A stretch of 64,000 bases of DNA, taken from assembly GCF_014205155.1 (NCBI RefSeq), contig NZ_JACHMX010000001.1:7254001-7318000 (forward strand), given 5' to 3'. The notes under the pieces are model-generated. The model was not told where the DNA came from, did not search any database, and saw nothing but the letters and a program-made list of their open reading frames with translations. Position 1 is the first letter of the stretch. The number at the start of each line of letters is the position of its first letter. Of the stretch, positions 1 to 64,000 are shown in pieces. The translations under genes and the position numbers were made by a program. This DNA comes from Amycolatopsis umgeniensis (GTDB lineage Bacteria > Actinomycetota > Actinomycetes > Mycobacteriales > Pseudonocardiaceae).

Positions 1-837
1 GGTGGTGTCGGTCTGCGTGGTCCCGGTGAGACGAAGCTCGAAACCGATCGTCGGCGGATCAGCAAGCGCGTGTCGAAGCTGCGCCGTGAGATCGCCGCGA
101 TGGACACCATCCGTGAGACCAAACGCGGTCGCCGGGTGGCCAACGAGGTGCCGAGCGTCGCGATCGTCGGCTACACCAACGCCGGCAAGTCGAGCCTGCT
201 CAACGCGCTGACCGGCGCCGGGGTGCTGGTCGAGGACGCGCTGTTCGCCACGCTGGACCCGACGACCCGCCGGGCGCAGACACCGGACGGCCGCACCTAC
301 ACGCTGACCGACACCGTCGGTTTCGTCCGGCACCTGCCGCACCAGCTGGTGGACGCGTTCCGTTCGACGCTCGAGGAGGCGGCGAGCGCCGACCTGCTCG
401 TCCACGTCGTCGACGGTGCCGACCCGACGCCGGAAGAGCAGGTCAACGCGGTCCGCGAAGTGCTCGCCGAGATCACGAAGCGCCGTTCCGAGCCGCTCCC
501 GCCGGAGCTGCTGGTGATCAACAAGGCCGACGCCGCCGACGAGGTGTCGCTGGTCCGGTTGCGGCACCAGATGGCCGGTTCGGTGCAGGTGTCGGCGCGG
601 ACCGGCACCGGGATCACGGAGCTGGCCGAAGTGATCGCGGAGCGGTTGCCGAGGCCGGAGGTCATGGTCGAGGCGCTGATCCCGTACTCGCGAGGCGAGC
701 TCGTCTCCCGCGCCCACGCCGATGGCGAGGTGCTGGAAGAGGAGCACGTCGAAACCGGCACGCGCCTGCTCGTCCGCGGGCGGCCCGAGCTGGCCGCGGC
801 ACTGAGCGATTTCCAAACGGACGGCTCGGCTCTGTAA
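1..837 (+). CDS. hflX: GTPase HflX, C-terminal part (5' end outside window)
   Basis: The frame is open from base 1, so only the last 278 residues are present. HflX is a ribosome-associated GTPase of the OBG/HflX class, in other bacteria linked to rescue or splitting of stalled ribosomes. The first residues read GGVGLRGPGETKLETDRRRI, the end of the glycine-rich HflX linker. The G domain follows: P-loop GYTNAGKSS (169-195), G3 DTVGF (310-324) and G4 NKAD (520-531). A short C-terminal domain ends at TAA. A strong inverted repeat immediately downstream probably ends the transcript. The order of motifs and the linker are diagnostic of HflX. Confidence 0.95.
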   Translation, partial: GGVGLRGPGETKLETDRRRISKRVSKLRREIAAMDTIRETKRGRRVANEVPSVAIVGYTNAGKSSLLNALTGAGVLVEDALFATLDPTTRRAQTPDGRTYTLTDTVGFVRHLPHQLVDAFRSTLEEAASADLLVHVVDGADPTPEEQVNAVREVLAEITKRRSEPLPPELLVINKADAADEVSLVRLRHQMAGSVQVSARTGTGITELAEVIAERLPRPEVMVEALIPYSRGELVSRAHADGEVLEEEHVETGTRLLVRGRPELAAALSDFQTDGSAL

Positions 838-843
838 GCAAGT

Positions 844-894
844 ACGTGAAGGCCCCCTTCATCGCGCTAGGCGCAATGAAGGGGGCCTTCACGT
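844..894. terminator. Inverted repeat, likely terminator (GTGAAGGCC family)
   Basis: Perfect 19-bp arms at 844-862 and 876-894 surround a 13-nt loop directly after hflX. There is no long T-run, as is usual in high-GC actinomycetes. The arm core GTGAAGGCCCCCTTC recurs in variant form at 18048-18100, so this is a member of a dispersed palindrome family as well as a probable terminator. Confidence 0.75.
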
Positions 895-918
895 TCCTTC
901 CGGACGATAGGTGATTTC

Positions 919-1182
919 GTGTCCGTGCCGACGCGCGCTGAGGTTCGCGAAGTGCTGAAAGCCCTCGTCGACGGTGCGATCACGAGTGAGCGAGCCTCCG
1001 ACTGGGCGCGTCCTTGGATCGTCGAAGACGTCCACCGCGTCGACGACGATCTGGTCTGGCAAGCGCTCGACCGGTTGTTCGGCGCCGACCTGATGACCTC
1101 ACCCGCCGGGCACCTGCACGGTCCGGTCGACTTCCGGGCCTGGCTGGCGGAGTTCGATGCTCGCGGCACCGAACTCACGTGA
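919..1182 (+). CDS. Small protein of unknown function
   Basis: This 87-aa frame starts at GTG 919. I do not recognise a family. The protein is acidic and tryptophan-rich (DWARPWIVEDVHR near the N-terminus, FRAWLAEFD near the C-terminus), with no signal peptide or membrane segment. It looks like a small soluble helical protein. The last codons (ELT) and the stop lie inside the first unit of a 21-bp repeat array (1169-1231), so the repeat may have replaced an older C-terminus. No good ribosome binding site is visible before the GTG. Confidence 0.6.
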   Translation: MSVPTRAEVREVLKALVDGAITSERASDWARPWIVEDVHRVDDDLVWQALDRLFGADLMTSPAGHLHGPVDFRAWLAEFDARGTELT

Positions 1183-1231
1183 TCAGACACGGAACTCGCG
1201 TGCGTGGAGCCGGATCTCGCGTGATCAGCCG
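1169..1231. repeat. Three 21-bp tandem repeat units
   Basis: Units at 1169-1189, 1190-1210 and 1211-1231 share the core GGAACTCGCGTG or GGATCTCGCGTG. The same 21-bp unit forms a larger array at 54282-54428. The array overlaps the stop codon of the upstream small gene. Confidence 0.7.
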
Positions 1232-1357
1232 CCGCACACGCCGGACGTGGCCTACGCGACATTCCGCCCCCATCTCGGCGTTCACACCGAACTGCGCGCC
1301 GTCCCGGACGTCTCCGTAGTGTGGGGCTTCAGGGGTTCCACGGGTACGGAGGTGGAT

Positions 1358-2371
1358 GTGCGGGGGATTGTCGCGGCGGCGGTCGTGCTGGGGACGTTCG
1401 TCGGCGGGGCGGCTCCCGCCATGGCACAGGACGTCCCGGCCCCGCAGCCGGTGTGCAAGAACGGCGATTCCCGGCTCAGTGAGCTTTCCGGTCTCGTTTC
1501 GGACGGCGAGCGGCTGTACGCCCTCAACGACGGCGGCACCAAGACGCAGGTCTTCGTGCTCGACCGCGACTGCAAGGTCCAGAAGGTCATCTCGGCCGCG
1601 ACGGATCCTTACGACCCCGAGGACCTCGCCCGCACCGCGGACGGCACCTTCTGGCTTTCCGACACCGGCGACAACCGCAAGCGCCGGGACACGGTCGCGC
1701 TGATCTCGCTGACCCCGCAGGGCAAGGCGACGCTGCACCGGCTCACGTACCCAGACGGGCAACACGACGTCGAAGCGTTGATCATGGATCGCTCGGGTAC
1801 GCCGTACCTGATCACCAAGGACCTCTTCGGCGACTCGAAGGTGTACCGGCCGACAGGACCGCTCGCCAGCCCCGGGCCGACGCCGCTGGAGAACGTGGGA
1901 TCACTGCAGATCAAGGAGACCTCGACGCCGGGTGGGCCTGCCGGGTCGATCGGTTCGATGACGGTGACCGGGGCGGCGTCGACGGCGGACGGGTCCGTGG
2001 TCGCGTTGCGCACCTACACCGACGCCTATCTCTACGCCGTCACCGACGGGGACCTGAAGGGCGCGCTGCAGCGCGAACCCGTGCGCGTACCCCTGCCGAA
2101 CGAGAAGCAGGGGGAGGCGCTCGCCTTCGACCCGGACGGGACCCTGCTGTCCGGCGGGGAGGGCGTCGGAGAGCAGATCCGCGCGGTGAAGGGCGCCGCG
2201 GCACTCGCCGTGGACGCGGCCAAAGCCGAGGGCAGTACCTCGGGCGGGACGTCCGCGGCCGCCGGCGAAGGCCGGGATTCCGGCTTCCCGTACGTGCAGG
2301 TCGGTATCGCCGCGATCGTGGTGATCGGCGGCCTCCTCCTGGTCGGCAGACTCCGCAAACGGCGTGCCTGA
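1358..2371 (+). CDS. Secreted, C-terminally anchored beta-propeller-like protein
   Basis: The product is 337 aa. GTG 1358 was chosen because GGAGG at 1348-1352 sits 5 nt upstream; the open frame extends further 5' but without a ribosome site. An N-terminal signal peptide (VRGIVAAAVVLGTFVGG, probable cut after AMA) is followed by repeats such as SGLVSDGERLYALND and LARTADGTFWLSDTGDN, typical of beta-propeller blades. Near the C-terminus an Ala/Gly/Ser-rich linker precedes one membrane helix (VGIAAIVVIGGLLLV) and a basic tail (RLRKRRA), which suggests outward display on the cell surface. No catalytic motif is recognised and the ligand is unknown. Confidence 0.75.
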   Translation: MRGIVAAAVVLGTFVGGAAPAMAQDVPAPQPVCKNGDSRLSELSGLVSDGERLYALNDGGTKTQVFVLDRDCKVQKVISAATDPYDPEDLARTADGTFWLSDTGDNRKRRDTVALISLTPQGKATLHRLTYPDGQHDVEALIMDRSGTPYLITKDLFGDSKVYRPTGPLASPGPTPLENVGSLQIKETSTPGGPAGSIGSMTVTGAASTADGSVVALRTYTDAYLYAVTDGDLKGALQREPVRVPLPNEKQGEALAFDPDGTLLSGGEGVGEQIRAVKGAAALAVDAAKAEGSTSGGTSAAAGEGRDSGFPYVQVGIAAIVVIGGLLLVGRLRKRRA

Positions 2372-2470
2372 CCGACGGAGGACGTGCCTGCCGAAGCCAG
2401 CCGGGTCTGACCCGTGGTCTCGATGACCCGGGATCCCGGCCTGCTCCGGCTCTGAACCGAAGGCTCCGGA

Positions 2471-3187
2471 CTAAAGCCTGCGGAGAACGGCGACGACCTT
2501 GCCGAGGATCGTGGCGTCGTCACCCGGGATGGGGTCGTACGCCTCGTTGTGCGGCATCAGCCAGATGTGGCCGTCCTTGCGCTTGAACGTCTTGACCGTC
2601 GCCTCGCCGTCGATCATCGCGGCCACGATCTCGCCGGGGTCGGCCGTGGGCTGCTGACGCACGACGACCCAGTCGCCATCGGTGATGGCGGCGTCGACCA
2701 TCGAGTCACCGGTGACACTGAGCAGGAACAGCTCACCCTCACCGACGATTTCCCGCGGCAGCGGGAACACGTCTTCGATCGCCTGCTCGGCCAGCACCGG
2801 CCCACCGGCGGCGATCCGGCCGACGAGAGGCACGTACGCGGCCTTCGCGGCCGACTGCGGCTGCTCGACGTCGATGCCCATCGGGTTGTCGTCCGTCGTG
2901 GCGAGCACTCCGACCGCACGCGGGCGGTTCGGGTCGCGTCGCAGATATCCCTTGCGCTGCAGGGCCTGCAACTGGTGCGACACCGACGAGGTGGAGGTCA
3001 GCCCGACCGCCTCGCCGATCTCACGCACACTCGGCGGGTAACCGAACCGGCTCACCCACATCTTGATCACGTCGAGCACCTGCTGCTGCCGCACGGTCAG
3101 GGTCTCGTCCACCTCGTAGACCTCGGGCAAGGCGCGCACCTTGCCCGAGCCCCTAGGCGCGTTCCCCGCCTTGCTCTCCTTAGCCAC
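2471..3187 (-). CDS. lexA: LexA, SOS-response repressor and self-cleaving protease
   Basis: The product is 238 aa, full length for actinobacterial LexA. An N-terminal winged helix-turn-helix (about residues 30-90, with [20 protein letters not shown] as recognition region) is joined to an S24 peptidase domain. The cleavage site is Ala127-Gly128 in RIAAGG. The catalytic pair is Ser162 (GDSMVD) and Lys199 (TVKTF). LexA represses DNA-damage genes until RecA filaments trigger self-cleavage. An SOS box at 3352-3367 upstream indicates autoregulation. The gene is divergent from a LysM protein, as lexA is in mycobacteria. Confidence 0.97.
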
Positions 3188-3351
3188 CGTCGTGCTCCTT
3201 CATCTCCTGCGCCGCCTCCCAGTACGTCCGGTTCCCCGGACCGACTTCGCGTGTCTTCGCCGGTGGCGGACGATCTTCCCGCCCACGGCACCGGCGGCGT
3301 CCGCACAGCAGACGCCCTGGTCAACGACGTTAGCCCGACGGGACGACGATT

Positions 3352-3367
3352 TCAAACATCTGTTCGA
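3352..3367 (-). promoter_or_regulatory. SOS box (LexA operator) of lexA
   Basis: On the minus strand this reads TCGAACAGATGTTTGA. It matches the mycobacterial/actinobacterial LexA consensus TCGAAC-N4-GTTNGA, with one arm slightly degenerate. It lies about 165 bp upstream of lexA and probably serves autoregulation. Confidence 0.85.
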
Positions 3368-3431
3368 TGGACACGCCGTGTCGCTCGATTTTTGTCGGTG
3401 GAAGGTGGTACACATTCGCACGGGCGTTCGA

Positions 3432-3447
3432 TAGAACGCGTGTTCGA
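3432..3447 (+). promoter_or_regulatory. Second SOS box, facing the LysM gene
   Basis: TAGAACGCGTGTTCGA has both half sites intact (GAAC-N4-GTTC). It lies 64 bp upstream of the LysM gene start and predicts DNA-damage induction of that gene. Confidence 0.85.
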
Positions 3448-3510
3448 TCTTGATCGCCGGGTCCGCCCGGTGCCGGACCTGAGTGAAGCAGGACTTGCGA
3501 GGAGGTTCCG

Positions 3511-4005
3511 ATGTCGATTCTGGCCGATCGAGGACTGGTGCGACCCAGTTCCCCCGGGCCCGTTCCGGCAGGGCTGACCCGGCCCGTACGGGCGGCGCGG
3601 GGCAGGCGTGCCGAGCCTTTGCGCCCGCCGACCAGGGCGCGGGTCGTGGCGGGCCGCCGTCCCGGTGTCGCCACCGCCTCCCCGGGGTGCCCGGCGCCCC
3701 GGCGGCTCCCGCTCCGGTGGCCGTCGCTCGTCGCGATGGCCTTGCTCGTCGCCGGGATCGTCACCGGATTGGGTCTGTTCTCGGCCGGTGTCCCCGGCGC
3801 CGCGGTGCCCGAACGGACCACCACGGTGTCCGTTTCCGCGGGCGAGACGCTGTCGGAACTCGCGGCGCGATTCGCGCCAGGCAGCGACACCGGCGCGGTC
3901 GTCGCCAAGATCAAGGAGCTCAATTCCCTGGAAGACGCCGTTCTCGTGCCCGGACTGCCGCTCACGGTCCCGGTCGCGGCCGAGGTGGCCGGGGGAGGCA
4001 AGTGA
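3511..4005 (+). CDS. LysM-domain membrane protein, SOS-controlled cell-division inhibitor candidate
   Basis: The product is 164 aa. ATG 3511 follows GGAGG with good spacing. An Arg/Pro-rich cytoplasmic N-terminus of about 65 residues leads to one membrane helix (VAMALLVAGIVTGLGLFSAG) and an extracytoplasmic LysM domain (from TTTVSVSAGETLSELAARF to LPLTVPV), which binds peptidoglycan. In mycobacteria the LysM gene divergent from lexA (Rv2719c/ChiZ) is DNA-damage induced and slows division. Position, architecture and the SOS box at 3432-3447 support the same role here. Whether it has hydrolase activity cannot be judged from the sequence. Confidence 0.85.
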   Translation: MSILADRGLVRPSSPGPVPAGLTRPVRAARGRRAEPLRPPTRARVVAGRRPGVATASPGCPAPRRLPLRWPSLVAMALLVAGIVTGLGLFSAGVPGAAVPERTTTVSVSAGETLSELAARFAPGSDTGAVVAKIKELNSLEDAVLVPGLPLTVPVAAEVAGGGK

Positions 4006-4106
4006 TCCTGAGGACCGCTCTCACCCACCGTGGGTGACCTGCCCGTTCGTGTCTGATCGACCCGCCCGTTGCGCTTGCGTGCGCCTCACCTGCGATCTAG
4101 TCTCCA

Positions 4107-4154
4107 CCGCTATATGTAGTAGTTACATGGCTGTAGTTGGTCCATAGCTTGGGG
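4107..4154 (+). promoter_or_regulatory. Tandem NrdR boxes upstream of nrdR-nrdJ
   Basis: Box 1 (4107-4122) contains CTATATGTAG, close to the NrdR consensus ACACTATATCTAGTGT. Box 2 (4139-4154) contains the more degenerate CCATAGCTTG. The two cores start 32 bp apart, about three helical turns, as is usual for paired NrdR boxes. Autoregulated repression of the nrdRJ operon is inferred. Confidence 0.7.
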
Positions 4155-4169
4155 TAGACTCGGTACCAG

Positions 4170-4210
4170 TTGTCCACAGCTGGCCGGTGTTCACCCACCG
4201 GATGTCCACA
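4170..4210 (+). promoter_or_regulatory. Two DnaA-box-like sites in the nrdRJ leader
   Basis: TTGTCCACA at 4170-4178 is an exact high-GC actinobacterial DnaA box. ATGTCCACA at 4202-4210 differs at one base. Their starts are 32 bp apart. They lie between the NrdR boxes and the nrdR start. The rest of the gap 4006-4306 holds no recognisable gene. Confidence 0.5.
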
Positions 4211-4306
4211 GATCGATCCACATGTCGATCTTTCCCGTCGTTGCGTGGCGGTGGGAGCGGACGTCCACTCGGGACCGGCCGGCGCGGAGGGGAAGGTGAT
4301 CGGCGG

Positions 4307-4795
4307 ATGAGGTGCCCGTTCTGCCGGCATGCGGACTCTCGGGTCGTCGACTCCCGAGAGGTGGATGAGGGTCAAGCGATCCGGCGGAGGCGTTCGTGCG
4401 CCGCCTGCGGCCGGCGCTTCACCACTTCGGAGACGATGGTGCTCGCCGTCGTCAAGCGATCCGGGGTCACCGAGCAGTTCAGCCGGGACAAGGTGGTCCG
4501 GGGGGTGCGCCGCGCCTGTCAAGGCAGGCCGGTCGACGACGACGCGCTGCAGCAGCTCGCGCAGCGGGTCGAGGAGTCGATCCGCTCGGCGGGGCTGGCG
4601 GAGATCCCGAGTCACGAGGTCGGCCTGGCGATCCTGGGCCCCCTGCGCGAACTCGACGGCGTCGCCTATCTCCGGTTCGCCAGTGTCTACCGCTCCTTCT
4701 CCTCGGTCGAGGACTTCGAGAAGGAGATCTCGGACCTTCGTGAGGCCATGGCTGCCGCACCGGACGAGAGCGATCAAGACGCGAAAGACGGCTGA
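4307..4795 (+). CDS. nrdR: NrdR, ribonucleotide reductase regulator
   Basis: The product is 162 aa. A zinc ribbon (Cys3, Cys6, Cys31, Cys34: MRCPFC and CAACGRRF) is followed by an ATP-cone domain. NrdR senses ATP/dATP and represses ribonucleotide reductase operons through paired NrdR boxes, which are present upstream. ATG 4307 gives the canonical MRCPFC N-terminus; the frame is open further upstream but without homologous sequence. nrdJ follows 33 nt downstream, so the two form an operon, an arrangement also seen in Streptomyces. Confidence 0.97.
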
Positions 4796-4828
4796 TGCCG
4801 CCTCCCGCGTGGGAGTGAGGGAAGACCC

Positions 4829-7648
<2,820 letters not shown>

Positions 7649-7649
7649 T

Positions 7650-9647
7650 TCAGGATCCTGACGGTGTGTCGGCCGCCGAGGCAGGCGCCCCGTCAGGATT
7701 TCCCACCAGGTCGAGCACTCGCTCCGCACGGTCAAGAAGCTGCTGGTAAGTGATGACCTCGACCCGGCTGAGATGGCTGTTGAAGATACGCAAGGTCTCG
7801 TGGATCCTCGATACCGTCAGATCTCGCTGGAAGTCCGGGTATCCAACGACCACGGTCGCACTCGCACGACGCGTGTCGATCCCGAACTCGTTCAGCAGAT
7901 CAGTGCGATGTTCGTCCAGCAGGGTAAGGTAGTTCATCGCCTGACCTACAGCCTCCTGCACGACGGCCGTAACGATGAGTCCGTTGCGATGTGGCCGTAC
8001 GGTACGTACGTCTGATCGCTTCAACTCCACGATGTGGAGTACTCCGTCCGGTTGGAGTAGGGGAATGTCAAGTTCGATCGTCTCCACTAGGCGGCGTCGC
8101 ACCGCCTCTCCGACAAACTCGCCGCCGAAAATCCACCACGCGTTGCTCAGTGCGGACTGAATATCCTGTTCGAGACCCCCGGCTTTCCGAACGGCCTGAC
8201 GTACGGTGGCCAGTTGCTCCCTCCGGACGTGCAGTTGTATCGCGGATAGCAGTTCGACTGCATCGCCCCGTTCCAGCAGGCTGACTATCTCGGCGGGGAG
8301 ATCTCCGGCTGAGATGGTGGGTTCGTCCGGTTCGTCCGGTTCGTCATCGATCTCGCTCCTCCACCCGTGGCGTAGTCGACGATCGCTTCGTGCCGTGTTG
8401 GCAGCGTAGTTGCAGTCTGCGCGTATGAGCCCATTGTCTCCAAGGCCGTAGCCGAAGCCGCTGAAGTAGGTATTGATGTTGCTGGTATCGGCTGGGGGCT
8501 TCCGGGCGGGATCCGATGCGACGGTCTCGACCTGTTTCGCCAGCTCTGGAAATCCGTGCCAGGTCAAGAGATTCTTGAGGAATAGTGCGGGGCGCTTGTC
8601 GGTGTAAACATGGGGATGCTCATGGTCCACTTCCAGGCCGATTAGTCCGACCTTGCGTTCCTGAAGGAACAATCGGAAGATTGCTGGTATGCGGCCCGCG
8701 AGCCAAGTAAAAGTGGTTGTCCTGATTCGGGCGCAGGGAAATAGGTGATGTAGCACGTATGTCGGCAATGGGAGTTGATCCTCGTGAAAGAGGGCAAAAG
8801 TCTCACCGTGGTGCGCGGTGCAGATCCCTTCGAGGACCTCGATCCAGAGTCGTGTCGTTTTGGCCCACGCCGCATAGGCTTGATCTGGCAGGTTCAACCA
8901 TTCGTCACCTGCTTGGCCTGGAAGATCCGGCAAGACCTCCTCGATTCCTCGGTGCGCCCATTTTCGCTGCTCGGCAGAGACTCTTTCCGCTGCTGAGCTA
9001 GGGTGCTCGCCTTCTGCTATCAAGTCGAGGAGTTTGGGTAGTACGTGTCGACTCGCCAGGGATAGCACATCCCATTCGGAGAGTCGGTCTATGTTGCTGA
9101 ACTCGCGTGCGGCAATGTTCTCGAACCTGGCGTACTTGCGGTGCTTGATACTCTGTTTCGACCGTTTATTCGTGCGAAGCCATGTGGCGGCGATCATCAG
9201 GGGGAGTCGATTGGTAAGCTCCTTTGAGAGCTTCTCCAAGAATGATTCTCTGTGTTCGCGACACTGCTTCCATACTTTGGAGAGCGGGGCCTTGGAAACA
9301 ATGGGATGGTTCTGTTTAAGGGTGGTGATATCGTATCCTGATAGGTCAATCTTCCGGTGCTCCAGTTTTTCGGCGAGGAGGTTCGTGTGAGCGTCGAACT
9401 CTATTAGTGCTCGACCCGCCGTGAAATGGTCGGCCAACGCCCCTGGTGAGATGCAATGCACTTTTCCTGGGGCGTCCAGGTCTTCGATAGAACCTTTGCG
9501 GGGCTGAATTCGAGTGACTCTGCGCGCTTGCTGCTTCAGGCCAGTGCAATCACGGTCGCCATGCCAGAGGCTGCCGGACTTTGTGCACCACAGGGTCAAT
9601 TCGACGCCCGCTAGTGGTCCAAGCGGGATGTTCTTAGTCGTCAACAT
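7650..9647 (-). CDS. Shedu-type (DUF4263) nuclease with long uncharacterised N-terminal region; candidate anti-phage protein
   Basis: The product is 665 aa. ATG 9647 was chosen for the AGGG site upstream; the frame continues to 9752 without one. The C-terminal third matches the Shedu/DUF4263 nuclease fold: WWIFGGEFVG, then LDIPLL...VELKR giving a PD-(D/E)xK set Asp527, Glu541, Lys543, then QAMNY at Gln569 and VVVGYP. Shedu proteins are single-gene phage defence nucleases. The first 480 residues are not recognised. They begin with a possible zinc site (Cys21, His29, Cys34, Cys65, around TKSGSLWHGDRDC). Base composition is clearly lower in GC than the neighbours, especially 8.6-9.65 kb, which suggests acquisition. 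A role in defence is inferred from the domain; the trigger is unknown. Confidence 0.75.
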   Translation of the reverse strand: MLTTKNIPLGPLAGVELTLWCTKSGSLWHGDRDCTGLKQQARRVTRIQPRKGSIEDLDAPGKVHCISPGALADHFTAGRALIEFDAHTNLLAEKLEHRKIDLSGYDITTLKQNHPIVSKAPLSKVWKQCREHRESFLEKLSKELTNRLPLMIAATWLRTNKRSKQSIKHRKYARFENIAAREFSNIDRLSEWDVLSLASRHVLPKLLDLIAEGEHPSSAAERVSAEQRKWAHRGIEEVLPDLPGQAGDEWLNLPDQAYAAWAKTTRLWIEVLEGICTAHHGETFALFHEDQLPLPTYVLHHLFPCARIRTTTFTWLAGRIPAIFRLFLQERKVGLIGLEVDHEHPHVYTDKRPALFLKNLLTWHGFPELAKQVETVASDPARKPPADTSNINTYFSGFGYGLGDNGLIRADCNYAANTARSDRRLRHGWRSEIDDEPDEPDEPTISAGDLPAEIVSLLERGDAVELLSAIQLHVRREQLATVRQAVRKAGGLEQDIQSALSNAWWIFGGEFVGEAVRRRLVETIELDIPLLQPDGVLHIVELKRSDVRTVRPHRNGLIVTAVVQEAVGQAMNYLTLLDEHRTDLLNEFGIDTRRASATVVVGYPDFQRDLTVSRIHETLRIFNSHLSRVEVITYQQLLDRAERVLDLVGNPDGAPASAADTPSGS

Positions 9648-9855
9648 CGTCAGATTCCCTGTTCTTTCGATGGCATGTGTTGTGCTGGCGGCGAATGGTT
9701 CGCGTGGTGGCGAAACTGAGCATAGTTGTGGCTTCAGCGCGTCGGGCTGCACCTGCCCTTGGGGCTTGGCGGGTGTCCGCGTTGTGGGCTGATTTCGTGC
9801 GTGGTCGGGAAATCTGAGTTCCCGGGCCAGTAGGCGTGCTGTTCTGAATCCCTCA

Positions 9856-10203
9856 CTACGCCAGGTCGAGGACGAAGGTCGCGACCGTCAGCGCGAGAAA
9901 GCCGGCAGGGAAGGCGATGTTGTAGAAGACCCGGGCGCGCACGTGGGTGATGACGGCGCCGACGTAGAACAGCACGAGCCCGGCCGCCGCCGCTGTCCCG
10001 ATGTACGGCACTCCGAGCAGGCCGAGCAGCAGTCCCATCGCGCCCGCCGCTTTCAGCGAAGCCAGGGGCGGGATCCAGGACGGCGGAACGTCGACTTCGG
10101 CGGAGTTCTTGAGGACGAACGGGACCCGCGCGAGATCGGCGGCGGCGATCCCGGCGTTGATCACGATTGTCACGATGGCCACGGTGAGATAGGCGGAGTT
10201 CAT
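9856..10203 (-). CDS. DoxX-like small membrane protein
   Basis: The product is 115 aa with four predicted membrane helices (YLTVAIVTIVINAGIAAA, ASLKAAGAMGLLLGLLG, AAAAGLVLFYVGAVITHV, FPAGFLALTVATFVLD). The pattern of a loop with PPSW, the conserved LKAAGAMGLLLG and a RARVFYN turn fits the DoxX_2 family. Function is unclear; some DoxX relatives take part in redox stress membrane complexes. It stands alone between the acquired nuclease gene and the DUF2293 gene, on the same strand as both. Confidence 0.75.
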   Translation of the reverse strand: MNSAYLTVAIVTIVINAGIAAADLARVPFVLKNSAEVDVPPSWIPPLASLKAAGAMGLLLGLLGVPYIGTAAAAGLVLFYVGAVITHVRARVFYNIAFPAGFLALTVATFVLDLA

Positions 10204-10242
10204 CCACCCTGGACGAGGCCGGCGCCCGAAAGGTGACAGAGG

Positions 10243-11292
10243 TCAGGATCGCCAGCGGTCGAGCACGGCTTCGATGGTCGCGTGGATGCGGTCGCGGGCG
10301 GCCTGTCGCTCGACACCTGCCATGAGGAGGTCGTCGTATTCGGTGTCCAGGTGCCGGATCGAGGCGACGACGGCGAGGAACACCGGGCGCTCGGCCAGTT
10401 CTCGTCCGGCGGCGGACCGGCCGACCCGGCCGCTGCCGCGCAGGCCCGCGTGTTCGGCGATGGCACGCGCTCGTTCCGGCGGGCAGCCGGGGAACATCTC
10501 GGTGATCGCGGCGAAGAACCGGGCGGTGAACTCGACGTCTTCTTTCTCGCGCCGCTCGCGATCACGGCCGCGGCGTCGTTCCCGGACGTCCTCGTCGGCG
10601 AGGCACTGTTCCTCGGCGGCGCGCAACGCCGCGTCCTCGACGAGGAGTCCTTGCCGCTCGCTGCGTTTCCGTGAACGGTTGAACCGGGTGACGACGGCGG
10701 AAAGCCGGCTCGCCTTCTTCGCCCGGCGGGTCAGCGCGGTGTCGCCGGAGGGCAGGAAGACCAGGTGACCGAGGTCGGCGCAGTCGAGGCAGTGCGGCTT
10801 TTCGTTCTCCAGGAACAGCAGGTCGCCGGTACCGCCGCAGTCGGCGCACAGCCAGTCCTTCAGCGCCACGGAAACGACGAGGTCCGGCGCTTTCTGTTGC
10901 CGGGCGACGACTTGTGCCCGTTTGGCCGCCGACAGGCCCGGCATGATCCACTGCGTCCGGAACAAGGGTTCGAGAGCGGCCAGCTCGCCCGAGGTCACCT
11001 TCAGGGGAGCTCGATCGCGAGTCGCCCCGAGGTGCTCGATCTCCGTGTTTTCGAGGGCCTTCCCCTTCGCCCAGCGTTGAAGCGCCTTGAGGGTGAAGGT
11101 CAGTTTTTCCGCGTTCACCGGCAGCGCGGCCGTCAAAGCGGGGAGCCGGCCGTGCCGCCAGGCCTCGAGGACGTTCTCCGGCAGCCAGCCGATCGCGGTC
11201 AGGACTTCGAGCGCGGTCACCGATTTCCGCTTGGACAACAGCTTTTCTGCCGCCTCGACGACGCGCTGTTCCAGTTTCGCCTCACCCTGCAT
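10243..11292 (-). CDS. DUF2293-domain protein with zinc ribbon
   Basis: The product is 349 aa. A helical N-terminus precedes a four-cysteine ribbon (CADCGGTG and CLDC, roughly residues 150-170), then a long charged helical stretch (ERRRGRDRERREKED). The C-terminal DUF2293 domain carries FPGCPPERARAIAEHA followed by GSGRVGRS. The function of DUF2293 is unknown; the basic Arg-rich core suggests nucleic acid binding. The product is probably cytoplasmic, and the gene appears monocistronic. Confidence 0.75.
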   Translation of the reverse strand: MQGEAKLEQRVVEAAEKLLSKRKSVTALEVLTAIGWLPENVLEAWRHGRLPALTAALPVNAEKLTFTLKALQRWAKGKALENTEIEHLGATRDRAPLKVTSGELAALEPLFRTQWIMPGLSAAKRAQVVARQQKAPDLVVSVALKDWLCADCGGTGDLLFLENEKPHCLDCADLGHLVFLPSGDTALTRRAKKASRLSAVVTRFNRSRKRSERQGLLVEDAALRAAEEQCLADEDVRERRRGRDRERREKEDVEFTARFFAAITEMFPGCPPERARAIAEHAGLRGSGRVGRSAAGRELAERPVFLAVVASIRHLDTEYDDLLMAGVERQAARDRIHATIEAVLDRWRS

Positions 11293-11310
11293 CGCCGGAA
11301 ATCCTAGCGA

Positions 11311-11910
11311 TCACGCGGTTTCGGTCCGCGCCCGGTAGGCACGGATCTTGGCGCGGTTGCCGCAACGCTCCATCGAGCACCAACGGCGGTTGCCCGAGCG
11401 CGAGGTGTCGAAGAAGAGCAGATGACAGTCGTCCGCGGAACATTCGCGGACGCGGCCGGACCGTTCGCCCGCGACGAGGCCGATGGCGTCGCGCGCGACG
11501 GCGCCGAGCAGCTGTTTCCCGGTGACGGGCGGTGCCCAGGCGAGCCGCCGCGTTTCCGGGTCGATCACCGGCCGCGGGGTCGCGCCGGTCGCGTCGTTCA
11601 GCAGGGCGAGGTCGTCACTCGACGGCGCCTCGCCCCGGGCGAGGGCGGGGGCGACGCGGTAGAGCGAGTCCCGGAGTGTCTTGAGCGCGGCCAGTTCGGC
11701 GGGCCGGATCTGGACGTCGGTCAGCGGCGCGGTGAGCGCCAGCCGGGAACCGGTGAACCAGTCGGCGAGGTCGGACGGCGCGTGTGCGATCTCGTAGCGC
11801 TCGTACGGGCCCGGGCCGCCGGTCAGCATGAGTTCGAGGCTGAGGCTGCCCGGATCGAACCGATACCGCTCGCCTCGGGCGTTGACGAGCAGCCTTGTTC
11901 CCGGAGTCAT
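11311..11910 (-). CDS. CGNR zinc-finger transcription factor (ABATE domain)
   Basis: The product is 199 aa. The N-terminal ABATE-type region is thought to sense a stress ligand. The C-terminal CGNR zinc finger reads CSADDC...RRWCSMERCGNRAK and has all four cysteines plus the name-giving CGNR. Such proteins are proposed DNA-binding regulators. It is divergent from an SRPBCC gene with 46 bp between the starts, and a near-palindrome at 11913-11929 is the obvious operator candidate. Confidence 0.85.
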   Translation of the reverse strand: MTPGTRLLVNARGERYRFDPGSLSLELMLTGGPGPYERYEIAHAPSDLADWFTGSRLALTAPLTDVQIRPAELAALKTLRDSLYRVAPALARGEAPSSDDLALLNDATGATPRPVIDPETRRLAWAPPVTGKQLLGAVARDAIGLVAGERSGRVRECSADDCHLLFFDTSRSGNRRWCSMERCGNRAKIRAYRARTETA

Positions 11911-11912
11911 GT

Positions 11913-11929
11913 AACCACTATAGTCGGTT
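11913..11929. promoter_or_regulatory. Near-palindromic operator candidate
   Basis: AACCACTATAGTCGGTT is symmetric at all but one base pair. It lies two bases beyond the CGNR gene start, in the divergent promoter shared with the SRPBCC gene. It is likely bound by the CGNR regulator (inference). Confidence 0.5.
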
Positions 11930-11956
11930 TCACAAACCAGGTAAGGCGGTTACAGC

Positions 11957-12355
11957 ATGATCGGCAAGACCAAGGACGCGGGCTGGGAGATCGGCGTGTC
12001 CAAGACCGTGGCGTATCAGCTGGAACACGTTTGGGACTACCTTTCGGGTCCCGGTCTGGCGACCTGGCTGGGCGACGTACGGCTCGACCCGGCGAAGGGC
12101 GCGCCCTACGAGACGGCCGAGGGCACTGTCGGCGAGGTTCGCGGCTACCGCGAACGCGAGAAGATCCGCCTCACCTGGCGGCCGAAGGGCTGGGGCCACG
12201 AAAGCACGGTCCAGGTGGCGCTCCGCGACGCCGGGCCGGACAAGACGGTCGTGGTCTTCCATCAGGAGCGGCTCGCCGGGCCGGAAGAGCGGGCCGCGCA
12301 ACGTGAGCACTGGCAGGCCGTGCTGAAGATCGTCGTCGACGACCTCGCCGGCTGA
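11957..12355 (+). CDS. SRPBCC/AHSA1-family protein
   Basis: The product is 132 aa. The sequence fits the Bet v1-like SRPBCC fold of the AHSA1 group: an N-terminal helix-strand with VWDYLSGPGLATWLGD, the core strands, and the characteristic ending FHQERLAGPEERAAQREHW followed by a long helix. These proteins bind hydrophobic ligands; the ligand is unknown. The AHSA1 relationship to Hsp90 activators is structural only. It is divergent from the CGNR regulator, which probably controls it, and its stop abuts the convergent TetR gene. Confidence 0.85.
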   Translation: MIGKTKDAGWEIGVSKTVAYQLEHVWDYLSGPGLATWLGDVRLDPAKGAPYETAEGTVGEVRGYREREKIRLTWRPKGWGHESTVQVALRDAGPDKTVVVFHQERLAGPEERAAQREHWQAVLKIVVDDLAG

Positions 12356-12943
12356 TCAGGAAAGCGCTCGCCGCGCCTGCTCGCTCAGCGCGCCGGTGAT
12401 GCGTTCGGGGCTCAGACCGAGCTCGCCGGTCTGATAGAGGAACACCTCCGGGGCGAGCGGTGCCAGCAGGATGTCGGCGAGCGCGTCCGGATCCCCGGCG
12501 CCCGCCTGCTCGGCGAGGAAGCGGACGTGGGTGCGCCACAGCCGGTACGGACCGGTGGTGAACCGCGAATGCCCGACCTCGGTGCCGAGGACGAGATGCG
12601 CGTGCCGGGCGAGCAGGCCGGTCATCGCCGCGTAGAACGCGGCCAGCCGCTCGGCGGGCGACGCGCCGGGGCCCAGCGGGGGAGGGCCGGTGAGCAGTCG
12701 CTCCTGGAGTTCCCGCTCGTGTTCGTCCAGCAGGGCGACGGCGATCGCCGAGCGGTCCGGGTAGCGGCGGTACAGCGTGGCGCGGCCGACCCCGGCGGCT
12801 TTGGCGATGTCCTCCATCGTGACTTCCGCGGCCGGGCGTGCGGCGAAGAGCTCTTCAGCGGCCTTCAGGATCTTCGCGCGGTTACGGGCGGCGTCCGAGC
12901 GTTCCCGTCCCGGACCGGTCGCGAGGAGATCTTCTGTCGGCAT
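12356..12943 (-). CDS. TetR-family transcriptional regulator
   Basis: The product is 195 aa. The N-terminal TetR helix-turn-helix spans about residues 20-66 (TMEDIAKAAGVGRATLYRRY). The C-terminal ligand domain is not diagnostic. The gene is divergent from an azoreductase-SMR operon, which suggests it represses that operon in response to a toxic, possibly quinone-like or cationic, compound. A 9-bp inverted repeat at 12975-13004 is the likely operator. Confidence 0.9.
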   Translation of the reverse strand: MPTEDLLATGPGRERSDAARNRAKILKAAEELFAARPAAEVTMEDIAKAAGVGRATLYRRYPDRSAIAVALLDEHERELQERLLTGPPPLGPGASPAERLAAFYAAMTGLLARHAHLVLGTEVGHSRFTTGPYRLWRTHVRFLAEQAGAGDPDALADILLAPLAPEVFLYQTGELGLSPERITGALSEQARRALS

Positions 12944-12974
12944 GTCCGCAGCCTAGGGAATATCCGGACGCGTC

Positions 12975-13004
12975 GTCCACTTGTACCGGTCGAAGCAAGT
13001 GGAC
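12975..13004. promoter_or_regulatory. Inverted repeat, candidate TetR operator
   Basis: Arms GTCCACTTG (12975-12983) and CAAGTGGAC (12996-13004) are perfectly complementary with a 12-nt spacer. A further GTCCACTT lies just downstream at about 13010. The site sits between the divergent TetR and azoreductase genes. Confidence 0.6.
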
Positions 13005-13035
13005 GCCGTGTCCACTTCCCGGTCCGGGAGGCCCG

Positions 13036-13692
13036 ATGAGCCACCTTCTCCACCTCGACTCCAGCGCCCGCAGCGCGTCGTTCTCCCGCGAGCTGAGTGC
13101 TCGCTTCGCCGAGGTCTGGCGTGCCGCGAACCCTGGCGCGAGCTACACCTACCGCGACCTCGCCGCCGAGCCGGTCCCGCCGATCGGCCAGGCCTGGACC
13201 GAGATCTGCGACGCCCTCCTCACCGCCGGGATCACCGATCCGGACGGCTACGCCTCGGTGGTGAAGACGCCGCAGCAGCGCGAGGCTTGGGCCGTACTCG
13301 AGCCCCTGCTGGCCGAACTGCTCGCCGCCGACGTCGTGCTGATCGGGGCGCCGATGTACAACTTCTCGATCCCCGCGACGCTCAAGCTGTGGATCGACCA
13401 GGTGACGTTCCCGAAAATGTCCTTGGCGGGCAAGGCTTTCGTGGTCGCCGGGGCCCGTGGCGGCACCTACCTGCCGGGAACGCCGCGGGAGCCGGTGGAT
13501 CATCACGAGCGCTACCTGCGAGACTTCTTCGCCGGGCACTACGACGTCCGGGACGTCACGTTCCTGCACTCCGAACTCACGAACGCGCTCGTCGACCCGC
13601 GACTCGGCCCGCGCGATCCCGACAGGGCCGCGTCACGGGAAGCGGCGCTGCGGGCGGCGGAAGAGCTCGCCTCACCCGGGGCGGCCGCCTGA
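13036..13692 (+). CDS. azoR: FMN-dependent NADH:quinone/azo reductase (AzoR/AcpD family)
   Basis: The product is 218 aa. ATG 13036 follows GGGAGG; the frame opens further upstream but loses similarity. Flavodoxin-like fold: N-terminal LHLDSSARSASFSREL binds FMN phosphate, then APMYNFSIPATLKLWIDQV and GARGGTY, both typical of AzoR. It reduces quinones and azo compounds by two electrons using NADH. Its stop overlaps the start of the SMR exporter by one base (TGATG), so the two are translationally coupled and probably under the divergent TetR regulator. Confidence 0.9.
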   Translation: MSHLLHLDSSARSASFSRELSARFAEVWRAANPGASYTYRDLAAEPVPPIGQAWTEICDALLTAGITDPDGYASVVKTPQQREAWAVLEPLLAELLAADVVLIGAPMYNFSIPATLKLWIDQVTFPKMSLAGKAFVVAGARGGTYLPGTPREPVDHHERYLRDFFAGHYDVRDVTFLHSELTNALVDPRLGPRDPDRAASREAALRAAEELASPGAAA

Positions 13693-14006
13693 TGGGCTGG
13701 GGGATCCTGCTCCTGGCCGGCGTCGTCGAAGTCGCCTGGTCGCAGAGCATCAAGCCCACGGAGAACTTCACCCGGTTCTGGCCGACAGTGCTGTGTTTCG
13801 TACTCGGTGTCGCGGCGGTCTACCTGCTTTCGAAGGCGATGGACTCGCTTCCGGTGGGGACCGCGTACGCCGTGTTCACCGGGATCGGCGCGGTGGGCGC
13901 GATCGTCTTCGGCATCGTGGTCCACAAGGACCCGCTCAGCTTCGGGCGGTTCGCCGCGATGGCGCTGATCGTGGGCGGGGTCGTGCTGGCGCGGGTGACC
14001 GCGTGA
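13692..14006 (+). CDS. Small multidrug resistance (SMR) transporter, SugE/Gdx-like
   Basis: The product is 104 aa, four membrane helices. The essential glutamate is in VVEVAWSQ of helix 1. The signature SLPVGTAYAVFTGIGAVGA in helices 2-3 is closer to SugE/Gdx (guanidinium/quaternary cation exporters) than to EmrE. These act as dual-topology dimers exchanging cation for protons, so a single gene suffices. It is coupled to the azoreductase by a one-base overlap. No guanidine riboswitch is visible; control is more likely through the TetR protein. Confidence 0.85.
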   Translation: MGWGILLLAGVVEVAWSQSIKPTENFTRFWPTVLCFVLGVAAVYLLSKAMDSLPVGTAYAVFTGIGAVGAIVFGIVVHKDPLSFGRFAAMALIVGGVVLARVTA

Positions 14007-14010
14007 CCGC

Positions 14011-14045
14011 GGGAAGGGGACTTCCGGCCGGGAAGTCCCCTTCCC
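14011..14045. terminator. Bidirectional terminator hairpin
   Basis: Perfect 15-bp arms (14011-14025 and 14031-14045) with a 5-nt loop lie between the convergent SMR and prolyl oligopeptidase genes. Confidence 0.85.
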
Positions 14046-14051
14046 GGCTTG

Positions 14052-16061
14052 TCAGCCGTCGAGCTTCTCCCACAGGAATTCGAGCATCAGCGCCCATTTG
14101 AAGGCCAGTTGCTCGTTGTCGGCCGCCGCGCCGTGCCCGCCCTCGATGTTCTCGTGGTAGCGCACGTCGTGCCCCTGCTCCAGCATCCGCGCGACCATCT
14201 TGCGCGCGTGGGCGGGGTGCACCCTGTCGTCCCTCGTGGAGGTGACGAACAGGATCGGCGGATACTCCTGTCCACTTCGGACGTTCTGATACGGCGAGTA
14301 CTTCCCGATGTAGTCCCATTCCGCCGGATCGTCGGGGTCGCCGTACTCGGCCATCCACGACGCTCCCGCGAGGAGCTTGTGGTACCGCTTCATGTCCAGC
14401 AGCGGCACCTGGCACACGATCGCGCCGAACAGGTGCGGGTAGCGAGTGAGCATGACGCCCATCAGCAGTCCGCCGTTGCTGCCGCCCTGGATCCCGAGCC
14501 GGGAAGGTTCGCTGATACCGCGTTCGACGAGGTCGGCGGCGACGGCGGAGAAGTCCTCGTAGACCTTGTACCGCTTGGCTTTGGTCACCGAGGTGTGCCA
14601 GTCCGGCCCGTATTCGCCGCCGCCGCGGATGTTCGCGACGACGTAGGTGCCGCCGCGCGAGAGCCAGCCGCGGCCGATCACGCCGCTGTAACCGGGGGTC
14701 AGTGAGACCTCGAAGCCGCCGTACCCGGTCAGCAGCGTCGGCCCACCTTCGGCGCCCGAGGGGCGTACGACGAAGTAGGGGATCTTCGTGCCGTCCTCGG
14801 ACGTCGCGAAGTACTGCGAGACCGTCTTGCCTTCGCTGTCGAAGAACGCCGGAGCGCGCTTGAGGACTTCGACGTCACCGCCGACGTGCCCGTAGCTCAG
14901 CGTCGACGGCTGGGTGTACCCGCTGGAGTCGAGCAGGTACTCGTCGCTGACGTCGGGGTCGGTGCCGGTGATCTGCGCGGTGCCCAGTTCCGGGGCGCCG
15001 GCGAGGGGCTGGGAGCTCCAGCCGTCCGACGGCGTGAGCACCCGCAGCTCCGTCCGGACGTCGGACAGCGTCGAGAGCAGCAGGTGGTTGTGCGTCCACA
15101 CCCAGTACTCCAGCGACGTGTGCGCGTCGGGGGTGAAGAGCGTCGTGAAGGTGCGTTCGCCTGCCATGAACGCGTCGAAACCGGAGGCGAGCAGGGTTCC
15201 GGACGGGTAAGTGGTGCCGTCGACGGTCCAATCGGAGCGGAGCCGGATCAGCAGCCATTCGCGGTGCGAGGACGTCTGCGCGTCTTCGGGGACCTCGATC
15301 CGTTCGAGCCCGCCGGGCGTCCGGACGTACCGCTCCGTGCGGTAGAAGTCGATCGACCGGTAGGCGAAGTCGCGTTCGTATCCCTCGGTCGGATCGTGGT
15401 GGGCGGACACCGAAACGTCGTCCGGCTTGCCCTCGAAGATCACCGTCGCCTCTTCGAGCGGGGTGCCGCGCCGCCATTCCTTCGCCAGCCTCGGATAGCC
15501 CGAACTGGTCAGCGTCCCGGGACCGAAATCGGTGCCGATGTAGACGTGGTCGCGGTCGATCCAGCCGATCCGTGTCTTGGCTTCGGGTACGAAGAACCCG
15601 TCTTCGACGAAGCGGCGCTCGTCGAGGTCGAACTCGCGGACCACGGTCGCGTCGGCGCCGCCTCGCGACAGTTCGACCAGCGCGCGGTGATAGCCCGGCC
15701 GGAGGACGGCCGCGCCCTGCCACACCCAGTTCTCGCCGTCGGTCTCGGCCAGCGCGTCGATGTCGAGCAGGAGTTCCCACTCCGGCGCGTCGAGCCGATA
15801 CTGCTCGAGGGTGGTGCGGCGCCAGAGGCCGCGGGGGTTGGCCGAGTCCTGCCAGAAGTTGTACAGGTATTCACCGCGGCGACGGATGTACGGGATCCTG
15901 TCGTCGGCGTCGAGGACCTCGCGGACCTCGTCACGGATCCCGGCGAACCGCTCGCCGGTGGACAGTTCCGCCAGCGCCTCGGCGTTGCGGGCTCGCACCC
16001 AGTCCAGCGCTTCTTCGCCGGTCACGTCTTCCAGCCACAGGTACGGGTCCTCGTCACTCAT
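14052..16061 (-). CDS. Prolyl oligopeptidase family serine peptidase (S9A)
   Basis: The product is 669 aa. ATG 16061 gives the usual N-terminus MSDEDPYLWLEDV; the longer open frame upstream is not homologous. A seven-blade propeller region (about 60-430) precedes the alpha/beta-hydrolase domain. Catalytic Ser528 is in GGSNGG, Asp611/612 in TRDDRVHP and His643 in EGGHGAAADN. It has no signal peptide, so it is probably cytoplasmic and cleaves short peptides after proline. The start codon is overlapped by no neighbour; the metallopeptidase gene diverges from it. Confidence 0.93.
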   Translation of the reverse strand: MSDEDPYLWLEDVTGEEALDWVRARNAEALAELSTGERFAGIRDEVREVLDADDRIPYIRRRGEYLYNFWQDSANPRGLWRRTTLEQYRLDAPEWELLLDIDALAETDGENWVWQGAAVLRPGYHRALVELSRGGADATVVREFDLDERRFVEDGFFVPEAKTRIGWIDRDHVYIGTDFGPGTLTSSGYPRLAKEWRRGTPLEEATVIFEGKPDDVSVSAHHDPTEGYERDFAYRSIDFYRTERYVRTPGGLERIEVPEDAQTSSHREWLLIRLRSDWTVDGTTYPSGTLLASGFDAFMAGERTFTTLFTPDAHTSLEYWVWTHNHLLLSTLSDVRTELRVLTPSDGWSSQPLAGAPELGTAQITGTDPDVSDEYLLDSSGYTQPSTLSYGHVGGDVEVLKRAPAFFDSEGKTVSQYFATSEDGTKIPYFVVRPSGAEGGPTLLTGYGGFEVSLTPGYSGVIGRGWLSRGGTYVVANIRGGGEYGPDWHTSVTKAKRYKVYEDFSAVAADLVERGISEPSRLGIQGGSNGGLLMGVMLTRYPHLFGAIVCQVPLLDMKRYHKLLAGASWMAEYGDPDDPAEWDYIGKYSPYQNVRSGQEYPPILFVTSTRDDRVHPAHARKMVARMLEQGHDVRYHENIEGGHGAAADNEQLAFKWALMLEFLWEKLDG

Positions 16062-16178
16062 ACTGACAGTCTCGCCGGGGCTTCCGCTCCGGCGCCACCA
16101 GGTGTCCGTTTCCGGCGCTTGTCTTCGCTGACCTGCTTCTCCTCCGTATGCTGGAGACTCGCACGCCCGAGGGAGACC

Positions 16179-17069
16179 ATGACCGGCACCGAAAGCCCCC
16201 GCAACACGGGCACCGCCGTGGTCGGCGTGCTCGTCGTGGCCGCTTTGACCGCCGCCGGGATGGCGATGGCGGGCGGACCGCGGAAGATCGACGGTCATGC
16301 CCTCCCCGCGTCCGGCGCGTTCACCTCGGAAGGGGCCAAGGCGCCCGCCGGGACCGCGAAACCCGCGCCCAAGGAGGTGCGGGAACTGGAAACGAACCCG
16401 CTGCTGGCCGAAGGGATCGCGCTCGACGCGGTCACCTGCCGCCTGCCGGGGATCAGCCGCGACCCCGCGAAGCTGGAGGCGTACTACAAGACTTTCGCCT
16501 CCTGTCTCGCCGAAGCCTGGAAACCGGCTTTGGACCAGGCGAACGAGCCGACGCTGACGGCGAAAGTGCAGGTGACGCTGCCCGAGACCAGCGCCTGCGG
16601 GAAGGTGCCCAGCGAGACCGAGGCCGTCGCGTACTACTGCGGTGGAGACACCACGATCTACGCGCCGACCGAATGGATGCTGAGCGACGCCGGCCTCGAA
16701 AGGTCCCGTCACCTCGCGACGATGGCCCACGAGTACGGCCACCACGTCCAGCGCTCCAGCGGGATCCTGTCGGCGGCCGCGGAGAAGATGTCCTCGCCGG
16801 AGGAGGACTCCCCGGCCGACAAGGAACTCGTCCGCCGTATCGAACTCCAGGCGAACTGTTTCGGCGCGCTCGCCCTCACGGCCGCCGCCGGACGCGGGTC
16901 GATCAGCACGGCGCTGGCCAAAGACGCGCTCGACAACTACGGCCGCACCGACGACAGCGACACCCACGGCACCCGTCGTAACCAGCTGAAGTGGGCGAAG
17001 GCGGGGTTCTCCGGGAAGACGACGGCGGCGTGCAACACCTGGGCGGCGCCCGCTTCGGAGGTCGCGTGA
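16179..17069 (+). CDS. Membrane-anchored or secreted neutral zinc metallopeptidase
   Basis: The product is 296 aa. ATG 16179 follows GGGAG. An N-terminal hydrophobic segment (VVGVLVVAALTAAGMAMA) acts as signal anchor. The zinc motif HEYGH (His184, Glu185, His188) and the downstream RRIELQANCFG, supplying the third ligand, place it in the YpfJ-type putative neutral zinc metallopeptidase family. Several cysteines outside the motif suggest disulphides outside the cell. The substrate is unknown. The stop overlaps the next gene's start (GTGA). Confidence 0.88.
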   Translation: MTGTESPRNTGTAVVGVLVVAALTAAGMAMAGGPRKIDGHALPASGAFTSEGAKAPAGTAKPAPKEVRELETNPLLAEGIALDAVTCRLPGISRDPAKLEAYYKTFASCLAEAWKPALDQANEPTLTAKVQVTLPETSACGKVPSETEAVAYYCGGDTTIYAPTEWMLSDAGLERSRHLATMAHEYGHHVQRSSGILSAAAEKMSSPEEDSPADKELVRRIELQANCFGALALTAAAGRGSISTALAKDALDNYGRTDDSDTHGTRRNQLKWAKAGFSGKTTAACNTWAAPASEVA

Positions 17070-17548
17070 CCGACGACGTGATGGCCGAGATCCACACCGG
17101 CCTCCAGCTGCACATCTCCGGTGACCGGGACGGCGCGCGCGAGAAGTTCGCGGCACTGTGGGAGCGGATCGGCGAAGACGGCGACCCGCTGCACCGGTGC
17201 GCGCTCGCGCACTACATGGCCGACGTCTGCGACGACCCGGCCGACGAGCTCGCCTGGGATCTCCGCGCGCTCGAGGCCGCCGATTCACTGACCGACGAAC
17301 GCGCCAAGGAGTACCACGCGACCCTGGCCGTACGCGGGTTCTACCCGTCGCTGCACCTCAATCTCGCCGAAGATTTCCGCAAACTAGGTGATCACGAGGC
17401 CGCGAAGGCCCAATGGGCGCTCGGCCGGAAGACGCTCGGCGCACTCGGCGAAGACCCGTACGGCAGGGGGATCATCCAGGCGTACGACGCGCTCGCCACC
17501 AGGCTCGGCCTCGAACCGGACTCTCCGGACTTTCGCGCACGGCGGTGA
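17066..17548 (+). CDS. Tetratricopeptide-like helical protein
   Basis: The product is 160 aa. GTG 17066 shares four bases with the preceding stop, so the gene is coupled to the metallopeptidase. The sequence is a run of short helical hairpins (LHISGDRDGAREKFAALWERI, HRCALAHYMADVCDDP, LHLNLAEDFRKLGDHEAAK), resembling tetratricopeptide repeats used for protein-protein contacts. No catalytic residues are recognised. It might be an accessory factor of the metallopeptidase, but that rests only on the coupling. Confidence 0.75.
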   Translation: MTDDVMAEIHTGLQLHISGDRDGAREKFAALWERIGEDGDPLHRCALAHYMADVCDDPADELAWDLRALEAADSLTDERAKEYHATLAVRGFYPSLHLNLAEDFRKLGDHEAAKAQWALGRKTLGALGEDPYGRGIIQAYDALATRLGLEPDSPDFRARR

Positions 17549-17595
17549 GGCCATAACCTGGAGTGACTCAGGTCACCCATCCGGGAGGAGCGCGT

Positions 17596-18027
17596 ATGCG
17601 GATTTCCGATCTGTTGCGGAACAAGGGGGCGGCCGTCGCGACCGTCTCGCCGGAGACGAACGTCACCGAACTGCTCGAGAGACTCGCGGAGCACAACGTC
17701 GGGGCGCTCGTGGTCGTCGACGACGACGGCGGGATCGTCGGGATCGTCTCCGAACGGGACGTGGTGCGACGGCTCAACGAGCGCGGGCCCCAGCTACTCG
17801 ACGGATCGGTGGCCGCGATCATGACGAAGCTGGTCGCCAGCTGCACCCCCGAGGATTCGGTGGACCAGCTGTCGGTCTTGATGACCGAACGCCGCATCCG
17901 GCACGTCCCGGTCCTGGTGGACGGCAGGCTCGCGGGGATCGTGAGCATCGGCGACGTCGTGAAGACGCGGATGGAGCAGTTGGAGAAGAGCCAGGAACAG
18001 CTAGAGGCGTACATCTCGCAGGGCTGA
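17596..18027 (+). CDS. CBS-domain pair protein
   Basis: The product is 143 aa. ATG 17596 follows GGGAGGAG. It consists of two CBS motifs only: MRISDLLRNKG...GIVSERDVVRRL and IMTKLVASCTPED...GIVSIGDVVKTR, then a short helix. Stand-alone CBS pairs bind adenosyl ligands and sense energy or stress state; the mycobacterial relative Hrp1 is a hypoxia-response protein. The gene is followed by a strong hairpin (18048-18100). Confidence 0.92.
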   Translation: MRISDLLRNKGAAVATVSPETNVTELLERLAEHNVGALVVVDDDGGIVGIVSERDVVRRLNERGPQLLDGSVAAIMTKLVASCTPEDSVDQLSVLMTERRIRHVPVLVDGRLAGIVSIGDVVKTRMEQLEKSQEQLEAYISQG

Positions 18028-18047
18028 TCCGTCGATCGCAGGTTCGG

Positions 18048-18100
18048 TCCGTGAAGGCCTCCTTCCCTACGCTCAAGGTAGGGAAGGAGGCCTTCACGGA
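18048..18100. terminator. Perfect 23-bp hairpin, GTGAAGGCC family
   Basis: Arms 18048-18070 and 18078-18100 are perfectly complementary with the 7-nt loop GCTCAAG. It sits 20 nt after the CBS gene stop. Its core GTGAAGGCCTCCTTCC is related to the repeat after hflX. Confidence 0.8.
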
Positions 18101-18173
18101 TGCACCGCGCGGACCGGATAGGAGAGTCTCGTGAGTGGTAAGTCGCGTTAGGGCGGCACGTCGAAGTCGACGG

Positions 18174-18210
18174 TGAAGGAATTGGGACGTTGAGTGTCCT
18201 GAATCCTTCA
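18174..18210. repeat. Imperfect hairpin with conserved loop GTTGAGT
   Basis: Arms 18174-18188 and 18196-18210 flank GTTGAGT. The inner portion GGGAC-GTTGAGT-GTCC is the reverse complement of the element at 25014-25060. A further half-motif CTCGTGAGTGGT (about 18129-18140) lies just upstream, matching the repeat at 43049-43094. The remainder of gap 18028-18221 holds no gene. Confidence 0.6.
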
Positions 18211-18221
18211 TCGCCGACCAG

Positions 18222-19793
18222 CTACTCCCGCCAGCCCGAAAGCTCGACACCCTTCGCGACGTCCACCCGGTACCCGAGCGTCACGACGCCCTTCGCGCCC
18301 GGGGCGAGCGTCAGCCGCCAGGTGATCTCGCCCATGTCGGTCCGTTCCACCGGATCCGGCACGGCGCGGACGTCGCGAACCGTGATCGCCTCGTCGCGAG
18401 AGACCGGCGCCTGGTCCAGCACGGTCACGACGGCTTCGCGCGGGCTGTGGTTGCTGATCGTCGTGGTGTAGGCGGCCTCCCGCTTGCGGACGCCGGACAG
18501 GGTCGCCTTGCTCGCCGTGCGGTGCGAGAGTTCCCGGTCGACGCGGATCCGGTCGTCCACGCCGAGGGCGAGTTCGAGTTCCTCGCCCGGCGCCCAGACT
18601 TCGAGCCTCGTCGTGCCGACGAATTCCGTCTCGTGGAACACCGACGCCTTACCCGGCCGCAGGGTGTGTTCCGAGGTGTTGACCACGGTCGCCCGCAGGA
18701 ACGCCTCCGGCGACCGCGCGGGAGCGGTGATGTAGCCCAGTTTCGCCGTCAGTTCGAGCTGCGCCAGTGTCGTGCGGTGGCCTTGCGCTCCCGAAGGCAC
18801 CGCCACCGGACGTCCGGGCCGGTAGGTGACCGCGGTGGCGCCCTCTTCGGCGGTCGCGGTCCGCACCGCCATCGCCGGGGCGGGTGCCGCCAGGTTCCGG
18901 AAACCGGCCGCTTCCGGCATCCCGCCGCCCGCCGGTGACGCGCTGCCGTACGCGGCTCGCGCCATCACCGGTTCGACCGGTCGCACTCGGTCGAGGAACC
19001 ACGGTTCGAGTTCCGGTACCTCCACGGTGTTCGCCGGTCGCGCGGTCGAGAGGGCGAGGTCGCATTCGGGCCAGTCTTCGCCGGTGTGCTGGGTGATCCG
19101 CCCGTACCAGGTCACCGAGACGTCCTCGCCGCGGACACGCACGTCATAGCCGGGTTCCCAGCTCGCGTTCGAGACCACATAGGACAGTTCGAGCCCGATC
19201 TCGGCGCCGTCTTCCTCGCTCTCCAGCTCGACAGTGACCGTCGCGCTGTCCACTTCGGACACGCCCTGTTTCGCCTGGATCTCCCGGTCCAGCGCGCCGA
19301 GGTCGTCGCGGAGCCCGGCGAGCCGGATGCCGAGTTCCCGGCGTTTCCCCAGCGCCTCGGCCAGCTGGGTGCCGAGCGCGTCGGTGACTTCGGCGACCCG
19401 GGGCGGTTCCGCCGTGCCCGCCGCGAGGGCTTTCGCGAAACTGCCACCACTCCTCTTCGCCACCCCGGTCAGCAGATCGACCTTCGTGCTCTCCGCGGCG
19501 ACGGCGTCCGCGACCTCGTCGACCACCGCTTGATCGGCCCGCCGCCGCTCGGTCAGCGCGCGCAGGGAAGCGTCCGCGGGCGCGGGATGACGCTCGACGG
19601 CGACGTCGACCCCGGCGATGACCGCCGGACCGGAACCCGTGACACGGACCGAATCGGTGTCCAGATTCCACGGCAAGCCGGAGAAGGCGAAGCGTGTTTC
19701 GCCGTCCAGACGCGCTGAGGCCCGCCTCGTGATCCGGGCGTGGTGCGGATAGACGGTGACGGCGACGATCGGTGCTTCCACGGTGCTCGGCAT
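18222..19793 (-). CDS. DUF4139/MuiA-family protein
   Basis: The product is 523 aa. The N-terminal DUF4140 module starts with PIVAVTVYPHHARITRRAS and contains ALTERRRADQAVV as part of a coiled-coil. The C-terminal DUF4139 beta-rich module contains LSYVVSNASWEPGYDVRV and WYGRITQHTGEDWPECDLALSTARP. This is the mucoidy-inhibitor A architecture. The biochemical role is unknown; no signal peptide is seen. It is convergent with the CBS gene across a repeat-rich spacer. Confidence 0.88.
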   Translation of the reverse strand: MPSTVEAPIVAVTVYPHHARITRRASARLDGETRFAFSGLPWNLDTDSVRVTGSGPAVIAGVDVAVERHPAPADASLRALTERRRADQAVVDEVADAVAAESTKVDLLTGVAKRSGGSFAKALAAGTAEPPRVAEVTDALGTQLAEALGKRRELGIRLAGLRDDLGALDREIQAKQGVSEVDSATVTVELESEEDGAEIGLELSYVVSNASWEPGYDVRVRGEDVSVTWYGRITQHTGEDWPECDLALSTARPANTVEVPELEPWFLDRVRPVEPVMARAAYGSASPAGGGMPEAAGFRNLAAPAPAMAVRTATAEEGATAVTYRPGRPVAVPSGAQGHRTTLAQLELTAKLGYITAPARSPEAFLRATVVNTSEHTLRPGKASVFHETEFVGTTRLEVWAPGEELELALGVDDRIRVDRELSHRTASKATLSGVRKREAAYTTTISNHSPREAVVTVLDQAPVSRDEAITVRDVRAVPDPVERTDMGEITWRLTLAPGAKGVVTLGYRVDVAKGVELSGWRE

Positions 19794-19875
19794 GCCCCCG
19801 ACGTTAGTCTCTTGACACCTGTTCGGGTGGCCGGAAACCTCAGCTGCGTCTTGCCCGCCCGCCTTTGGGGGTCAC

Positions 19876-21687
19876 GTGAGAGTCGCCAGGCTCGCCGCCC
19901 TGTTCACCGCCGTTCTGGTTCTTCCAGCGACGGCTTTGCCCGCCCAAGCCGACGCACCGCCGACGCCGGTCTTCAAGGACGGTCAGGCGCAACCGGTGTT
20001 CAACCCGGCGGACGTCATCCGGGAGAACGTCTGGGTCACCGCACCGGTCGACAGCGACGGTGACGGCAAGGACGACCTCGTGCACGCGGAGGTGGTGCGT
20101 CCTCGCGCGACGCAGCAGGGGATGAAGGTCCCGGTCGTCTACCAGGCCAGCCCGTACTACGCGGGCGGCAACGACGTCGCGAACCACAACGTCGACGTCG
20201 AGCTGTACGTGCCCGGCGCCAAGCGTGCCCCCGCGGGCCCGAGGATCGCGACCAAGACCGTCGGCCCGAACGCGGCGCCGATCAGCTGGCGCTACCAGGA
20301 CTACTTCACCGCCCGCGGCTTCGCCGTGGTGTACGGGGAGTCGCTCGGCAGCGGCCAGTCCACCGGCTGCCCGAGCACCGGGGACGTCAACGAGACCATC
20401 GGCGCGAAGTCCATTGTGGACTGGCTGAACGGCCGCGCGACCGCCCGCGACGCGGCGGGCAAGGCCGCCGTCGCGGACTGGAGCACCGGCAAGACCGGTA
20501 TGACGGGCGTGTCCTACAACGGGACGTTGCCCAACGCGGTGGCCAGCACCGGCGTGAAGGGACTGGAGACGATCGTCCCGATCGCGGCGATCTCCAGCTG
20601 GTACGACTACTACCGCAACGACGGCGCCGTCGTCGCCGCCGGCGGTTTCCAGGGCGAGGACGCGGACGTGCTCGCCGACTACGTCTACACACGCCAGGAT
20701 CGCGCCGCCTGCCGTCCGCTGATCGACGGCATCGCGGTCGACCAGGACCGGGTGACCGGCGACTACAGCCCCTTCTGGGACGTGCGGAACTACCGCAACG
20801 ACGTGAGCAAGGTGCGGGCCTCGGTGCTCGTGGTGCACGGCCTCAACGACTGGAACGTCAAGACCGACCAGGGCACCCGCTGGTACGAGGCGCTCAAGCA
20901 GCACGGCGTCGAGCACAAGATCTGGCTGCACCAGTCCGGTCACGCCGACCCGTACAGCCTCCGCCGCGACGTCTGGCTCGCCACGCTCAACAAGTGGATG
21001 TCGCACTACCTCTACGGCCTGGACAACGGCATCGAGCGCGAGCCGAAGGCCACCATCCAGCGCGAGGACAACTCGTGGGTGGACGAGCCCGAGTGGCCGC
21101 TGCCCGGCACCCAGGACGTGAAGCTCTACCCGTGGCCCGGTGGTTCGTCGAAGGGCAAGCTCGACACGAGCAACGCCGTTCCGGGCAAGCCCGCCGTCGA
21201 GAAACTGGCCGACGACGCGAGCAAGACCGTCGAACAGCTCGCCAACGCGGCCTCTTCGGGTAACCGGCTGCTGTACTCGACCACCGCGGCGAAGCAGCCC
21301 GTACGCCTCGCGGGCACCGCGAAGGTCGGCCTGTCGGTGTCCTTCGACAAGCCCGCCGCGAACGTGACTGCGGTGCTCGTCGACCGCGCCCCGAACGGCA
21401 CGGCCAAGGTGATCAGCCGAGGCTGGACCGACCCGCAGAACCGTCGTGACCCGGCCCGCACCGACCCGATCACCCCCGGTGAGAACTACCGGATCGACGT
21501 CGAGCTGGTGGCGAAGGACTACCTGCTCGCGACGGGGCACAAGATCGAGTTCCTGCTGGCCTCCAGCGATCACGACTACACGCTCCGGCCCAAGGCCGGT
21601 GCGGGGATCTCGCTCGAACTGAACCGGACCACCGTGGTGCTGCCGGTGGCGGGCGGGAAGCCCGCGCTGCGCGCCGCCTTCGGCTGA
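19876..21687 (+). CDS. Secreted S15-family Xaa-Pro dipeptidyl-peptidase/CocE-like hydrolase
   Basis: The product is 603 aa. GTG 19876 begins a clear signal peptide (MRVARLAALFTAVLVLPATALPAQA). The alpha/beta-hydrolase catalytic core has the nucleophile in GVSYNG, the acid in HGLNDWNV and the histidine in QSGHADPY. The C-terminal jelly-roll domain ends with HKIEFLLASSDHDYTL. The family removes Xaa-Pro dipeptides from peptides, or hydrolyses esters in CocE relatives; substrate choice cannot be told. It is exported. A terminator hairpin follows. Confidence 0.9.
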   Translation: MRVARLAALFTAVLVLPATALPAQADAPPTPVFKDGQAQPVFNPADVIRENVWVTAPVDSDGDGKDDLVHAEVVRPRATQQGMKVPVVYQASPYYAGGNDVANHNVDVELYVPGAKRAPAGPRIATKTVGPNAAPISWRYQDYFTARGFAVVYGESLGSGQSTGCPSTGDVNETIGAKSIVDWLNGRATARDAAGKAAVADWSTGKTGMTGVSYNGTLPNAVASTGVKGLETIVPIAAISSWYDYYRNDGAVVAAGGFQGEDADVLADYVYTRQDRAACRPLIDGIAVDQDRVTGDYSPFWDVRNYRNDVSKVRASVLVVHGLNDWNVKTDQGTRWYEALKQHGVEHKIWLHQSGHADPYSLRRDVWLATLNKWMSHYLYGLDNGIEREPKATIQREDNSWVDEPEWPLPGTQDVKLYPWPGGSSKGKLDTSNAVPGKPAVEKLADDASKTVEQLANAASSGNRLLYSTTAAKQPVRLAGTAKVGLSVSFDKPAANVTAVLVDRAPNGTAKVISRGWTDPQNRRDPARTDPITPGENYRIDVELVAKDYLLATGHKIEFLLASSDHDYTLRPKAGAGISLELNRTTVVLPVAGGKPALRAAFG

Positions 21688-21705
21688 GCCCAGGCCGGTC
21701 CGTCC

Positions 21706-21739
21706 CCGAATGCCACGTCCGCCCGGACGTGGCATTCGG
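21706..21739. terminator. Terminator hairpin
   Basis: Perfect 15-bp arms CCGAATGCCACGTCC / GGACGTGGCATTCGG at 21706-21720 and 21725-21739 with a 4-nt loop, 18 nt after the S15 peptidase stop. Confidence 0.8.
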
Positions 21740-21844
21740 CGTTTCCGGTGGAAAACACCCACCCGACCTCGGGCTTGTATGGAAAATGTATTTCCTCCGG
21801 CTTTGCTTCGCCGGGTCCGGCTTCCCCACTCGATGGAGGTCCCC

Positions 21845-22699
21845 ATGTCCAGGTTGCGACGCCTCGCTGTGCTCGCCGCGGCCACCGTCATCCCCGCGCT
21901 CGGCCTGACCCTGGCCGGTACGACGCAGGCGTCGGCCGCCCCGAACTTCCAGGTCCCGTTCAAATGCGGCGTGACGGTCACGGCCGCGACGTTCAGCGGG
22001 CACAGCCCGGCGAACTCGGTCGATTTCCAGAAGTCGGGGATCACCGGCATGCCGGTCGTGGCTGCGGCGGGCGGCACCGTCTCCCGGGTCGCCAACGAAG
22101 GCAGCACGAGTTACGGGCGCTGGGTCGAGGTCGACCACGGTGGCGGCTGGACCACCCGCTACGCCCACCTGTCGACCCAGTCGGTCTCGGTCGGCCAGGC
22201 CGTCAGCCTCGGCAAGCAGCTCGGCACGGCGGGCGCGACAGGCGGCGTCTCCGGCCCTCACCTGCACTTCGAAGAGCGGCTCAACGGAGTGGCGCAGAAG
22301 GCGAAGCTGAACGGGGTCGCGGTGCCGTACTTCGCCCACACGAACTTCACCAGCAAGAACTCGTGCGGCGGTAACCCGTACGAAGCCACCGAGGTGTGCG
22401 GCAGCGGCTTCTCCGTGGTCGACTCGCAGGCGCTCGCCGGGGGTTCCGGCACCGCGTACCTGCTCTACAACGCTTCGACCAAGGCCAACTGCGTGACCAC
22501 GTTGAAGGCGGTTTCGCTCGGCACCGCGTCGCCGGTTTCGGCGTTCCTCGAAGTCCAAGGTTCGGCTCGTACGACCGACTCCGGCAGCTTCACCTACTAC
22601 GCCGGGCCGGTGAAGAAGACGGCCGCCACGACCTGCGTCAAGTGGGGCGGTTCGGTCGGCTCGAACGCCTACGAGAGCCCGTTCGAACACTGCGGCTGA
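21845..22699 (+). CDS. Secreted M23 (LytM-type) peptidase
   Basis: The product is 284 aa. ATG 21845 follows GGAGG. A signal peptide ends near TTQASAA. The M23 fold shows the zinc ligands in GHSPANSVDF (His and Asp), RYAHLS and the HxH motif GPHLHF. M23 enzymes cut peptidoglycan or glycine-rich peptides. After about residue 165 there is a cysteine-containing C-terminal module (CGGNPYEATEVCGSGF...CVTTLKAV...CVKWGG...HCG) of unknown fold, possibly wall- or sugar-binding, with paired cysteines. It is probably monocistronic. Confidence 0.9.
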   Translation: MSRLRRLAVLAAATVIPALGLTLAGTTQASAAPNFQVPFKCGVTVTAATFSGHSPANSVDFQKSGITGMPVVAAAGGTVSRVANEGSTSYGRWVEVDHGGGWTTRYAHLSTQSVSVGQAVSLGKQLGTAGATGGVSGPHLHFEERLNGVAQKAKLNGVAVPYFAHTNFTSKNSCGGNPYEATEVCGSGFSVVDSQALAGGSGTAYLLYNASTKANCVTTLKAVSLGTASPVSAFLEVQGSARTTDSGSFTYYAGPVKKTAATTCVKWGGSVGSNAYESPFEHCG

Positions 22700-22770
22700 T
22701 CTCGAGGGGCCGGGCACGATAGACCACCCCACCGACAGGATCGGCGTCCCCTCGGCCGGTCCGGCGGCGG

Positions 22771-22798
22771 TCGTCCACAACGCTCCCGGTTGTCCACA
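22771..22798 (+). promoter_or_regulatory. DnaA-box-like sites
   Basis: TCGTCCACA (22771-22779, one mismatch) and TTGTCCACA (22790-22798, exact) match the actinobacterial DnaA box. They lie just upstream of the DUF4192 gene. Binding is not established. Confidence 0.4.
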
Positions 22799-22803
22799 GA
22801 TGT

Positions 22804-22854
22804 GTCATGCCCCCACCCGGCGGCCCCCTTCCCGCCGCAAGGTGGGGGCATGAC
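22804..22854 (+). promoter_or_regulatory. Hairpin spanning the DUF4192 start codon
   Basis: Perfect 14-bp arms GTCATGCCCCCACC (22804-22817) and GGTGGGGGCATGAC (22841-22854) enclose a 23-nt loop. The purine-rich ribosome site and ATG 22850 lie in the 3' arm, so folding would hide the start. Alternatively it may be a DNA-level operator. Confidence 0.6.
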
Positions 22855-23914
22855 CACAACCACCCCGACCGGCAGGACCAAGGTCGATCTGAAGGATCCG
22901 GCGGACCTGCTCGCCGCGATCCCGTACATCCTCGGGTTCCACCCCGAGAACTCCGTCGTCGTCTTCGGGCAGCGCGGGCCGGACCGCAAACAGCAGGGCC
23001 TCACCCTGCGCGTGGACCTCCCGCCGCCCGGACTGGAGAGAGACCAGGCGCTCGATCTCGCGGCCCGGCTCGCCGCGACCGCGCACACCGGTGCCACGGT
23101 CGCCGTCGTCGGCGGAGGTCTCCCGAATCCCGCCGGGCGCCCGCCGCGCCGCCGCTTCGTCCGGCGCCTGGAATCCTCGCTCGCCGAGTACGGCATCCCC
23201 GTGCTGCATCCGCTGTGGGTGCCGTCCATCACCGCGGGCGTCCGATGGGGGTGCTACCGCGAGAAGAACTGCGGCGGCATCCTTCCCGACCCTCGCGAGT
23301 CGGTGATCGCCGCGGTCGCCACCGGCGAAGGCCACGTCATCCGCGAGAGCAGGGAGGCCCTGGAGCGCCTCTTCGAAGCCGGCCCGGCGGAAACGCTCGC
23401 GCGGCGCTCAGACCTGCTGACCAGGCTGGCCGGCCCGCCGTGGGGAGAGCACTCCGTCGTCGAGGCCGGGCTCGACGAGGTCAACGCCGCACTCGCCCGT
23501 TTCGAGCGGGGCGATCAGGAGATCACCGACGATCAAGCCGTCCGGCTGGCCTGGGCGCTGTCCCTCGTCGAGGTCCGGGGTGCCTGTCTGCTCACCGCCG
23601 CTCCAGCGGAGTCGCCGCTGGCGCGGACCGCGGAAGACCTCTGGCTCCGCCTCGCCAGAGAGCTACCGGAGCCGGAGTCCGCCGAGGCACTGTGCCTGAA
23701 GGCGCACGCCGCCTACGCCCGCGGTGATCTCGCCGTCGCCGGGATGGCGCTGGCCAGAGCGTGCGAAGTCGATCCGGAACACAGCCTGGCCCGACTGCTG
23801 ACAGCCGCGTTGGACGCGATGCTGGCTCCGTCCGAAGTGGCCGGTCTCGTCTTGCGGCAGCGGGAAGAAGAGCCGCCCGCGCTCAGCCTCGGGCCGTTTG
23901 GCGGGACCGCGTGA
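22850..23914 (+). CDS. DUF4192-domain protein
   Basis: The product is 354 aa with start ATG 22850. In-frame GTG 22802 and TTG 22790 are alternatives lying in the 5' hairpin arm and before it. The hallmark of actinobacterial DUF4192 is near the N-terminus: [27 protein letters not shown]. The C-terminal portion is helical with TPR-like pairing ([39 protein letters not shown]). Function is unknown and no catalytic motif is seen. The 3' end overlaps the convergent galE by 32 bp. Confidence 0.88.
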
Positions 23915-24875
23915 ACGCCCACGCGTCGGCCACGATGCCGTCGAGGTCAGTGCGCTCCGGCTTCCAGCCGAGTTCGTCGCCCGCTCGCTCGCTGGAGGCC
24001 ACCAGCACCGAGGGGTCGCCCGCCCGGCGTGGCGCGACGGCGGCGGGGATCTCGTGACCGGTGGTGCGGCGGCAGGCCTCGATCACCTCGAGTACGGAGA
24101 AACCGGTGCCGCTGCCGAGGTTGTAGATGCGGTGTTCGCCGTCCACCGCGTGGCGCAGGGCCAGCTGATGCGCTTCGGCGAGGTCGACCACGTGGATGTA
24201 GTCGCGGATGGCCGTGCCGTCCGCGGTCGGGTAGTCGTCACCGAAGATCTGGATCCGCTCGCGGTCCCCGGTGGCGACCTGGAGCACGAGGGGGATCAGG
24301 TGCGTTTCGGTGGTGTGCCGCTCGCCGAAGGAGCCGTAGGCGCCCGCGACGTTGAAGTAGCGCAGGCTGACGGCCGCGATGCCGTGGGCGCGCGAGAAGG
24401 ACGTGATCGCGTGGTCGATGGCCAGCTTCGTCGCGCCGTAGGTGTTCGTCGGCTGCGTCGGCGCCGTCTCCGGGATGGGGGACGACTCGGGCTCGCCGTA
24501 GGTGGCCGCGGTGGAGGAGAACACCAGCCGCTTCGTGCCGTGGTCGCGCATCGCCTCGAGCAGGCGAAGCGAGGTCAGGACATTGCCTTCCCAGTACTTC
24601 GCCGGATCCGTCATCGACTCGCCGACCAGCGACTTGGCGGCGAAGTGGAGGACACCGTCGAAGCCGTCGCCGAGAACGCGCCGCGCGACTTCGGCGGCGT
24701 CGCCCTCGACGAAGGTGGCGTCCGGGTGCACCGCGTCGGCGTGCCCGGTGGAGAGGTCGTCGACCACGGTGACGTCGTGCCCGGCCTCGATGAGGCGGGC
24801 CGCGCAGACGCTGCCCACATAACCGGCTCCGCCCGTCACCATCAGCTTCAGGGTCTTGGTCGGTTCGTCGGTCAC
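23883..24875 (-). CDS. galE: UDP-glucose 4-epimerase
   Basis: The product is 330 aa. GTG 24875 follows AAAGG; the frame is open to 24962 without homologous sequence. The extended SDR shows the NAD motif TGGAGYVGS near the N-terminus, the Ser in [10 protein letters not shown], and the YGATK catalytic tyrosine/lysine. The end contains [14 protein letters not shown] as in GalE. It interconverts UDP-glucose and UDP-galactose. With galK 264 bp upstream on the same strand, it forms the Leloir pathway part of this region; galT is not present in the window. Confidence 0.93.
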
Positions 24876-25013
24876 GTTCGCGCCTTTCTGCTGCGGATGC
24901 GGTCGCGGCCCAGTGTCCTCGCCCCCGGGCACCCCGCGCGCCCGGGGGTGGAAAGGCTTCACTTGAGGGACGGGCGAAAGGCGACACCCGCCTGGCGAGA
25001 GCCCACCCGCCTC

Positions 25014-25060
25014 GACGATGTGGGAATCGGGACACTCAACGTCCCATTCCCCACATCGTC
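25014..25060. repeat. Hairpin with conserved ACTCAAC loop
   Basis: Nearly complementary 20-nt arms (25014-25033 and 25041-25060) enclose ACTCAAC. The inner GGGAC-ACTCAAC-GTCCC matches, in reverse, the element at 18174-18210 while the outer stems differ. It lies between galK and galE and could act as a terminator. The rest of this spacer (24876-25139) shows no gene. Confidence 0.65.
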
Positions 25061-25139
25061 AACATCCGGGCGCACGCGTGAGCGCCGCGGTGAGATTCCG
25101 GTGTCATCGAGTTCCGAGACCGGAGCGACCCCTAACTCT

Positions 25140-26320
<1,181 letters not shown>

Positions 26321-26324
<4 letters not shown>

Positions 26325-27013
26325 CTGGCCTGCGCCAGCACGGCGTGCAGTGCCGAGACGGGCACCTGCGCGGTGTTGTTCCCGCCGGTGACCTCGATGG
26401 TCCCGCCGGGCGCCGCCTTGCCGACCTTGACCCGGCTGCCGGGCACGATGCCGACCGACTTGAGCTCCGTCATGAGCGTCTCGTCGAGCTGCACGTGCTC
26501 GGCGATGCGACGGATCTCGACCTCGCCGCCACCCATGCGGGCGAACTCGTCGAGCCGCACCAGGTCGGCTTCGGCCGGCGGGGCGGGATCGCCGTCGCCG
26601 AGCTTGTCCAGCCCCGGGATCGGGTTGCCGTAGGGCGACGTGGTGGGGTGGTCGAGCAGCTTGACCAGCTTGCGCTCGACGGCCTCGCTCATCACGTGTT
26701 CCCAGCGGCAGGCCTCGTTGTGGACGTGCTCCCACTCCAGGCCGATCACGTCGACCAGGAGGCGCTCGGCGAGCCGGTGCTTGCGCATGACCGCGATGGC
26801 CAGCTCGCGACCGTGCTCCGTCAGCTGCAGGTGCCTGTCGTCCGCGACCACGACCAGCCCGTCGCGTTCCATCCTGGCGACGGTCTGGCTCACGGTCGGG
26901 CCGCTCTGCTGCAGCCGCTCCGCGATCCGGGCCCGCAGCGGGACGACACCCTCTTCTTCGAGCTCGTAGATCGTACGCAAGTACATCTCTGTGGTGTCGA
27001 TGAGATCGTTCAC
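26321..27013 (-). CDS. ideR: IdeR, iron-dependent DtxR-family regulator
   Basis: The product is 230 aa, identical in length to mycobacterial IdeR. GTG 27013 follows AAGGGG and puts metal ligands at canonical numbers: Met10, Cys102, Glu105, His106 (site 1) and His79, Glu83, His98 (site 2). An upstream ATG at 27040 is possible but less likely. The winged helix ([20 protein letters not shown]) is near identical to IdeR. A C-terminal SH3-like domain follows a Pro-rich linker. It represses iron uptake when Fe2+ is bound. No IdeR box was found in this window. Confidence 0.95.
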
Positions 27014-27148
27014 GCTGTCCCCTTCGTCCGCGTTGCTCATCGTAGTCGCTGGCACTGACAGCGACGCAGGCGTGGGGACAACAAGCCCCGAGGCGGGAAA
27101 AGTCCCCCAAGCTGGGCGTGGAGCCGCGAGGCGCGGGAAGATGGGCCC

Positions 27149-27997
27149 ATGCGCCCCATGATCACCACCAGCGAACTCGCCGCGCAGCTCTCCGGGCCGG
27201 AATCGGCACGCTCCGTAGTCCTCGATGTCCGCTGGCGGCTCGCGGGCCCGCCCGGTGCCGAGTCCTACCGTGAGGCACATCTCCCGGGTGCGGTGTACGT
27301 CGACCTCGACACCGCGCTCGCCGGGGAGCCGGGTGACGGCGGTCGCCATCCGCTGCCCGAGCCGGAAACCCTGCAACGGCATCTGCGGGCGGCCGGGATC
27401 CGCTCCGGTCACCCTGTCGTGGTGTACGACGACTCCGACGGTTCGGTCGCGGCGCGGGCGTGGTGGCTGCTGCGCTGGGCCGGTCATGCCGAGGTCGCCG
27501 TGCTGGACGGCGGGTTCGCCGCCTGGGCCGAGGAAGAGCGTCCGCTCACCGGTGAGGTCCCTTCGCCCGCGGAGGGCGACATCGTGGTGAAGCCCGGCGG
27601 CATGCCGGTGCTGGAGGCGGCCGAGGCCGCCACGCTGGCGAGGGACGGGCTGCTCTTCGACGCCCGCGCCAAGCCGAGGTACGCGGGGGAGACCGAGCCG
27701 ATCGACCCGCGCGCCGGGCACATCCCCGGCGCGGTCAACGCGCCCTTCTCCGGGCATCTCGCGGAGGACGGCCGCTGGCGCGACGCCTCGGAACTGGCCG
27801 AGCGGTTCGAGGGACTCGGCGTGGATCCGGAGACCCCGGTCGGTGTCTACTGTGGATCCGGCATCACCGCCTCGTCCGTCGTTCTCGCGCTCGAGGTCGC
27901 CGGCCACCCGGAGTCCGCGGCGCTGTACGCGGGCTCGTGGTCGCACTGGTCCCGCGATCCGGAGCGCCCGGTGGCCACGGGGGATCTGCCCGGCTGA
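27149..27997 (+). CDS. sseA: Thiosulfate/3-mercaptopyruvate sulfurtransferase
   Basis: The product is 282 aa, two rhodanese domains. The inactive N-terminal copy contains [15 protein letters not shown] and VLDGGFAAW. The C-terminal copy has the active-site Cys235 in the loop CGSGITA, the form typical of 3-mercaptopyruvate sulfurtransferases. It transfers sulfur to thiol or cyanide acceptors in the cytoplasm. It is divergent from ideR, 135 bp away, so sulfur/iron-linked co-control is possible but no shared operator is evident. Confidence 0.93.
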
Positions 27998-28054
27998 CCC
28001 GCGCGGCGGCCGGAGACGGGGCATGAGCCGCTTTCGGGCACTAGAGTCCGTGCC

Positions 28055-29227
28055 ATGCGAGCACCGGCCGTCGTATGGGACTCCTCGCTGCTGGGTTACG
28101 ACCTCGGCGGCGAGCATCCGTTCAATCCGGTGCGGCTCGAACTCACGATCCGGCTCGCCACCGAACTCGGCGTGCTCGACGGGGTCGAACTGCTCGTCCC
28201 CGGGCCCGCGGGTGACGACGAGCTGCGCCGCGTCCACATCGGCGAGTACATCGAGGCCGTCCGGCAGGCGCCGATGACCGGTGCCGATTTCGCGCACGGG
28301 CTCGGCACCGAGGACAACCCGGTGTTCACCGGCATGCACGAGGCTTCGGCGCTGGTCGTCGGCTCGACGTTGCTGGCCGCGCGCAAGATCGCCGACGGCG
28401 AGGCGACGAGGGCGGTGAACATCGCCGGCGGGCTGCACCACGCGATGCCGGACAGGGCGTCGGGTTTCTGCGTGTACAACGACTGTTCGGTGGCGATCTC
28501 GTGGCTGCTGGACCACGGCTTCGATCGCGTCGCCTACGTCGACACCGACGTCCACCACGGCGACGGCGTGCAGGCGGCGTTCTACGACGACCCCCGGGTG
28601 CTGACCGTCTCCCTGCACCAGCACCCGTTCACACTGTGGCCGGGCACCGGCTACTCGGCGGAGATCGGGAAGGGCGGCGCCGAGGGCACCGCGGTCAACC
28701 TCCCGCTGCCGCCCGGCACCCGCGACGGCGGCTGGCTGCGGGCGTTCGACGCGGTGGTGCCGTCGCTGCTGGAGCAGTTCCGGCCGCAGATCCTCGTCAC
28801 CCAGTGCGGAGTCGATTCGCACGAAGAAGACCCGCTGGCGGACCTCTCGCTCTCGGTGGACGGCCATCGCGCCATCTACCGGCGGCTACGGGAACTGTCC
28901 GAAGCGCACGCCGGCGGCCGCTGGCTCGCCGTGGGCGGCGGTGGCTACCAGCTGATCCGGGTGGTGCCGCGGTCCTGGACCCATCTGCTCGCCACCGTGC
29001 TCGACCGTGACGTCGACCCGGCGACGGCGTTGCCGCCGAACTGGGTCGCGTCGATCTCCAGGGCGGCGCCGAACGCCGAGATCCCGCCCAGCATGTCCGA
29101 CGACCGCGAAACCGCCTTCACCCCGTGGGGAGACGGGGCGGACGAGCCGGTCGACATCGCCATCCGCGACACCCGCCGCGCGATCTTCCCGCTGCACGGC
29201 CTCGATCCGGACGATCCGAGGGACTGA
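28055..29227 (+). CDS. acuC: AcuC, class I-type lysine deacetylase
   Basis: The product is 390 aa. The histone-deacetylase fold shows the paired histidines in GGLHHA (128-129), metal ligands in DTDVHHGDG (Asp165, His167) and the C-terminal GGGGY loop. AcuC proteins remove acetyl groups from lysines of metabolic enzymes such as acetyl-CoA synthetase. The gene directly precedes the GNAT/acyl-CoA-synthetase fusion (stop 29227, next ATG 29229), so opposing acetylating and deacetylating functions are probably expressed together. Confidence 0.93.
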
Positions 29228-29228
29228 C

Positions 29229-31917
<2,689 letters not shown>

Positions 31918-31925
<8 letters not shown>

Positions 31926-32145
31926 GCCCGGGGAGCACCACGGCGAGCACGCTCACCGCCAGCGGCGCGAGGATCCCGAACGCCGCCGTGACGGTCTTGC
32001 CCACCGTGGTGTCGCTCCCGAGCAGCTGGGTCAGCCGGGCGCGTCCGGCGAGCCAGTCCTCACTGGGCCGCGCGTCGGGCGGCAGGGGGTAGATCTCGTC
32101 GACCAGCCGTACGCACCGGGTCTTCCAGGCGCGGAGGACGGGCAT
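31918..32145 (-). CDS. Small membrane protein, probably 5'-truncated by a frameshift
   Basis: The visible frame encodes 75 aa from ATG 32145: a soluble middle part (VRLVDEIYPLPPDARPSEDW) and a C-terminal membrane helix (TAAFGILAPLAVSVLAVVLPG). Upstream, in another frame, GTG 32209 would read VTRLRKHWLWPLVISVLA, an ideal first membrane helix. One surplus base around 32150-32160 would join the two. Either the gene carries a +1 shift (natural or sequencing error) or translation starts at the ATG. The family is not recognised. Confidence 0.5.
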
Positions 32146-32237
32146 GTAGAGCAGGAGCGAGCACGCTGATCACGAGCGGCCAGAGCCAGTGCTTCCTCAG
32201 GCGCGTCACGCCGTCAGTCTGCCGAAGGCGGCGCCGA

Positions 32238-32663
32238 TCAGGAATCCCAGTCCTGGGGAGACCTCGCCGCGAGGTCCGCGTCGTGGCCGGTGAACTCCGC
32301 GATGTCGCCCCGGATCGTGTTGTGGAACGCGGCGACCCGCCCGTCGTGGACGAGCATCGTCTGCACCGCGCGTTGTTCCCCGGCGAGCGGGCCCGCCGGG
32401 ATGGACATCACCGTCTCGGTGTGCACGAGGTCGAACCCGCCGCCGAGCGGGCGGCTCGACACCTGGCGGAGCTGCAGCCTGCTGTCCCGGTAGATGGTGT
32501 CGAAGATCTTCTGGCTTTCGCGTGCGATCGTCGCGCGGCCGCGCTGGATGCGGCCGACGACGTCGACGAAGTCCACGTCCTCGGCGAAGTTCGCGGCCCA
32601 CGCCTGCCCGTCGCCCGCGTTCCAGGCGCGTTCCAGCGAGGTGATGATCTCCTCGGTGGTCAT
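32238..32663 (-). CDS. SnoaL-like/NTF2-fold protein (SgcJ/EcaC type)
   Basis: The product is 141 aa. ATG 32663 follows GGGAGGA. The conical NTF2-like fold is indicated by the helical start ITSLERAWNAGDGQAWAANFAEDVDFVDVVGR and the sheet region FDLVHTETVMSIPAG. Relatives labelled SgcJ/EcaC occur as small enzymes or ligand-binding proteins in actinomycetes. No catalytic assignment is possible. The protein lacks a signal peptide. Confidence 0.8.
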   Translation of the reverse strand: MTTEEIITSLERAWNAGDGQAWAANFAEDVDFVDVVGRIQRGRATIARESQKIFDTIYRDSRLQLRQVSSRPLGGGFDLVHTETVMSIPAGPLAGEQRAVQTMLVHDGRVAAFHNTIRGDIAEFTGHDADLAARSPQDWDS

Positions 32664-32746
32664 CGCTGTCCTCCCTTGTAACGGATGTCCAGTACTCATT
32701 GAGGGGTAAGGCAAACGTATCTCGGTCGTGAGCGGGCCGGCTCGCG

Positions 32747-32801
32747 TGTCGCGAAAGCCACTTTCGGGACACCTGATGTCCCGAAAGTGGCTTTCGCGAC
32801 A
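32747..32801. repeat. Perfect 25-bp inverted repeat (GTCGCGAAAGCC family)
   Basis: Arms 32747-32771 and 32777-32801 are exact complements, with a 5-nt loop. A second copy lies at 43275-43327 with one mismatch, and half-copies at 42970-42992 and 43122-43140. It lies in the spacer between a secreted hydrolase and the SnoaL-like gene. The rest of that spacer (32664-32911) has no gene. Confidence 0.85.
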
Positions 32802-32911
32802 TCGCCACAGGCCATCCGCGACCAAGCCACGTTTGCCCTTCCCCGCAAAAGAGAAGCCGCATCGCCATGCACGACCCGTTCGCAAAGCGTGCAGGTGTGG
32901 AGTGACGGCGA

Positions 32912-34009
32912 CTACGAGGCGCGGCTCAAGGACACACTGGTCACATCGCTGCTTCGCTGACGCAGGTTCCGGCCGAAGAACTCGCTCAGCCGGGCACGCT
33001 GGGCCGCGATACTGCGCGCGGGGTCCACGGTGCCGATGAACGCGGCCGGAGCGTTGCCCAGCTGCGGCAACAAGGTCTGGTAGTCGGTGAAGCTGAAGTG
33101 CTCGCCGTCCGGCAGACGTGTCTCGCCGGTCCAGCCGCGCTGGTTGCGCTGGAACTCCTGCCAGGACGCGTCCGAGGCGGCGCTGTGGTTTCCCGCGCTC
33201 ATCAGCAGGAACGGCCTGTCGAGCCCCTCGTCGGCGACGCGGCCGAAGATCCGCTGGGACTGTGAGTGGGCCATGCTGCCGTCGAGGTCCGCCCCGGCGA
33301 CGATGCGCCGGTCGGTCACCATCGTCTCGCCCGCGGTGAACCCGCCGGCGGAGTGGCCGAACATGCCGACCCTGGTCAGTCTGAGCGCGTCGAGGACGAA
33401 CTTGGTGTCCTGGACGCGGGTCTCGATCACTCGCTTCGACACTTCGATGCTCGACGGCGGCAAGGCCTTCTTCTCGACGCGGCCACCGGGGAACTCGACC
33501 GCTTCCGCCTCGTGGGTGTGATCGATGGCCACGACGACGTAGCCCTCGCTCGCGAGCTGTTCCAGCTGGTTGGTGCCGTGGGAACGGGACAAGGTGCCCC
33601 CGGGCGAATACAGCAGGACAGGCCGCTTCCCGCCGATCGCGGGCGCGCCGATCCGCGCGTTGGTGGGGAAGCGGTAGTCGAGCTGATCCGCGCCGATGCC
33701 CAGTTTGACGGCGTCTCCCTCGGCGACCACTTTCGCGACTCCTGGCGCCATGTACGGAGCTTTCGGCTTCCCGCTCGGCAGTGCCGGGTACCGCACGGTG
33801 ACCATGAGTTCCCGGGAGGAACCGGGAACCCACGGGTCCTGACGGGAGCGGTCGACCAGGTGCAGGTCGGTACTGCCGACCGCGTACGGGCCCGTCGGCG
33901 CGGGCAGGCTGAAACGGACGGGGGCGGCGGAAGCCGACGGCGCGATCAGTACGGCGGGGAGTGCGAGCGCCGCGGCGAGAACACCGATCCGGCCCGGAAT
34001 TCGTGTCAT
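32912..34009 (-). CDS. Secreted alpha/beta hydrolase (PAF-acetylhydrolase/lipase-like)
   Basis: The product is 365 aa. A signal peptide (MTRIPGRIGVLAAALALPAVL, cut near SASA) leads to an alpha/beta-hydrolase. The nucleophile is in GHSAGG, an oxyanion region in LLYSPGGT and the likely catalytic histidine in GEHFSFTDYQ. The overall pattern fits extracellular platelet-activating-factor-acetylhydrolase-like lipases. The substrate is probably an ester lipid. The gene appears monocistronic. Confidence 0.85.
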   Translation of the reverse strand: MTRIPGRIGVLAAALALPAVLIAPSASAAPVRFSLPAPTGPYAVGSTDLHLVDRSRQDPWVPGSSRELMVTVRYPALPSGKPKAPYMAPGVAKVVAEGDAVKLGIGADQLDYRFPTNARIGAPAIGGKRPVLLYSPGGTLSRSHGTNQLEQLASEGYVVVAIDHTHEAEAVEFPGGRVEKKALPPSSIEVSKRVIETRVQDTKFVLDALRLTRVGMFGHSAGGFTAGETMVTDRRIVAGADLDGSMAHSQSQRIFGRVADEGLDRPFLLMSAGNHSAASDASWQEFQRNQRGWTGETRLPDGEHFSFTDYQTLLPQLGNAPAAFIGTVDPARSIAAQRARLSEFFGRNLRQRSSDVTSVSLSRAS

Positions 34010-34085
34010 AGGCCGAACTTAGGAACTGAGACCGTGCCGGGGCATCAGGAAGATCACCGGTTCCGACCCTGGGATCATCTGGGGG

Positions 34086-35597
34086 TCAGGCGTCGGGATA
34101 CCGCGGTTCCCAGGCCTCGGCGACACCTTCCGCCGCGAGTTCCCGCTTGAGGATCTTGTGCGTCGCCGTCCGCGGCAGTTCCTCGACCACCCGCACGAAC
34201 CGGGGCCGCTGTTTCGGTCCGAGATCGCCTTGCGCCGCGACGAAAGCGGCGAACTCGTCCGCGTCGACCGGTGCCCGGCAGACCAGCGCGGCCATCACCC
34301 GGTCGCCCACTCGCGGATCCGGCACGCCGTACACCGCCGCTTCCCGGACGGCCGGGTGCCGCAGGAGCGCGCGTTCGATCGGGGCGGTGCCGAGGTTCTC
34401 GCCGTCGACGCGGAGCCAATCGCCGAGCCGTCCGGCGAAATAGCAGTGGCCGTCCGCGTCGAGGTACGCCAGGTCGCCGGTGTGGTACATCCCGTCGCGC
34501 ATCCGCTCGGCCTCGGCGGCCGGATCGCCGTAGTACCCGGCGAAGAAGCCGGCTCCGCCGGTGTTGACCAGTTCGCCGACCGCCTCGGCGGCGTTGAGGA
34601 GCTTGCCGTCCGCGTCGAATTCCGCCGGAGGACAGGGTTTCCCGGTCTCCGGATCGAGGACGGCGACGCCGTCGAGCAGCCGGCCGAGCGAACCGGCGGG
34701 GGTGCTGGCGTCCCGGCCGAAGTTCACGCCGCCCTCGGTCGAGCCGAACGCGTCGACCACGTGGCAGCCGAAACGCTTGCCGAAAGCAGCCAGATCGGCT
34801 TCCGTGCCTTCGTTGCCGTAGACCACCTTCAGCGGATTGTCGGCGTCGTCGTCCCGCTCGGGAGTGGCGACCACATAGGACAGTGGCTTGCCGACGTAGT
34901 TGGCGTAGGTCGCGCCGAACTCCCGGATGTCGGGCAGGAAGCCGGACGCGGAGAACCGGCGCCGCAACGCGACCCCCGCGCCCGCGGCGAGCCCGACCGA
35001 CCAGCCTGCCATGATGGCGTTGGAGTGGAACAGGGGCATCGACACGTACACGGTGTCCTGTGTGGACATACCGAACCGGACGGCCAGCATCTCGCCGGGA
35101 TAGGCGATCTTGCCGTGCGTGCACCGGACGGCCTTCGGGTCGCCGCTGGTGCCGGAGGTGAAGATCAGCATGAGCAGGTCTTCGGGCTTCGCGGCCACCG
35201 GGACGACGGCCTCCCGCAGCGGCTCGAACTCGCTCAGCGGCAGTACCGGGACATCCGTCCCGGACAGCAGCGGGAGGTACTTCTCCTCGGCGAACACCAG
35301 CTCGCAGTCCGCCAGCGCGACGTCACGGGCCAGCGCCGCGCCCCGGCGCGTCGGGTTCAGGCCGACCAGCACGTGACCCGACAGCGCCGCGCCGCCGAGC
35401 AGGAACGAGAACTCGGGGACGTTGTCCGCCAGCAGCCCGAAATGCCCGCCGGGACGCAGCGTCCTGGTGAGCGCGGCGGCGTGCCCGGCGCAGGCCCGGA
35501 CGTGCTCCGCCCACGACCAGCGCCGGTCTTCGAACAGCAGCCCGGTCGACGGGTCTTCTGCCCGGGCGAGCAGGAGTTCCGTGACCGTGGTCGTCAC
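34086..35597 (-). CDS. fadD17: Steroid side-chain acyl-CoA ligase, FadD17-like
   Basis: The product is 503 aa. GTG 35597 shares GTGA with the fadE27 stop. Adenylate-forming enzyme: P-loop-like FTSGTSGDPK, AFGSTEGG, the TGD motif (YHTGDLAY) and the C-terminal ATHKILK with the catalytic lysine. The order fadE26-fadE27-fadD17, divergent from fdxD and next to mce4, is that of the mycobacterial cholesterol regulon, where FadD17 activates sterol side-chain acids. Substrate assignment is by context. Confidence 0.88.
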   Translation of the reverse strand: MTTTVTELLLARAEDPSTGLLFEDRRWSWAEHVRACAGHAAALTRTLRPGGHFGLLADNVPEFSFLLGGAALSGHVLVGLNPTRRGAALARDVALADCELVFAEEKYLPLLSGTDVPVLPLSEFEPLREAVVPVAAKPEDLLMLIFTSGTSGDPKAVRCTHGKIAYPGEMLAVRFGMSTQDTVYVSMPLFHSNAIMAGWSVGLAAGAGVALRRRFSASGFLPDIREFGATYANYVGKPLSYVVATPERDDDADNPLKVVYGNEGTEADLAAFGKRFGCHVVDAFGSTEGGVNFGRDASTPAGSLGRLLDGVAVLDPETGKPCPPAEFDADGKLLNAAEAVGELVNTGGAGFFAGYYGDPAAEAERMRDGMYHTGDLAYLDADGHCYFAGRLGDWLRVDGENLGTAPIERALLRHPAVREAAVYGVPDPRVGDRVMAALVCRAPVDADEFAAFVAAQGDLGPKQRPRFVRVVEELPRTATHKILKRELAAEGVAEAWEPRYPDA

Positions 35598-36667
35598 GCC
35601 GGGTCCGCGGCCAGGAGATCGCCGAGGCCCCGCGTCTGCACGGTCGCCCCGCCGAAGGTGAACTCGAGCCGCTTCGCCGCGACGAAGTAGCGGTGCAGGG
35701 TGTGGTCGACGTCGATGCCGACCCCGCCGTGGATGTGCACGGCGGTATGCGCGACCCGGTGCCCGGCCTCGGCGGCCCAGAACTTCGCCGTCGCGACCTC
35801 TTCGGCCGCCGGAAGCCCCTCGCTCAGCCGCCAGGCGGCCTGCCACAACGTCAGCCGGACGGCTTCGACGTCGACGTAGGCGTCCGCGAGCCGTTGCCGC
35901 ACCGCCTGGAAACTCCCGATGAGGTGGCCGAACTGCTTGCGTTCCCCCGCGTACGCCGCGGTCAGTTCCAGTGCCCGTTCGACGACGCCGAGCTGCTGCG
36001 CGCAGACACCGATCGTCCCGCGCAGCCGCAGCCATTCGCCGATGTCGCCCAGCGAGACCGCGGATTTCGCGCCGGACAGTTCGACCAGTGCCGCGTCGGC
36101 GTGGTCGACGGTCCGTTGCGGCGAGACGGTCACCGAGTCCGAGTCGAGCAGGAACACCTGCCGTCCGCCGTCGATGGCGGCTTCGACGAGGAAGCCGTGC
36201 GCGAAAGCGCCCGAAGGCACCGCGGTCTGCGCGCCGGTCAGCCGCCAGCCGTCGCCGTCGGTCTCGGCGGTGAACCCGCACGGCATGCCGTAGTCCGGCA
36301 GCGCCACCGCGAGCACGTGGTCGCCGCGCAGCACAGGGACCACCCAGCGCTCGGCGAGCCTGCCGTCTCCGAACCTGGCCACCGCGGCCGCGCCCATGAC
36401 CACGGACGTCAGATACGGCACGGGCGCGACCGCGCGGCCGATCTCGGCCAGGACGGAACACTGCTCCAGCAGCCCGTAGCCGCCACCGCCCACCGACTGC
36501 GGCAGGGCGGCGTCGACCACTCCCGCCTGGGCCAGCGAGGTCCACAGTGGAGCGTCGAACCCGCCGGAACCGTGCGGCCCCAGCACGTCGGGGGTGACCT
36601 TGTCCGTGAGGATCCGGCGCGTGAGCGACGCGAGATCCTGTTGCGCTTCGGTGAGCGTGAAGTCCAT
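35594..36667 (-). CDS. fadE27: Acyl-CoA dehydrogenase, FadE27/ChsE5-like
   Basis: The product is 357 aa. Acyl-CoA dehydrogenase fold: helical N-terminus (TLTEAQQDLASLTRRIL), central beta domain, and C-terminal helices with RKQFGHLIGSFQAVRQRLAD and VHIHGGVGID. In mycobacteria FadE26 and FadE27 form a heterotetramer that dehydrogenates cholesterol side-chain CoA esters, each partner being inactive alone. The gene is 9 nt after fadE26 and overlaps fadD17, matching that pair. Confidence 0.9.
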   Translation of the reverse strand: MDFTLTEAQQDLASLTRRILTDKVTPDVLGPHGSGGFDAPLWTSLAQAGVVDAALPQSVGGGGYGLLEQCSVLAEIGRAVAPVPYLTSVVMGAAAVARFGDGRLAERWVVPVLRGDHVLAVALPDYGMPCGFTAETDGDGWRLTGAQTAVPSGAFAHGFLVEAAIDGGRQVFLLDSDSVTVSPQRTVDHADAALVELSGAKSAVSLGDIGEWLRLRGTIGVCAQQLGVVERALELTAAYAGERKQFGHLIGSFQAVRQRLADAYVDVEAVRLTLWQAAWRLSEGLPAAEEVATAKFWAAEAGHRVAHTAVHIHGGVGIDVDHTLHRYFVAAKRLEFTFGGATVQTRGLGDLLAADPA

Positions 36668-36676
36668 CTGTGCCTC

Positions 36677-37858
<1,182 letters not shown>

Positions 37859-37916
37859 CCGTCACCTCTGCCGTCGGTGCTCGTTACTGGTGCCATGGCC
37901 GCTCGCGGCGGTAGGG

Positions 37917-37930
37917 TAGAACCTGTTCTA
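37917..37930. promoter_or_regulatory. KstR operator (sterol regulon)
   Basis: TAGAACCTGTTCTA fits the KstR consensus TNNAACNNGTTNNA at every constrained base and is fully symmetric apart from the centre. It is placed between the divergent fadE26 and fdxD genes, as in mycobacteria. Confidence 0.88.
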
Positions 37931-37961
37931 GTTGTACCAGGTATGGCGGCGAGGAGGGAAT

Positions 37962-38153
37962 ATGGAGATCGACGTCGATCGCTCACTCTGTGAGGCGAAC
38001 GCGATCTGTGTCGGCTTCGCGCCCGAGGTCTTCGATCTCGACGACGAGGAGGAGCTCGTCCTCGCGTCGGCCGAAGTTCCGGCGAACCAAGTAGAACGTG
38101 TTACTCAAGCTGTGGCGAGCTGCCCGAAGAACGCGCTGCTCATGCGTAGTTAG
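37962..38153 (+). CDS. fdxD: Ferredoxin FdxD, [3Fe-4S] type
   Basis: The product is 63 aa. ATG 37962 follows GAGGAGGG. Three cluster cysteines: Cys10, Cys16 (CEANAIC) and Cys54 (ASCPKNAL); the middle position that would complete a 4Fe cluster is absent, so [3Fe-4S]. Such ferredoxins give electrons to cytochrome P450s or other oxygenases of sterol degradation. Location opposite fadE26 and before the SDR genes matches fdxD of the mycobacterial mce4 locus. Confidence 0.92.
   Translation: MEIDVDRSLCEANAICVGFAPEVFDLDDEEELVLASAEVPANQVERVTQAVASCPKNALLMRS
38092..38105. promoter_or_regulatory. Near-consensus KstR site inside fdxD
   Basis: TAGAACGTGTTACT matches TNNAACNNGTTNNA except for the last base. 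It lies within the fdxD coding sequence, upstream of the first SDR gene. Possible secondary operator. Confidence 0.45.
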
Positions 38154-38181
38154 CGCCGTTTACTCAGGCCTTGCACAGAGC

Positions 38182-38195
38182 GAGAACAGATTCTA
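38182..38195. promoter_or_regulatory. Degenerate KstR-like site before the SDR gene
   Basis: GAGAACAGATTCTA keeps the AAC half and the outer TA but departs at two constrained positions. It lies 30 bp before the GTG of the SDR gene. A weak operator at best. Confidence 0.35.
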
Positions 38196-38224
38196 GTGTG
38201 TGCGGAGACGTGAGGAGGCCCGGA

Positions 38225-39109
38225 GTGGGTTTGGACGGCAAGACGGCCATCGTCACCGGGGCCGGCGCGGGACTCGGCCGGGCCGAGGCGCTGGCACTGG
38301 CCGCGGCGGGTGCCTCGGTGGTGGTCAACGACGTCTCGACGGCGGCGCAGGTGGTGGCCGACGAGATCGAGGCCGAAGGCGGCAAGGCCGTCGCGGTCAC
38401 CGGAGACGTGTCGGAGTCCTCGACCGCGGACGCGCTGCTTGCCGCCGCCGTCGACCACTTCGGCGGACTCCACGTCCTGGTCAACAACGCGGGCGTGCTG
38501 CGCGACCGGATGCTGTTCTCGATGTCCGACGAGGAATGGGACACCGTGCTCGGGGTCCACCTGCGCGGGCACTTCCTGCTTTCCCGCAACGCGGGGGCGT
38601 ACTGGCGCGACAAGTCCAAAGTGGACGGAGCGCCGGTGTACGGCCGGGTGGTCAACACCGCCTCGGAGTCGTTCCTGCTCGGTGCTCCCGGCCAGCCGAA
38701 CTACGGCGCGGCCAAGGCCGGTATCGCCGCGCTCACCGTCTCCACCGCGCGCGGCCTCTCCCGCTACGGCGTCCGCGCCAACGCGATCTGCCCGCGCGCC
38801 CGCACCGCGATGACCGAAGGGGTCTTCGGGGCCGACGCGCCGGAGGGGATCGACCCGCTTTCGGTCGACCACGTCGCGCCGTTCGTGTCCTTCCTCTGCT
38901 CGCCGGAGTCCGACCGCGTCAACGGTCAGGTGTTCCTCGTCTACGGCGGGATGGTCGCGCTCATGCGGCCGCCGTCGGTGGAGCAGCGGTTCGACACCGT
39001 CAACGGCACCTGGACCACCGAAGAACTCGCCACGAGCGTGGGCGGCTACTTCGCCGACCGCGATCCGGAACGCATGTTCTCCGCGTCCGAAATCATGTCG
39101 CTGCCGTGA
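38225..39109 (+). CDS. SDR dehydrogenase, Rv3502c-like (steroid metabolism)
   Basis: The product is 294 aa. GTG 38225 follows GAGGAGG. Classical SDR: TGAGAGLGRAEA (NAD binding), NNAGV, the catalytic serine in NTASES and NYGAAKAG with the catalytic tyrosine and lysine. It resembles the 17-beta-hydroxysteroid or HSD17B4-type dehydrogenase next to fdxD in mycobacteria. It likely oxidises a hydroxyl on the sterol nucleus or on the side chain during beta-oxidation. First of two adjacent SDR genes. Confidence 0.85.
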   Translation: MGLDGKTAIVTGAGAGLGRAEALALAAAGASVVVNDVSTAAQVVADEIEAEGGKAVAVTGDVSESSTADALLAAAVDHFGGLHVLVNNAGVLRDRMLFSMSDEEWDTVLGVHLRGHFLLSRNAGAYWRDKSKVDGAPVYGRVVNTASESFLLGAPGQPNYGAAKAGIAALTVSTARGLSRYGVRANAICPRARTAMTEGVFGADAPEGIDPLSVDHVAPFVSFLCSPESDRVNGQVFLVYGGMVALMRPPSVEQRFDTVNGTWTTEELATSVGGYFADRDPERMFSASEIMSLP

Positions 39110-39125
39110 ATCAGAGGAGATGACG

Positions 39126-39887
39126 ATGGGCAGGCTCGACGGCAAGGTGGCCCTGATCACCGGCGGTGCCCGTGGCCAGGGCGAAGCGGCCGCGCGGCTG
39201 TTCGTCGCCGAGGGCGCGCGCGTGGTGATCGCCGACATCAACGACCTCGACGGCAAGAAACTCGCCGCCGACCTCGGCGAATCGGCCGTCTATCAGCATC
39301 TCGACGTCGGCGACGAGAGCGAATGGGACGCCGCGATCGAGCGCACGGTGTCGGAGTTCGGACCGCCGACGGTGCTGGTCAACAACGCGGGAATCCTGCA
39401 TTTCTCGGAACTCGGCAAGACCACGCTGGCCGACTACGAACGCGTCATCCGGGTCAATCAGATCGGGGCGTTTCTCGGGATGCGTTCGGTCGTTGAACCG
39501 ATGACCGGGGCCGGAGGCGGCTCCATCGTCAACGTGTCCTCTGTGGAAGGACTCGCCGGGATGCCGTTCCTCGTCGCCTACACCGCGAGCAAGTTCGCGA
39601 TCCGCGGGATGACCAAGGTCGCGGCGCTCGAACTCGGCGCGAAGAACATCCGGGTCAATTCGGTCCATCCCGGCGCGATCGACACACCGATGGTCGCCGC
39701 GGCGGCGGGCGGGCAGAAGATCGACATGTCGTGGGTCGGCAAGAAGGTCGCTTTGGGCCGTGTCGGGCAGCCGGAGGACATCGCGAAACTCGTCTTGTTC
39801 CTGGCCAGTGACGAAAGTTCGTACAGCACGGGCTCGGAGTTCGTCGCCGACGGCGGCGCGACCGCGACGCACGCCCTCAAGTTTTAG
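39126..39887 (+). CDS. SDR dehydrogenase, 3-alpha/20-beta-hydroxysteroid dehydrogenase-like
   Basis: The product is 253 aa. ATG 39126 has AGGAG at proper distance; ATG 39120 overlaps that site and is less likely. Motifs: GGARGQGEA, NNAGIL, NVSSVEG with the catalytic serine, AYTASKFA, and HPGAIDTPM. The sequence is of the 3-alpha(20-beta)-hydroxysteroid dehydrogenase type. It follows the first SDR by 16 nt and precedes yrbE4A by 90 nt. Its position in a sterol locus supports a steroid substrate, not proven. Confidence 0.87.
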   Translation: MGRLDGKVALITGGARGQGEAAARLFVAEGARVVIADINDLDGKKLAADLGESAVYQHLDVGDESEWDAAIERTVSEFGPPTVLVNNAGILHFSELGKTTLADYERVIRVNQIGAFLGMRSVVEPMTGAGGGSIVNVSSVEGLAGMPFLVAYTASKFAIRGMTKVAALELGAKNIRVNSVHPGAIDTPMVAAAAGGQKIDMSWVGKKVALGRVGQPEDIAKLVLFLASDESSYSTGSEFVADGGATATHALKF

Positions 39888-39977
39888 CGCGGAGGTGCCG
39901 AGAGCAAGTGAACACCGCTAACGCAATGGGGCGTTGACAGGTGGAGTAAGACTCGGGGCAGGCTACTGGGAGGTTCT

Positions 39978-40763
39978 GTGGGAGCGTCGGTGTCCGTCCC
40001 GGGTATGGGTGCGCTCACACAGGTCGGCAGGCTCGCGACCCTGTCGTGGGAGGTCCTGCGCGCGATCTTCAAACGCCCGTTCCAGTTCCGCGAATGGATC
40101 CAGCAGTGCTGGTTCTTCGCCAGCGTCACCATCCTGCCGACGGCGCTCGTGGCGATCCCGTTCGGCGCGGTCATCGCCCTGCAACTGGGATCGCTGACGC
40201 AGCAGATCGGCGCGCAGTCGTTCACCGGCGCGGCCAGCGCGCTCGCGATCGTGCAGCAGGCGAGTCCGCTGATCACCGCGCTGCTGGTGGCGGGCGCGGG
40301 CGGCAGCGCGGTCTGCGCCGACATCGGCGCTCGCAAGATCCGCGAAGAGATCGACGCGATGGAGGTACTCGGGGTCAACCCGATCCAGCGCCTGATCGTG
40401 CCGCGCGTCCTGGCGGCGATCGTGGTTTCGGTACTGCTGAACGGTTTGGTCAGTGTCGTCGGGGTGCTCGGCGGCTACTTCTTCAACGTCGTCATGCAGG
40501 GCGGCACCCCGGGTGCGTACCTCGCCAGCTTCAACGCCCTCGCGCAGGTGCCGGATCTGTGGATCAGCGAGATCAAGGCGCTGCTCTACGGTTTCGTCGC
40601 CGGGGTGGTCGCGGCCTTCCGCGGGCTGAACCCGGCGGGCGGGCCGAAGGGCGTCGGGGACGCGGTGAACCAGGCCGTGGTCATCACCTTCCTGCTGCTG
40701 TTCCTGATCAACGTCGTGCTGACGGCGATCTACCTGCGGATCGTGCCGCCGAAGGCGATGTGA
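39978..40763 (+). CDS. yrbE4A: YrbE4A, Mce4 transporter permease
   Basis: The product is 261 aa. GTG 39978 follows GGGAGG. MlaE-family membrane permease with about five to six helices and the conserved coupling motif EEIDAMEVLGVNP. Together with YrbE4B it forms the channel of the ABC-like Mce importer, energised by an MceG ATPase encoded elsewhere. It starts the mce4 operon proper. No KstR site is evident directly upstream, so transcription may come through from fdxD. Confidence 0.95.
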   Translation: MGASVSVPGMGALTQVGRLATLSWEVLRAIFKRPFQFREWIQQCWFFASVTILPTALVAIPFGAVIALQLGSLTQQIGAQSFTGAASALAIVQQASPLITALLVAGAGGSAVCADIGARKIREEIDAMEVLGVNPIQRLIVPRVLAAIVVSVLLNGLVSVVGVLGGYFFNVVMQGGTPGAYLASFNALAQVPDLWISEIKALLYGFVAGVVAAFRGLNPAGGPKGVGDAVNQAVVITFLLLFLINVVLTAIYLRIVPPKAM

Positions 40764-40764
40764 C

Positions 40765-41613
40765 ATGGCAGCCGAACCCGCTGTTACGGACCGGACCCTC
40801 GAGATCATCGCGCGCCCTGGCGCGATGCTGGAGGGCTTCGGCGGCCAGCTGTCCTTCTACTTCCGTGCGCTGGCCTGGACCCCGCGCACCATCCGGCGCT
40901 ACGGCCGCGAAGTCTTCCGCCTGCTGACCGAAGTCAGTTTCGGCACCGGCGCGCTCGCGGTGATCGGCGGGACGCTCGGCGTGATGATCGGGATGACGCT
41001 GTTCACCGGTCTCATCGTCGGCATGCAGGGCTATTCGGCGCTGAACCAGCTTGGCACGGCCGCGCTGACGGGGTTCATCTCCGCCTACTTCAACACCCGC
41101 GAGGTCGCGCCGCTCTCGGCGGGGCTCGCGCTCTCGGCCACCGTCGGCTGCGGATTCACCGCGCAACTGGGCGCCATGAAGATCTCCGAGGAGATCGACG
41201 CGCTCGAAGTGATGGGTGTGCCGAGCCTGCCCTACCTCGTGACGACACGGGTGATCGCCGGCGTCAGCGCGGTCATCCCGCTCTACGCCGTCGGCCTGCT
41301 CTCGTCCTACCTTGCCTCGCGGCAGATCACCATCTGGCTCTACGGCCAGTCCGCGGGCACCTACGACCATTACTTCACACTGTTCCTGCCGCCCGAGGAC
41401 GTGCTCTGGTCGTTCCTCAAGGTGATCATCTTCAGCGTGCTCGTCATCCTTTCCCATTGCTATTACGGCTATACCGCCAGCGGTGGGCCCGCCGGGGTGG
41501 GGATCGCCGTCGGGCGCGCGGTGCGGACGTCGATCGTGCTGATCTCGGTACTCGACTTCTTCCTGAGCCTCGCGATCTGGGGCGCCACGACGACGGTGAG
41601 GATTTCCGGGTGA
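40765..41613 (+). CDS. yrbE4B: YrbE4B, Mce4 transporter permease
   Basis: The product is 282 aa, one base after the yrbE4A stop. Second MlaE-type permease; coupling motif EEIDALEVMGVPSLPYLV, several membrane helices including VISIVLISVLDFFLSLAIW-like C-terminus (TSIVLISVLDFFLSLAIW). Pairs with YrbE4A. The stop overlaps the mce4A start by four bases (GTGA), indicating translational coupling. Confidence 0.95.
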   Translation: MAAEPAVTDRTLEIIARPGAMLEGFGGQLSFYFRALAWTPRTIRRYGREVFRLLTEVSFGTGALAVIGGTLGVMIGMTLFTGLIVGMQGYSALNQLGTAALTGFISAYFNTREVAPLSAGLALSATVGCGFTAQLGAMKISEEIDALEVMGVPSLPYLVTTRVIAGVSAVIPLYAVGLLSSYLASRQITIWLYGQSAGTYDHYFTLFLPPEDVLWSFLKVIIFSVLVILSHCYYGYTASGGPAGVGIAVGRAVRTSIVLISVLDFFLSLAIWGATTTVRISG

Positions 41614-42944
41614 ACAGGGGGATTCTGCTTCGACGGCTCCGGCACCAGGTGCTGGGGCTGATCTTCCTCGTGGTGGTGGTGCTGTTCTTCGTCACCACCA
41701 TCGCCTTCTACCAGAAGGCCTTCACCACGGTGACCCTGGTGAAATTGGAGACCGACCGCATCGGCAACCAGATGCGCGAGGGCGCGGACGTCAAGGTGCG
41801 CGGGATGGTCGTCGGCGAGGTGCGGTCGATCCAGGCCCACGGCGATCACGCGACGATGGATCTGGCGCTGCAACCGGACAAGACCGCCGTCATCCCGGCC
41901 AATGTGTCCGCGCGGCTGTTGCCGAAGACGCTGTTCGGTGAGCGGTACGTCGCTTTGCAGATTCCCGAACGGCCCGAACGGCACATCGGCGAGGGCGACG
42001 TCATCCCGCAGGACCGCAGCAGCAGCGCGATCGAGCTCGAAACCGTGCTCGGCAACGTCATGCCGCTGCTGCAGGCCGTCCAGCCGGAGAAGATGGCCAG
42101 CACGCTCAACGCCGTCGCGTCCGCTTTGGACGGTCAGGGCAAGCAACTCGGCTCGACACTGGCCGGGCTTTCGGACTACCTCGGGAAAGTGAACCCGTCG
42201 CTGCCCGATCTCAAGGCCGACATCACCGGACTGGCCGACGCCGCCAAGGTCTACGACAAGGCCGCGCCGGATCTGCTGGCCGCGCTGTCGGATCTGACCA
42301 CCACGAGCAAGACCCTGGTCGAGAGCCAGCGCGGTCTCGCCGACGTCTACTCGACGGTGACAGCGGCCTCGATCGATCTGACGAGCTTCCTGAAAGTGAA
42401 CCAGGACAACCTGATCCGCCTCACCACCAGCCTGCAGCCCACTTTGGACGTCCTCGCGAAGTACGCGCCGGAGTACCCGTGCCTGCTCAAGCAACTGGCC
42501 GGATCGGTGCCCCGCGCGGAACTCGCGTTCGGCAAGGGCACCGCGCATCCCGAGGTCAGCCGGGTGACGATCGAGTTCACGCCGAGCCGCGGCAAATACC
42601 TGCCCGGCGTCGACGAGCCGAAGTACGACGACAAACGCGGCCCGCGGTGCTACCCGGAGGTCCCGCCGCCGGGACGCTGGCCGCAGTACCCGCCGGACGG
42701 CGCCATCGACGACGGGTCTTCGAAGCCCGCGCCGCCGAGGGACCCCGACGGCACCCTGCCTTCGAACGGGACCTTGCCCTCGGGCGGGAGCGCCGGTGGC
42801 TCGGTGGTGAACACGCCGGACGAACAGCGGCTGATCGACCTGCTCGTGTCGCCGGCGATGGGCACGACGCCGGATCAGGTGCCGAACTGGGGCAGCCTGC
42901 TGGTGGGGCCGCTGTACCGCGGCGCGGAGGTGGAACTCCGATGA
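41610..42944 (+). CDS. mce4A: Mce4A, substrate-binding Mce protein
   Basis: The product is 444 aa. GTG 41610 shares GTGA with yrbE4B. One N-terminal membrane helix (VLGLIFLVVVVLFFVTTIAF), the MCE/MlaD domain (GADVKVRGMVVGEVRSI), then a long helical stalk (about 150-330) and a Pro/Gly-rich C-terminus (PPRDPDGTLPSNGTLPSGG). Mce subunits build a hexameric tunnel carrying sterol across the envelope. Downstream the operon is interrupted by hairpin repeats before mce4B. Confidence 0.94.
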   Translation: MNRGILLRRLRHQVLGLIFLVVVVLFFVTTIAFYQKAFTTVTLVKLETDRIGNQMREGADVKVRGMVVGEVRSIQAHGDHATMDLALQPDKTAVIPANVSARLLPKTLFGERYVALQIPERPERHIGEGDVIPQDRSSSAIELETVLGNVMPLLQAVQPEKMASTLNAVASALDGQGKQLGSTLAGLSDYLGKVNPSLPDLKADITGLADAAKVYDKAAPDLLAALSDLTTTSKTLVESQRGLADVYSTVTAASIDLTSFLKVNQDNLIRLTTSLQPTLDVLAKYAPEYPCLLKQLAGSVPRAELAFGKGTAHPEVSRVTIEFTPSRGKYLPGVDEPKYDDKRGPRCYPEVPPPGRWPQYPPDGAIDDGSSKPAPPRDPDGTLPSNGTLPSGGSAGGSVVNTPDEQRLIDLLVSPAMGTTPDQVPNWGSLLVGPLYRGAEVELR

Positions 42945-43471
42945 GGACTTCGTCCAACGCCAGGGCGACGTTGCGAAAGTGGCTTTCACAACTCGCTCGC
43001 CCCGCCGCGGGTATCACGGCTGCCCAGGGCGACCGACGGGAAGCGGGGCTCGTGAGTGGTGAGAACGGTTCTGACCAGCCCTGCCACTCACGAGTCCGCC
43101 GCTTCTCCGCTCGGGCGACGTTGCGAAAGCCACTTTCGCACCCCGCTCGTCCTGGCTCCCCCCGCTCAGGCGAGATGAACGGGACTTACCTTGCACAAGT
43201 TGAGATGAAAGTCCCGTTCGTCTCACCGGCGCCCAGCGCGGACGGCCGCGGGGCTCTTTCGGGGCCTCGGTCACGTCGCGAAAGCCACTTTCGGGACGTC
43301 AGGTGTCCGGAAAGTGGCTTTCGCGACACGTATGCGCTGGCCGCGGCGGGTCGGGCCGGGCTGAAGGGGCCCTTCGCCGCATGCGACGCGGTGAAGGGAG
43401 CTTTCACCGCGTCTGATGCGGTCATGGGCCCCTTCAGCCCGCGCGGCGCGGTCGGGAGGTGGCCCCGATGA
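42941..43471 (+). other. Repeat-derived open frame bridging mce4A and mce4B
   Basis: ATG 42941 overlaps the mce4A stop (ATGA). The frame stays open for 176 codons and its TGA 43469-43471 overlaps the mce4B ATG 43468. Almost all of it is six tandem hairpins. The predicted peptide is basic and low-complexity (TLRKWLSQ, ESHFRD, KGAFTASDAV) with no recognised fold, so it is probably not a functional protein. Reading through it would keep ribosomes coupled from mce4A to mce4B. The first codons (ATG AGG) mimic those of mce4B. Confidence 0.45.
42970..43440. repeat. Cluster of six palindromic repeats within the mce4 operon
   Basis: Hairpins: 42970-42992 and 43122-43140 (short GCGAAAG..CTTTCGC forms), 43049-43094 (CTCGTGAGTGG arms), 43172-43224 (16-bp arms with one mismatch, GAGATGAACGGGACTT), 43275-43327 (23-bp arms with one mismatch, GTCGCGAAAGCC family) and 43358-43440 (15-bp outer arms GGGCTGAAGGGGCCC with a nested 11-bp hairpin 43385-43413). 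Single members of two of these families occur elsewhere in the window. Confidence 0.85.
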
Positions 43472-44505
43472 GGTCCTTCGTCCCGGATCTGGTCAAGATC
43501 CTCATCTTCGCGGTGGTCACCGTGCTGCTCACCGCGATCCTCGGCGCCACCATCGCGAACACCAACTTCGGCGAGACCTCGGGCTACACGGCCAAGTTCA
43601 CCGACGCGTCCGGGCTCAAGGAGGGCGACGACGTCCGCATCGTCGGCGTGAAGGTCGGGCAGGTCGGCAGGATCGAGGTCGAGGAGGGCGAGAGGAACTT
43701 CGCCCAGGTCCACTTCGACGTCCAGACCACGCACCGGCTGCCCGCCTCGGTGACCGCGACCATCAAATACCGCAACCTGGTCGGACAGCGGTATCTCTCA
43801 CTCGGCACGGACATCGGGGACGAGAAGTCGTTGCCGCGCGGCGGGATCATCCCGCCCGAGCGCACCAAACCGGCTCTGAACCTGACGGTGCTCTTCAACG
43901 GGTTCAAACCGCTCTTCCGCGCGCTGAACCCCGAGGACGTCAACAAGCTCTCCTACGAGATCATCCAGGTCTTCCAGGGCGAGGGCGGCACGATCACCAG
44001 CCTGCTCGCGCACACCGCGTCGGTCACTTCGGCCATCGCGGGCAAGGACAAGATCATCGGGGACGTCATCGCGAACCTCAACACCGTGCTCGGCACGGTC
44101 GAGAAACGCTCGCCGCAGCTGGGCGAGTTGATCGACCAGACGCAGCGGCTGGTCACCGGGCTCGCCGAGCAGCGGCAGCCGATCGGCGACGCGGTCAAGG
44201 CGCTGGGCGACCTCACCGTCGCCACGACGGGACTGCTCGCCGACGCGCGGCCCGCGCTCCAGGACGACGTCGTCCAGCTCGGGGCCCTGTCCCAGAACCT
44301 CGGCGACTCCGAACAGCTGCTCGACCATCTCCTGCAGGTGCTGCCGGGCAACCTCCAGAAGTTCACCAGGACACTGAGCTACGGCAGCTGGTTCAACTAC
44401 TACCTGTGCGGGATCTCCGGCAGCATCGGCATCAAATCGCTCAACATCGAACTGCCGATCACGCCGCTGCCCGGTACGCAGCGACCGGAGAGGTGCGGGC
44501 CGTGA
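43468..44505 (+). CDS. mce4B: Mce4B
   Basis: The product is 345 aa. ATG 43468 follows GGGAGGT. N-terminal membrane helix (LVKILIFAVVTVLLTAILGA), MCE domain (GLKEGDDVRIVGVKVGQVG), helical stalk and a C-terminal Cys-containing region (NYYLCGISG). Part of the hexameric Mce4 sterol import complex. It ends in GTGA overlap with mce4C. Unlike all other mce4 junctions it does not overlap the preceding mce gene, because of the repeat insertion. Confidence 0.94.
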   Translation: MRSFVPDLVKILIFAVVTVLLTAILGATIANTNFGETSGYTAKFTDASGLKEGDDVRIVGVKVGQVGRIEVEEGERNFAQVHFDVQTTHRLPASVTATIKYRNLVGQRYLSLGTDIGDEKSLPRGGIIPPERTKPALNLTVLFNGFKPLFRALNPEDVNKLSYEIIQVFQGEGGTITSLLAHTASVTSAIAGKDKIIGDVIANLNTVLGTVEKRSPQLGELIDQTQRLVTGLAEQRQPIGDAVKALGDLTVATTGLLADARPALQDDVVQLGALSQNLGDSEQLLDHLLQVLPGNLQKFTRTLSYGSWFNYYLCGISGSIGIKSLNIELPITPLPGTQRPERCGP

Positions 44506-45533
44506 AGCCGCTCAAGGAACGCAACCAGGCCGCGGTCGGCGGGGTGACGCTCATCCTGCTCGTGCTGATCACGGCGACGACGTACTTCTCCGACCGGATC
44601 CCGCTGTTCGGCAGCGGGACGACGTACTCGGCGTACTTCGGCGAATCGGCCGGATTGGCGCCGGACAACGAGGTCCAGATCGCCGGGGTCAAGGTCGGCC
44701 AGGTCAGCTCGGTGGAACTGGCGGGCAAGAAGGTGCTGGTGAAGTTCCGGGTCAAGGACGCGAAGGTCGGCGACGCGACGTCCGCGTCGATCGAGATCAA
44801 GACGCTGCTGGGCGAGAAGTTCCTGGCGCTGACACCGAAAGGCAAGACGAGCCAGGACCCGAACGCCACCATCGGGCTCGACCGGACGCGGACGCCGTTC
44901 GAACTGCAGGACGCGTTCCAGCAGCTCTCGGGGACGGTCGGCGAGATCGACACCGCGCAGCTGGCGTCGAGTTTCACCGTCCTCTCCGACGCGCTCAAGG
45001 ACAGCCCGCAGTACCTGAAGGATGCGCTGGGCGGGCTTTCTTCCCTGTCCAAGACGGTTTCCTCGCGCGACGGTGACCTGAAGACGTTGCTGGCCAACAC
45101 GAGCAAGGTGTCCAAGACCTTGTCCGATCGCAACGCCCAGCTGAAACGGATCCTCGACGACGGCAACCTCCTGCTCGCCGAACTGCAGAACCGGAAGGAC
45201 GCGATCAGTACCTTGCTCAAGGGCACGCAACAGGTTTCCGCCCAGCTGTCCGGGCTCGTCGCCGACAACCGGCAACAGCTGAAGCCGACGCTGGAGAAAC
45301 TCGGCAAGGTCACCGACATCCTGCAGCGCAACCAGGACAACCTCAGCCGCAGCCTCGCGCTGATGGCGCCGTTCGCGCGGGTCGGCGCCAACGCGACCGG
45401 CAACGGGCGCTGGTTCGAGGGCTACCTGTGCGGGCTGCTGCCGCCGACGATCATCGCGGGCGCGTTCCAGGTCAACCCCGAAGGCTGCACCCCGCCGATC
45501 GCGGCGCCGAACCAGGGGGTGGGCGGGCGATGA
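44502..45533 (+). CDS. mce4C: Mce4C
   Basis: The product is 343 aa. GTG 44502 overlaps the mce4B stop. Membrane helix (AAVGGVTLILLVLITATTYF), MCE domain (LAPDNEVQIAGVKVGQVS), long helical region with repeated leucine heptads (LSDALKDSPQYLKDALGGL...), and a C-terminal FEGYLCGLLPP. Third Mce subunit of the importer. Ends by ATGA overlap with mce4D. Confidence 0.94.
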   Translation: MKPLKERNQAAVGGVTLILLVLITATTYFSDRIPLFGSGTTYSAYFGESAGLAPDNEVQIAGVKVGQVSSVELAGKKVLVKFRVKDAKVGDATSASIEIKTLLGEKFLALTPKGKTSQDPNATIGLDRTRTPFELQDAFQQLSGTVGEIDTAQLASSFTVLSDALKDSPQYLKDALGGLSSLSKTVSSRDGDLKTLLANTSKVSKTLSDRNAQLKRILDDGNLLLAELQNRKDAISTLLKGTQQVSAQLSGLVADNRQQLKPTLEKLGKVTDILQRNQDNLSRSLALMAPFARVGANATGNGRWFEGYLCGLLPPTIIAGAFQVNPEGCTPPIAAPNQGVGGR

Positions 45534-46711
45534 GCAAGCAACCCCGCACGGTCTACACGTGGGTCGCGTTCGCCTGTGTGCTCGTGCTGATCGCGACAGC
45601 CGGTCTGTGGCTCGTGTTCAAGGATCCCGGCGGGACCAGGATCAGCGCCTACTTCGGGAAGACCGTGGGGCTCTACGCGGGGTCGTCAGTCCGGGTGCTC
45701 GGGGTGAAGGTCGGCGAGATCACCGGCGTGACGCCGCAGGGCGAGGCCGTCCGGGTCGACATGAGGATCGATGACGGCACCCCGATCCCGGCCGACGCTG
45801 GCGCTGTCGTCGTCTCGCCGAGCCTGGTGAGCGACAGGTACGTCCAGCTGACCCCGGCGTACGAGAGCGGCCCCGAAATGGCCGCGGACACGGTGATCGC
45901 CAAGGAGAAGACGGCGACACCGGCCGAACTCGACGACCTCTACACGAGTCTCGACAAACTCTCGACGAGCCTCGGGCCCAACGGCGCCAACAAGAACGGC
46001 GCGCTGTCCGACGTCCTCGACACCGCCGCGGCGAACCTCGACGGCAACGGGAAGAACCTCAACACCACGGTGACGCGGTTGTCCGAACTCGCCAAGACGC
46101 TGGACGGTTCCAAGGGCGATCTGTTCACCACCGTGCAGAACCTGAACTCCTTCACCGGCGCGCTGGCCGAAAGCGACAAGCAGCTCAACGAGTTCTACCG
46201 CCGGGCGGCGGACGTGAGCGGGTTCCTGGCCGCGGACTCCGCCGACGTGGGCGCCGCGCTGACCTCCCTGGCCACGGCGATGGGCGACGTCGAGAAGTTC
46301 GTCGCGGAGAACAAGGACCTGCTCTCGTCCAATGTGGACAAACTGGCCGGGTTGACGAAGGTGCTCGTGGATCAGCGGGCGTCGCTCGCCGAGGTGATCG
46401 ACATCGCGCCGACCGGGGCGACCAACTTCATCAACTCCTACGACGCCGCGTCCGGCACGATCGCGGTGCGGGACAACCTGAACGAGCTGACGCATCCGCC
46501 GATCCTCACTGTCTGCCGTCTGATCAGCGCGAGTACGCCGAAGCCGATCCCGGACGCGCTGGGCAACATCTGCAAGCAGCTCGCACCGGTCCTCGACGGC
46601 ACGCTGAAACTCCCGTCGATCCCGCAGGTGCTGGCCTCGCTGCAGAGTGGCGAACTGCCACCGCTGCCGCTCCCGCTGATCGACGTCATGAGCAAGGGGC
46701 TCCCGAAATGA
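45530..46711 (+). CDS. mce4D: Mce4D
   Basis: The product is 393 aa. ATG 45530 overlaps the mce4C stop. Membrane helix (VAFACVLVLIATAGLWLVF), MCE domain (GLYAGSSVRVLGVKVGEIT), helical stalk (LDTAAANLDGNGKNLNTTV and similar heptads), C-terminal region with two cysteines (TVCRLISAS, GNICKQLAP). Mce4 subunit. ATGA overlap with mce4E. Confidence 0.94.
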   Translation: MSKQPRTVYTWVAFACVLVLIATAGLWLVFKDPGGTRISAYFGKTVGLYAGSSVRVLGVKVGEITGVTPQGEAVRVDMRIDDGTPIPADAGAVVVSPSLVSDRYVQLTPAYESGPEMAADTVIAKEKTATPAELDDLYTSLDKLSTSLGPNGANKNGALSDVLDTAAANLDGNGKNLNTTVTRLSELAKTLDGSKGDLFTTVQNLNSFTGALAESDKQLNEFYRRAADVSGFLAADSADVGAALTSLATAMGDVEKFVAENKDLLSSNVDKLAGLTKVLVDQRASLAEVIDIAPTGATNFINSYDAASGTIAVRDNLNELTHPPILTVCRLISASTPKPIPDALGNICKQLAPVLDGTLKLPSIPQVLASLQSGELPPLPLPLIDVMSKGLPK

Positions 46712-47922
46712 GGCGGCAGCGGCAGAAGATCGCGGGGGTGATGGCGGGCGTCCTGGTGCTGGCCGGCTGCGGTGACGGTGGTTTTTCGGGGCTGTACAAC
46801 ACTCCCTTGCCGGGTGGCGCGGATCTCGGCGACCACCCGTACCGGATCTCCGCGCAGTTCTCCGACGTCCTCGACCTCGTGCCGCAGGCGAGTGTGAAGG
46901 TCAACGACGTCCCCGTCGGCAGGGTCGAGAACATCGACCTCGCGCCGGACACACGCTCGGCGTGGGTGAACATGGTCGTCAACGGCGACATCGCGCTGCC
47001 CGCGAACGCGCGTGCCGAACTGCGGCAGTCGAGCCTGCTGGGGGAGAAGTTCGTCGACCTGCACGCCCCCGAAAAGCCGGAAGGAGCGCTCGCCGAGGGC
47101 GCGAAGATCCCGCTGGACCGCACGAACCGCAACCCCGAGGTCGAAGAGGTCCTCGGCGCGCTTTCCCTGCTGCTCAACGGTGGCGGGGTCGAGCAGATCC
47201 AGAAGATCAGCCACGAGCTCAACGAGGCGCTCACCGGCAACGAGGCCGAGGTCCGCGCGCTGCTGTCCCAAGTGGACACACTGGCCACCGAACTCGACGG
47301 GCACAAGGGCGAGATCCTGCGGGCCATCGACGGCCTCGACAAGCTGTCCAAAACCCTGGTCGGCCAGACGCAGAACCTCACGAACGCGCTCGACAACCTC
47401 TCGCCGGGGCTCAAGGTCGTGACCGAGCAACGGGATCAGCTCGTCGGCATGCTGCAGTCCCTGAACACGCTGTCCGGGGTCGCGACCGACACGATCAACG
47501 CGAGCAAGGACTCGCTGGTGGCGAATCTCCGCGCGTTGCAGCCGACGCTGAAGAAGCTTTCCGAGGCGGGCCAGGACCTGCCGACCGCGCTGCGGATCCT
47601 GCTCACGTATCCGTTCCCGGACTACGCGGGCAACGTGATCAAGGGCGATTACGCGAACGTGGAAGCCAAGATCGACCTGAACCTGGACACCTTCCTCGAG
47701 AACATGAACAACTCGTCGCAGCCCATCATCCAGCTGCCGGGGAGCCAGGGCACCGGCACGCCCGGCGCGATCCCGTTCAACAACGGCGCCGCGCCGCCCG
47801 TGTTGCCGCTGCCCACAGGCGACCTCCCGCAAGCACCCCAGACACCGCAGACCCCCCAAGGGGACGTGCTGGGCGGCGTCCTCGGCGGGCTGCTGGGGCC
47901 GATCCTGGGAGGTGGCCGGTGA
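46708..47922 (+). CDS. mce4E: Mce4E lipoprotein (LprN-type)
   Basis: The product is 404 aa. The N-terminus carries a lipobox (LVLAGC, cut before Cys) instead of a plain membrane helix, as expected for the E subunit. MCE domain (LVPQASVKVNDVPVGRVE), helical stalk, then a Pro/Gln-rich tail (LPQAPQTPQTPQGD) ending in a Gly/Leu run. As the lipidated subunit it probably anchors the outer end of the Mce tunnel. GTGA overlap with mce4F. Confidence 0.95.
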   Translation: MRRQRQKIAGVMAGVLVLAGCGDGGFSGLYNTPLPGGADLGDHPYRISAQFSDVLDLVPQASVKVNDVPVGRVENIDLAPDTRSAWVNMVVNGDIALPANARAELRQSSLLGEKFVDLHAPEKPEGALAEGAKIPLDRTNRNPEVEEVLGALSLLLNGGGVEQIQKISHELNEALTGNEAEVRALLSQVDTLATELDGHKGEILRAIDGLDKLSKTLVGQTQNLTNALDNLSPGLKVVTEQRDQLVGMLQSLNTLSGVATDTINASKDSLVANLRALQPTLKKLSEAGQDLPTALRILLTYPFPDYAGNVIKGDYANVEAKIDLNLDTFLENMNNSSQPIIQLPGSQGTGTPGAIPFNNGAAPPVLPLPTGDLPQAPQTPQTPQGDVLGGVLGGLLGPILGGGR

Positions 47923-49154
47923 TCACGCGCAAGACCAAGATCCAGCTCGCGGTGTTCGTCGTCATCGCGGTGGTGTCGGTCGTCTACGCGGGCGGCAAGT
48001 ACGCCGGACTGGACAGGCTCTTCGGCACCCGGGGCTACCTCGTCACCGCGCAACTCGTGGACTCCGGCGGGATCTTCGTCAACGCCGAGGTGTCCTATCG
48101 TGGCGTCGCGGTCGGCAAGGTCGCTTCGATGACGCTCACCGAGCACGGCATCGACCTCGGCCTCGACATCGATTCGGGGGCGCCGAAGATCCCGGCGGAC
48201 ACGAAGGCGGCGGTCGCGAACCGGTCGGCGGTGGGGGAGCAGTACGTCGATCTGCTGCCCATGCACGAAAACGGGCCGTACCTGGCCGCGGGTTCAGTCA
48301 TCAAACGGGACAAGACGTCGATCCCGCTCGCACCGGACACCGTCCTGTCCAATTTGGACAAACTGGTGTCGAGCGTGAAGCCCGAGTCGTTGAAGACCGT
48401 GGTCGACGAGACCTATGAGGCGTTCGCCGACGCAGGCCCGGATCTGCGGCAGCTGCTGGACAGCACCGGTTCCCTCACCGCGACGGCCACGCAATACCTG
48501 CCGGACACCCAAGGTCTGCTCGCCAACTCGCGGACCGTGCTGGACACCCAGCGGCGGCAGGCGGACAACATCACGAAGTTCTCCAGCGGGCTCAAGACGA
48601 TCGCCGCGCAGCTGAAGACGTCCGACCCGGATCTGCGGCGGGTGATCGACGAGGCGCCCAAACTGAGCCGCCAGATCAGCGACGTGCTGGCGGTTTCGGG
48701 GACCGACCTCGGGGTGCTGTTCGCGAACACGCTGACCACCGCCCAGATCACCTCCGCCCGCACCGACGCGATCGAGGAACTCCTCGTCGCGTATCCGATC
48801 ATCTCGGCGTTCTCGCGGTCGACGTCGCCGGACGGCACGGGGCACCTCGGCGTGGTGTTCAACTTCTTCGACCCGGTCTCGTGCACGAAGGGCTATGAGG
48901 GCACGAAACAGCGTCCTGCCAACGACACCACCGAGGCGCCGGTGAACACGCAGGCGTACTGCGCCGAGCCGCCGGGAAGCCCCACAGGCGTGCGAGGCTC
49001 GCAGAACGCCCCCTACGCGGGGAAGCCGCCCGCGGTGCCGGAGCGGCCGAAGCAGACCCCGCAGGCGGCGGAATCCGCGCAGCTGCCCGGCGTGCTGAGC
49101 CTGCTCACCGGATCCGGTCCTGGCGGGCTGGGCGCGTTGCTGGGCGGTAAGTGA
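47919..49154 (+). CDS. mce4F: Mce4F
   Basis: The product is 411 aa. GTG 47919 overlaps the mce4E stop. Membrane helix (LAVFVVIAVVSVVYAGGKY), MCE domain (GGIFVNAEVSYRGVAVGKV), helical stalk and a C-terminal region with paired cysteines (VSCTKGYEG, QAYCAEPP) and a Pro-rich tail. Last of the six Mce subunits. Its stop overlaps the first Mce-associated gene. Confidence 0.94.
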   Translation: MITRKTKIQLAVFVVIAVVSVVYAGGKYAGLDRLFGTRGYLVTAQLVDSGGIFVNAEVSYRGVAVGKVASMTLTEHGIDLGLDIDSGAPKIPADTKAAVANRSAVGEQYVDLLPMHENGPYLAAGSVIKRDKTSIPLAPDTVLSNLDKLVSSVKPESLKTVVDETYEAFADAGPDLRQLLDSTGSLTATATQYLPDTQGLLANSRTVLDTQRRQADNITKFSSGLKTIAAQLKTSDPDLRRVIDEAPKLSRQISDVLAVSGTDLGVLFANTLTTAQITSARTDAIEELLVAYPIISAFSRSTSPDGTGHLGVVFNFFDPVSCTKGYEGTKQRPANDTTEAPVNTQAYCAEPPGSPTGVRGSQNAPYAGKPPAVPERPKQTPQAAESAQLPGVLSLLTGSGPGGLGALLGGK

Positions 49155-49642
49155 TGCTCACCCGCGCCCTCACCCTGGTCGCCGTGCTCGCGGTCCTCGC
49201 GGCCGCCTGGTTCGGCTGGTCGTGGTGGAGCGCCTCCCAGGACGACGGCCTCGCCCGCGGCCGGGAACGGGAGGCCGTCCTCGCCGCCGCGTCGGGCCAG
49301 CTGGAAGTGCTCAACACGATCGACTACCGCACCGGGGCCCAGGACGTCGACCGCTGGCTCGGCGTCACCACCGGACGGCTCGGCAAGGATCTCACCGGCG
49401 ACAGGCAGACCCAGATCGACCGGGCGAACACCGGCAAGACCGTCGCCACCGCCAAGCTCAAGCAGGCCGCCGTCACCGAACTCGACGCCGTCGCCGGCAC
49501 CGCGCGGCTGATGGCGGTGCTGGACGTGAAGGTCAGCACCGGCGGCGGATCGGCGGCGCCCAAGGTGAGCAGGCTGACCGTGGACTACCAGCGCGTCGAG
49601 GACGGCTGGAAGGTCAGCGCGGTACAGGCGGCGGGCTCGTGA
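49151..49642 (+). CDS. Mce-associated membrane protein (Mam4A-like)
   Basis: The product is 163 aa. GTG 49151 overlaps the mce4F stop. One N-terminal membrane helix (LVAVLAVLAAAWFGWSWW), then an NTF2-like extracytoplasmic domain (LEVLNTIDYRTGAQDVDRWL...LTVDYQRVEDGWKVSAV). Mam proteins stabilise Mce complexes in mycobacteria, where two follow mce4F just as here. Confidence 0.9.
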   Translation: MMLTRALTLVAVLAVLAAAWFGWSWWSASQDDGLARGREREAVLAAASGQLEVLNTIDYRTGAQDVDRWLGVTTGRLGKDLTGDRQTQIDRANTGKTVATAKLKQAAVTELDAVAGTARLMAVLDVKVSTGGGSAAPKVSRLTVDYQRVEDGWKVSAVQAAGS

Positions 49643-50133
49643 CCGCGCGTACCCCGCGGATCCTGGTCGCGATCATCGTGCTGGCCACCGGCTGCGCGGT
49701 GTGGTTCGGTCTCCAGGCGTCTTCGCTGGGGTCGGACGGCAACGCGGCGCTGGTGGACCAGGCCGCCACGGCCGAGGTCGCCGACCAGGTCGGCGCGGGG
49801 GTGAAGGCCGTCTTCTCCTACGACTACAGCAACCTCGCGCGGACCGAGCGGGCCGCCGCGGACGTGCTGACCGGCGAGGCGACCGGGCAGTACCGGGACC
49901 AGTTCGCTTCGGCGCGCGGACGGGCCCAAGAACAGAAGCTGGTGCGCACCACGACCGTCCGTTCGCTCGGCGTCCGATCCTTACGCGGTGACCAGGCCGA
50001 AGTGCTGCTGTTCCTCGACCAGCAGACGATCGCCGCCGGCGGGGGTGCACCGCAGTCTTCGGTCTCGCAGCTTTCGGTCACCGCGCAGCGTGTCGACGGC
50101 CGATGGAAGATCTCCCTGCTGACCCCGCTCTGA
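49639..50133 (+). CDS. Mce-associated membrane protein (Mam4B-like)
   Basis: The product is 164 aa. GTG 49639 overlaps the preceding stop. Same layout as its neighbour: N-terminal helix (ILVAIIVLATGCAVWFGL) and an NTF2-like domain (AVFSYDYSNLARTERAAADV...RVDGRWKISLL). The helix contains TGCA, which might act as a lipobox. Last gene of the mce4 operon; the convergent lipoprotein gene begins at the next base. Confidence 0.88.
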   Translation: MTARTPRILVAIIVLATGCAVWFGLQASSLGSDGNAALVDQAATAEVADQVGAGVKAVFSYDYSNLARTERAAADVLTGEATGQYRDQFASARGRAQEQKLVRTTTVRSLGVRSLRGDQAEVLLFLDQQTIAAGGGAPQSSVSQLSVTAQRVDGRWKISLLTPL

Positions 50134-50628
50134 TCACGAGAGGCGTTTCATGCTCGCTCCGGTGATCGCGCCGCCGGAAACGGTGTAGGAACCGGAAAAG
50201 GTCCGCGTCGAACCATCGGTCTGCCGGGCCGAAAGATCGACGTACACCGTGTTCCCGCGGACATTCGTCACGGTGAGCGTGTCCCACGACGTCGTCGCGA
50301 ATCCCTTGACGTAGGAAGCATAAGTGCCGCCTTTCGCGAGCCGCTGCCCGCCGAGATTCCACGCGGTGAGGAAATCGCGCCGGTTGAGCGCGTCGTAGTA
50401 GGCGATCACCGTTTGCGCCACCGGAACCGCGGGCGCGGGATAGATCGTCTGCGGTGCGACATAAACCGTCTGCGGTGGTGCCGCGACCACCGGTGGCTGG
50501 ATCACGATGGTGTTCGGCGGAGCGGCCACCGCGACCGCCGGAGCCGCGGTTCCCTGATTCGGTACCGCGCACGCGGCCAAGGCGCCCGCGGCCAGGAGTG
50601 TCACCGCCGCCCACTTCTTCGTTTCCAT
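50134..50628 (-). CDS. Lipoprotein of unknown function
   Basis: The product is 164 aa. ATG 50628 follows GGGGAGA. The signal sequence ends in a lipobox (ALAAC). A low-complexity Pro/Val/Ala segment follows (PPVVAAPPQTVYVAPQTIYPAP), then a compact domain (VIAYYDALNRRDFLTAWNLGG...FSGSYTVSGGAI) resembling NTF2-like lipoproteins. It is convergent with the mce4 operon. A link to Mce function is possible through the shared fold with Mam proteins, but not shown. Confidence 0.75.
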   Translation of the reverse strand: METKKWAAVTLLAAGALAACAVPNQGTAAPAVAVAAPPNTIVIQPPVVAAPPQTVYVAPQTIYPAPAVPVAQTVIAYYDALNRRDFLTAWNLGGQRLAKGGTYASYVKGFATTSWDTLTVTNVRGNTVYVDLSARQTDGSTRTFSGSYTVSGGAITGASMKRLS

Positions 50629-50804
50629 TTTTCTCCCCTTTTCCTCCGTGAGTCGAGAATGCGGGAAAAGGCGACCCGTCACTAGGGGATTAGGCCTCGT
50701 TACGAATGGTGAAAAACGCGCCGGAACCGTTATCGGATCTTGTGCGCGGCCGCGTTCGGCCACCCTCGTCTCACGCCGATCCGCCGCCGGGTTTAGCGTT
50801 AGGC

Positions 50805-52049
50805 ATGACCACTGCACCTGTCGATGTCGAGAGCGCCCGCCGCGACTACGCGGCCCTCGTCGACCGTGGCCTCTCCCTGGACATCACCCGCGGCAAGCCG
50901 TCCCCTCGCCAGCTGGACCTCGCCGACGGGCTGCTCGCCCTCCCCGGAGACGTGCGCAAGGCCGAGGACGGCACGGACGTCCGCAACTACGGCGGCCTCA
51001 AGGGCCTGCCCGAGCTCCGCCGCATCTTCGCCGGGCCGCTGCAGGTCCCGGCCGAGCAGCTGCTGGCCGCGGGCAACTCCAGCCTGGAACTCATGCACGA
51101 CTCGATCGTGCAGGCCTTCCTCAGCAAGCTCCCGGGCGCCGAGCGCCGCTGGGCCGACGAGGCGAGCGTCAAGTTCCTGTGCCCCGTCCCGGGTTACGAC
51201 CGCCACTTCGCGCTGGCCGAGCGGTTCGGCATCGAGCTGATCCAGGTCCCGCTCACCGAGTCCGGCCCGGACATGGAGGTCGTCGAGCGCCTCGTCGCCG
51301 AGGACGCCGCGATCAAGGGCATCTGGTGCGTGCCGAAGTACAGCAACCCCACCGGGGTCACCTACAGCGACGACACCGTGCGCCGCCTGGCCACGATGAC
51401 CACGGCCGCCCCGGACTTCCGCATCTTCTGGGACAACGCCTACGCCGTGCACCACCTCACCGAGGCCGAGGCACCGCTGGCCGACCTGCTCGCGCTGGCC
51501 ACGGAGGCGGGCAACGCCGACCGCGCGTTCGTCTTCGGCTCCACCTCGAAGGTGACCTACGCCGGTGGCGGCGTCGGCTTCTTCGGCGCCTCCGAGGCCA
51601 ACCTGGCCTGGTGGATCGGCCTCATCGGCAAGCGGACCATCGGCCCGGACAAGGTCAACCAGCTGCGGCACGCGCAGTTCCTGCGTGACGAGGACGGCGT
51701 CCGCGAGCACATGCGCAAGCACGCCGGGCTCATCGGGCCGAAGTTCGCGGCCGTCGACGAGATCCTCACCAAGGAACTGGGCGAATCGGGCCTCGCGTCC
51801 TGGACCAAGCCGACCGGCGGGTACTTCATCTCGCTGACCGTGCCGTCCGGGACCGCCAAGGAGGTCGTCCGGCTGGCCAAGGAAGCGGGTATCGCCCTGA
51901 CCCCGGCCGGCGCGACGCACCCGTACGGCGACGACCCCGAAGACGCCGTCATCCGCATCGCCCCGACGTACCCTGAGCTGGCCGAAGTCGAAGAGGCCAT
52001 CCGTGGTCTCGCCGTCTGCGTTCGCCTTGCGGCAGCGACGAAGAAATAA
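50805..52049 (+). CDS. aspB: Class I aminotransferase, aspartate aminotransferase-like
   Basis: The product is 414 aa. PLP enzyme of fold type I, subgroup Ic: N-terminal LDITRGKPSPRQLDLADG, CVPKYSNPTGVTYSDDT (substrate and cofactor contacts), DNAYAVHHL (PLP aspartate) and FGSTSKVTYAGGG with the Schiff-base lysine. The mycobacterial counterpart (Rv3565) makes aspartate from oxaloacetate and glutamate. No operon partner is evident. The symbol is given on resemblance only. Confidence 0.8.
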   Translation: MTTAPVDVESARRDYAALVDRGLSLDITRGKPSPRQLDLADGLLALPGDVRKAEDGTDVRNYGGLKGLPELRRIFAGPLQVPAEQLLAAGNSSLELMHDSIVQAFLSKLPGAERRWADEASVKFLCPVPGYDRHFALAERFGIELIQVPLTESGPDMEVVERLVAEDAAIKGIWCVPKYSNPTGVTYSDDTVRRLATMTTAAPDFRIFWDNAYAVHHLTEAEAPLADLLALATEAGNADRAFVFGSTSKVTYAGGGVGFFGASEANLAWWIGLIGKRTIGPDKVNQLRHAQFLRDEDGVREHMRKHAGLIGPKFAAVDEILTKELGESGLASWTKPTGGYFISLTVPSGTAKEVVRLAKEAGIALTPAGATHPYGDDPEDAVIRIAPTYPELAEVEEAIRGLAVCVRLAAATKK

Positions 52050-52136
52050 TTTCGAGATCTGTTCCAATCCGGGTCACGGGTGGTTCCGAACGTCCGAGTG
52101 GGTGGGTGTGCACCGCAAAGACGAGAGGAACCACTC

Positions 52137-53084
52137 GTGTTCGGAAAGCCCTTCGTTCGTACCCTGATCTCACGCAGCGCCGAGAACCGCACGGATCGCC
52201 GCCGGTTCCTGAAGGCCGCCGGAGCGGCGGGGCTCGGTGTCGTCGGCGCGACCTACCTCGGGGTGCAGGCCACTTCGTCCGCTTCGGCGACGGGTGAGGC
52301 CGCTGCCGCCGCGGGTGCCCCCAGTGACGCGGCCGTGCTCAACTTCGCGCTCAACCTCGAGTACCTCGAAGCCGAGTTCTACTCCTTCGCCGTCTACGGT
52401 CACGGCCTCCCGGACGACATCACCGGTGGTGCGGGCACCCAGGGCGGGGTGGTGGGCGGCAAGAAGGTGATGTTCCACGACAAGGCCCTGCACCAGTTCG
52501 CGAAGGAGATCGCGGGCGACGAGGTCGCGCACGTCAAGTTCCTGCGCGGCGCTCTGGGCGAGGCCGCCGTCTCCCGGCCGGAGATCGACCTCAAGAACAG
52601 TTTCACCGCCGCGGCGCGGGCGGCCGGGCTGATCAGCGAGTACCAGCAGTTCGACCCGTTCGCCAACGAGAAGAACTTCCTGCTCGCGGCGTTCCTGTTC
52701 GAGGACGTCGGCGTGACGGCGTACAAGGGCGCCGCCCCGTTGATCACCAACAAGACGTTCCTGGACGCGGCCGCCGGGATCCTGGCCGCCGAGGCGTATC
52801 ACGCCGCCACCATCCGGACCTCGCTGTTCGAGCGGGACCTCGGCGACGCGGCCGCCAAGATCTCCAACGCCCGCGACGCCCTCGACGGTCCCGGCGACGC
52901 CGACCAGGGCATCCTGCTCGGCAACCAGGCCAACCTCGTGCCCGCCGACAACAACGGCATCTGCTTCGGCCGCAGCGCGGACCGGGTGCTGAACGTCGTC
53001 TACCTGAACCCGGGCCCGGTGAAGGAGGGCGGGTTCTTCCCCAAGGGGGTCAACGGCGACATCGTCGCCAGCGGCGGCGCGTGA
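52137..53084 (+). CDS. Tat-exported ferritin-like protein
   Basis: The product is 315 aa. GTG 52137 follows GAGAGGA. A twin-arginine signal (TDRRRFLKAAGAAGLGVVGA) is followed by a ferritin-like four-helix domain: FALNLEYLEAEFYSFAVYG, GDEVAHVKFLRGALG, FLFEDVGVTAYKGAA, AAEAYHAATIRTSLF, supplying the Glu/His ligands of a di-metal site. The pattern is that of the Ferritin_2/desiccation-related (PCC13-62-like) proteins. A metal storage or redox role outside the cytoplasm is inferred. A 17-bp hairpin follows the gene. Confidence 0.88.
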   Translation: MFGKPFVRTLISRSAENRTDRRRFLKAAGAAGLGVVGATYLGVQATSSASATGEAAAAAGAPSDAAVLNFALNLEYLEAEFYSFAVYGHGLPDDITGGAGTQGGVVGGKKVMFHDKALHQFAKEIAGDEVAHVKFLRGALGEAAVSRPEIDLKNSFTAAARAAGLISEYQQFDPFANEKNFLLAAFLFEDVGVTAYKGAAPLITNKTFLDAAAGILAAEAYHAATIRTSLFERDLGDAAAKISNARDALDGPGDADQGILLGNQANLVPADNNGICFGRSADRVLNVVYLNPGPVKEGGFFPKGVNGDIVASGGA

Positions 53085-53090
53085 TCCCCT

Positions 53091-53139
53091 CTGTCGTGTC
53101 GCCGTCACCCGGTACCGTCGGATGACGGCGACACGACAG
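53091..53139. terminator. Hairpin after the ferritin-like gene
   Basis: Perfect 17-bp arms at 53091-53107 and 53123-53139 with a 15-nt loop. It ends 13 bp before the next gene's GTG, so it could also influence that gene as an operator. Confidence 0.7.
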
Positions 53140-53152
53140 GGGGTGGTTTGCG

Positions 53153-54253
53153 GTGAAGGCTGTGATCATCGGTGGCGGCATCTCCGGCACGGTGACCGCG
53201 ATGGCGTTGCAGCGGGCCGGAATCGAAGCGAGCGTCCACGAGGCGTACCCGTCCGGCGGTGAGGACGCGGGCGCGTTCCTGACGATCATGCACAACGGCA
53301 TGGACGCCCTGCGCGCGATCGGCGCCGAAGGACCGGTCAACGAGAACTCCTTCGCCGCCGCCGGGCTGGAACTCGTCACGCCGGACGGGCGGACCGTCGA
53401 GCAGCGCTCTTTCGACCTCGACGGCCTCGCCGGGCCCCGCACTCTCACCCGCGCGGCGATGTACCGCGCGTTGCAAGAGGAAGCGATCTCGCGCGGGATC
53501 ACCTTCGAGCGCGGGAAGCGGCTTGTCTCGGCCACGCCGGGTGTCGCTCGCTTCGAGGACGGGACCGTGGCCGAGGGCGACATCCTGATCGGCGCAGACG
53601 GCCTGCGGTCGGTCGTCCGGAACATCATCGACCCTTCGTGCCCGCCGCCGCGCTCGACGGGCCTGGACGTCGTCTACGGCTACACGACCGACACGAGCGT
53701 CCCGCAGGCGCCGTCCCTCTATCGGATGATCCAGAGCCTGCACGCTTTCTTCGGTTATACGAGCGCTCCCGACGGCTCGACGTACTGGTTCGCCCGGCTC
53801 CCTACGGCCGAAGGAGTGCGATCCGGCCTGTCCCCGGCTGAATGGCGCACGGCGGCCTTCGTCGCTTTCGACGGGGAACCGTTGCCCGCGGCGGAAATCA
53901 TCGCGTCGACGGGCGACGAGGTCTTCGGCGGTCACTCCTACGACGTGCCTTCGACGCCGGTGTGGTCCAACGCGTCGATGGTGCTCGTGGGAGACGCCGC
54001 GCACGCTGCTTCGCCCGCCGCGGGACAGGGCGCGTCGATGGCGCTGGAGGACAGTGTCGTGCTGGCGCAGTGTTTGCGGGATCTTCCTGACGCGCCAACG
54101 GCTTTCGCGGCCTACGAGCGGCTGCGGCGGGCGCGGGTGGAGAAACTGGTGGCCGGTAGCGCCGCGGTTTCGTCGGGGACGACGTCCGATCGGGACCGGA
54201 ACTGGCTCTATCAGCACCACATCGAGTGGGACGCCACGATCAGCCGCGCTTAG
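53153..54253 (+). CDS. FAD-dependent monooxygenase
   Basis: The product is 366 aa. Flavoprotein aromatic-hydroxylase type: GxGxxG near the N-terminus (VIIGGGISGT), the DG motif GADGLRSVVR, and the GD motif VLVGDAAHAASPAAGQG. It hydroxylates an aromatic or similar substrate using NAD(P)H and oxygen; substrate unknown. GTG 53153 follows a G-rich site (GGGGGTGG). No biosynthetic cluster surrounds it. Confidence 0.87.
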   Translation: MKAVIIGGGISGTVTAMALQRAGIEASVHEAYPSGGEDAGAFLTIMHNGMDALRAIGAEGPVNENSFAAAGLELVTPDGRTVEQRSFDLDGLAGPRTLTRAAMYRALQEEAISRGITFERGKRLVSATPGVARFEDGTVAEGDILIGADGLRSVVRNIIDPSCPPPRSTGLDVVYGYTTDTSVPQAPSLYRMIQSLHAFFGYTSAPDGSTYWFARLPTAEGVRSGLSPAEWRTAAFVAFDGEPLPAAEIIASTGDEVFGGHSYDVPSTPVWSNASMVLVGDAAHAASPAAGQGASMALEDSVVLAQCLRDLPDAPTAFAAYERLRRARVEKLVAGSAAVSSGTTSDRDRNWLYQHHIEWDATISRA

Positions 54254-54281
54254 CCGGCTGCTTGCGGTGCCGCCCGGAGAC

Positions 54282-54428
54282 GTGACTCGCGTGCTTGAAC
54301 GCGGAACTCGCGTGATTGAAGGCGGAACTCGCGTGACTGGACGCCGAACTCGGGTGTGCGGAGTCTGATCACGCGAGATCCGTCTCCAAGCACGCGAGAT
54401 CCGTGTCCGATCACGCGAGATCCGCCTT
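54282..54428. repeat. 21-bp repeat array with orientation switch
   Basis: Four direct units (54282-54302, 54303-54323, 54324-54344, 54345-54365; core GGAACTCGCGTG) are followed without gap by three inverted units (54366-54386, 54387-54407, 54408-54428; core CACGCGAGATCC). The period is exactly 21 bp. It lies between the convergent monooxygenase and fadD15 genes. The same unit occurs at 1169-1231. Confidence 0.85.
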
Positions 54429-54442
54429 CATGTACCGAAGGG

Positions 54443-56242
54443 CTACTTCTTGTACAGCGCTTCGATGTCGTTCGCGTAGTTCTTGTTCACGATGTTGCGC
54501 TTCAGCTTGAGGCTCGGCGTGATCTCGCCACCGGCCTCGGTGAAGTCCTTCGAGAGGATCGTGAACTTCTTGATCGCCTCGGCCTGCGACACCGCGCTGT
54601 TGGCCTGATCGACGGCCTGCTGGACTTCGGCGCGCAGTTCGGCGTCACCGGCCAGATCGGACACCGTGGCGTCGGAAGGCTTGCCGTGCTGGGACTTCCA
54701 CGACGGGAAGTACTCCTCGTCGATGGTGATCAGCGCGCCGATGAACGGCCGCTGGTCGCCCACCACCATCGCCTGGCTGATCAGCGGGCTGGCCTTGATG
54801 GTGTCCTCGAGACCGGACGGGGCGACGTTCTTGCCGCCCGCGGTCACGATGATCTCCTTCTTGCGCCCGGTGATCTTGAGGAATCCGTCGCTGTCCAGCT
54901 CGCCGAGGTCGCCGGTGTGGAACCAGCCGTCCTCGAGCGCTTCGGCGGTCGCCTCGGCATTGTTGAAGTAGCCGCTGAACACGACGTCACCCTTGAGCAG
55001 GATCTCGCCGTCGTCGGCGATCCGCACCGAGGTCCCGGCGACGGGCCGCCCGACGGTGCCGACGCGGAACCCGTCCTGGGTGCCGACGCACGCCGCCGCG
55101 GACGTCTCGGTCAGGCCGTAGCCCTCGAACACCGGGACGCCGATGCCGCGGAAGAAGTGCGCCAGCCGCACGCCGAGCGGGGCACCGCCGGACACCGCGG
55201 CGACACACCGGCCGCCCAGCGCCGCGCGAAGCTTGCTGAAGACGAGCTTGTCGAACAGCGCGTGCTTGACCTTGAGGCCCAGCCCGGCGCCGCCGGTGTC
55301 CTGAGCCTGGCTGTAGGCGACGGCGGTGGCTTCGGCGGCGTCGAAGATCTTGCCCTTGCCGTCACCGTGGGCCTTCTGCTTCGCGCTGTTGTAGACCTTC
55401 TCGAACACGCGCGGTACGGCGACGACGAACGTCGGCCGGAAGGTGCCGAGGTCGGCGACGAGGTTCTTGACGTCCGAGGTGTGCCCGAGGGTCACGCGCG
55501 CGCTGAGCGCCGTCACCGCGATGGCGCGGGCGAGGACGTGCGCGAGCGGCAGGAACACCAGCAGCGAGTTGCCCTGCTCCATCAGCTGCGGGAACGCGGC
55601 GATGTCGGCGCGGATCTCGGCGAGGAGGTTCCGGTGGGTCAGCTCGACACCCTTGGGACGGCCGGTCGTGCCCGACGTGTACACGATCGTGGCGAGGTCG
55701 CCCGCCTTCACCGTGCGGCGGCGCTCGTGCAGGTCGTCGTCGCTCAGCTCGGCGCCCCGCGCGGTGAGATGATCGACGGCGGGCTCGTCCGCGGCCTCGA
55801 TCTGCCAGGTGTGCTCGAGCGTGTCGAGGCGCCCCTTGACGGATTCCAGCGTCGCGAGGTGTTCGTCGGTCTCGACGAACACGCCCTTCGCCGCCGAGTC
55901 CGAAAGGATCCAGTGGACCTGCTCGGCCGAGGAGGTGTCGTAGATCGGGACGGTGACCGCGCCCGCGGCCCAGATCGCGAAATCGATCAGGGTCCATTCG
56001 TAGCGGGTCTTGGACATCAGCCCGATCCGGTCGCCCGGTGCGATGCCCGCCTGTGCCATTCCCTTGGCCACGGCGAGAACCTGGGCGGCGAAGTCCTTGG
56101 CGGTGATGTCCAACCAGGTACCGTCGACCTGGCGGCGGAAACTCACGACATCGGAGAACCGCTCGGCGTTCGCCCAGACGACGTCCGCGAGGTTCTCGTC
56201 GTCGGTCACCGGATTGGCGGCGGGGGCGCTGAATTCGCGCAC
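54443..56242 (-). CDS. fadD15: Long-chain acyl-CoA synthetase, FadD15-like
   Basis: The product is 599 aa. GTG 56242 follows GGAGG. Adenylation motifs: YTSGTTGRPKGVEL (AMP/ATP loop), EGYGLTETSA, DGWFHTGDLGELD and GRKKEIIVTAGGKNV. Near the C-terminus LKLKR and NDIEALYKK close the protein as in FadD15. It activates long-chain fatty acids to CoA esters at the membrane. It is divergent from an SRPBCC-phosphoesterase-SRPBCC-ArsA group, an arrangement that recalls the mycobacterial fadD15-TB16.3 neighbourhood. Confidence 0.92.
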   Translation of the reverse strand: MREFSAPAANPVTDDENLADVVWANAERFSDVVSFRRQVDGTWLDITAKDFAAQVLAVAKGMAQAGIAPGDRIGLMSKTRYEWTLIDFAIWAAGAVTVPIYDTSSAEQVHWILSDSAAKGVFVETDEHLATLESVKGRLDTLEHTWQIEAADEPAVDHLTARGAELSDDDLHERRRTVKAGDLATIVYTSGTTGRPKGVELTHRNLLAEIRADIAAFPQLMEQGNSLLVFLPLAHVLARAIAVTALSARVTLGHTSDVKNLVADLGTFRPTFVVAVPRVFEKVYNSAKQKAHGDGKGKIFDAAEATAVAYSQAQDTGGAGLGLKVKHALFDKLVFSKLRAALGGRCVAAVSGGAPLGVRLAHFFRGIGVPVFEGYGLTETSAAACVGTQDGFRVGTVGRPVAGTSVRIADDGEILLKGDVVFSGYFNNAEATAEALEDGWFHTGDLGELDSDGFLKITGRKKEIIVTAGGKNVAPSGLEDTIKASPLISQAMVVGDQRPFIGALITIDEEYFPSWKSQHGKPSDATVSDLAGDAELRAEVQQAVDQANSAVSQAEAIKKFTILSKDFTEAGGEITPSLKLKRNIVNKNYANDIEALYKK

Positions 56243-56368
56243 GAGGAACCTCCGTGTTCGCGTGCAAGTGGTGTGACCGGTGTTACCCGCCAGTCAACTT
56301 AGCGTGCCGTGCACCTTAAGACCATGCTGACGAATCGGCCATACCGAGGGCATGACATTCTGCCGCGT

Positions 56369-56779
56369 GTGAACCAGGCGCCGCCAGCCCTCGACATCGT
56401 TGACGAGACCTTCCTCGTGGTCCCGCCCTCCACCGTGGCCGCCGCCTTCGCCGATCCGCGATCTTGGTCACGTTACTGGCCCGACCTCGTTCTCGAGGTC
56501 TACACCGACCGCGGCGACCAAGGATTGCGCTGGACGGTGCGCGGCGCCTTGATCGGTACGATGGAGGTCTGGCTCGAGCCGGTGCTCGACGGCACTCTGC
56601 TGCATTACTTCCTGCGCGCCACTCCCGCCGGTCCGGACGGGGAGCCGCTGGCGCTCCAGGCCCGGGACCTGCGGCGGGAGTTCGACCGCAGGGCGCGTGC
56701 CGCCAAGGCGATCGCGCTCGGGCTCAAAGAGGTCCTGGAGGACGGGCGCGAGCCCGGGGTCGGCCCCCGGGCCGAGTAG
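56369..56779 (+). CDS. SRPBCC-fold (polyketide cyclase/dehydrase-like) protein
   Basis: The product is 136 aa. The start is uncertain: GTG 56369 is preferred since similarity begins around ALDIVDETFLVVPPS; the frame is open to 56309. The START/SRPBCC ligand-binding fold is suggested by VAAAFADPRSWSRYWPDL and LRWTVRGALIGTMEVWLEP. Ligand unknown. The metallophosphoesterase follows 11 nt on. Confidence 0.8.
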   Translation: MNQAPPALDIVDETFLVVPPSTVAAAFADPRSWSRYWPDLVLEVYTDRGDQGLRWTVRGALIGTMEVWLEPVLDGTLLHYFLRATPAGPDGEPLALQARDLRREFDRRARAAKAIALGLKEVLEDGREPGVGPRAE

Positions 56780-56790
56780 GCAGGGGGAAC

Positions 56791-57579
56791 ATGCGGGTTC
56801 ACGTGGTGTCGGACGTGCACGGCAACGCCGACGCGCTCAAACGCGCGGGAGACGGCGCCGACGCGCTGATCGTGCTGGGCGACCTGCTGGACTTCGTCGA
56901 CTACCGCGAGCACGACAAAGGGATCATGGGCGCGCTGTTCGGCGCCGAGAAGGTCGGCGAATTCGCGCGGCTGCGGCGTGAGGGCACTCGTGATGAGACC
57001 GTTGCCTTCTCGCGATCCTTGTGGGCCACTTTGGCCGATCCGGCCGCCGCCGTCGGAGAGGCGATCCTCGACCAGTACGCCGTCCTGTTCGGCGCCCTCA
57101 CCGCGCCGACGTACGCGACGCCCGGCAACGTCGACGACCCGTCGCTGTGGCCCGAGTTCGCCGGTGACGGCATCTCCGTCCTCGACGGAGAGGTCGCCGA
57201 GTTCGGCGGGCTGCGCTTCGGGTTCATCGGCGGCGCGCTGCTCCCGCCGAACGTGGTCCCGCGCCGCAACGGCTTCTGGCGGCCGTACCTGCGCACCCGC
57301 GAGGAGTACGACACCGCGGTCGGCGCGCTCGACGACGTCGACGTCCTGTGCACCCACATCCCGCCCGCCGTCCCGGAACTGACCTACGACGTGATCGCGA
57401 GGCGGTCCGAGATCGGGTCGTCGGCGCTGGTGGACCTTATCCGCGAGCAGCGGCCGCGCTGGTCGGTCTTCGGGCACGTCCACCAGCCCCTCTCCTCGCG
57501 GACGAGGCTCGGCAGGACCGAATGCCGTAACGTCGGTCACTTCAAAGAGACGGCACAGCCGTACGTGCTTCGCTGGTGA
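56791..57579 (+). CDS. Calcineurin-like metallophosphoesterase
   Basis: The product is 262 aa. ATG 56791 follows AGGGGG. Metal and phosphate motifs in order: SDVHGN (near residue 8), LGDLLDF, GNVDDP, CTHIPPA and FGHVHQP. These bind two metals for phosphoester hydrolysis. The substrate is unknown; candidates include nucleotides or phosphoproteins. Cotranscribed with flanking SRPBCC genes. Confidence 0.9.
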   Translation: MRVHVVSDVHGNADALKRAGDGADALIVLGDLLDFVDYREHDKGIMGALFGAEKVGEFARLRREGTRDETVAFSRSLWATLADPAAAVGEAILDQYAVLFGALTAPTYATPGNVDDPSLWPEFAGDGISVLDGEVAEFGGLRFGFIGGALLPPNVVPRRNGFWRPYLRTREEYDTAVGALDDVDVLCTHIPPAVPELTYDVIARRSEIGSSALVDLIREQRPRWSVFGHVHQPLSSRTRLGRTECRNVGHFKETAQPYVLRW

Positions 57580-57605
57580 CGCTCGGCTCCGGCTAGGCTG
57601 CGCTC

Positions 57606-58046
57606 ATGGCCGAGCAGTCCACGCAATCCATCGAGGTCGACGCCGAGCCCGAGCGGGTCATGGCCGTCATCGCCGACTTTCCCGCGTACCCGGAATGGGC
57701 CAAGGCCGTCCGGGAGACCGAGGTGCTCGGCGAGGACGACAAGGGCCGCGCCAAACAGGTGAAACTCACCCTCGACGCCGGACCGATCAAGGACGTCTAC
57801 ACCCTCGAGTACGACTGGGACGCCGATGGCCAGGGCGTCAGCTGGCGCCTGGTCAAGGGCCAGATGCAGAAGGCCCAGAACGGCCGCTACGCCCTCGAAG
57901 CGCTGGCCGCCGGCCGCACCAAGGTGACGTATACGCTGTCCGTCGAGCTGGCGCTGCCGATGATCGGGCTGCTGCGCCGCAAGGCCGAGAAGATGGTCAT
58001 GGACACCGCGCTCAAGGAGCTCAAGAAGCGCGCCGAAGCATCCTGA
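57606..58046 (+). CDS. SRPBCC-family protein, TB16.3-like
   Basis: The product is 146 aa. It reads STQSIEVDAEPERVMAVIADFPAYPEWAK at the start, the classic cyclase/dehydrase (SRPBCC) opening, and ends in a basic helix (KMVMDTALKELKKR). The closest known context is the mycobacterial TB16.3 (Rv2185c), also next to an ArsA-like ATPase and fadD15. Possibly a lipid carrier (inference). Confidence 0.88.
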   Translation: MAEQSTQSIEVDAEPERVMAVIADFPAYPEWAKAVRETEVLGEDDKGRAKQVKLTLDAGPIKDVYTLEYDWDADGQGVSWRLVKGQMQKAQNGRYALEALAAGRTKVTYTLSVELALPMIGLLRRKAEKMVMDTALKELKKRAEAS

Positions 58047-58061
58047 GTTCGAAGGGTAGGC

Positions 58062-59204
58062 ATGCGGATCCTGCTGTTCACCGGCAAGGGGGGTGTCGGC
58101 AAGACCACGCTGGCCGCGGCGACGGCGGCGGCACTGGCCGGGCGGGGCAGGAAGACGCTCGTGGTCTCGACCGACCCGGCGCATTCCCTCGGTGACGCCT
58201 TCGGCCGCGCCCTCGGCGCCGAACCGTCCGAAGTGGACGACCTGCTGCACGCCGCCCAGATCGACACCCGCGGCCTCGTCGACAGCACCTGGCGCGAACT
58301 CAGGCAGGAACTGCAGACAGCGCTCGCGGGAGCGGGCCTCGACTCGCTCGACGCCGAAGAGCTGACAGTCGTGCCCGGCGTCGACGAACTCCTCGCCCTC
58401 ACCGAGGTCCAGCGTCTCGCCGAGCACGGTCCCTGGGAGACGGTCGTCGTCGACTGCGGGCCGACAGCGGAAACGCTGCGCCTGCTGGCTTTGCCCGAGG
58501 CCGTCTCGGGTTACCTGGCGCGGATGTTCAAACCGGGCGCGCGGCGGACGGCGGCCGCGGTGCGGCGCCTCGGCGCGCATCTGGAGTCGCTGCGCACCCT
58601 GCTCACCGATCCGGCCACCACCACCGTGCGGCTCGTGCTGACCCCGGAACGCGTCGTCGTCGCGGAAGCCCGCCGTACGCTCAGTTCCCTGGCCCTGCGC
58701 GGAATCCTGGTCGACGGCCTGATCGTCAACCGGCTGATGCCCGCGCCCGGTTTCTGGCGCGGTGCCGCGGCTTCGTGGATGCGGACCCGGCGCACGCAGC
58801 AGAACGCCGTCCTCGCCGAACTCGCCGACGCCGGCTTCGGGCCGGCGCAGGTGAAGCCCGTCGAGCACCGCGCCGTCGAGCCGGTGGGGCTCGAGGCGTT
58901 GCAGGAAATCGCGTACGAGTTGTATCAAGGCCTGGATCCCTTGGCCGGAAACGAAAAGGGTGTCACCCCGCTCTTGCAGGTGTCCGAATCGGACGGTGGC
59001 TACCGGTTGCGGATCGCCGTGCCGTTGCACCGGGATTCCGAAGTGGACCTGGCCAGGGTGGACGATGATCTCGCCGTCACCGTCGACGGTTTCCGGCGGC
59101 TGATCGCGCTGCCGGAGATGTTGCGCCCGTGCCGGATCACCGGTGCGGAATCCGACGCGCGCGGCCTGGTCGTGAGCCTGGCCGGGAACCGGGGACCCGG
59201 GTGA
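58062..59204 (+). CDS. ArsA/GET3-type ATPase
   Basis: The product is 380 aa. Deviant Walker A at the N-terminus (FTGKGGVGKTTLAA), switch motifs STDPAHSLGDAF and VVDCGPTAETLRLL. A C-terminal region (about 300-380, LRIAVPLHRDSEVDLARVDDDL) adopts the alpha-crystallin-like fold often found in bacterial ArsA relatives. No arsenite cysteines are seen, so arsenic efflux is unlikely; a membrane-protein or lipid-related chaperone role is possible. GTGA overlap with the next gene. Confidence 0.88.
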   Translation: MRILLFTGKGGVGKTTLAAATAAALAGRGRKTLVVSTDPAHSLGDAFGRALGAEPSEVDDLLHAAQIDTRGLVDSTWRELRQELQTALAGAGLDSLDAEELTVVPGVDELLALTEVQRLAEHGPWETVVVDCGPTAETLRLLALPEAVSGYLARMFKPGARRTAAAVRRLGAHLESLRTLLTDPATTTVRLVLTPERVVVAEARRTLSSLALRGILVDGLIVNRLMPAPGFWRGAAASWMRTRRTQQNAVLAELADAGFGPAQVKPVEHRAVEPVGLEALQEIAYELYQGLDPLAGNEKGVTPLLQVSESDGGYRLRIAVPLHRDSEVDLARVDDDLAVTVDGFRRLIALPEMLRPCRITGAESDARGLVVSLAGNRGPG

Positions 59205-59638
59205 GCGAGAACAACGAACAAGCACGGACCGACGGCTTGAAACTGGCCGAAGAGATCCGGCTGCTGGTCGAACTGGTCGTCGAGCACGCCGCGCCGTGGC
59301 TGGAGGGACTGATCTCCGCGGGACACGGCTGCCCGGGACACGGCGATTCCGGCCACGAGGCCGTCGGCGGCTGGTGCCCGCTCTGCGCGATCGTCGAGGT
59401 CTTCCGCGGCGAGCGGCCCGAGTTCGTGGCACGGCTGATGGAGCAGGCCGCGCAGCTCGTCGCGCTGCTGCGGGCGGTGCTCGCCGATCGCTGGGAGCCC
59501 GAGGGCGGGGTGCACATGCCGGGGTTCCAGCCTGCGCGGAAGGAGCCCGCGCGGGAAGATGCGCCGGTGGGAGCTTCGCGGGTCCAGCACATCACGGTGA
59601 CCAGGCGCGACGCTTGGCAGCCGGACCGGGAGAACTGA
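59201..59638 (+). CDS. Conserved small protein with Cys/His motif
   Basis: The product is 145 aa. GTG 59201 overlaps the ArsA stop. A helical N-terminus (LKLAEEIRLLVELVVEHAAPWL) precedes a His/Cys-rich loop (GHGCPGHGDSGHEAVGG...CPLC) that may bind zinc, then another helix. Its tight coupling to the ArsA-type ATPase suggests a partner role. I do not recognise a characterised family. Confidence 0.75.
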   Translation: MSENNEQARTDGLKLAEEIRLLVELVVEHAAPWLEGLISAGHGCPGHGDSGHEAVGGWCPLCAIVEVFRGERPEFVARLMEQAAQLVALLRAVLADRWEPEGGVHMPGFQPARKEPAREDAPVGASRVQHITVTRRDAWQPDREN

Positions 59639-59639
59639 G

Positions 59640-60614
59640 TTGCTGACGGTAGGGGTGGACGTCGGGGGCACGAGTGTGCGCGCCGGCGTGGTGGACGAGC
59701 ACGGCTCGCTGATGGACACCGCCAGGGTCGGTACCCCCGGCGAGGAGAACGCGCTCGAAGACGCCATCGCCGGGGTCATCGAAGACCTCCGTAACCGGCA
59801 CGACGTGTCCGGTGTCGGGCTCGCGGTCGCCGGCTTCGTCGCCAAGGACCGGCGGACGGTGATGTTCGCGCCGCATCTGTCGTGGCGTGCCGCGCCGGTC
59901 GCCGAACGGATCGAGAAACGCGTCGGCCTCCCGGTCACCCTCGAACACGACGCCAACGCCGCCGCCGTCGGCGAGTACCGCTTCGGCGCCGCGCGAGGCG
60001 CCCATGTCGCCGCGCTGATCGCGCTCGGTACCGGGATCGGCGCGGGCCTGCTGCTCGACGGCAAGATCTACCGGGGCGCGTACGGTGTCGCGCCGGAGCT
60101 CGGGCACTTGACCGTCGTCCCCGGCGGGCGGGCCTGCCCCTGCGGCAAGTACGGCTGCTGGGAGCGGTACTGCAGCGGGACGGCCTTGGCCGCGACGGCC
60201 GTGGAGCTGCTCGCGCGGCATCCCGGCCGCTCGACCGTGCTCGCGCGTGAGACCAGGGGAGACCCCGGTTCGGTCACCGGGCGCCGCGTCGCCGGCGCCG
60301 CCCGCGACGGCGACCCGATCGCCCAGCGCGCGATGACGGAACTGGCCAAGTGGCTGGCCGAGGGGCTGGCGCTGGTCGCCGACGTCTTCGATCCCGAGAT
60401 CATCGTGATCGGCGGCGGGGTGTCCGAATCTGCTCCGCTGTTCCTCGACGAGGCGCGCGAGCACTACGCGGGCAAGATCACCGGCGCCGGGCACCGGCCG
60501 CTGGCCCGGATCCGCACCGCGCATCACGGGGACGACACCGCCATCGTCGGCGCCGCGGCACTCGCCGTCGACGCCGCGAAGGCTCCCGGCGCCGAGGTCG
60601 GTGTGACAGGCTGA
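59640..60614 (+). CDS. glk: ROK-family glucokinase
   Basis: The product is 324 aa with TTG 59640 as start, chosen because it gives the canonical LTVGVDVGGTSVRAG opening two codons in; no ATG or GTG lies nearby upstream in frame. Phosphate 1 motif DVGGTS, catalytic EHDANAAAVGE, and the ROK zinc motif CPCGKYGCWE with a further cysteine in RYCSG. It phosphorylates glucose with ATP. The TTG start predicts modest translation. Confidence 0.92.
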   Translation: MLTVGVDVGGTSVRAGVVDEHGSLMDTARVGTPGEENALEDAIAGVIEDLRNRHDVSGVGLAVAGFVAKDRRTVMFAPHLSWRAAPVAERIEKRVGLPVTLEHDANAAAVGEYRFGAARGAHVAALIALGTGIGAGLLLDGKIYRGAYGVAPELGHLTVVPGGRACPCGKYGCWERYCSGTALAATAVELLARHPGRSTVLARETRGDPGSVTGRRVAGAARDGDPIAQRAMTELAKWLAEGLALVADVFDPEIIVIGGGVSESAPLFLDEAREHYAGKITGAGHRPLARIRTAHHGDDTAIVGAAALAVDAAKAPGAEVGVTG

Positions 60615-60618
60615 AGGC

Positions 60619-61491
60619 GTGACCCGTCAAGACGGCAACGGCTTCGTGAAATGCGACTTCGGGCATCTTCACTGGGGCTTGAACGGTGCCGCCGGGTTGC
60701 TGCTGTCCGATCCCGCTCGCGGTGTCCTGCTGCAGCGCCGGGCGTGGTGGGTCCATCATGGACGAACCTGGGCCTTGCCCGGAGGCGCCGTCGAGGCGGG
60801 GGAGAGCGCGCGCGAGGCCGCCACCCGCGAGGCGCACGAGGAGGCCGACATCCCGCCCGGCCTGGTCCGTCCGCTGTCGGCGTCGCACGTCGACCACGGG
60901 AATTGGCGCTACACCACGATCCTGGCCGCGCCGATCGGCACGCTTTCGGCCAGGGTGAAGAACGCGGAGAGCGCGGAACTGCGGTGGGTCCGCGCGGGCG
61001 AGGTCGCGGACTTCCGCCTGCACCGGGATTTCGCGGTGGCGTGGCCGGGATTGAGGGAACACTTGGATCGCAGGCTGGTACTGGTGGTCGACGGCGCGAA
61101 CGTCGTCGGATCGCGGCCGGACGGCTGGTGGCGTGACCGCCGCGGCGCCGCGGAACGGTTGCGGGACAAGCTCGCGACCCTGTCCGAGACCGGGTTCGCC
61201 GATCCGGCGCTCCCCGGCGGCGGGGAGTGGTCCTGGTGGCCGAAAGTCGTGCTGGTCGTCGAGGGCAAGGCGCGGGGAGTCGAGGCGGTTCCCGGTGTCG
61301 AGGTCGTCGACGCCGAGGGCGAAGGCGACGACAAGATCGTGGCCGTGGCACGTTCCGCTCGTGAAGCCGGTCCGGAGGATCACGTCGTCGTGGTGACCGC
61401 CGATCGCGAGCTGCGTTCCCGCGTCGAGGCCCTGGGCGCCTCGACCTTCGGGCCGGGCACCCTCTTGCCCCACCTAGAGCCCCGCGTTTAG
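60619..61491 (+). CDS. Nudix hydrolase fused to a NYN (PIN-like) domain
   Basis: The product is 290 aa. GTG 60619, 4 nt after the glucokinase stop. N-terminal Nudix domain (about 15-140) with the box GGAVEAGES...REAHEEAD. C-terminal NYN/YacP-like domain (about 150-285) with VVDGANVVGS, VVEGKARG, GEGDDKIV and VVVTADREL, the acidic residues of PIN-like nucleases. A two-headed nucleotide/RNA hydrolase is plausible; substrates unknown. The stop codon lies in the arm of a 29-bp hairpin. Confidence 0.85.
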   Translation: MTRQDGNGFVKCDFGHLHWGLNGAAGLLLSDPARGVLLQRRAWWVHHGRTWALPGGAVEAGESAREAATREAHEEADIPPGLVRPLSASHVDHGNWRYTTILAAPIGTLSARVKNAESAELRWVRAGEVADFRLHRDFAVAWPGLREHLDRRLVLVVDGANVVGSRPDGWWRDRRGAAERLRDKLATLSETGFADPALPGGGEWSWWPKVVLVVEGKARGVEAVPGVEVVDAEGEGDDKIVAVARSAREAGPEDHVVVVTADRELRSRVEALGASTFGPGTLLPHLEPRV

Positions 61492-61546
61492 TCCTCTGGT
61501 TGCGGTAGTTCGGCATCGAACTACCGCAACTAGAGGACTAAACGCG
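61483..61546. terminator. 29-bp bidirectional terminator hairpin
   Basis: Arms 61483-61511 and 61518-61546 pair at 28 of 29 positions with a 6-nt loop. The left arm includes the stop of the Nudix-NYN gene, and the right arm ends 3 nt before the stop of the convergent ligase gene. Confidence 0.85.
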
Positions 61547-61548
61547 AG

Positions 61549-62691
61549 CTAGGGGCGCGGGATCGTTCCTTCTCGCATCTCCGAGATGAGCGAAGCGACG
61601 ACGGCGCGAAGGCTGCCGTTGTACTGCTTCGCCACCGCGCGCTGGCGCAGGTAGCTGGGCCCGTAGCGCAGGATCGTCTCCACCGACCGCAGTTCGTCGG
61701 CGCAGTCCAGGCGCTGGGCCACCGGTTCGAGCCGGTCCAGCAGGTCGAAGGTGTCCTCGGTGACCAGCCGCTCGTTGCCCGCGGCGTCGAGGATGACGAT
61801 CGCGTCGACGCCGTAGCGCGCCGCACGCCACTTGTTCTCCTGGACGTGCCACGGCGGCAGCGTCGGCAGGATCTCGCCGTCGTCGAGGCGCGCGCTGAAA
61901 TCGTCGACCAGGCATTGGGTCAGCGCCGAGATCGCGCCGACCTCCTCCAGCGTGGGCAGCCCGTCGCATACGCGCATCTCGATCGTCCCGAAATGCGGGG
62001 CGGGCCGGACGTCCCAGCGGATCTCGGAGAAGTGGTCGATCACGCCCGTGGTGAACATGTCGTCGACGTAGCTCTCCAGCTCCTCCCACTTCCGGAACTG
62101 GAACGGCAACCCGGCCGTCGGCAGCTGCTGGAACATCAGCGCGCGGTTCGACGCGTACCCGGTGTCCTCCGCTCCCCAGTACGGCGAGGACGCCGAAAGG
62201 GCTTGCAGGTGCGGCGCGTAGTTGAGCAGCGCGTCCAGGATCGGCAGGGCCTTGTCGCGGTGGTCGAGGCCGACGTGCACGTGGACGCCGTAGATCAGCA
62301 TCTGCCGTCCCCACCACTGGGTCCGGTCGATGAGCTTGGCGTACCGCTCCTTGTCGGTGACCTTCTGCTGGTACCACGTCGAGAACGGATGCGACCCGGC
62401 GGAGAACAGCTCCACGCCCAGCGGGTCGAGCACCGAGTGCACGACGTCCAGCGACTCGTTCAGATCGGCCTTGACCTCGGCGATCGTGTCGCAGATGCCG
62501 CTGATCACCTCGATGGTGTTGAGCAGCAGTTCCTGCTTGATCTTCGGATGCTCTTCCTCGCCGCCGGGACGGACGGCGTCGAGCACCTGCTCCGCGACCG
62601 ACGAGAGTTCACCGGTCCGCCGGTCGACGAGGGCGAGTTCCCATTCCGCGCCGACCGTCGACCGGCGCGAGGGAGTGAAGTCGATCTTCAT
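61549..62691 (-). CDS. YbdK-type glutamate-cysteine ligase/carboxylate-amine ligase
   Basis: The product is 380 aa. GCS2 family: VGAEWELALVDRRTG near the start, GVHVHVGLD in the core, TIEMRVCDGLPT, and ENKWRAARYGVDA near the C-terminus. YbdK relatives show weak glutamate-cysteine ligase activity; in actinomycetes, which use mycothiol, the real substrate may differ. The gene is convergent with the Nudix-NYN gene. Confidence 0.9.
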   Translation of the reverse strand: MKIDFTPSRRSTVGAEWELALVDRRTGELSSVAEQVLDAVRPGGEEEHPKIKQELLLNTIEVISGICDTIAEVKADLNESLDVVHSVLDPLGVELFSAGSHPFSTWYQQKVTDKERYAKLIDRTQWWGRQMLIYGVHVHVGLDHRDKALPILDALLNYAPHLQALSASSPYWGAEDTGYASNRALMFQQLPTAGLPFQFRKWEELESYVDDMFTTGVIDHFSEIRWDVRPAPHFGTIEMRVCDGLPTLEEVGAISALTQCLVDDFSARLDDGEILPTLPPWHVQENKWRAARYGVDAIVILDAAGNERLVTEDTFDLLDRLEPVAQRLDCADELRSVETILRYGPSYLRQRAVAKQYNGSLRAVVASLISEMREGTIPRP

Positions 62692-62711
62692 GTTCGGGAT
62701 TGTCCGGCAGT

Positions 62712-63245
62712 TCAGACCTGCGCGCCGTTGTGCGGGTCCGCGCCGGGCGGCGGCCCCTGGCGGACGCGCAGCAGGAGGAGCGCGATCGCGGTCGCGAGGG
62801 CGAGGATGCCGAGCGGCGTGCCGAGCCGCGTGCCCATGCCGATCAGGGTGGGGGCGATCAGGAGCAGCAGGCCGAGCAAGAAGAACAGCAGGACGATGAA
62901 CGCGCCCTTGCGCGGCCGCGGCAGGGGAGGCGGCTCGGGCGGCACGAAATGGCCCTCGTCGTCGCTCGATCCGGCGGGGTCGTCCTCGAACAGGGTCTTG
63001 TCCCAGCTGGTGCCGCCACCTCGCCAGCCCGGTTCGGGGTCGGCCTCCGAAGAGGTCTCGGGCCGGGGTGCCTTCTCCGACGGCTTCTCGACCTTCTCAG
63101 CCTTCTCGGTCTTTTCCACGGCCTTCCCGGCCGGTTTCCCGAGGTCTTCCTCGGGGAACAGCCCGACGCCCTCCGCACGGAGGTCGGCCACGATCTCGGC
63201 GAACGTCGCGTCGACGTCCTCCGGCCCGTCCTTGCCTCTGCTCAT
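62712..63245 (-). CDS. Two-helix membrane protein with charged N-terminus
   Basis: The product is 177 aa. The first 110 residues are soluble, acidic and low in order (LGKPAGKAVEKTEKAEKVEK, ADPEPGWRGG). Two membrane helices follow (AFIVLLFFLLGLLLLIAPT and LGILALATAIALLLLRV). ATG 63245 shares ATGA with the upstream esterase stop, so it is coupled to it. Function unknown. Confidence 0.75.
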   Translation of the reverse strand: MSRGKDGPEDVDATFAEIVADLRAEGVGLFPEEDLGKPAGKAVEKTEKAEKVEKPSEKAPRPETSSEADPEPGWRGGGTSWDKTLFEDDPAGSSDDEGHFVPPEPPPLPRPRKGAFIVLLFFLLGLLLLIAPTLIGMGTRLGTPLGILALATAIALLLLRVRQGPPPGADPHNGAQV

Positions 63246-64000
63246 CCGGCGTCCACCTGTCCCGCCCGGCGCACGGACCGGGCGAAGTCCACCGTACGCG
63301 TGAAGATCAGGCTTGCGTCGTGGTCTTGCGTGGCGACGTGGAAGCTGTTTTCCAGCACCACCTCGGTGACGTCCTCGCTGCCGATCCCGTCGAGGATCAC
63401 CTGGGAGTTGACCGGCTCCACGATGTGGTCGACGGCCGAGTGGAGCAGCAGCACGGGCTGGGTCACTTTGGCCAGGTCCGCGCGGGTGAGCCGCCAGAGC
63501 TTCGCCAGGCTCGCCGCGGCGCGCACGGGTGTCCGTGAGTAGGCCAACTCCGTCTCGCCCGGCTTCGCGATGTCGTTGGCCACGCCCGGCACCGAAGGCA
63601 GGACCCTCGACAGGACGGGCAGCAGCTTCGCGTCCCAGCGCAGTGTCAGGACCGACGGGTTCACCAGCACGATCCCGGCGATCCGGTCACCGAACTCCTC
63701 GGCCAGCCGCAGGGTCAGCGTCCCACCCATCGACAACCCGGCGACGAACACCGAGTCGCAGGCCGACAGGAGCGCCAGGAGTTCTTCACGGACCGCGCCG
63801 TACCAGTCCTCCCAGCCTGTCCGGTTCATGTCCTGCCACCGGGTGCCGTGTCCGGGGAGCAGCGGGCAGCGCACCGTGTAACCGGCTTCGGCCAGATGGT
63901 CGCCCCAGGGCCGCATACTCGCGGGGGTGCCGGTGAACCCGTGGCACAGCAGGAACCCTGCTTCGGTCGAACCGGTGTGAGCGAACGGTTCCGCGCCGGC
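63242..64000 (-). CDS. Alpha/beta hydrolase, carboxylesterase/monoacylglycerol-lipase-like (5' end outside window)
   Basis: The frame is open to the window edge, giving 252 residues; the N-terminus is missing. CHGFTGTP (oxyanion region), the nucleophile in GLSMGG, the acid in HSAVDHIV and the histidine in ENSFHVATQDHD form a complete triad. The arrangement matches bacterial thermostable carboxylesterase/monoacylglycerol lipases. It probably hydrolyses short acylglycerols in the cytoplasm. Confidence 0.9.
   Translation of the reverse strand, partial: AGAEPFAHTGSTEAGFLLCHGFTGTPASMRPWGDHLAEAGYTVRCPLLPGHGTRWQDMNRTGWEDWYGAVREELLALLSACDSVFVAGLSMGGTLTLRLAEEFGDRIAGIVLVNPSVLTLRWDAKLLPVLSRVLPSVPGVANDIAKPGETELAYSRTPVRAAASLAKLWRLTRADLAKVTQPVLLLHSAVDHIVEPVNSQVILDGIGSEDVTEVVLENSFHVATQDHDASLIFTRTVDFARSVRRAGQVDAG

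Follow-up and report, generated by a model that had tools for sequence, protein, structure and literature searches.

The window, a 64,000-nucleotide stretch of the Amycolatopsis umgeniensis genome that was analyzed as a whole, contains a gene whose product is a one-gene Shedu-family protein, likely active in phage defense, with an uncatalogued N-terminal domain. Variation among Shedu N termini is itself already published, type I Shedu being portrayed as one unvarying nuclease joined to diverse, exchangeable N-terminal regulators (PMC12904381, PMC12409362, PMC12137116). The interest of this Shedu N terminus lies mainly in a domain that also exists alone. An earlier sequence-only reading had placed an open reading frame at 7650..9647 and left its strand unstated; the frame is present as claimed, on the minus strand, with an ATG at 9647 and a stop codon at 7650-7652, and it encodes 665 amino acids. 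Homologues with roughly the same starting point back this ATG; the frame stays open upstream to a GTG at 9752, and one database record (P0002, 595 amino acids) has its start 70 residues further in. The gene and its parts are as follows.

7650..9647, minus strand: whole Shedu-family gene, 665 amino acids (open reading frame list, translation, Pfam, PADLOC)
8313..9647, minus strand: N-terminal domain, residues 1-445, without a library match, with fused and standalone homologues
8298..8375, minus strand: low-confidence linker, residues 425-450, at the border of the two domains (PADLOC, full-length model)
7698..8297, minus strand: Shedu PD-(D/E)XK nuclease domain, residues 451-650 (Pfam, PADLOC, Foldseek, conservation)
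8067-8069, minus strand: predicted active-site residue D527
8025-8027, minus strand: predicted active-site residue E541
8019-8021, minus strand: predicted active-site residue K543
7941-7943, minus strand: predicted active-site residue Q569

By profile and by modeled fold, residues 451 to 650 form a nuclease domain of the Shedu PD-(D/E)XK type, which is predicted to cut DNA. The earlier assignment of the C terminus to DUF4263/Shedu was borne out by profiles, predicted fold, and conserved residues. A profile search, named in advance as the check on that assignment, places the region inside the family, with Pfam SduA_C matching residues 493 to 638 at 50.8 bits against a curated cut-off of 27 (E = 2.7e-13). 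All 11 PADLOC profiles matched at E<=1 are SduA profiles, the best of them at 6.6e-78 over residues 451 to 646. When a full-length model was compared with the PDB by Foldseek, the top nine matches were all chains of E. coli or B. cereus Shedu (E from 6.4e-6 to 1e-3), the best being 8ps4 at 6.4e-6, and chain C of 8ti9 gave a target TM score of 0.71. A protein search with residues 455 to 660 found 504 proteins, of which the best 120 were listed; after removal of the window's own record and seven fused relatives, 112 relatives entered a conservation count. D527 is kept in 111 of these 112 relatives and E541, K543, and Q569 in all of them, each lying exactly at the position first proposed for it.

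The nuclease relatives carry varied N termini, their match beginning anywhere from residue 75 to residue 606 in 22 frames with uncurated start codons. Several other, unlike N termini are found on nuclease-domain relatives from the same order (loci L012-L015, L017-L021, L023, and L024). Most relatives with other N termini align to the window protein only from about residues 449 to 472 onward, the PADLOC SduA match begins at residue 451, and the full-length model is disordered at residues 425 to 448, which together put the domain border at about 445 to 450. A long N-terminal region was thus rightly recognized, but it ends nearer to these residues than to the roughly 480 first estimated. That the region matches nothing holds for the libraries: residues 1 to 446 match no Pfam family up to E=10, including no DNA-binding or ATPase profile, and the domain has no match in PADLOC, NCBIfam, or PDB sequences. 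It does not hold for the sequence databases, which contain both fused and standalone homologues, and the region is a conserved domain. The best SduA profile (PADLOC PDLC00401, 404 positions) is matched only over positions 200 to 398, so the N terminus is not that subtype. Among openly licensed PMC papers we found none on this domain, which the classes of Gu et al. could include.

A whole-protein search with 7,998 scored candidates found nine proteins, namely, the window's own record, seven fused proteins, and one N-terminal part. A search with an alignment of the N-terminal domain found 12 proteins, among them P0011 to P0014, which lack a Shedu domain, and the N-terminal part P0010. Searches of whole genomes gave matches within residues 2 to 386 in open frames of about 452 amino acids, ending where Shedu would begin. 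The standalone relatives (P0011-P0013, L026/L051, L028, and L049) are about 450 amino acids long and 26 to 30% identical to the window protein over most of the N-terminal domain. They share its PLGP, WH....C, and HC motifs and, unlike the window protein, they lack a Shedu domain. Most have a basic C-terminal tail, 4 to 6 K/R being present among the last 12 residues in six of the eight relatives counted (P0014 and L052 left out). The proposed search for the same N terminus with other effectors gave a different outcome: the domain does occur elsewhere, but in proteins of about 450 amino acids that stand alone rather than fused to another effector. We found no homologue of known function.

The N-terminal domain is rare. 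It was found in 12 of 390 genomes of the window's family (fragments counted, with G004 a weak 40-residue match), in 1 of 397 genomes drawn from the order (its own), and in 3 of 394, its own included, drawn from the class; a search with the L121 protein in one further genus found matches, mostly partial, in 5 of 150 genomes. A search of 72,556 plasmid records gave no match to the N terminus, and one of 50,697 phage records gave none to the whole protein; of the 19 pattern stretches seen in viral contigs, not one could be confirmed. Carriage by phage or plasmid was rejected on these results.

Folded alone from 14 sequences, the N-terminal domain gave a model with a mean pLDDT of 86.3 and a pTM of 0.82, in which a small beta module is followed by a helical region, an alpha/beta region, and a poorly predicted end.

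9441..9647, minus strand: beta module, residues 1-69, 1-66 in the model (N-terminal model, conservation, distant relatives)
8814..9440, minus strand: helical region, residues 70-278 (both models)
8520..8804, minus strand: alpha/beta region, residues 282-376 (both models)
9561-9563, minus strand: likely metal ligand H29 (conservation)
9546-9548, minus strand: likely metal ligand C34 (conservation)
9453-9458, minus strand: likely metal ligands H64-C65 (conservation)

The best-kept motif of the domain, PLGPxxG...W..K.G..WH....C...HC, falls in the beta module. H29, C34, and C65 are present in all 14 rows of the alignment, and position 64 is His in 13 rows and Cys in one, so these four positions likely form a metal site, judged from the alignment and the model. 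In the full-length model, which was built from 26 sequences, residues 1 to 65 are poorly predicted (pLDDT of 33 to 56 in blocks up to residue 60), which may come from the differing N termini of the ordinary Shedu rows, and this lowers our trust in the metal module. In two distant relatives, L121 and L122, H-x4-C precedes C-x2-C within the same frame of conserved residues, an arrangement that we take to be that of an Ada-like four-ligand zinc module. That name was not adopted for the window protein, in which H29-x4-C34 is present and the second pair is H64-C65, C-x2-C being confined to the two distant relatives. No match to a solved fold was seen for the N-terminal model among the best 50 of 165 Foldseek matches at E<=10, and the clamp of 8ps4 is also absent from these 50.

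The account that we find reasonably probable is that the Shedu nuclease (residues 451 to 650) cuts invading DNA and that the uncatalogued, likely metal-binding domain (residues 1 to 445) gates it. Since published Shedu N termini are exchangeable regulators, residues 1 to 445 are, by analogy, likely the trigger. In such a scheme the N-terminal domain would recognize a nucleic-acid feature of the infecting phage, much as E. coli Shedu is reported to bind DNA ends with its N-terminal clamp (PMC12904381); it would hold the nuclease inactive until recognition, and the released nuclease would then cut the phage DNA directly. The helical part has 31 K/R against 29 D/E and thus no basic excess, so nucleic-acid binding is suggested by the analogy and by the basic tails of the standalone relatives, which lead us to favor nucleic acid as the ligand. 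We consider it unlikely that the trigger is instead a phage (or host) protein, with a metal site that only stabilizes the fold; the long helical region without basic excess and the lack of any DNA-binding profile in the N terminus up to E=10 are consistent with a protein trigger, but the basic tails and the reported clamp argue against it.

The genes next to the standalone copies were surveyed at six loci (L026, L027, L028, L049, L050, and L052, with the fragment L047 left out), the genes at each being scanned in part. As a raw count, four of these six loci have a defense-like or mobility gene in the stretch that was fetched: an OLD/GajA/AriA-like ATPase gene at L049, a GmrSD_N gene at L052, a serine recombinase at L050, and a trypsin-TPR-CHAT gene at L028. 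Nothing was recognized in the one neighbor scanned at L026 (PADLOC) or in the one scanned at L027 (Pfam and PADLOC). A fixed effector partner was rejected, no partner being common to any two loci. At L049, from Actinospica durhamensis, the standalone gene (463-1746) overlaps the ATPase gene (1725-4367) tail to tail by 22 bases. Behind the distant standalone relative at L121 (6351-7775), and in the same direction, lies a gene (7840-10071) for 743 amino acids without a Pfam match, in which a PD-(D/E)XK-like motif and a stretch resembling a zinc ribbon can be made out by eye; this gene has no match in L131, the site of the standalone gene's nearest relative. L122 encodes at 4260-6545 a 762-amino-acid protein without a Pfam match that has a PLGP/zinc-like module at both ends, and its gene lies near a DEAD-box helicase gene. 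Because some standalone copies adjoin effector-like genes (the OLD/GajA-like gene at L049, the GmrSD-type gene at L052, and the gene with the nuclease-like motif at L121), we tentatively raise the idea, doubtful as it is, that the domain is a portable actinobacterial phage-sensing module, acting in cis with Shedu and in trans as a sensor of about 450 amino acids for other effectors.

Trees of the two domains agree in grouping the fused proteins. In the nuclease-domain tree (53 rows, including the window and seven database fusions), the eight fused proteins lie on one side of a branch with support of 100/100; in the N-terminal tree (14 rows), eight fused rows, here the window, six database fusions, and the Crossiella N-terminal part, again form one side of one branch, also at 100/100. 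The nearest nuclease relatives are Shedu proteins of about 390 to 404 amino acids with an N terminus of about 200 amino acids (P0015-P0020), in a sister grouping with support of 93/86. Since the fused proteins form one clade in both trees, the N terminus was probably swapped once, a domain of the standalone kind replacing the N terminus of about 200 amino acids of an ordinary actinobacterial Shedu. In G000 and G062, which belong to one genus, the Shedu proteins are 67% identical and residues 555 to 939 of NrdJ, the product of the neighboring gene, 85%, and the Saccharopolyspora protein P0003 is 77% identical to that of the window. Identities of Shedu against nrdJ, without reconciled trees, do not settle whether the gene was transferred horizontally into this site. 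One database protein, P0007 from Lentzea sp. NPDC051838 (965 amino acids), has a LysR-type regulator joined ahead of the fused Shedu protein in its record, which is either a real fusion or an annotation artifact.

The Shedu-family gene lies tail to tail with nrdJ, their stop codons being one base apart in the window, and the two genes meet in a hairpin.

4829..7648, plus strand: nrdJ, class II (B12-dependent) ribonucleotide reductase, tail-to-tail neighbor (Pfam)
7657..7697, no strand assigned: imperfect hairpin within the final codons of the Shedu gene (residues 651-664), predicted to serve as terminator for it and for nrdJ

The surroundings are housekeeping genes, with no recognized defense island. 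The fused gene was located in G000, G062, G486, G488, and G556, and a remnant of about 25 residues of its end in G020; all six of these copies or remnants are tail to tail with nrdJ, a count that covers the located ones, six further database fusions being unplaced. Of 35 further genomes from this genus, 34 lack any match to the gene within about 6 kb of the site; the exception is G020. The gap between nrdJ and doxX, which in the window spans 7649-9855, is a variable site: in the 12 nearest relatives (L083-L090, L108, L113, L115, and L116) its length ranges from 444 to 2,087 bp and its gene content differs, including one gene whose start looks P-loop-like by eye. The nrdJ gene of G062 (L030, 9155-14302) has intein-like inserts (Intein_splicing at 5e-12 and two LAGLIDADG_3 stretches), and in 10 of the 60 genomes searched the nrdJ match is interrupted at a few recurring positions, the pieces overlapping at their ends; the nrdJ gene of the window has no such inserts.

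The inverted repeat in the last Shedu codons is found in all six located copies or remnants, with 18 consensus pairs, of which five are changed on both sides and three are broken in the window; part of this pairing could be due to codon constraints. A hairpin ends nrdJ in all six cases with the gene or its remnant, the window's being the weakest (z of -2.1). Where nrdJ has no Shedu neighbor it also ends in a hairpin, with a stem of at least 9 in 32 of 34 genomes and a z below -2 in 33 of 34 (single-base shuffles). The best reading of the shared tail is thus that it is the predicted terminator of nrdJ, serving both genes, and that G020 has retained this predicted terminator as its remnant.

Two of the located copies are broken. 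About residues 28 to 441 of the fused protein are lost in G488, and G556 (Crossiella; L044, 7357-9534) has an in-frame stop close to the domain border, which splits the N-terminal and Shedu parts into two open frames. Such losses suggest a long-resident gene that frequently disappears. Third-position G+C in the gene is 0.65, compared with a median of 0.90 over 45 script-picked open reading frames of more than 150 amino acids in the window; the sole frame below it (34075-35124) has an arginine-rich translation and is taken to be false, and the low value fits a foreign or fast-evolving gene. We regard it as improbable that the gene, as a resident of the chromosome linked to nrdJ, serves host DNA metabolism or nucleotide supply rather than defense: the contact with nrdJ in all six located cases and the shared hairpin would fit such a role, but position alone is no functional link, and the 34 genomes that have nrdJ without a trace of the gene, the broken copies, and the odd G+C give instead the profile of a dispensable, exchanged gene. 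It is very improbable that the gene is in decay and yields no functional protein. Its relatives in the same spot are indeed broken in G488, G556, and G020, but the window copy is one open frame that keeps all of its active-site and candidate metal residues, and full-length relatives are 62 to 77% identical to it.

A nuclease gated by its N-terminal domain remains our preferred account. With a constant Shedu nuclease and an N terminus thought to choose the target, each new N terminus is a candidate route of phage recognition. The natural free-standing form makes the recognition domain separable from the nuclease for study, and it offers a handle on whether bacterial sensors move between unrelated defense effectors.

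Set beside known systems, the window protein has the organization by which type I Shedu is defined, a variable N-terminal domain and a C-terminal nuclease in one protein (PMC12409362, PMC12137116). Its nuclease resembles those of E. coli SduA (8ps4, 8ps5) and B. cereus Shedu (8ti8, 8ti9) by profile and predicted fold, and their N termini gave no match to residues 1 to 445 in sequence or fold searches. VcSduA likewise joins a long N terminus to a DUF4263 nuclease in one protein, and it is reported to have a GHKL ATPase N terminus (type I-D) and to lose protection in a K557A variant (PMC12137116); no GHKL profile is found in residues 1 to 446 of the window protein up to E=10. Ordinary actinobacterial Shedu proteins of about 400 amino acids (P0015-P0020, PDLC00401) are closest in the nuclease, which is 52 to 56% identical to that of the window in the nearest six, whereas their N terminus of about 200 amino acids is not aligned to residues 1 to 450 by BLASTP or by the PADLOC profile.
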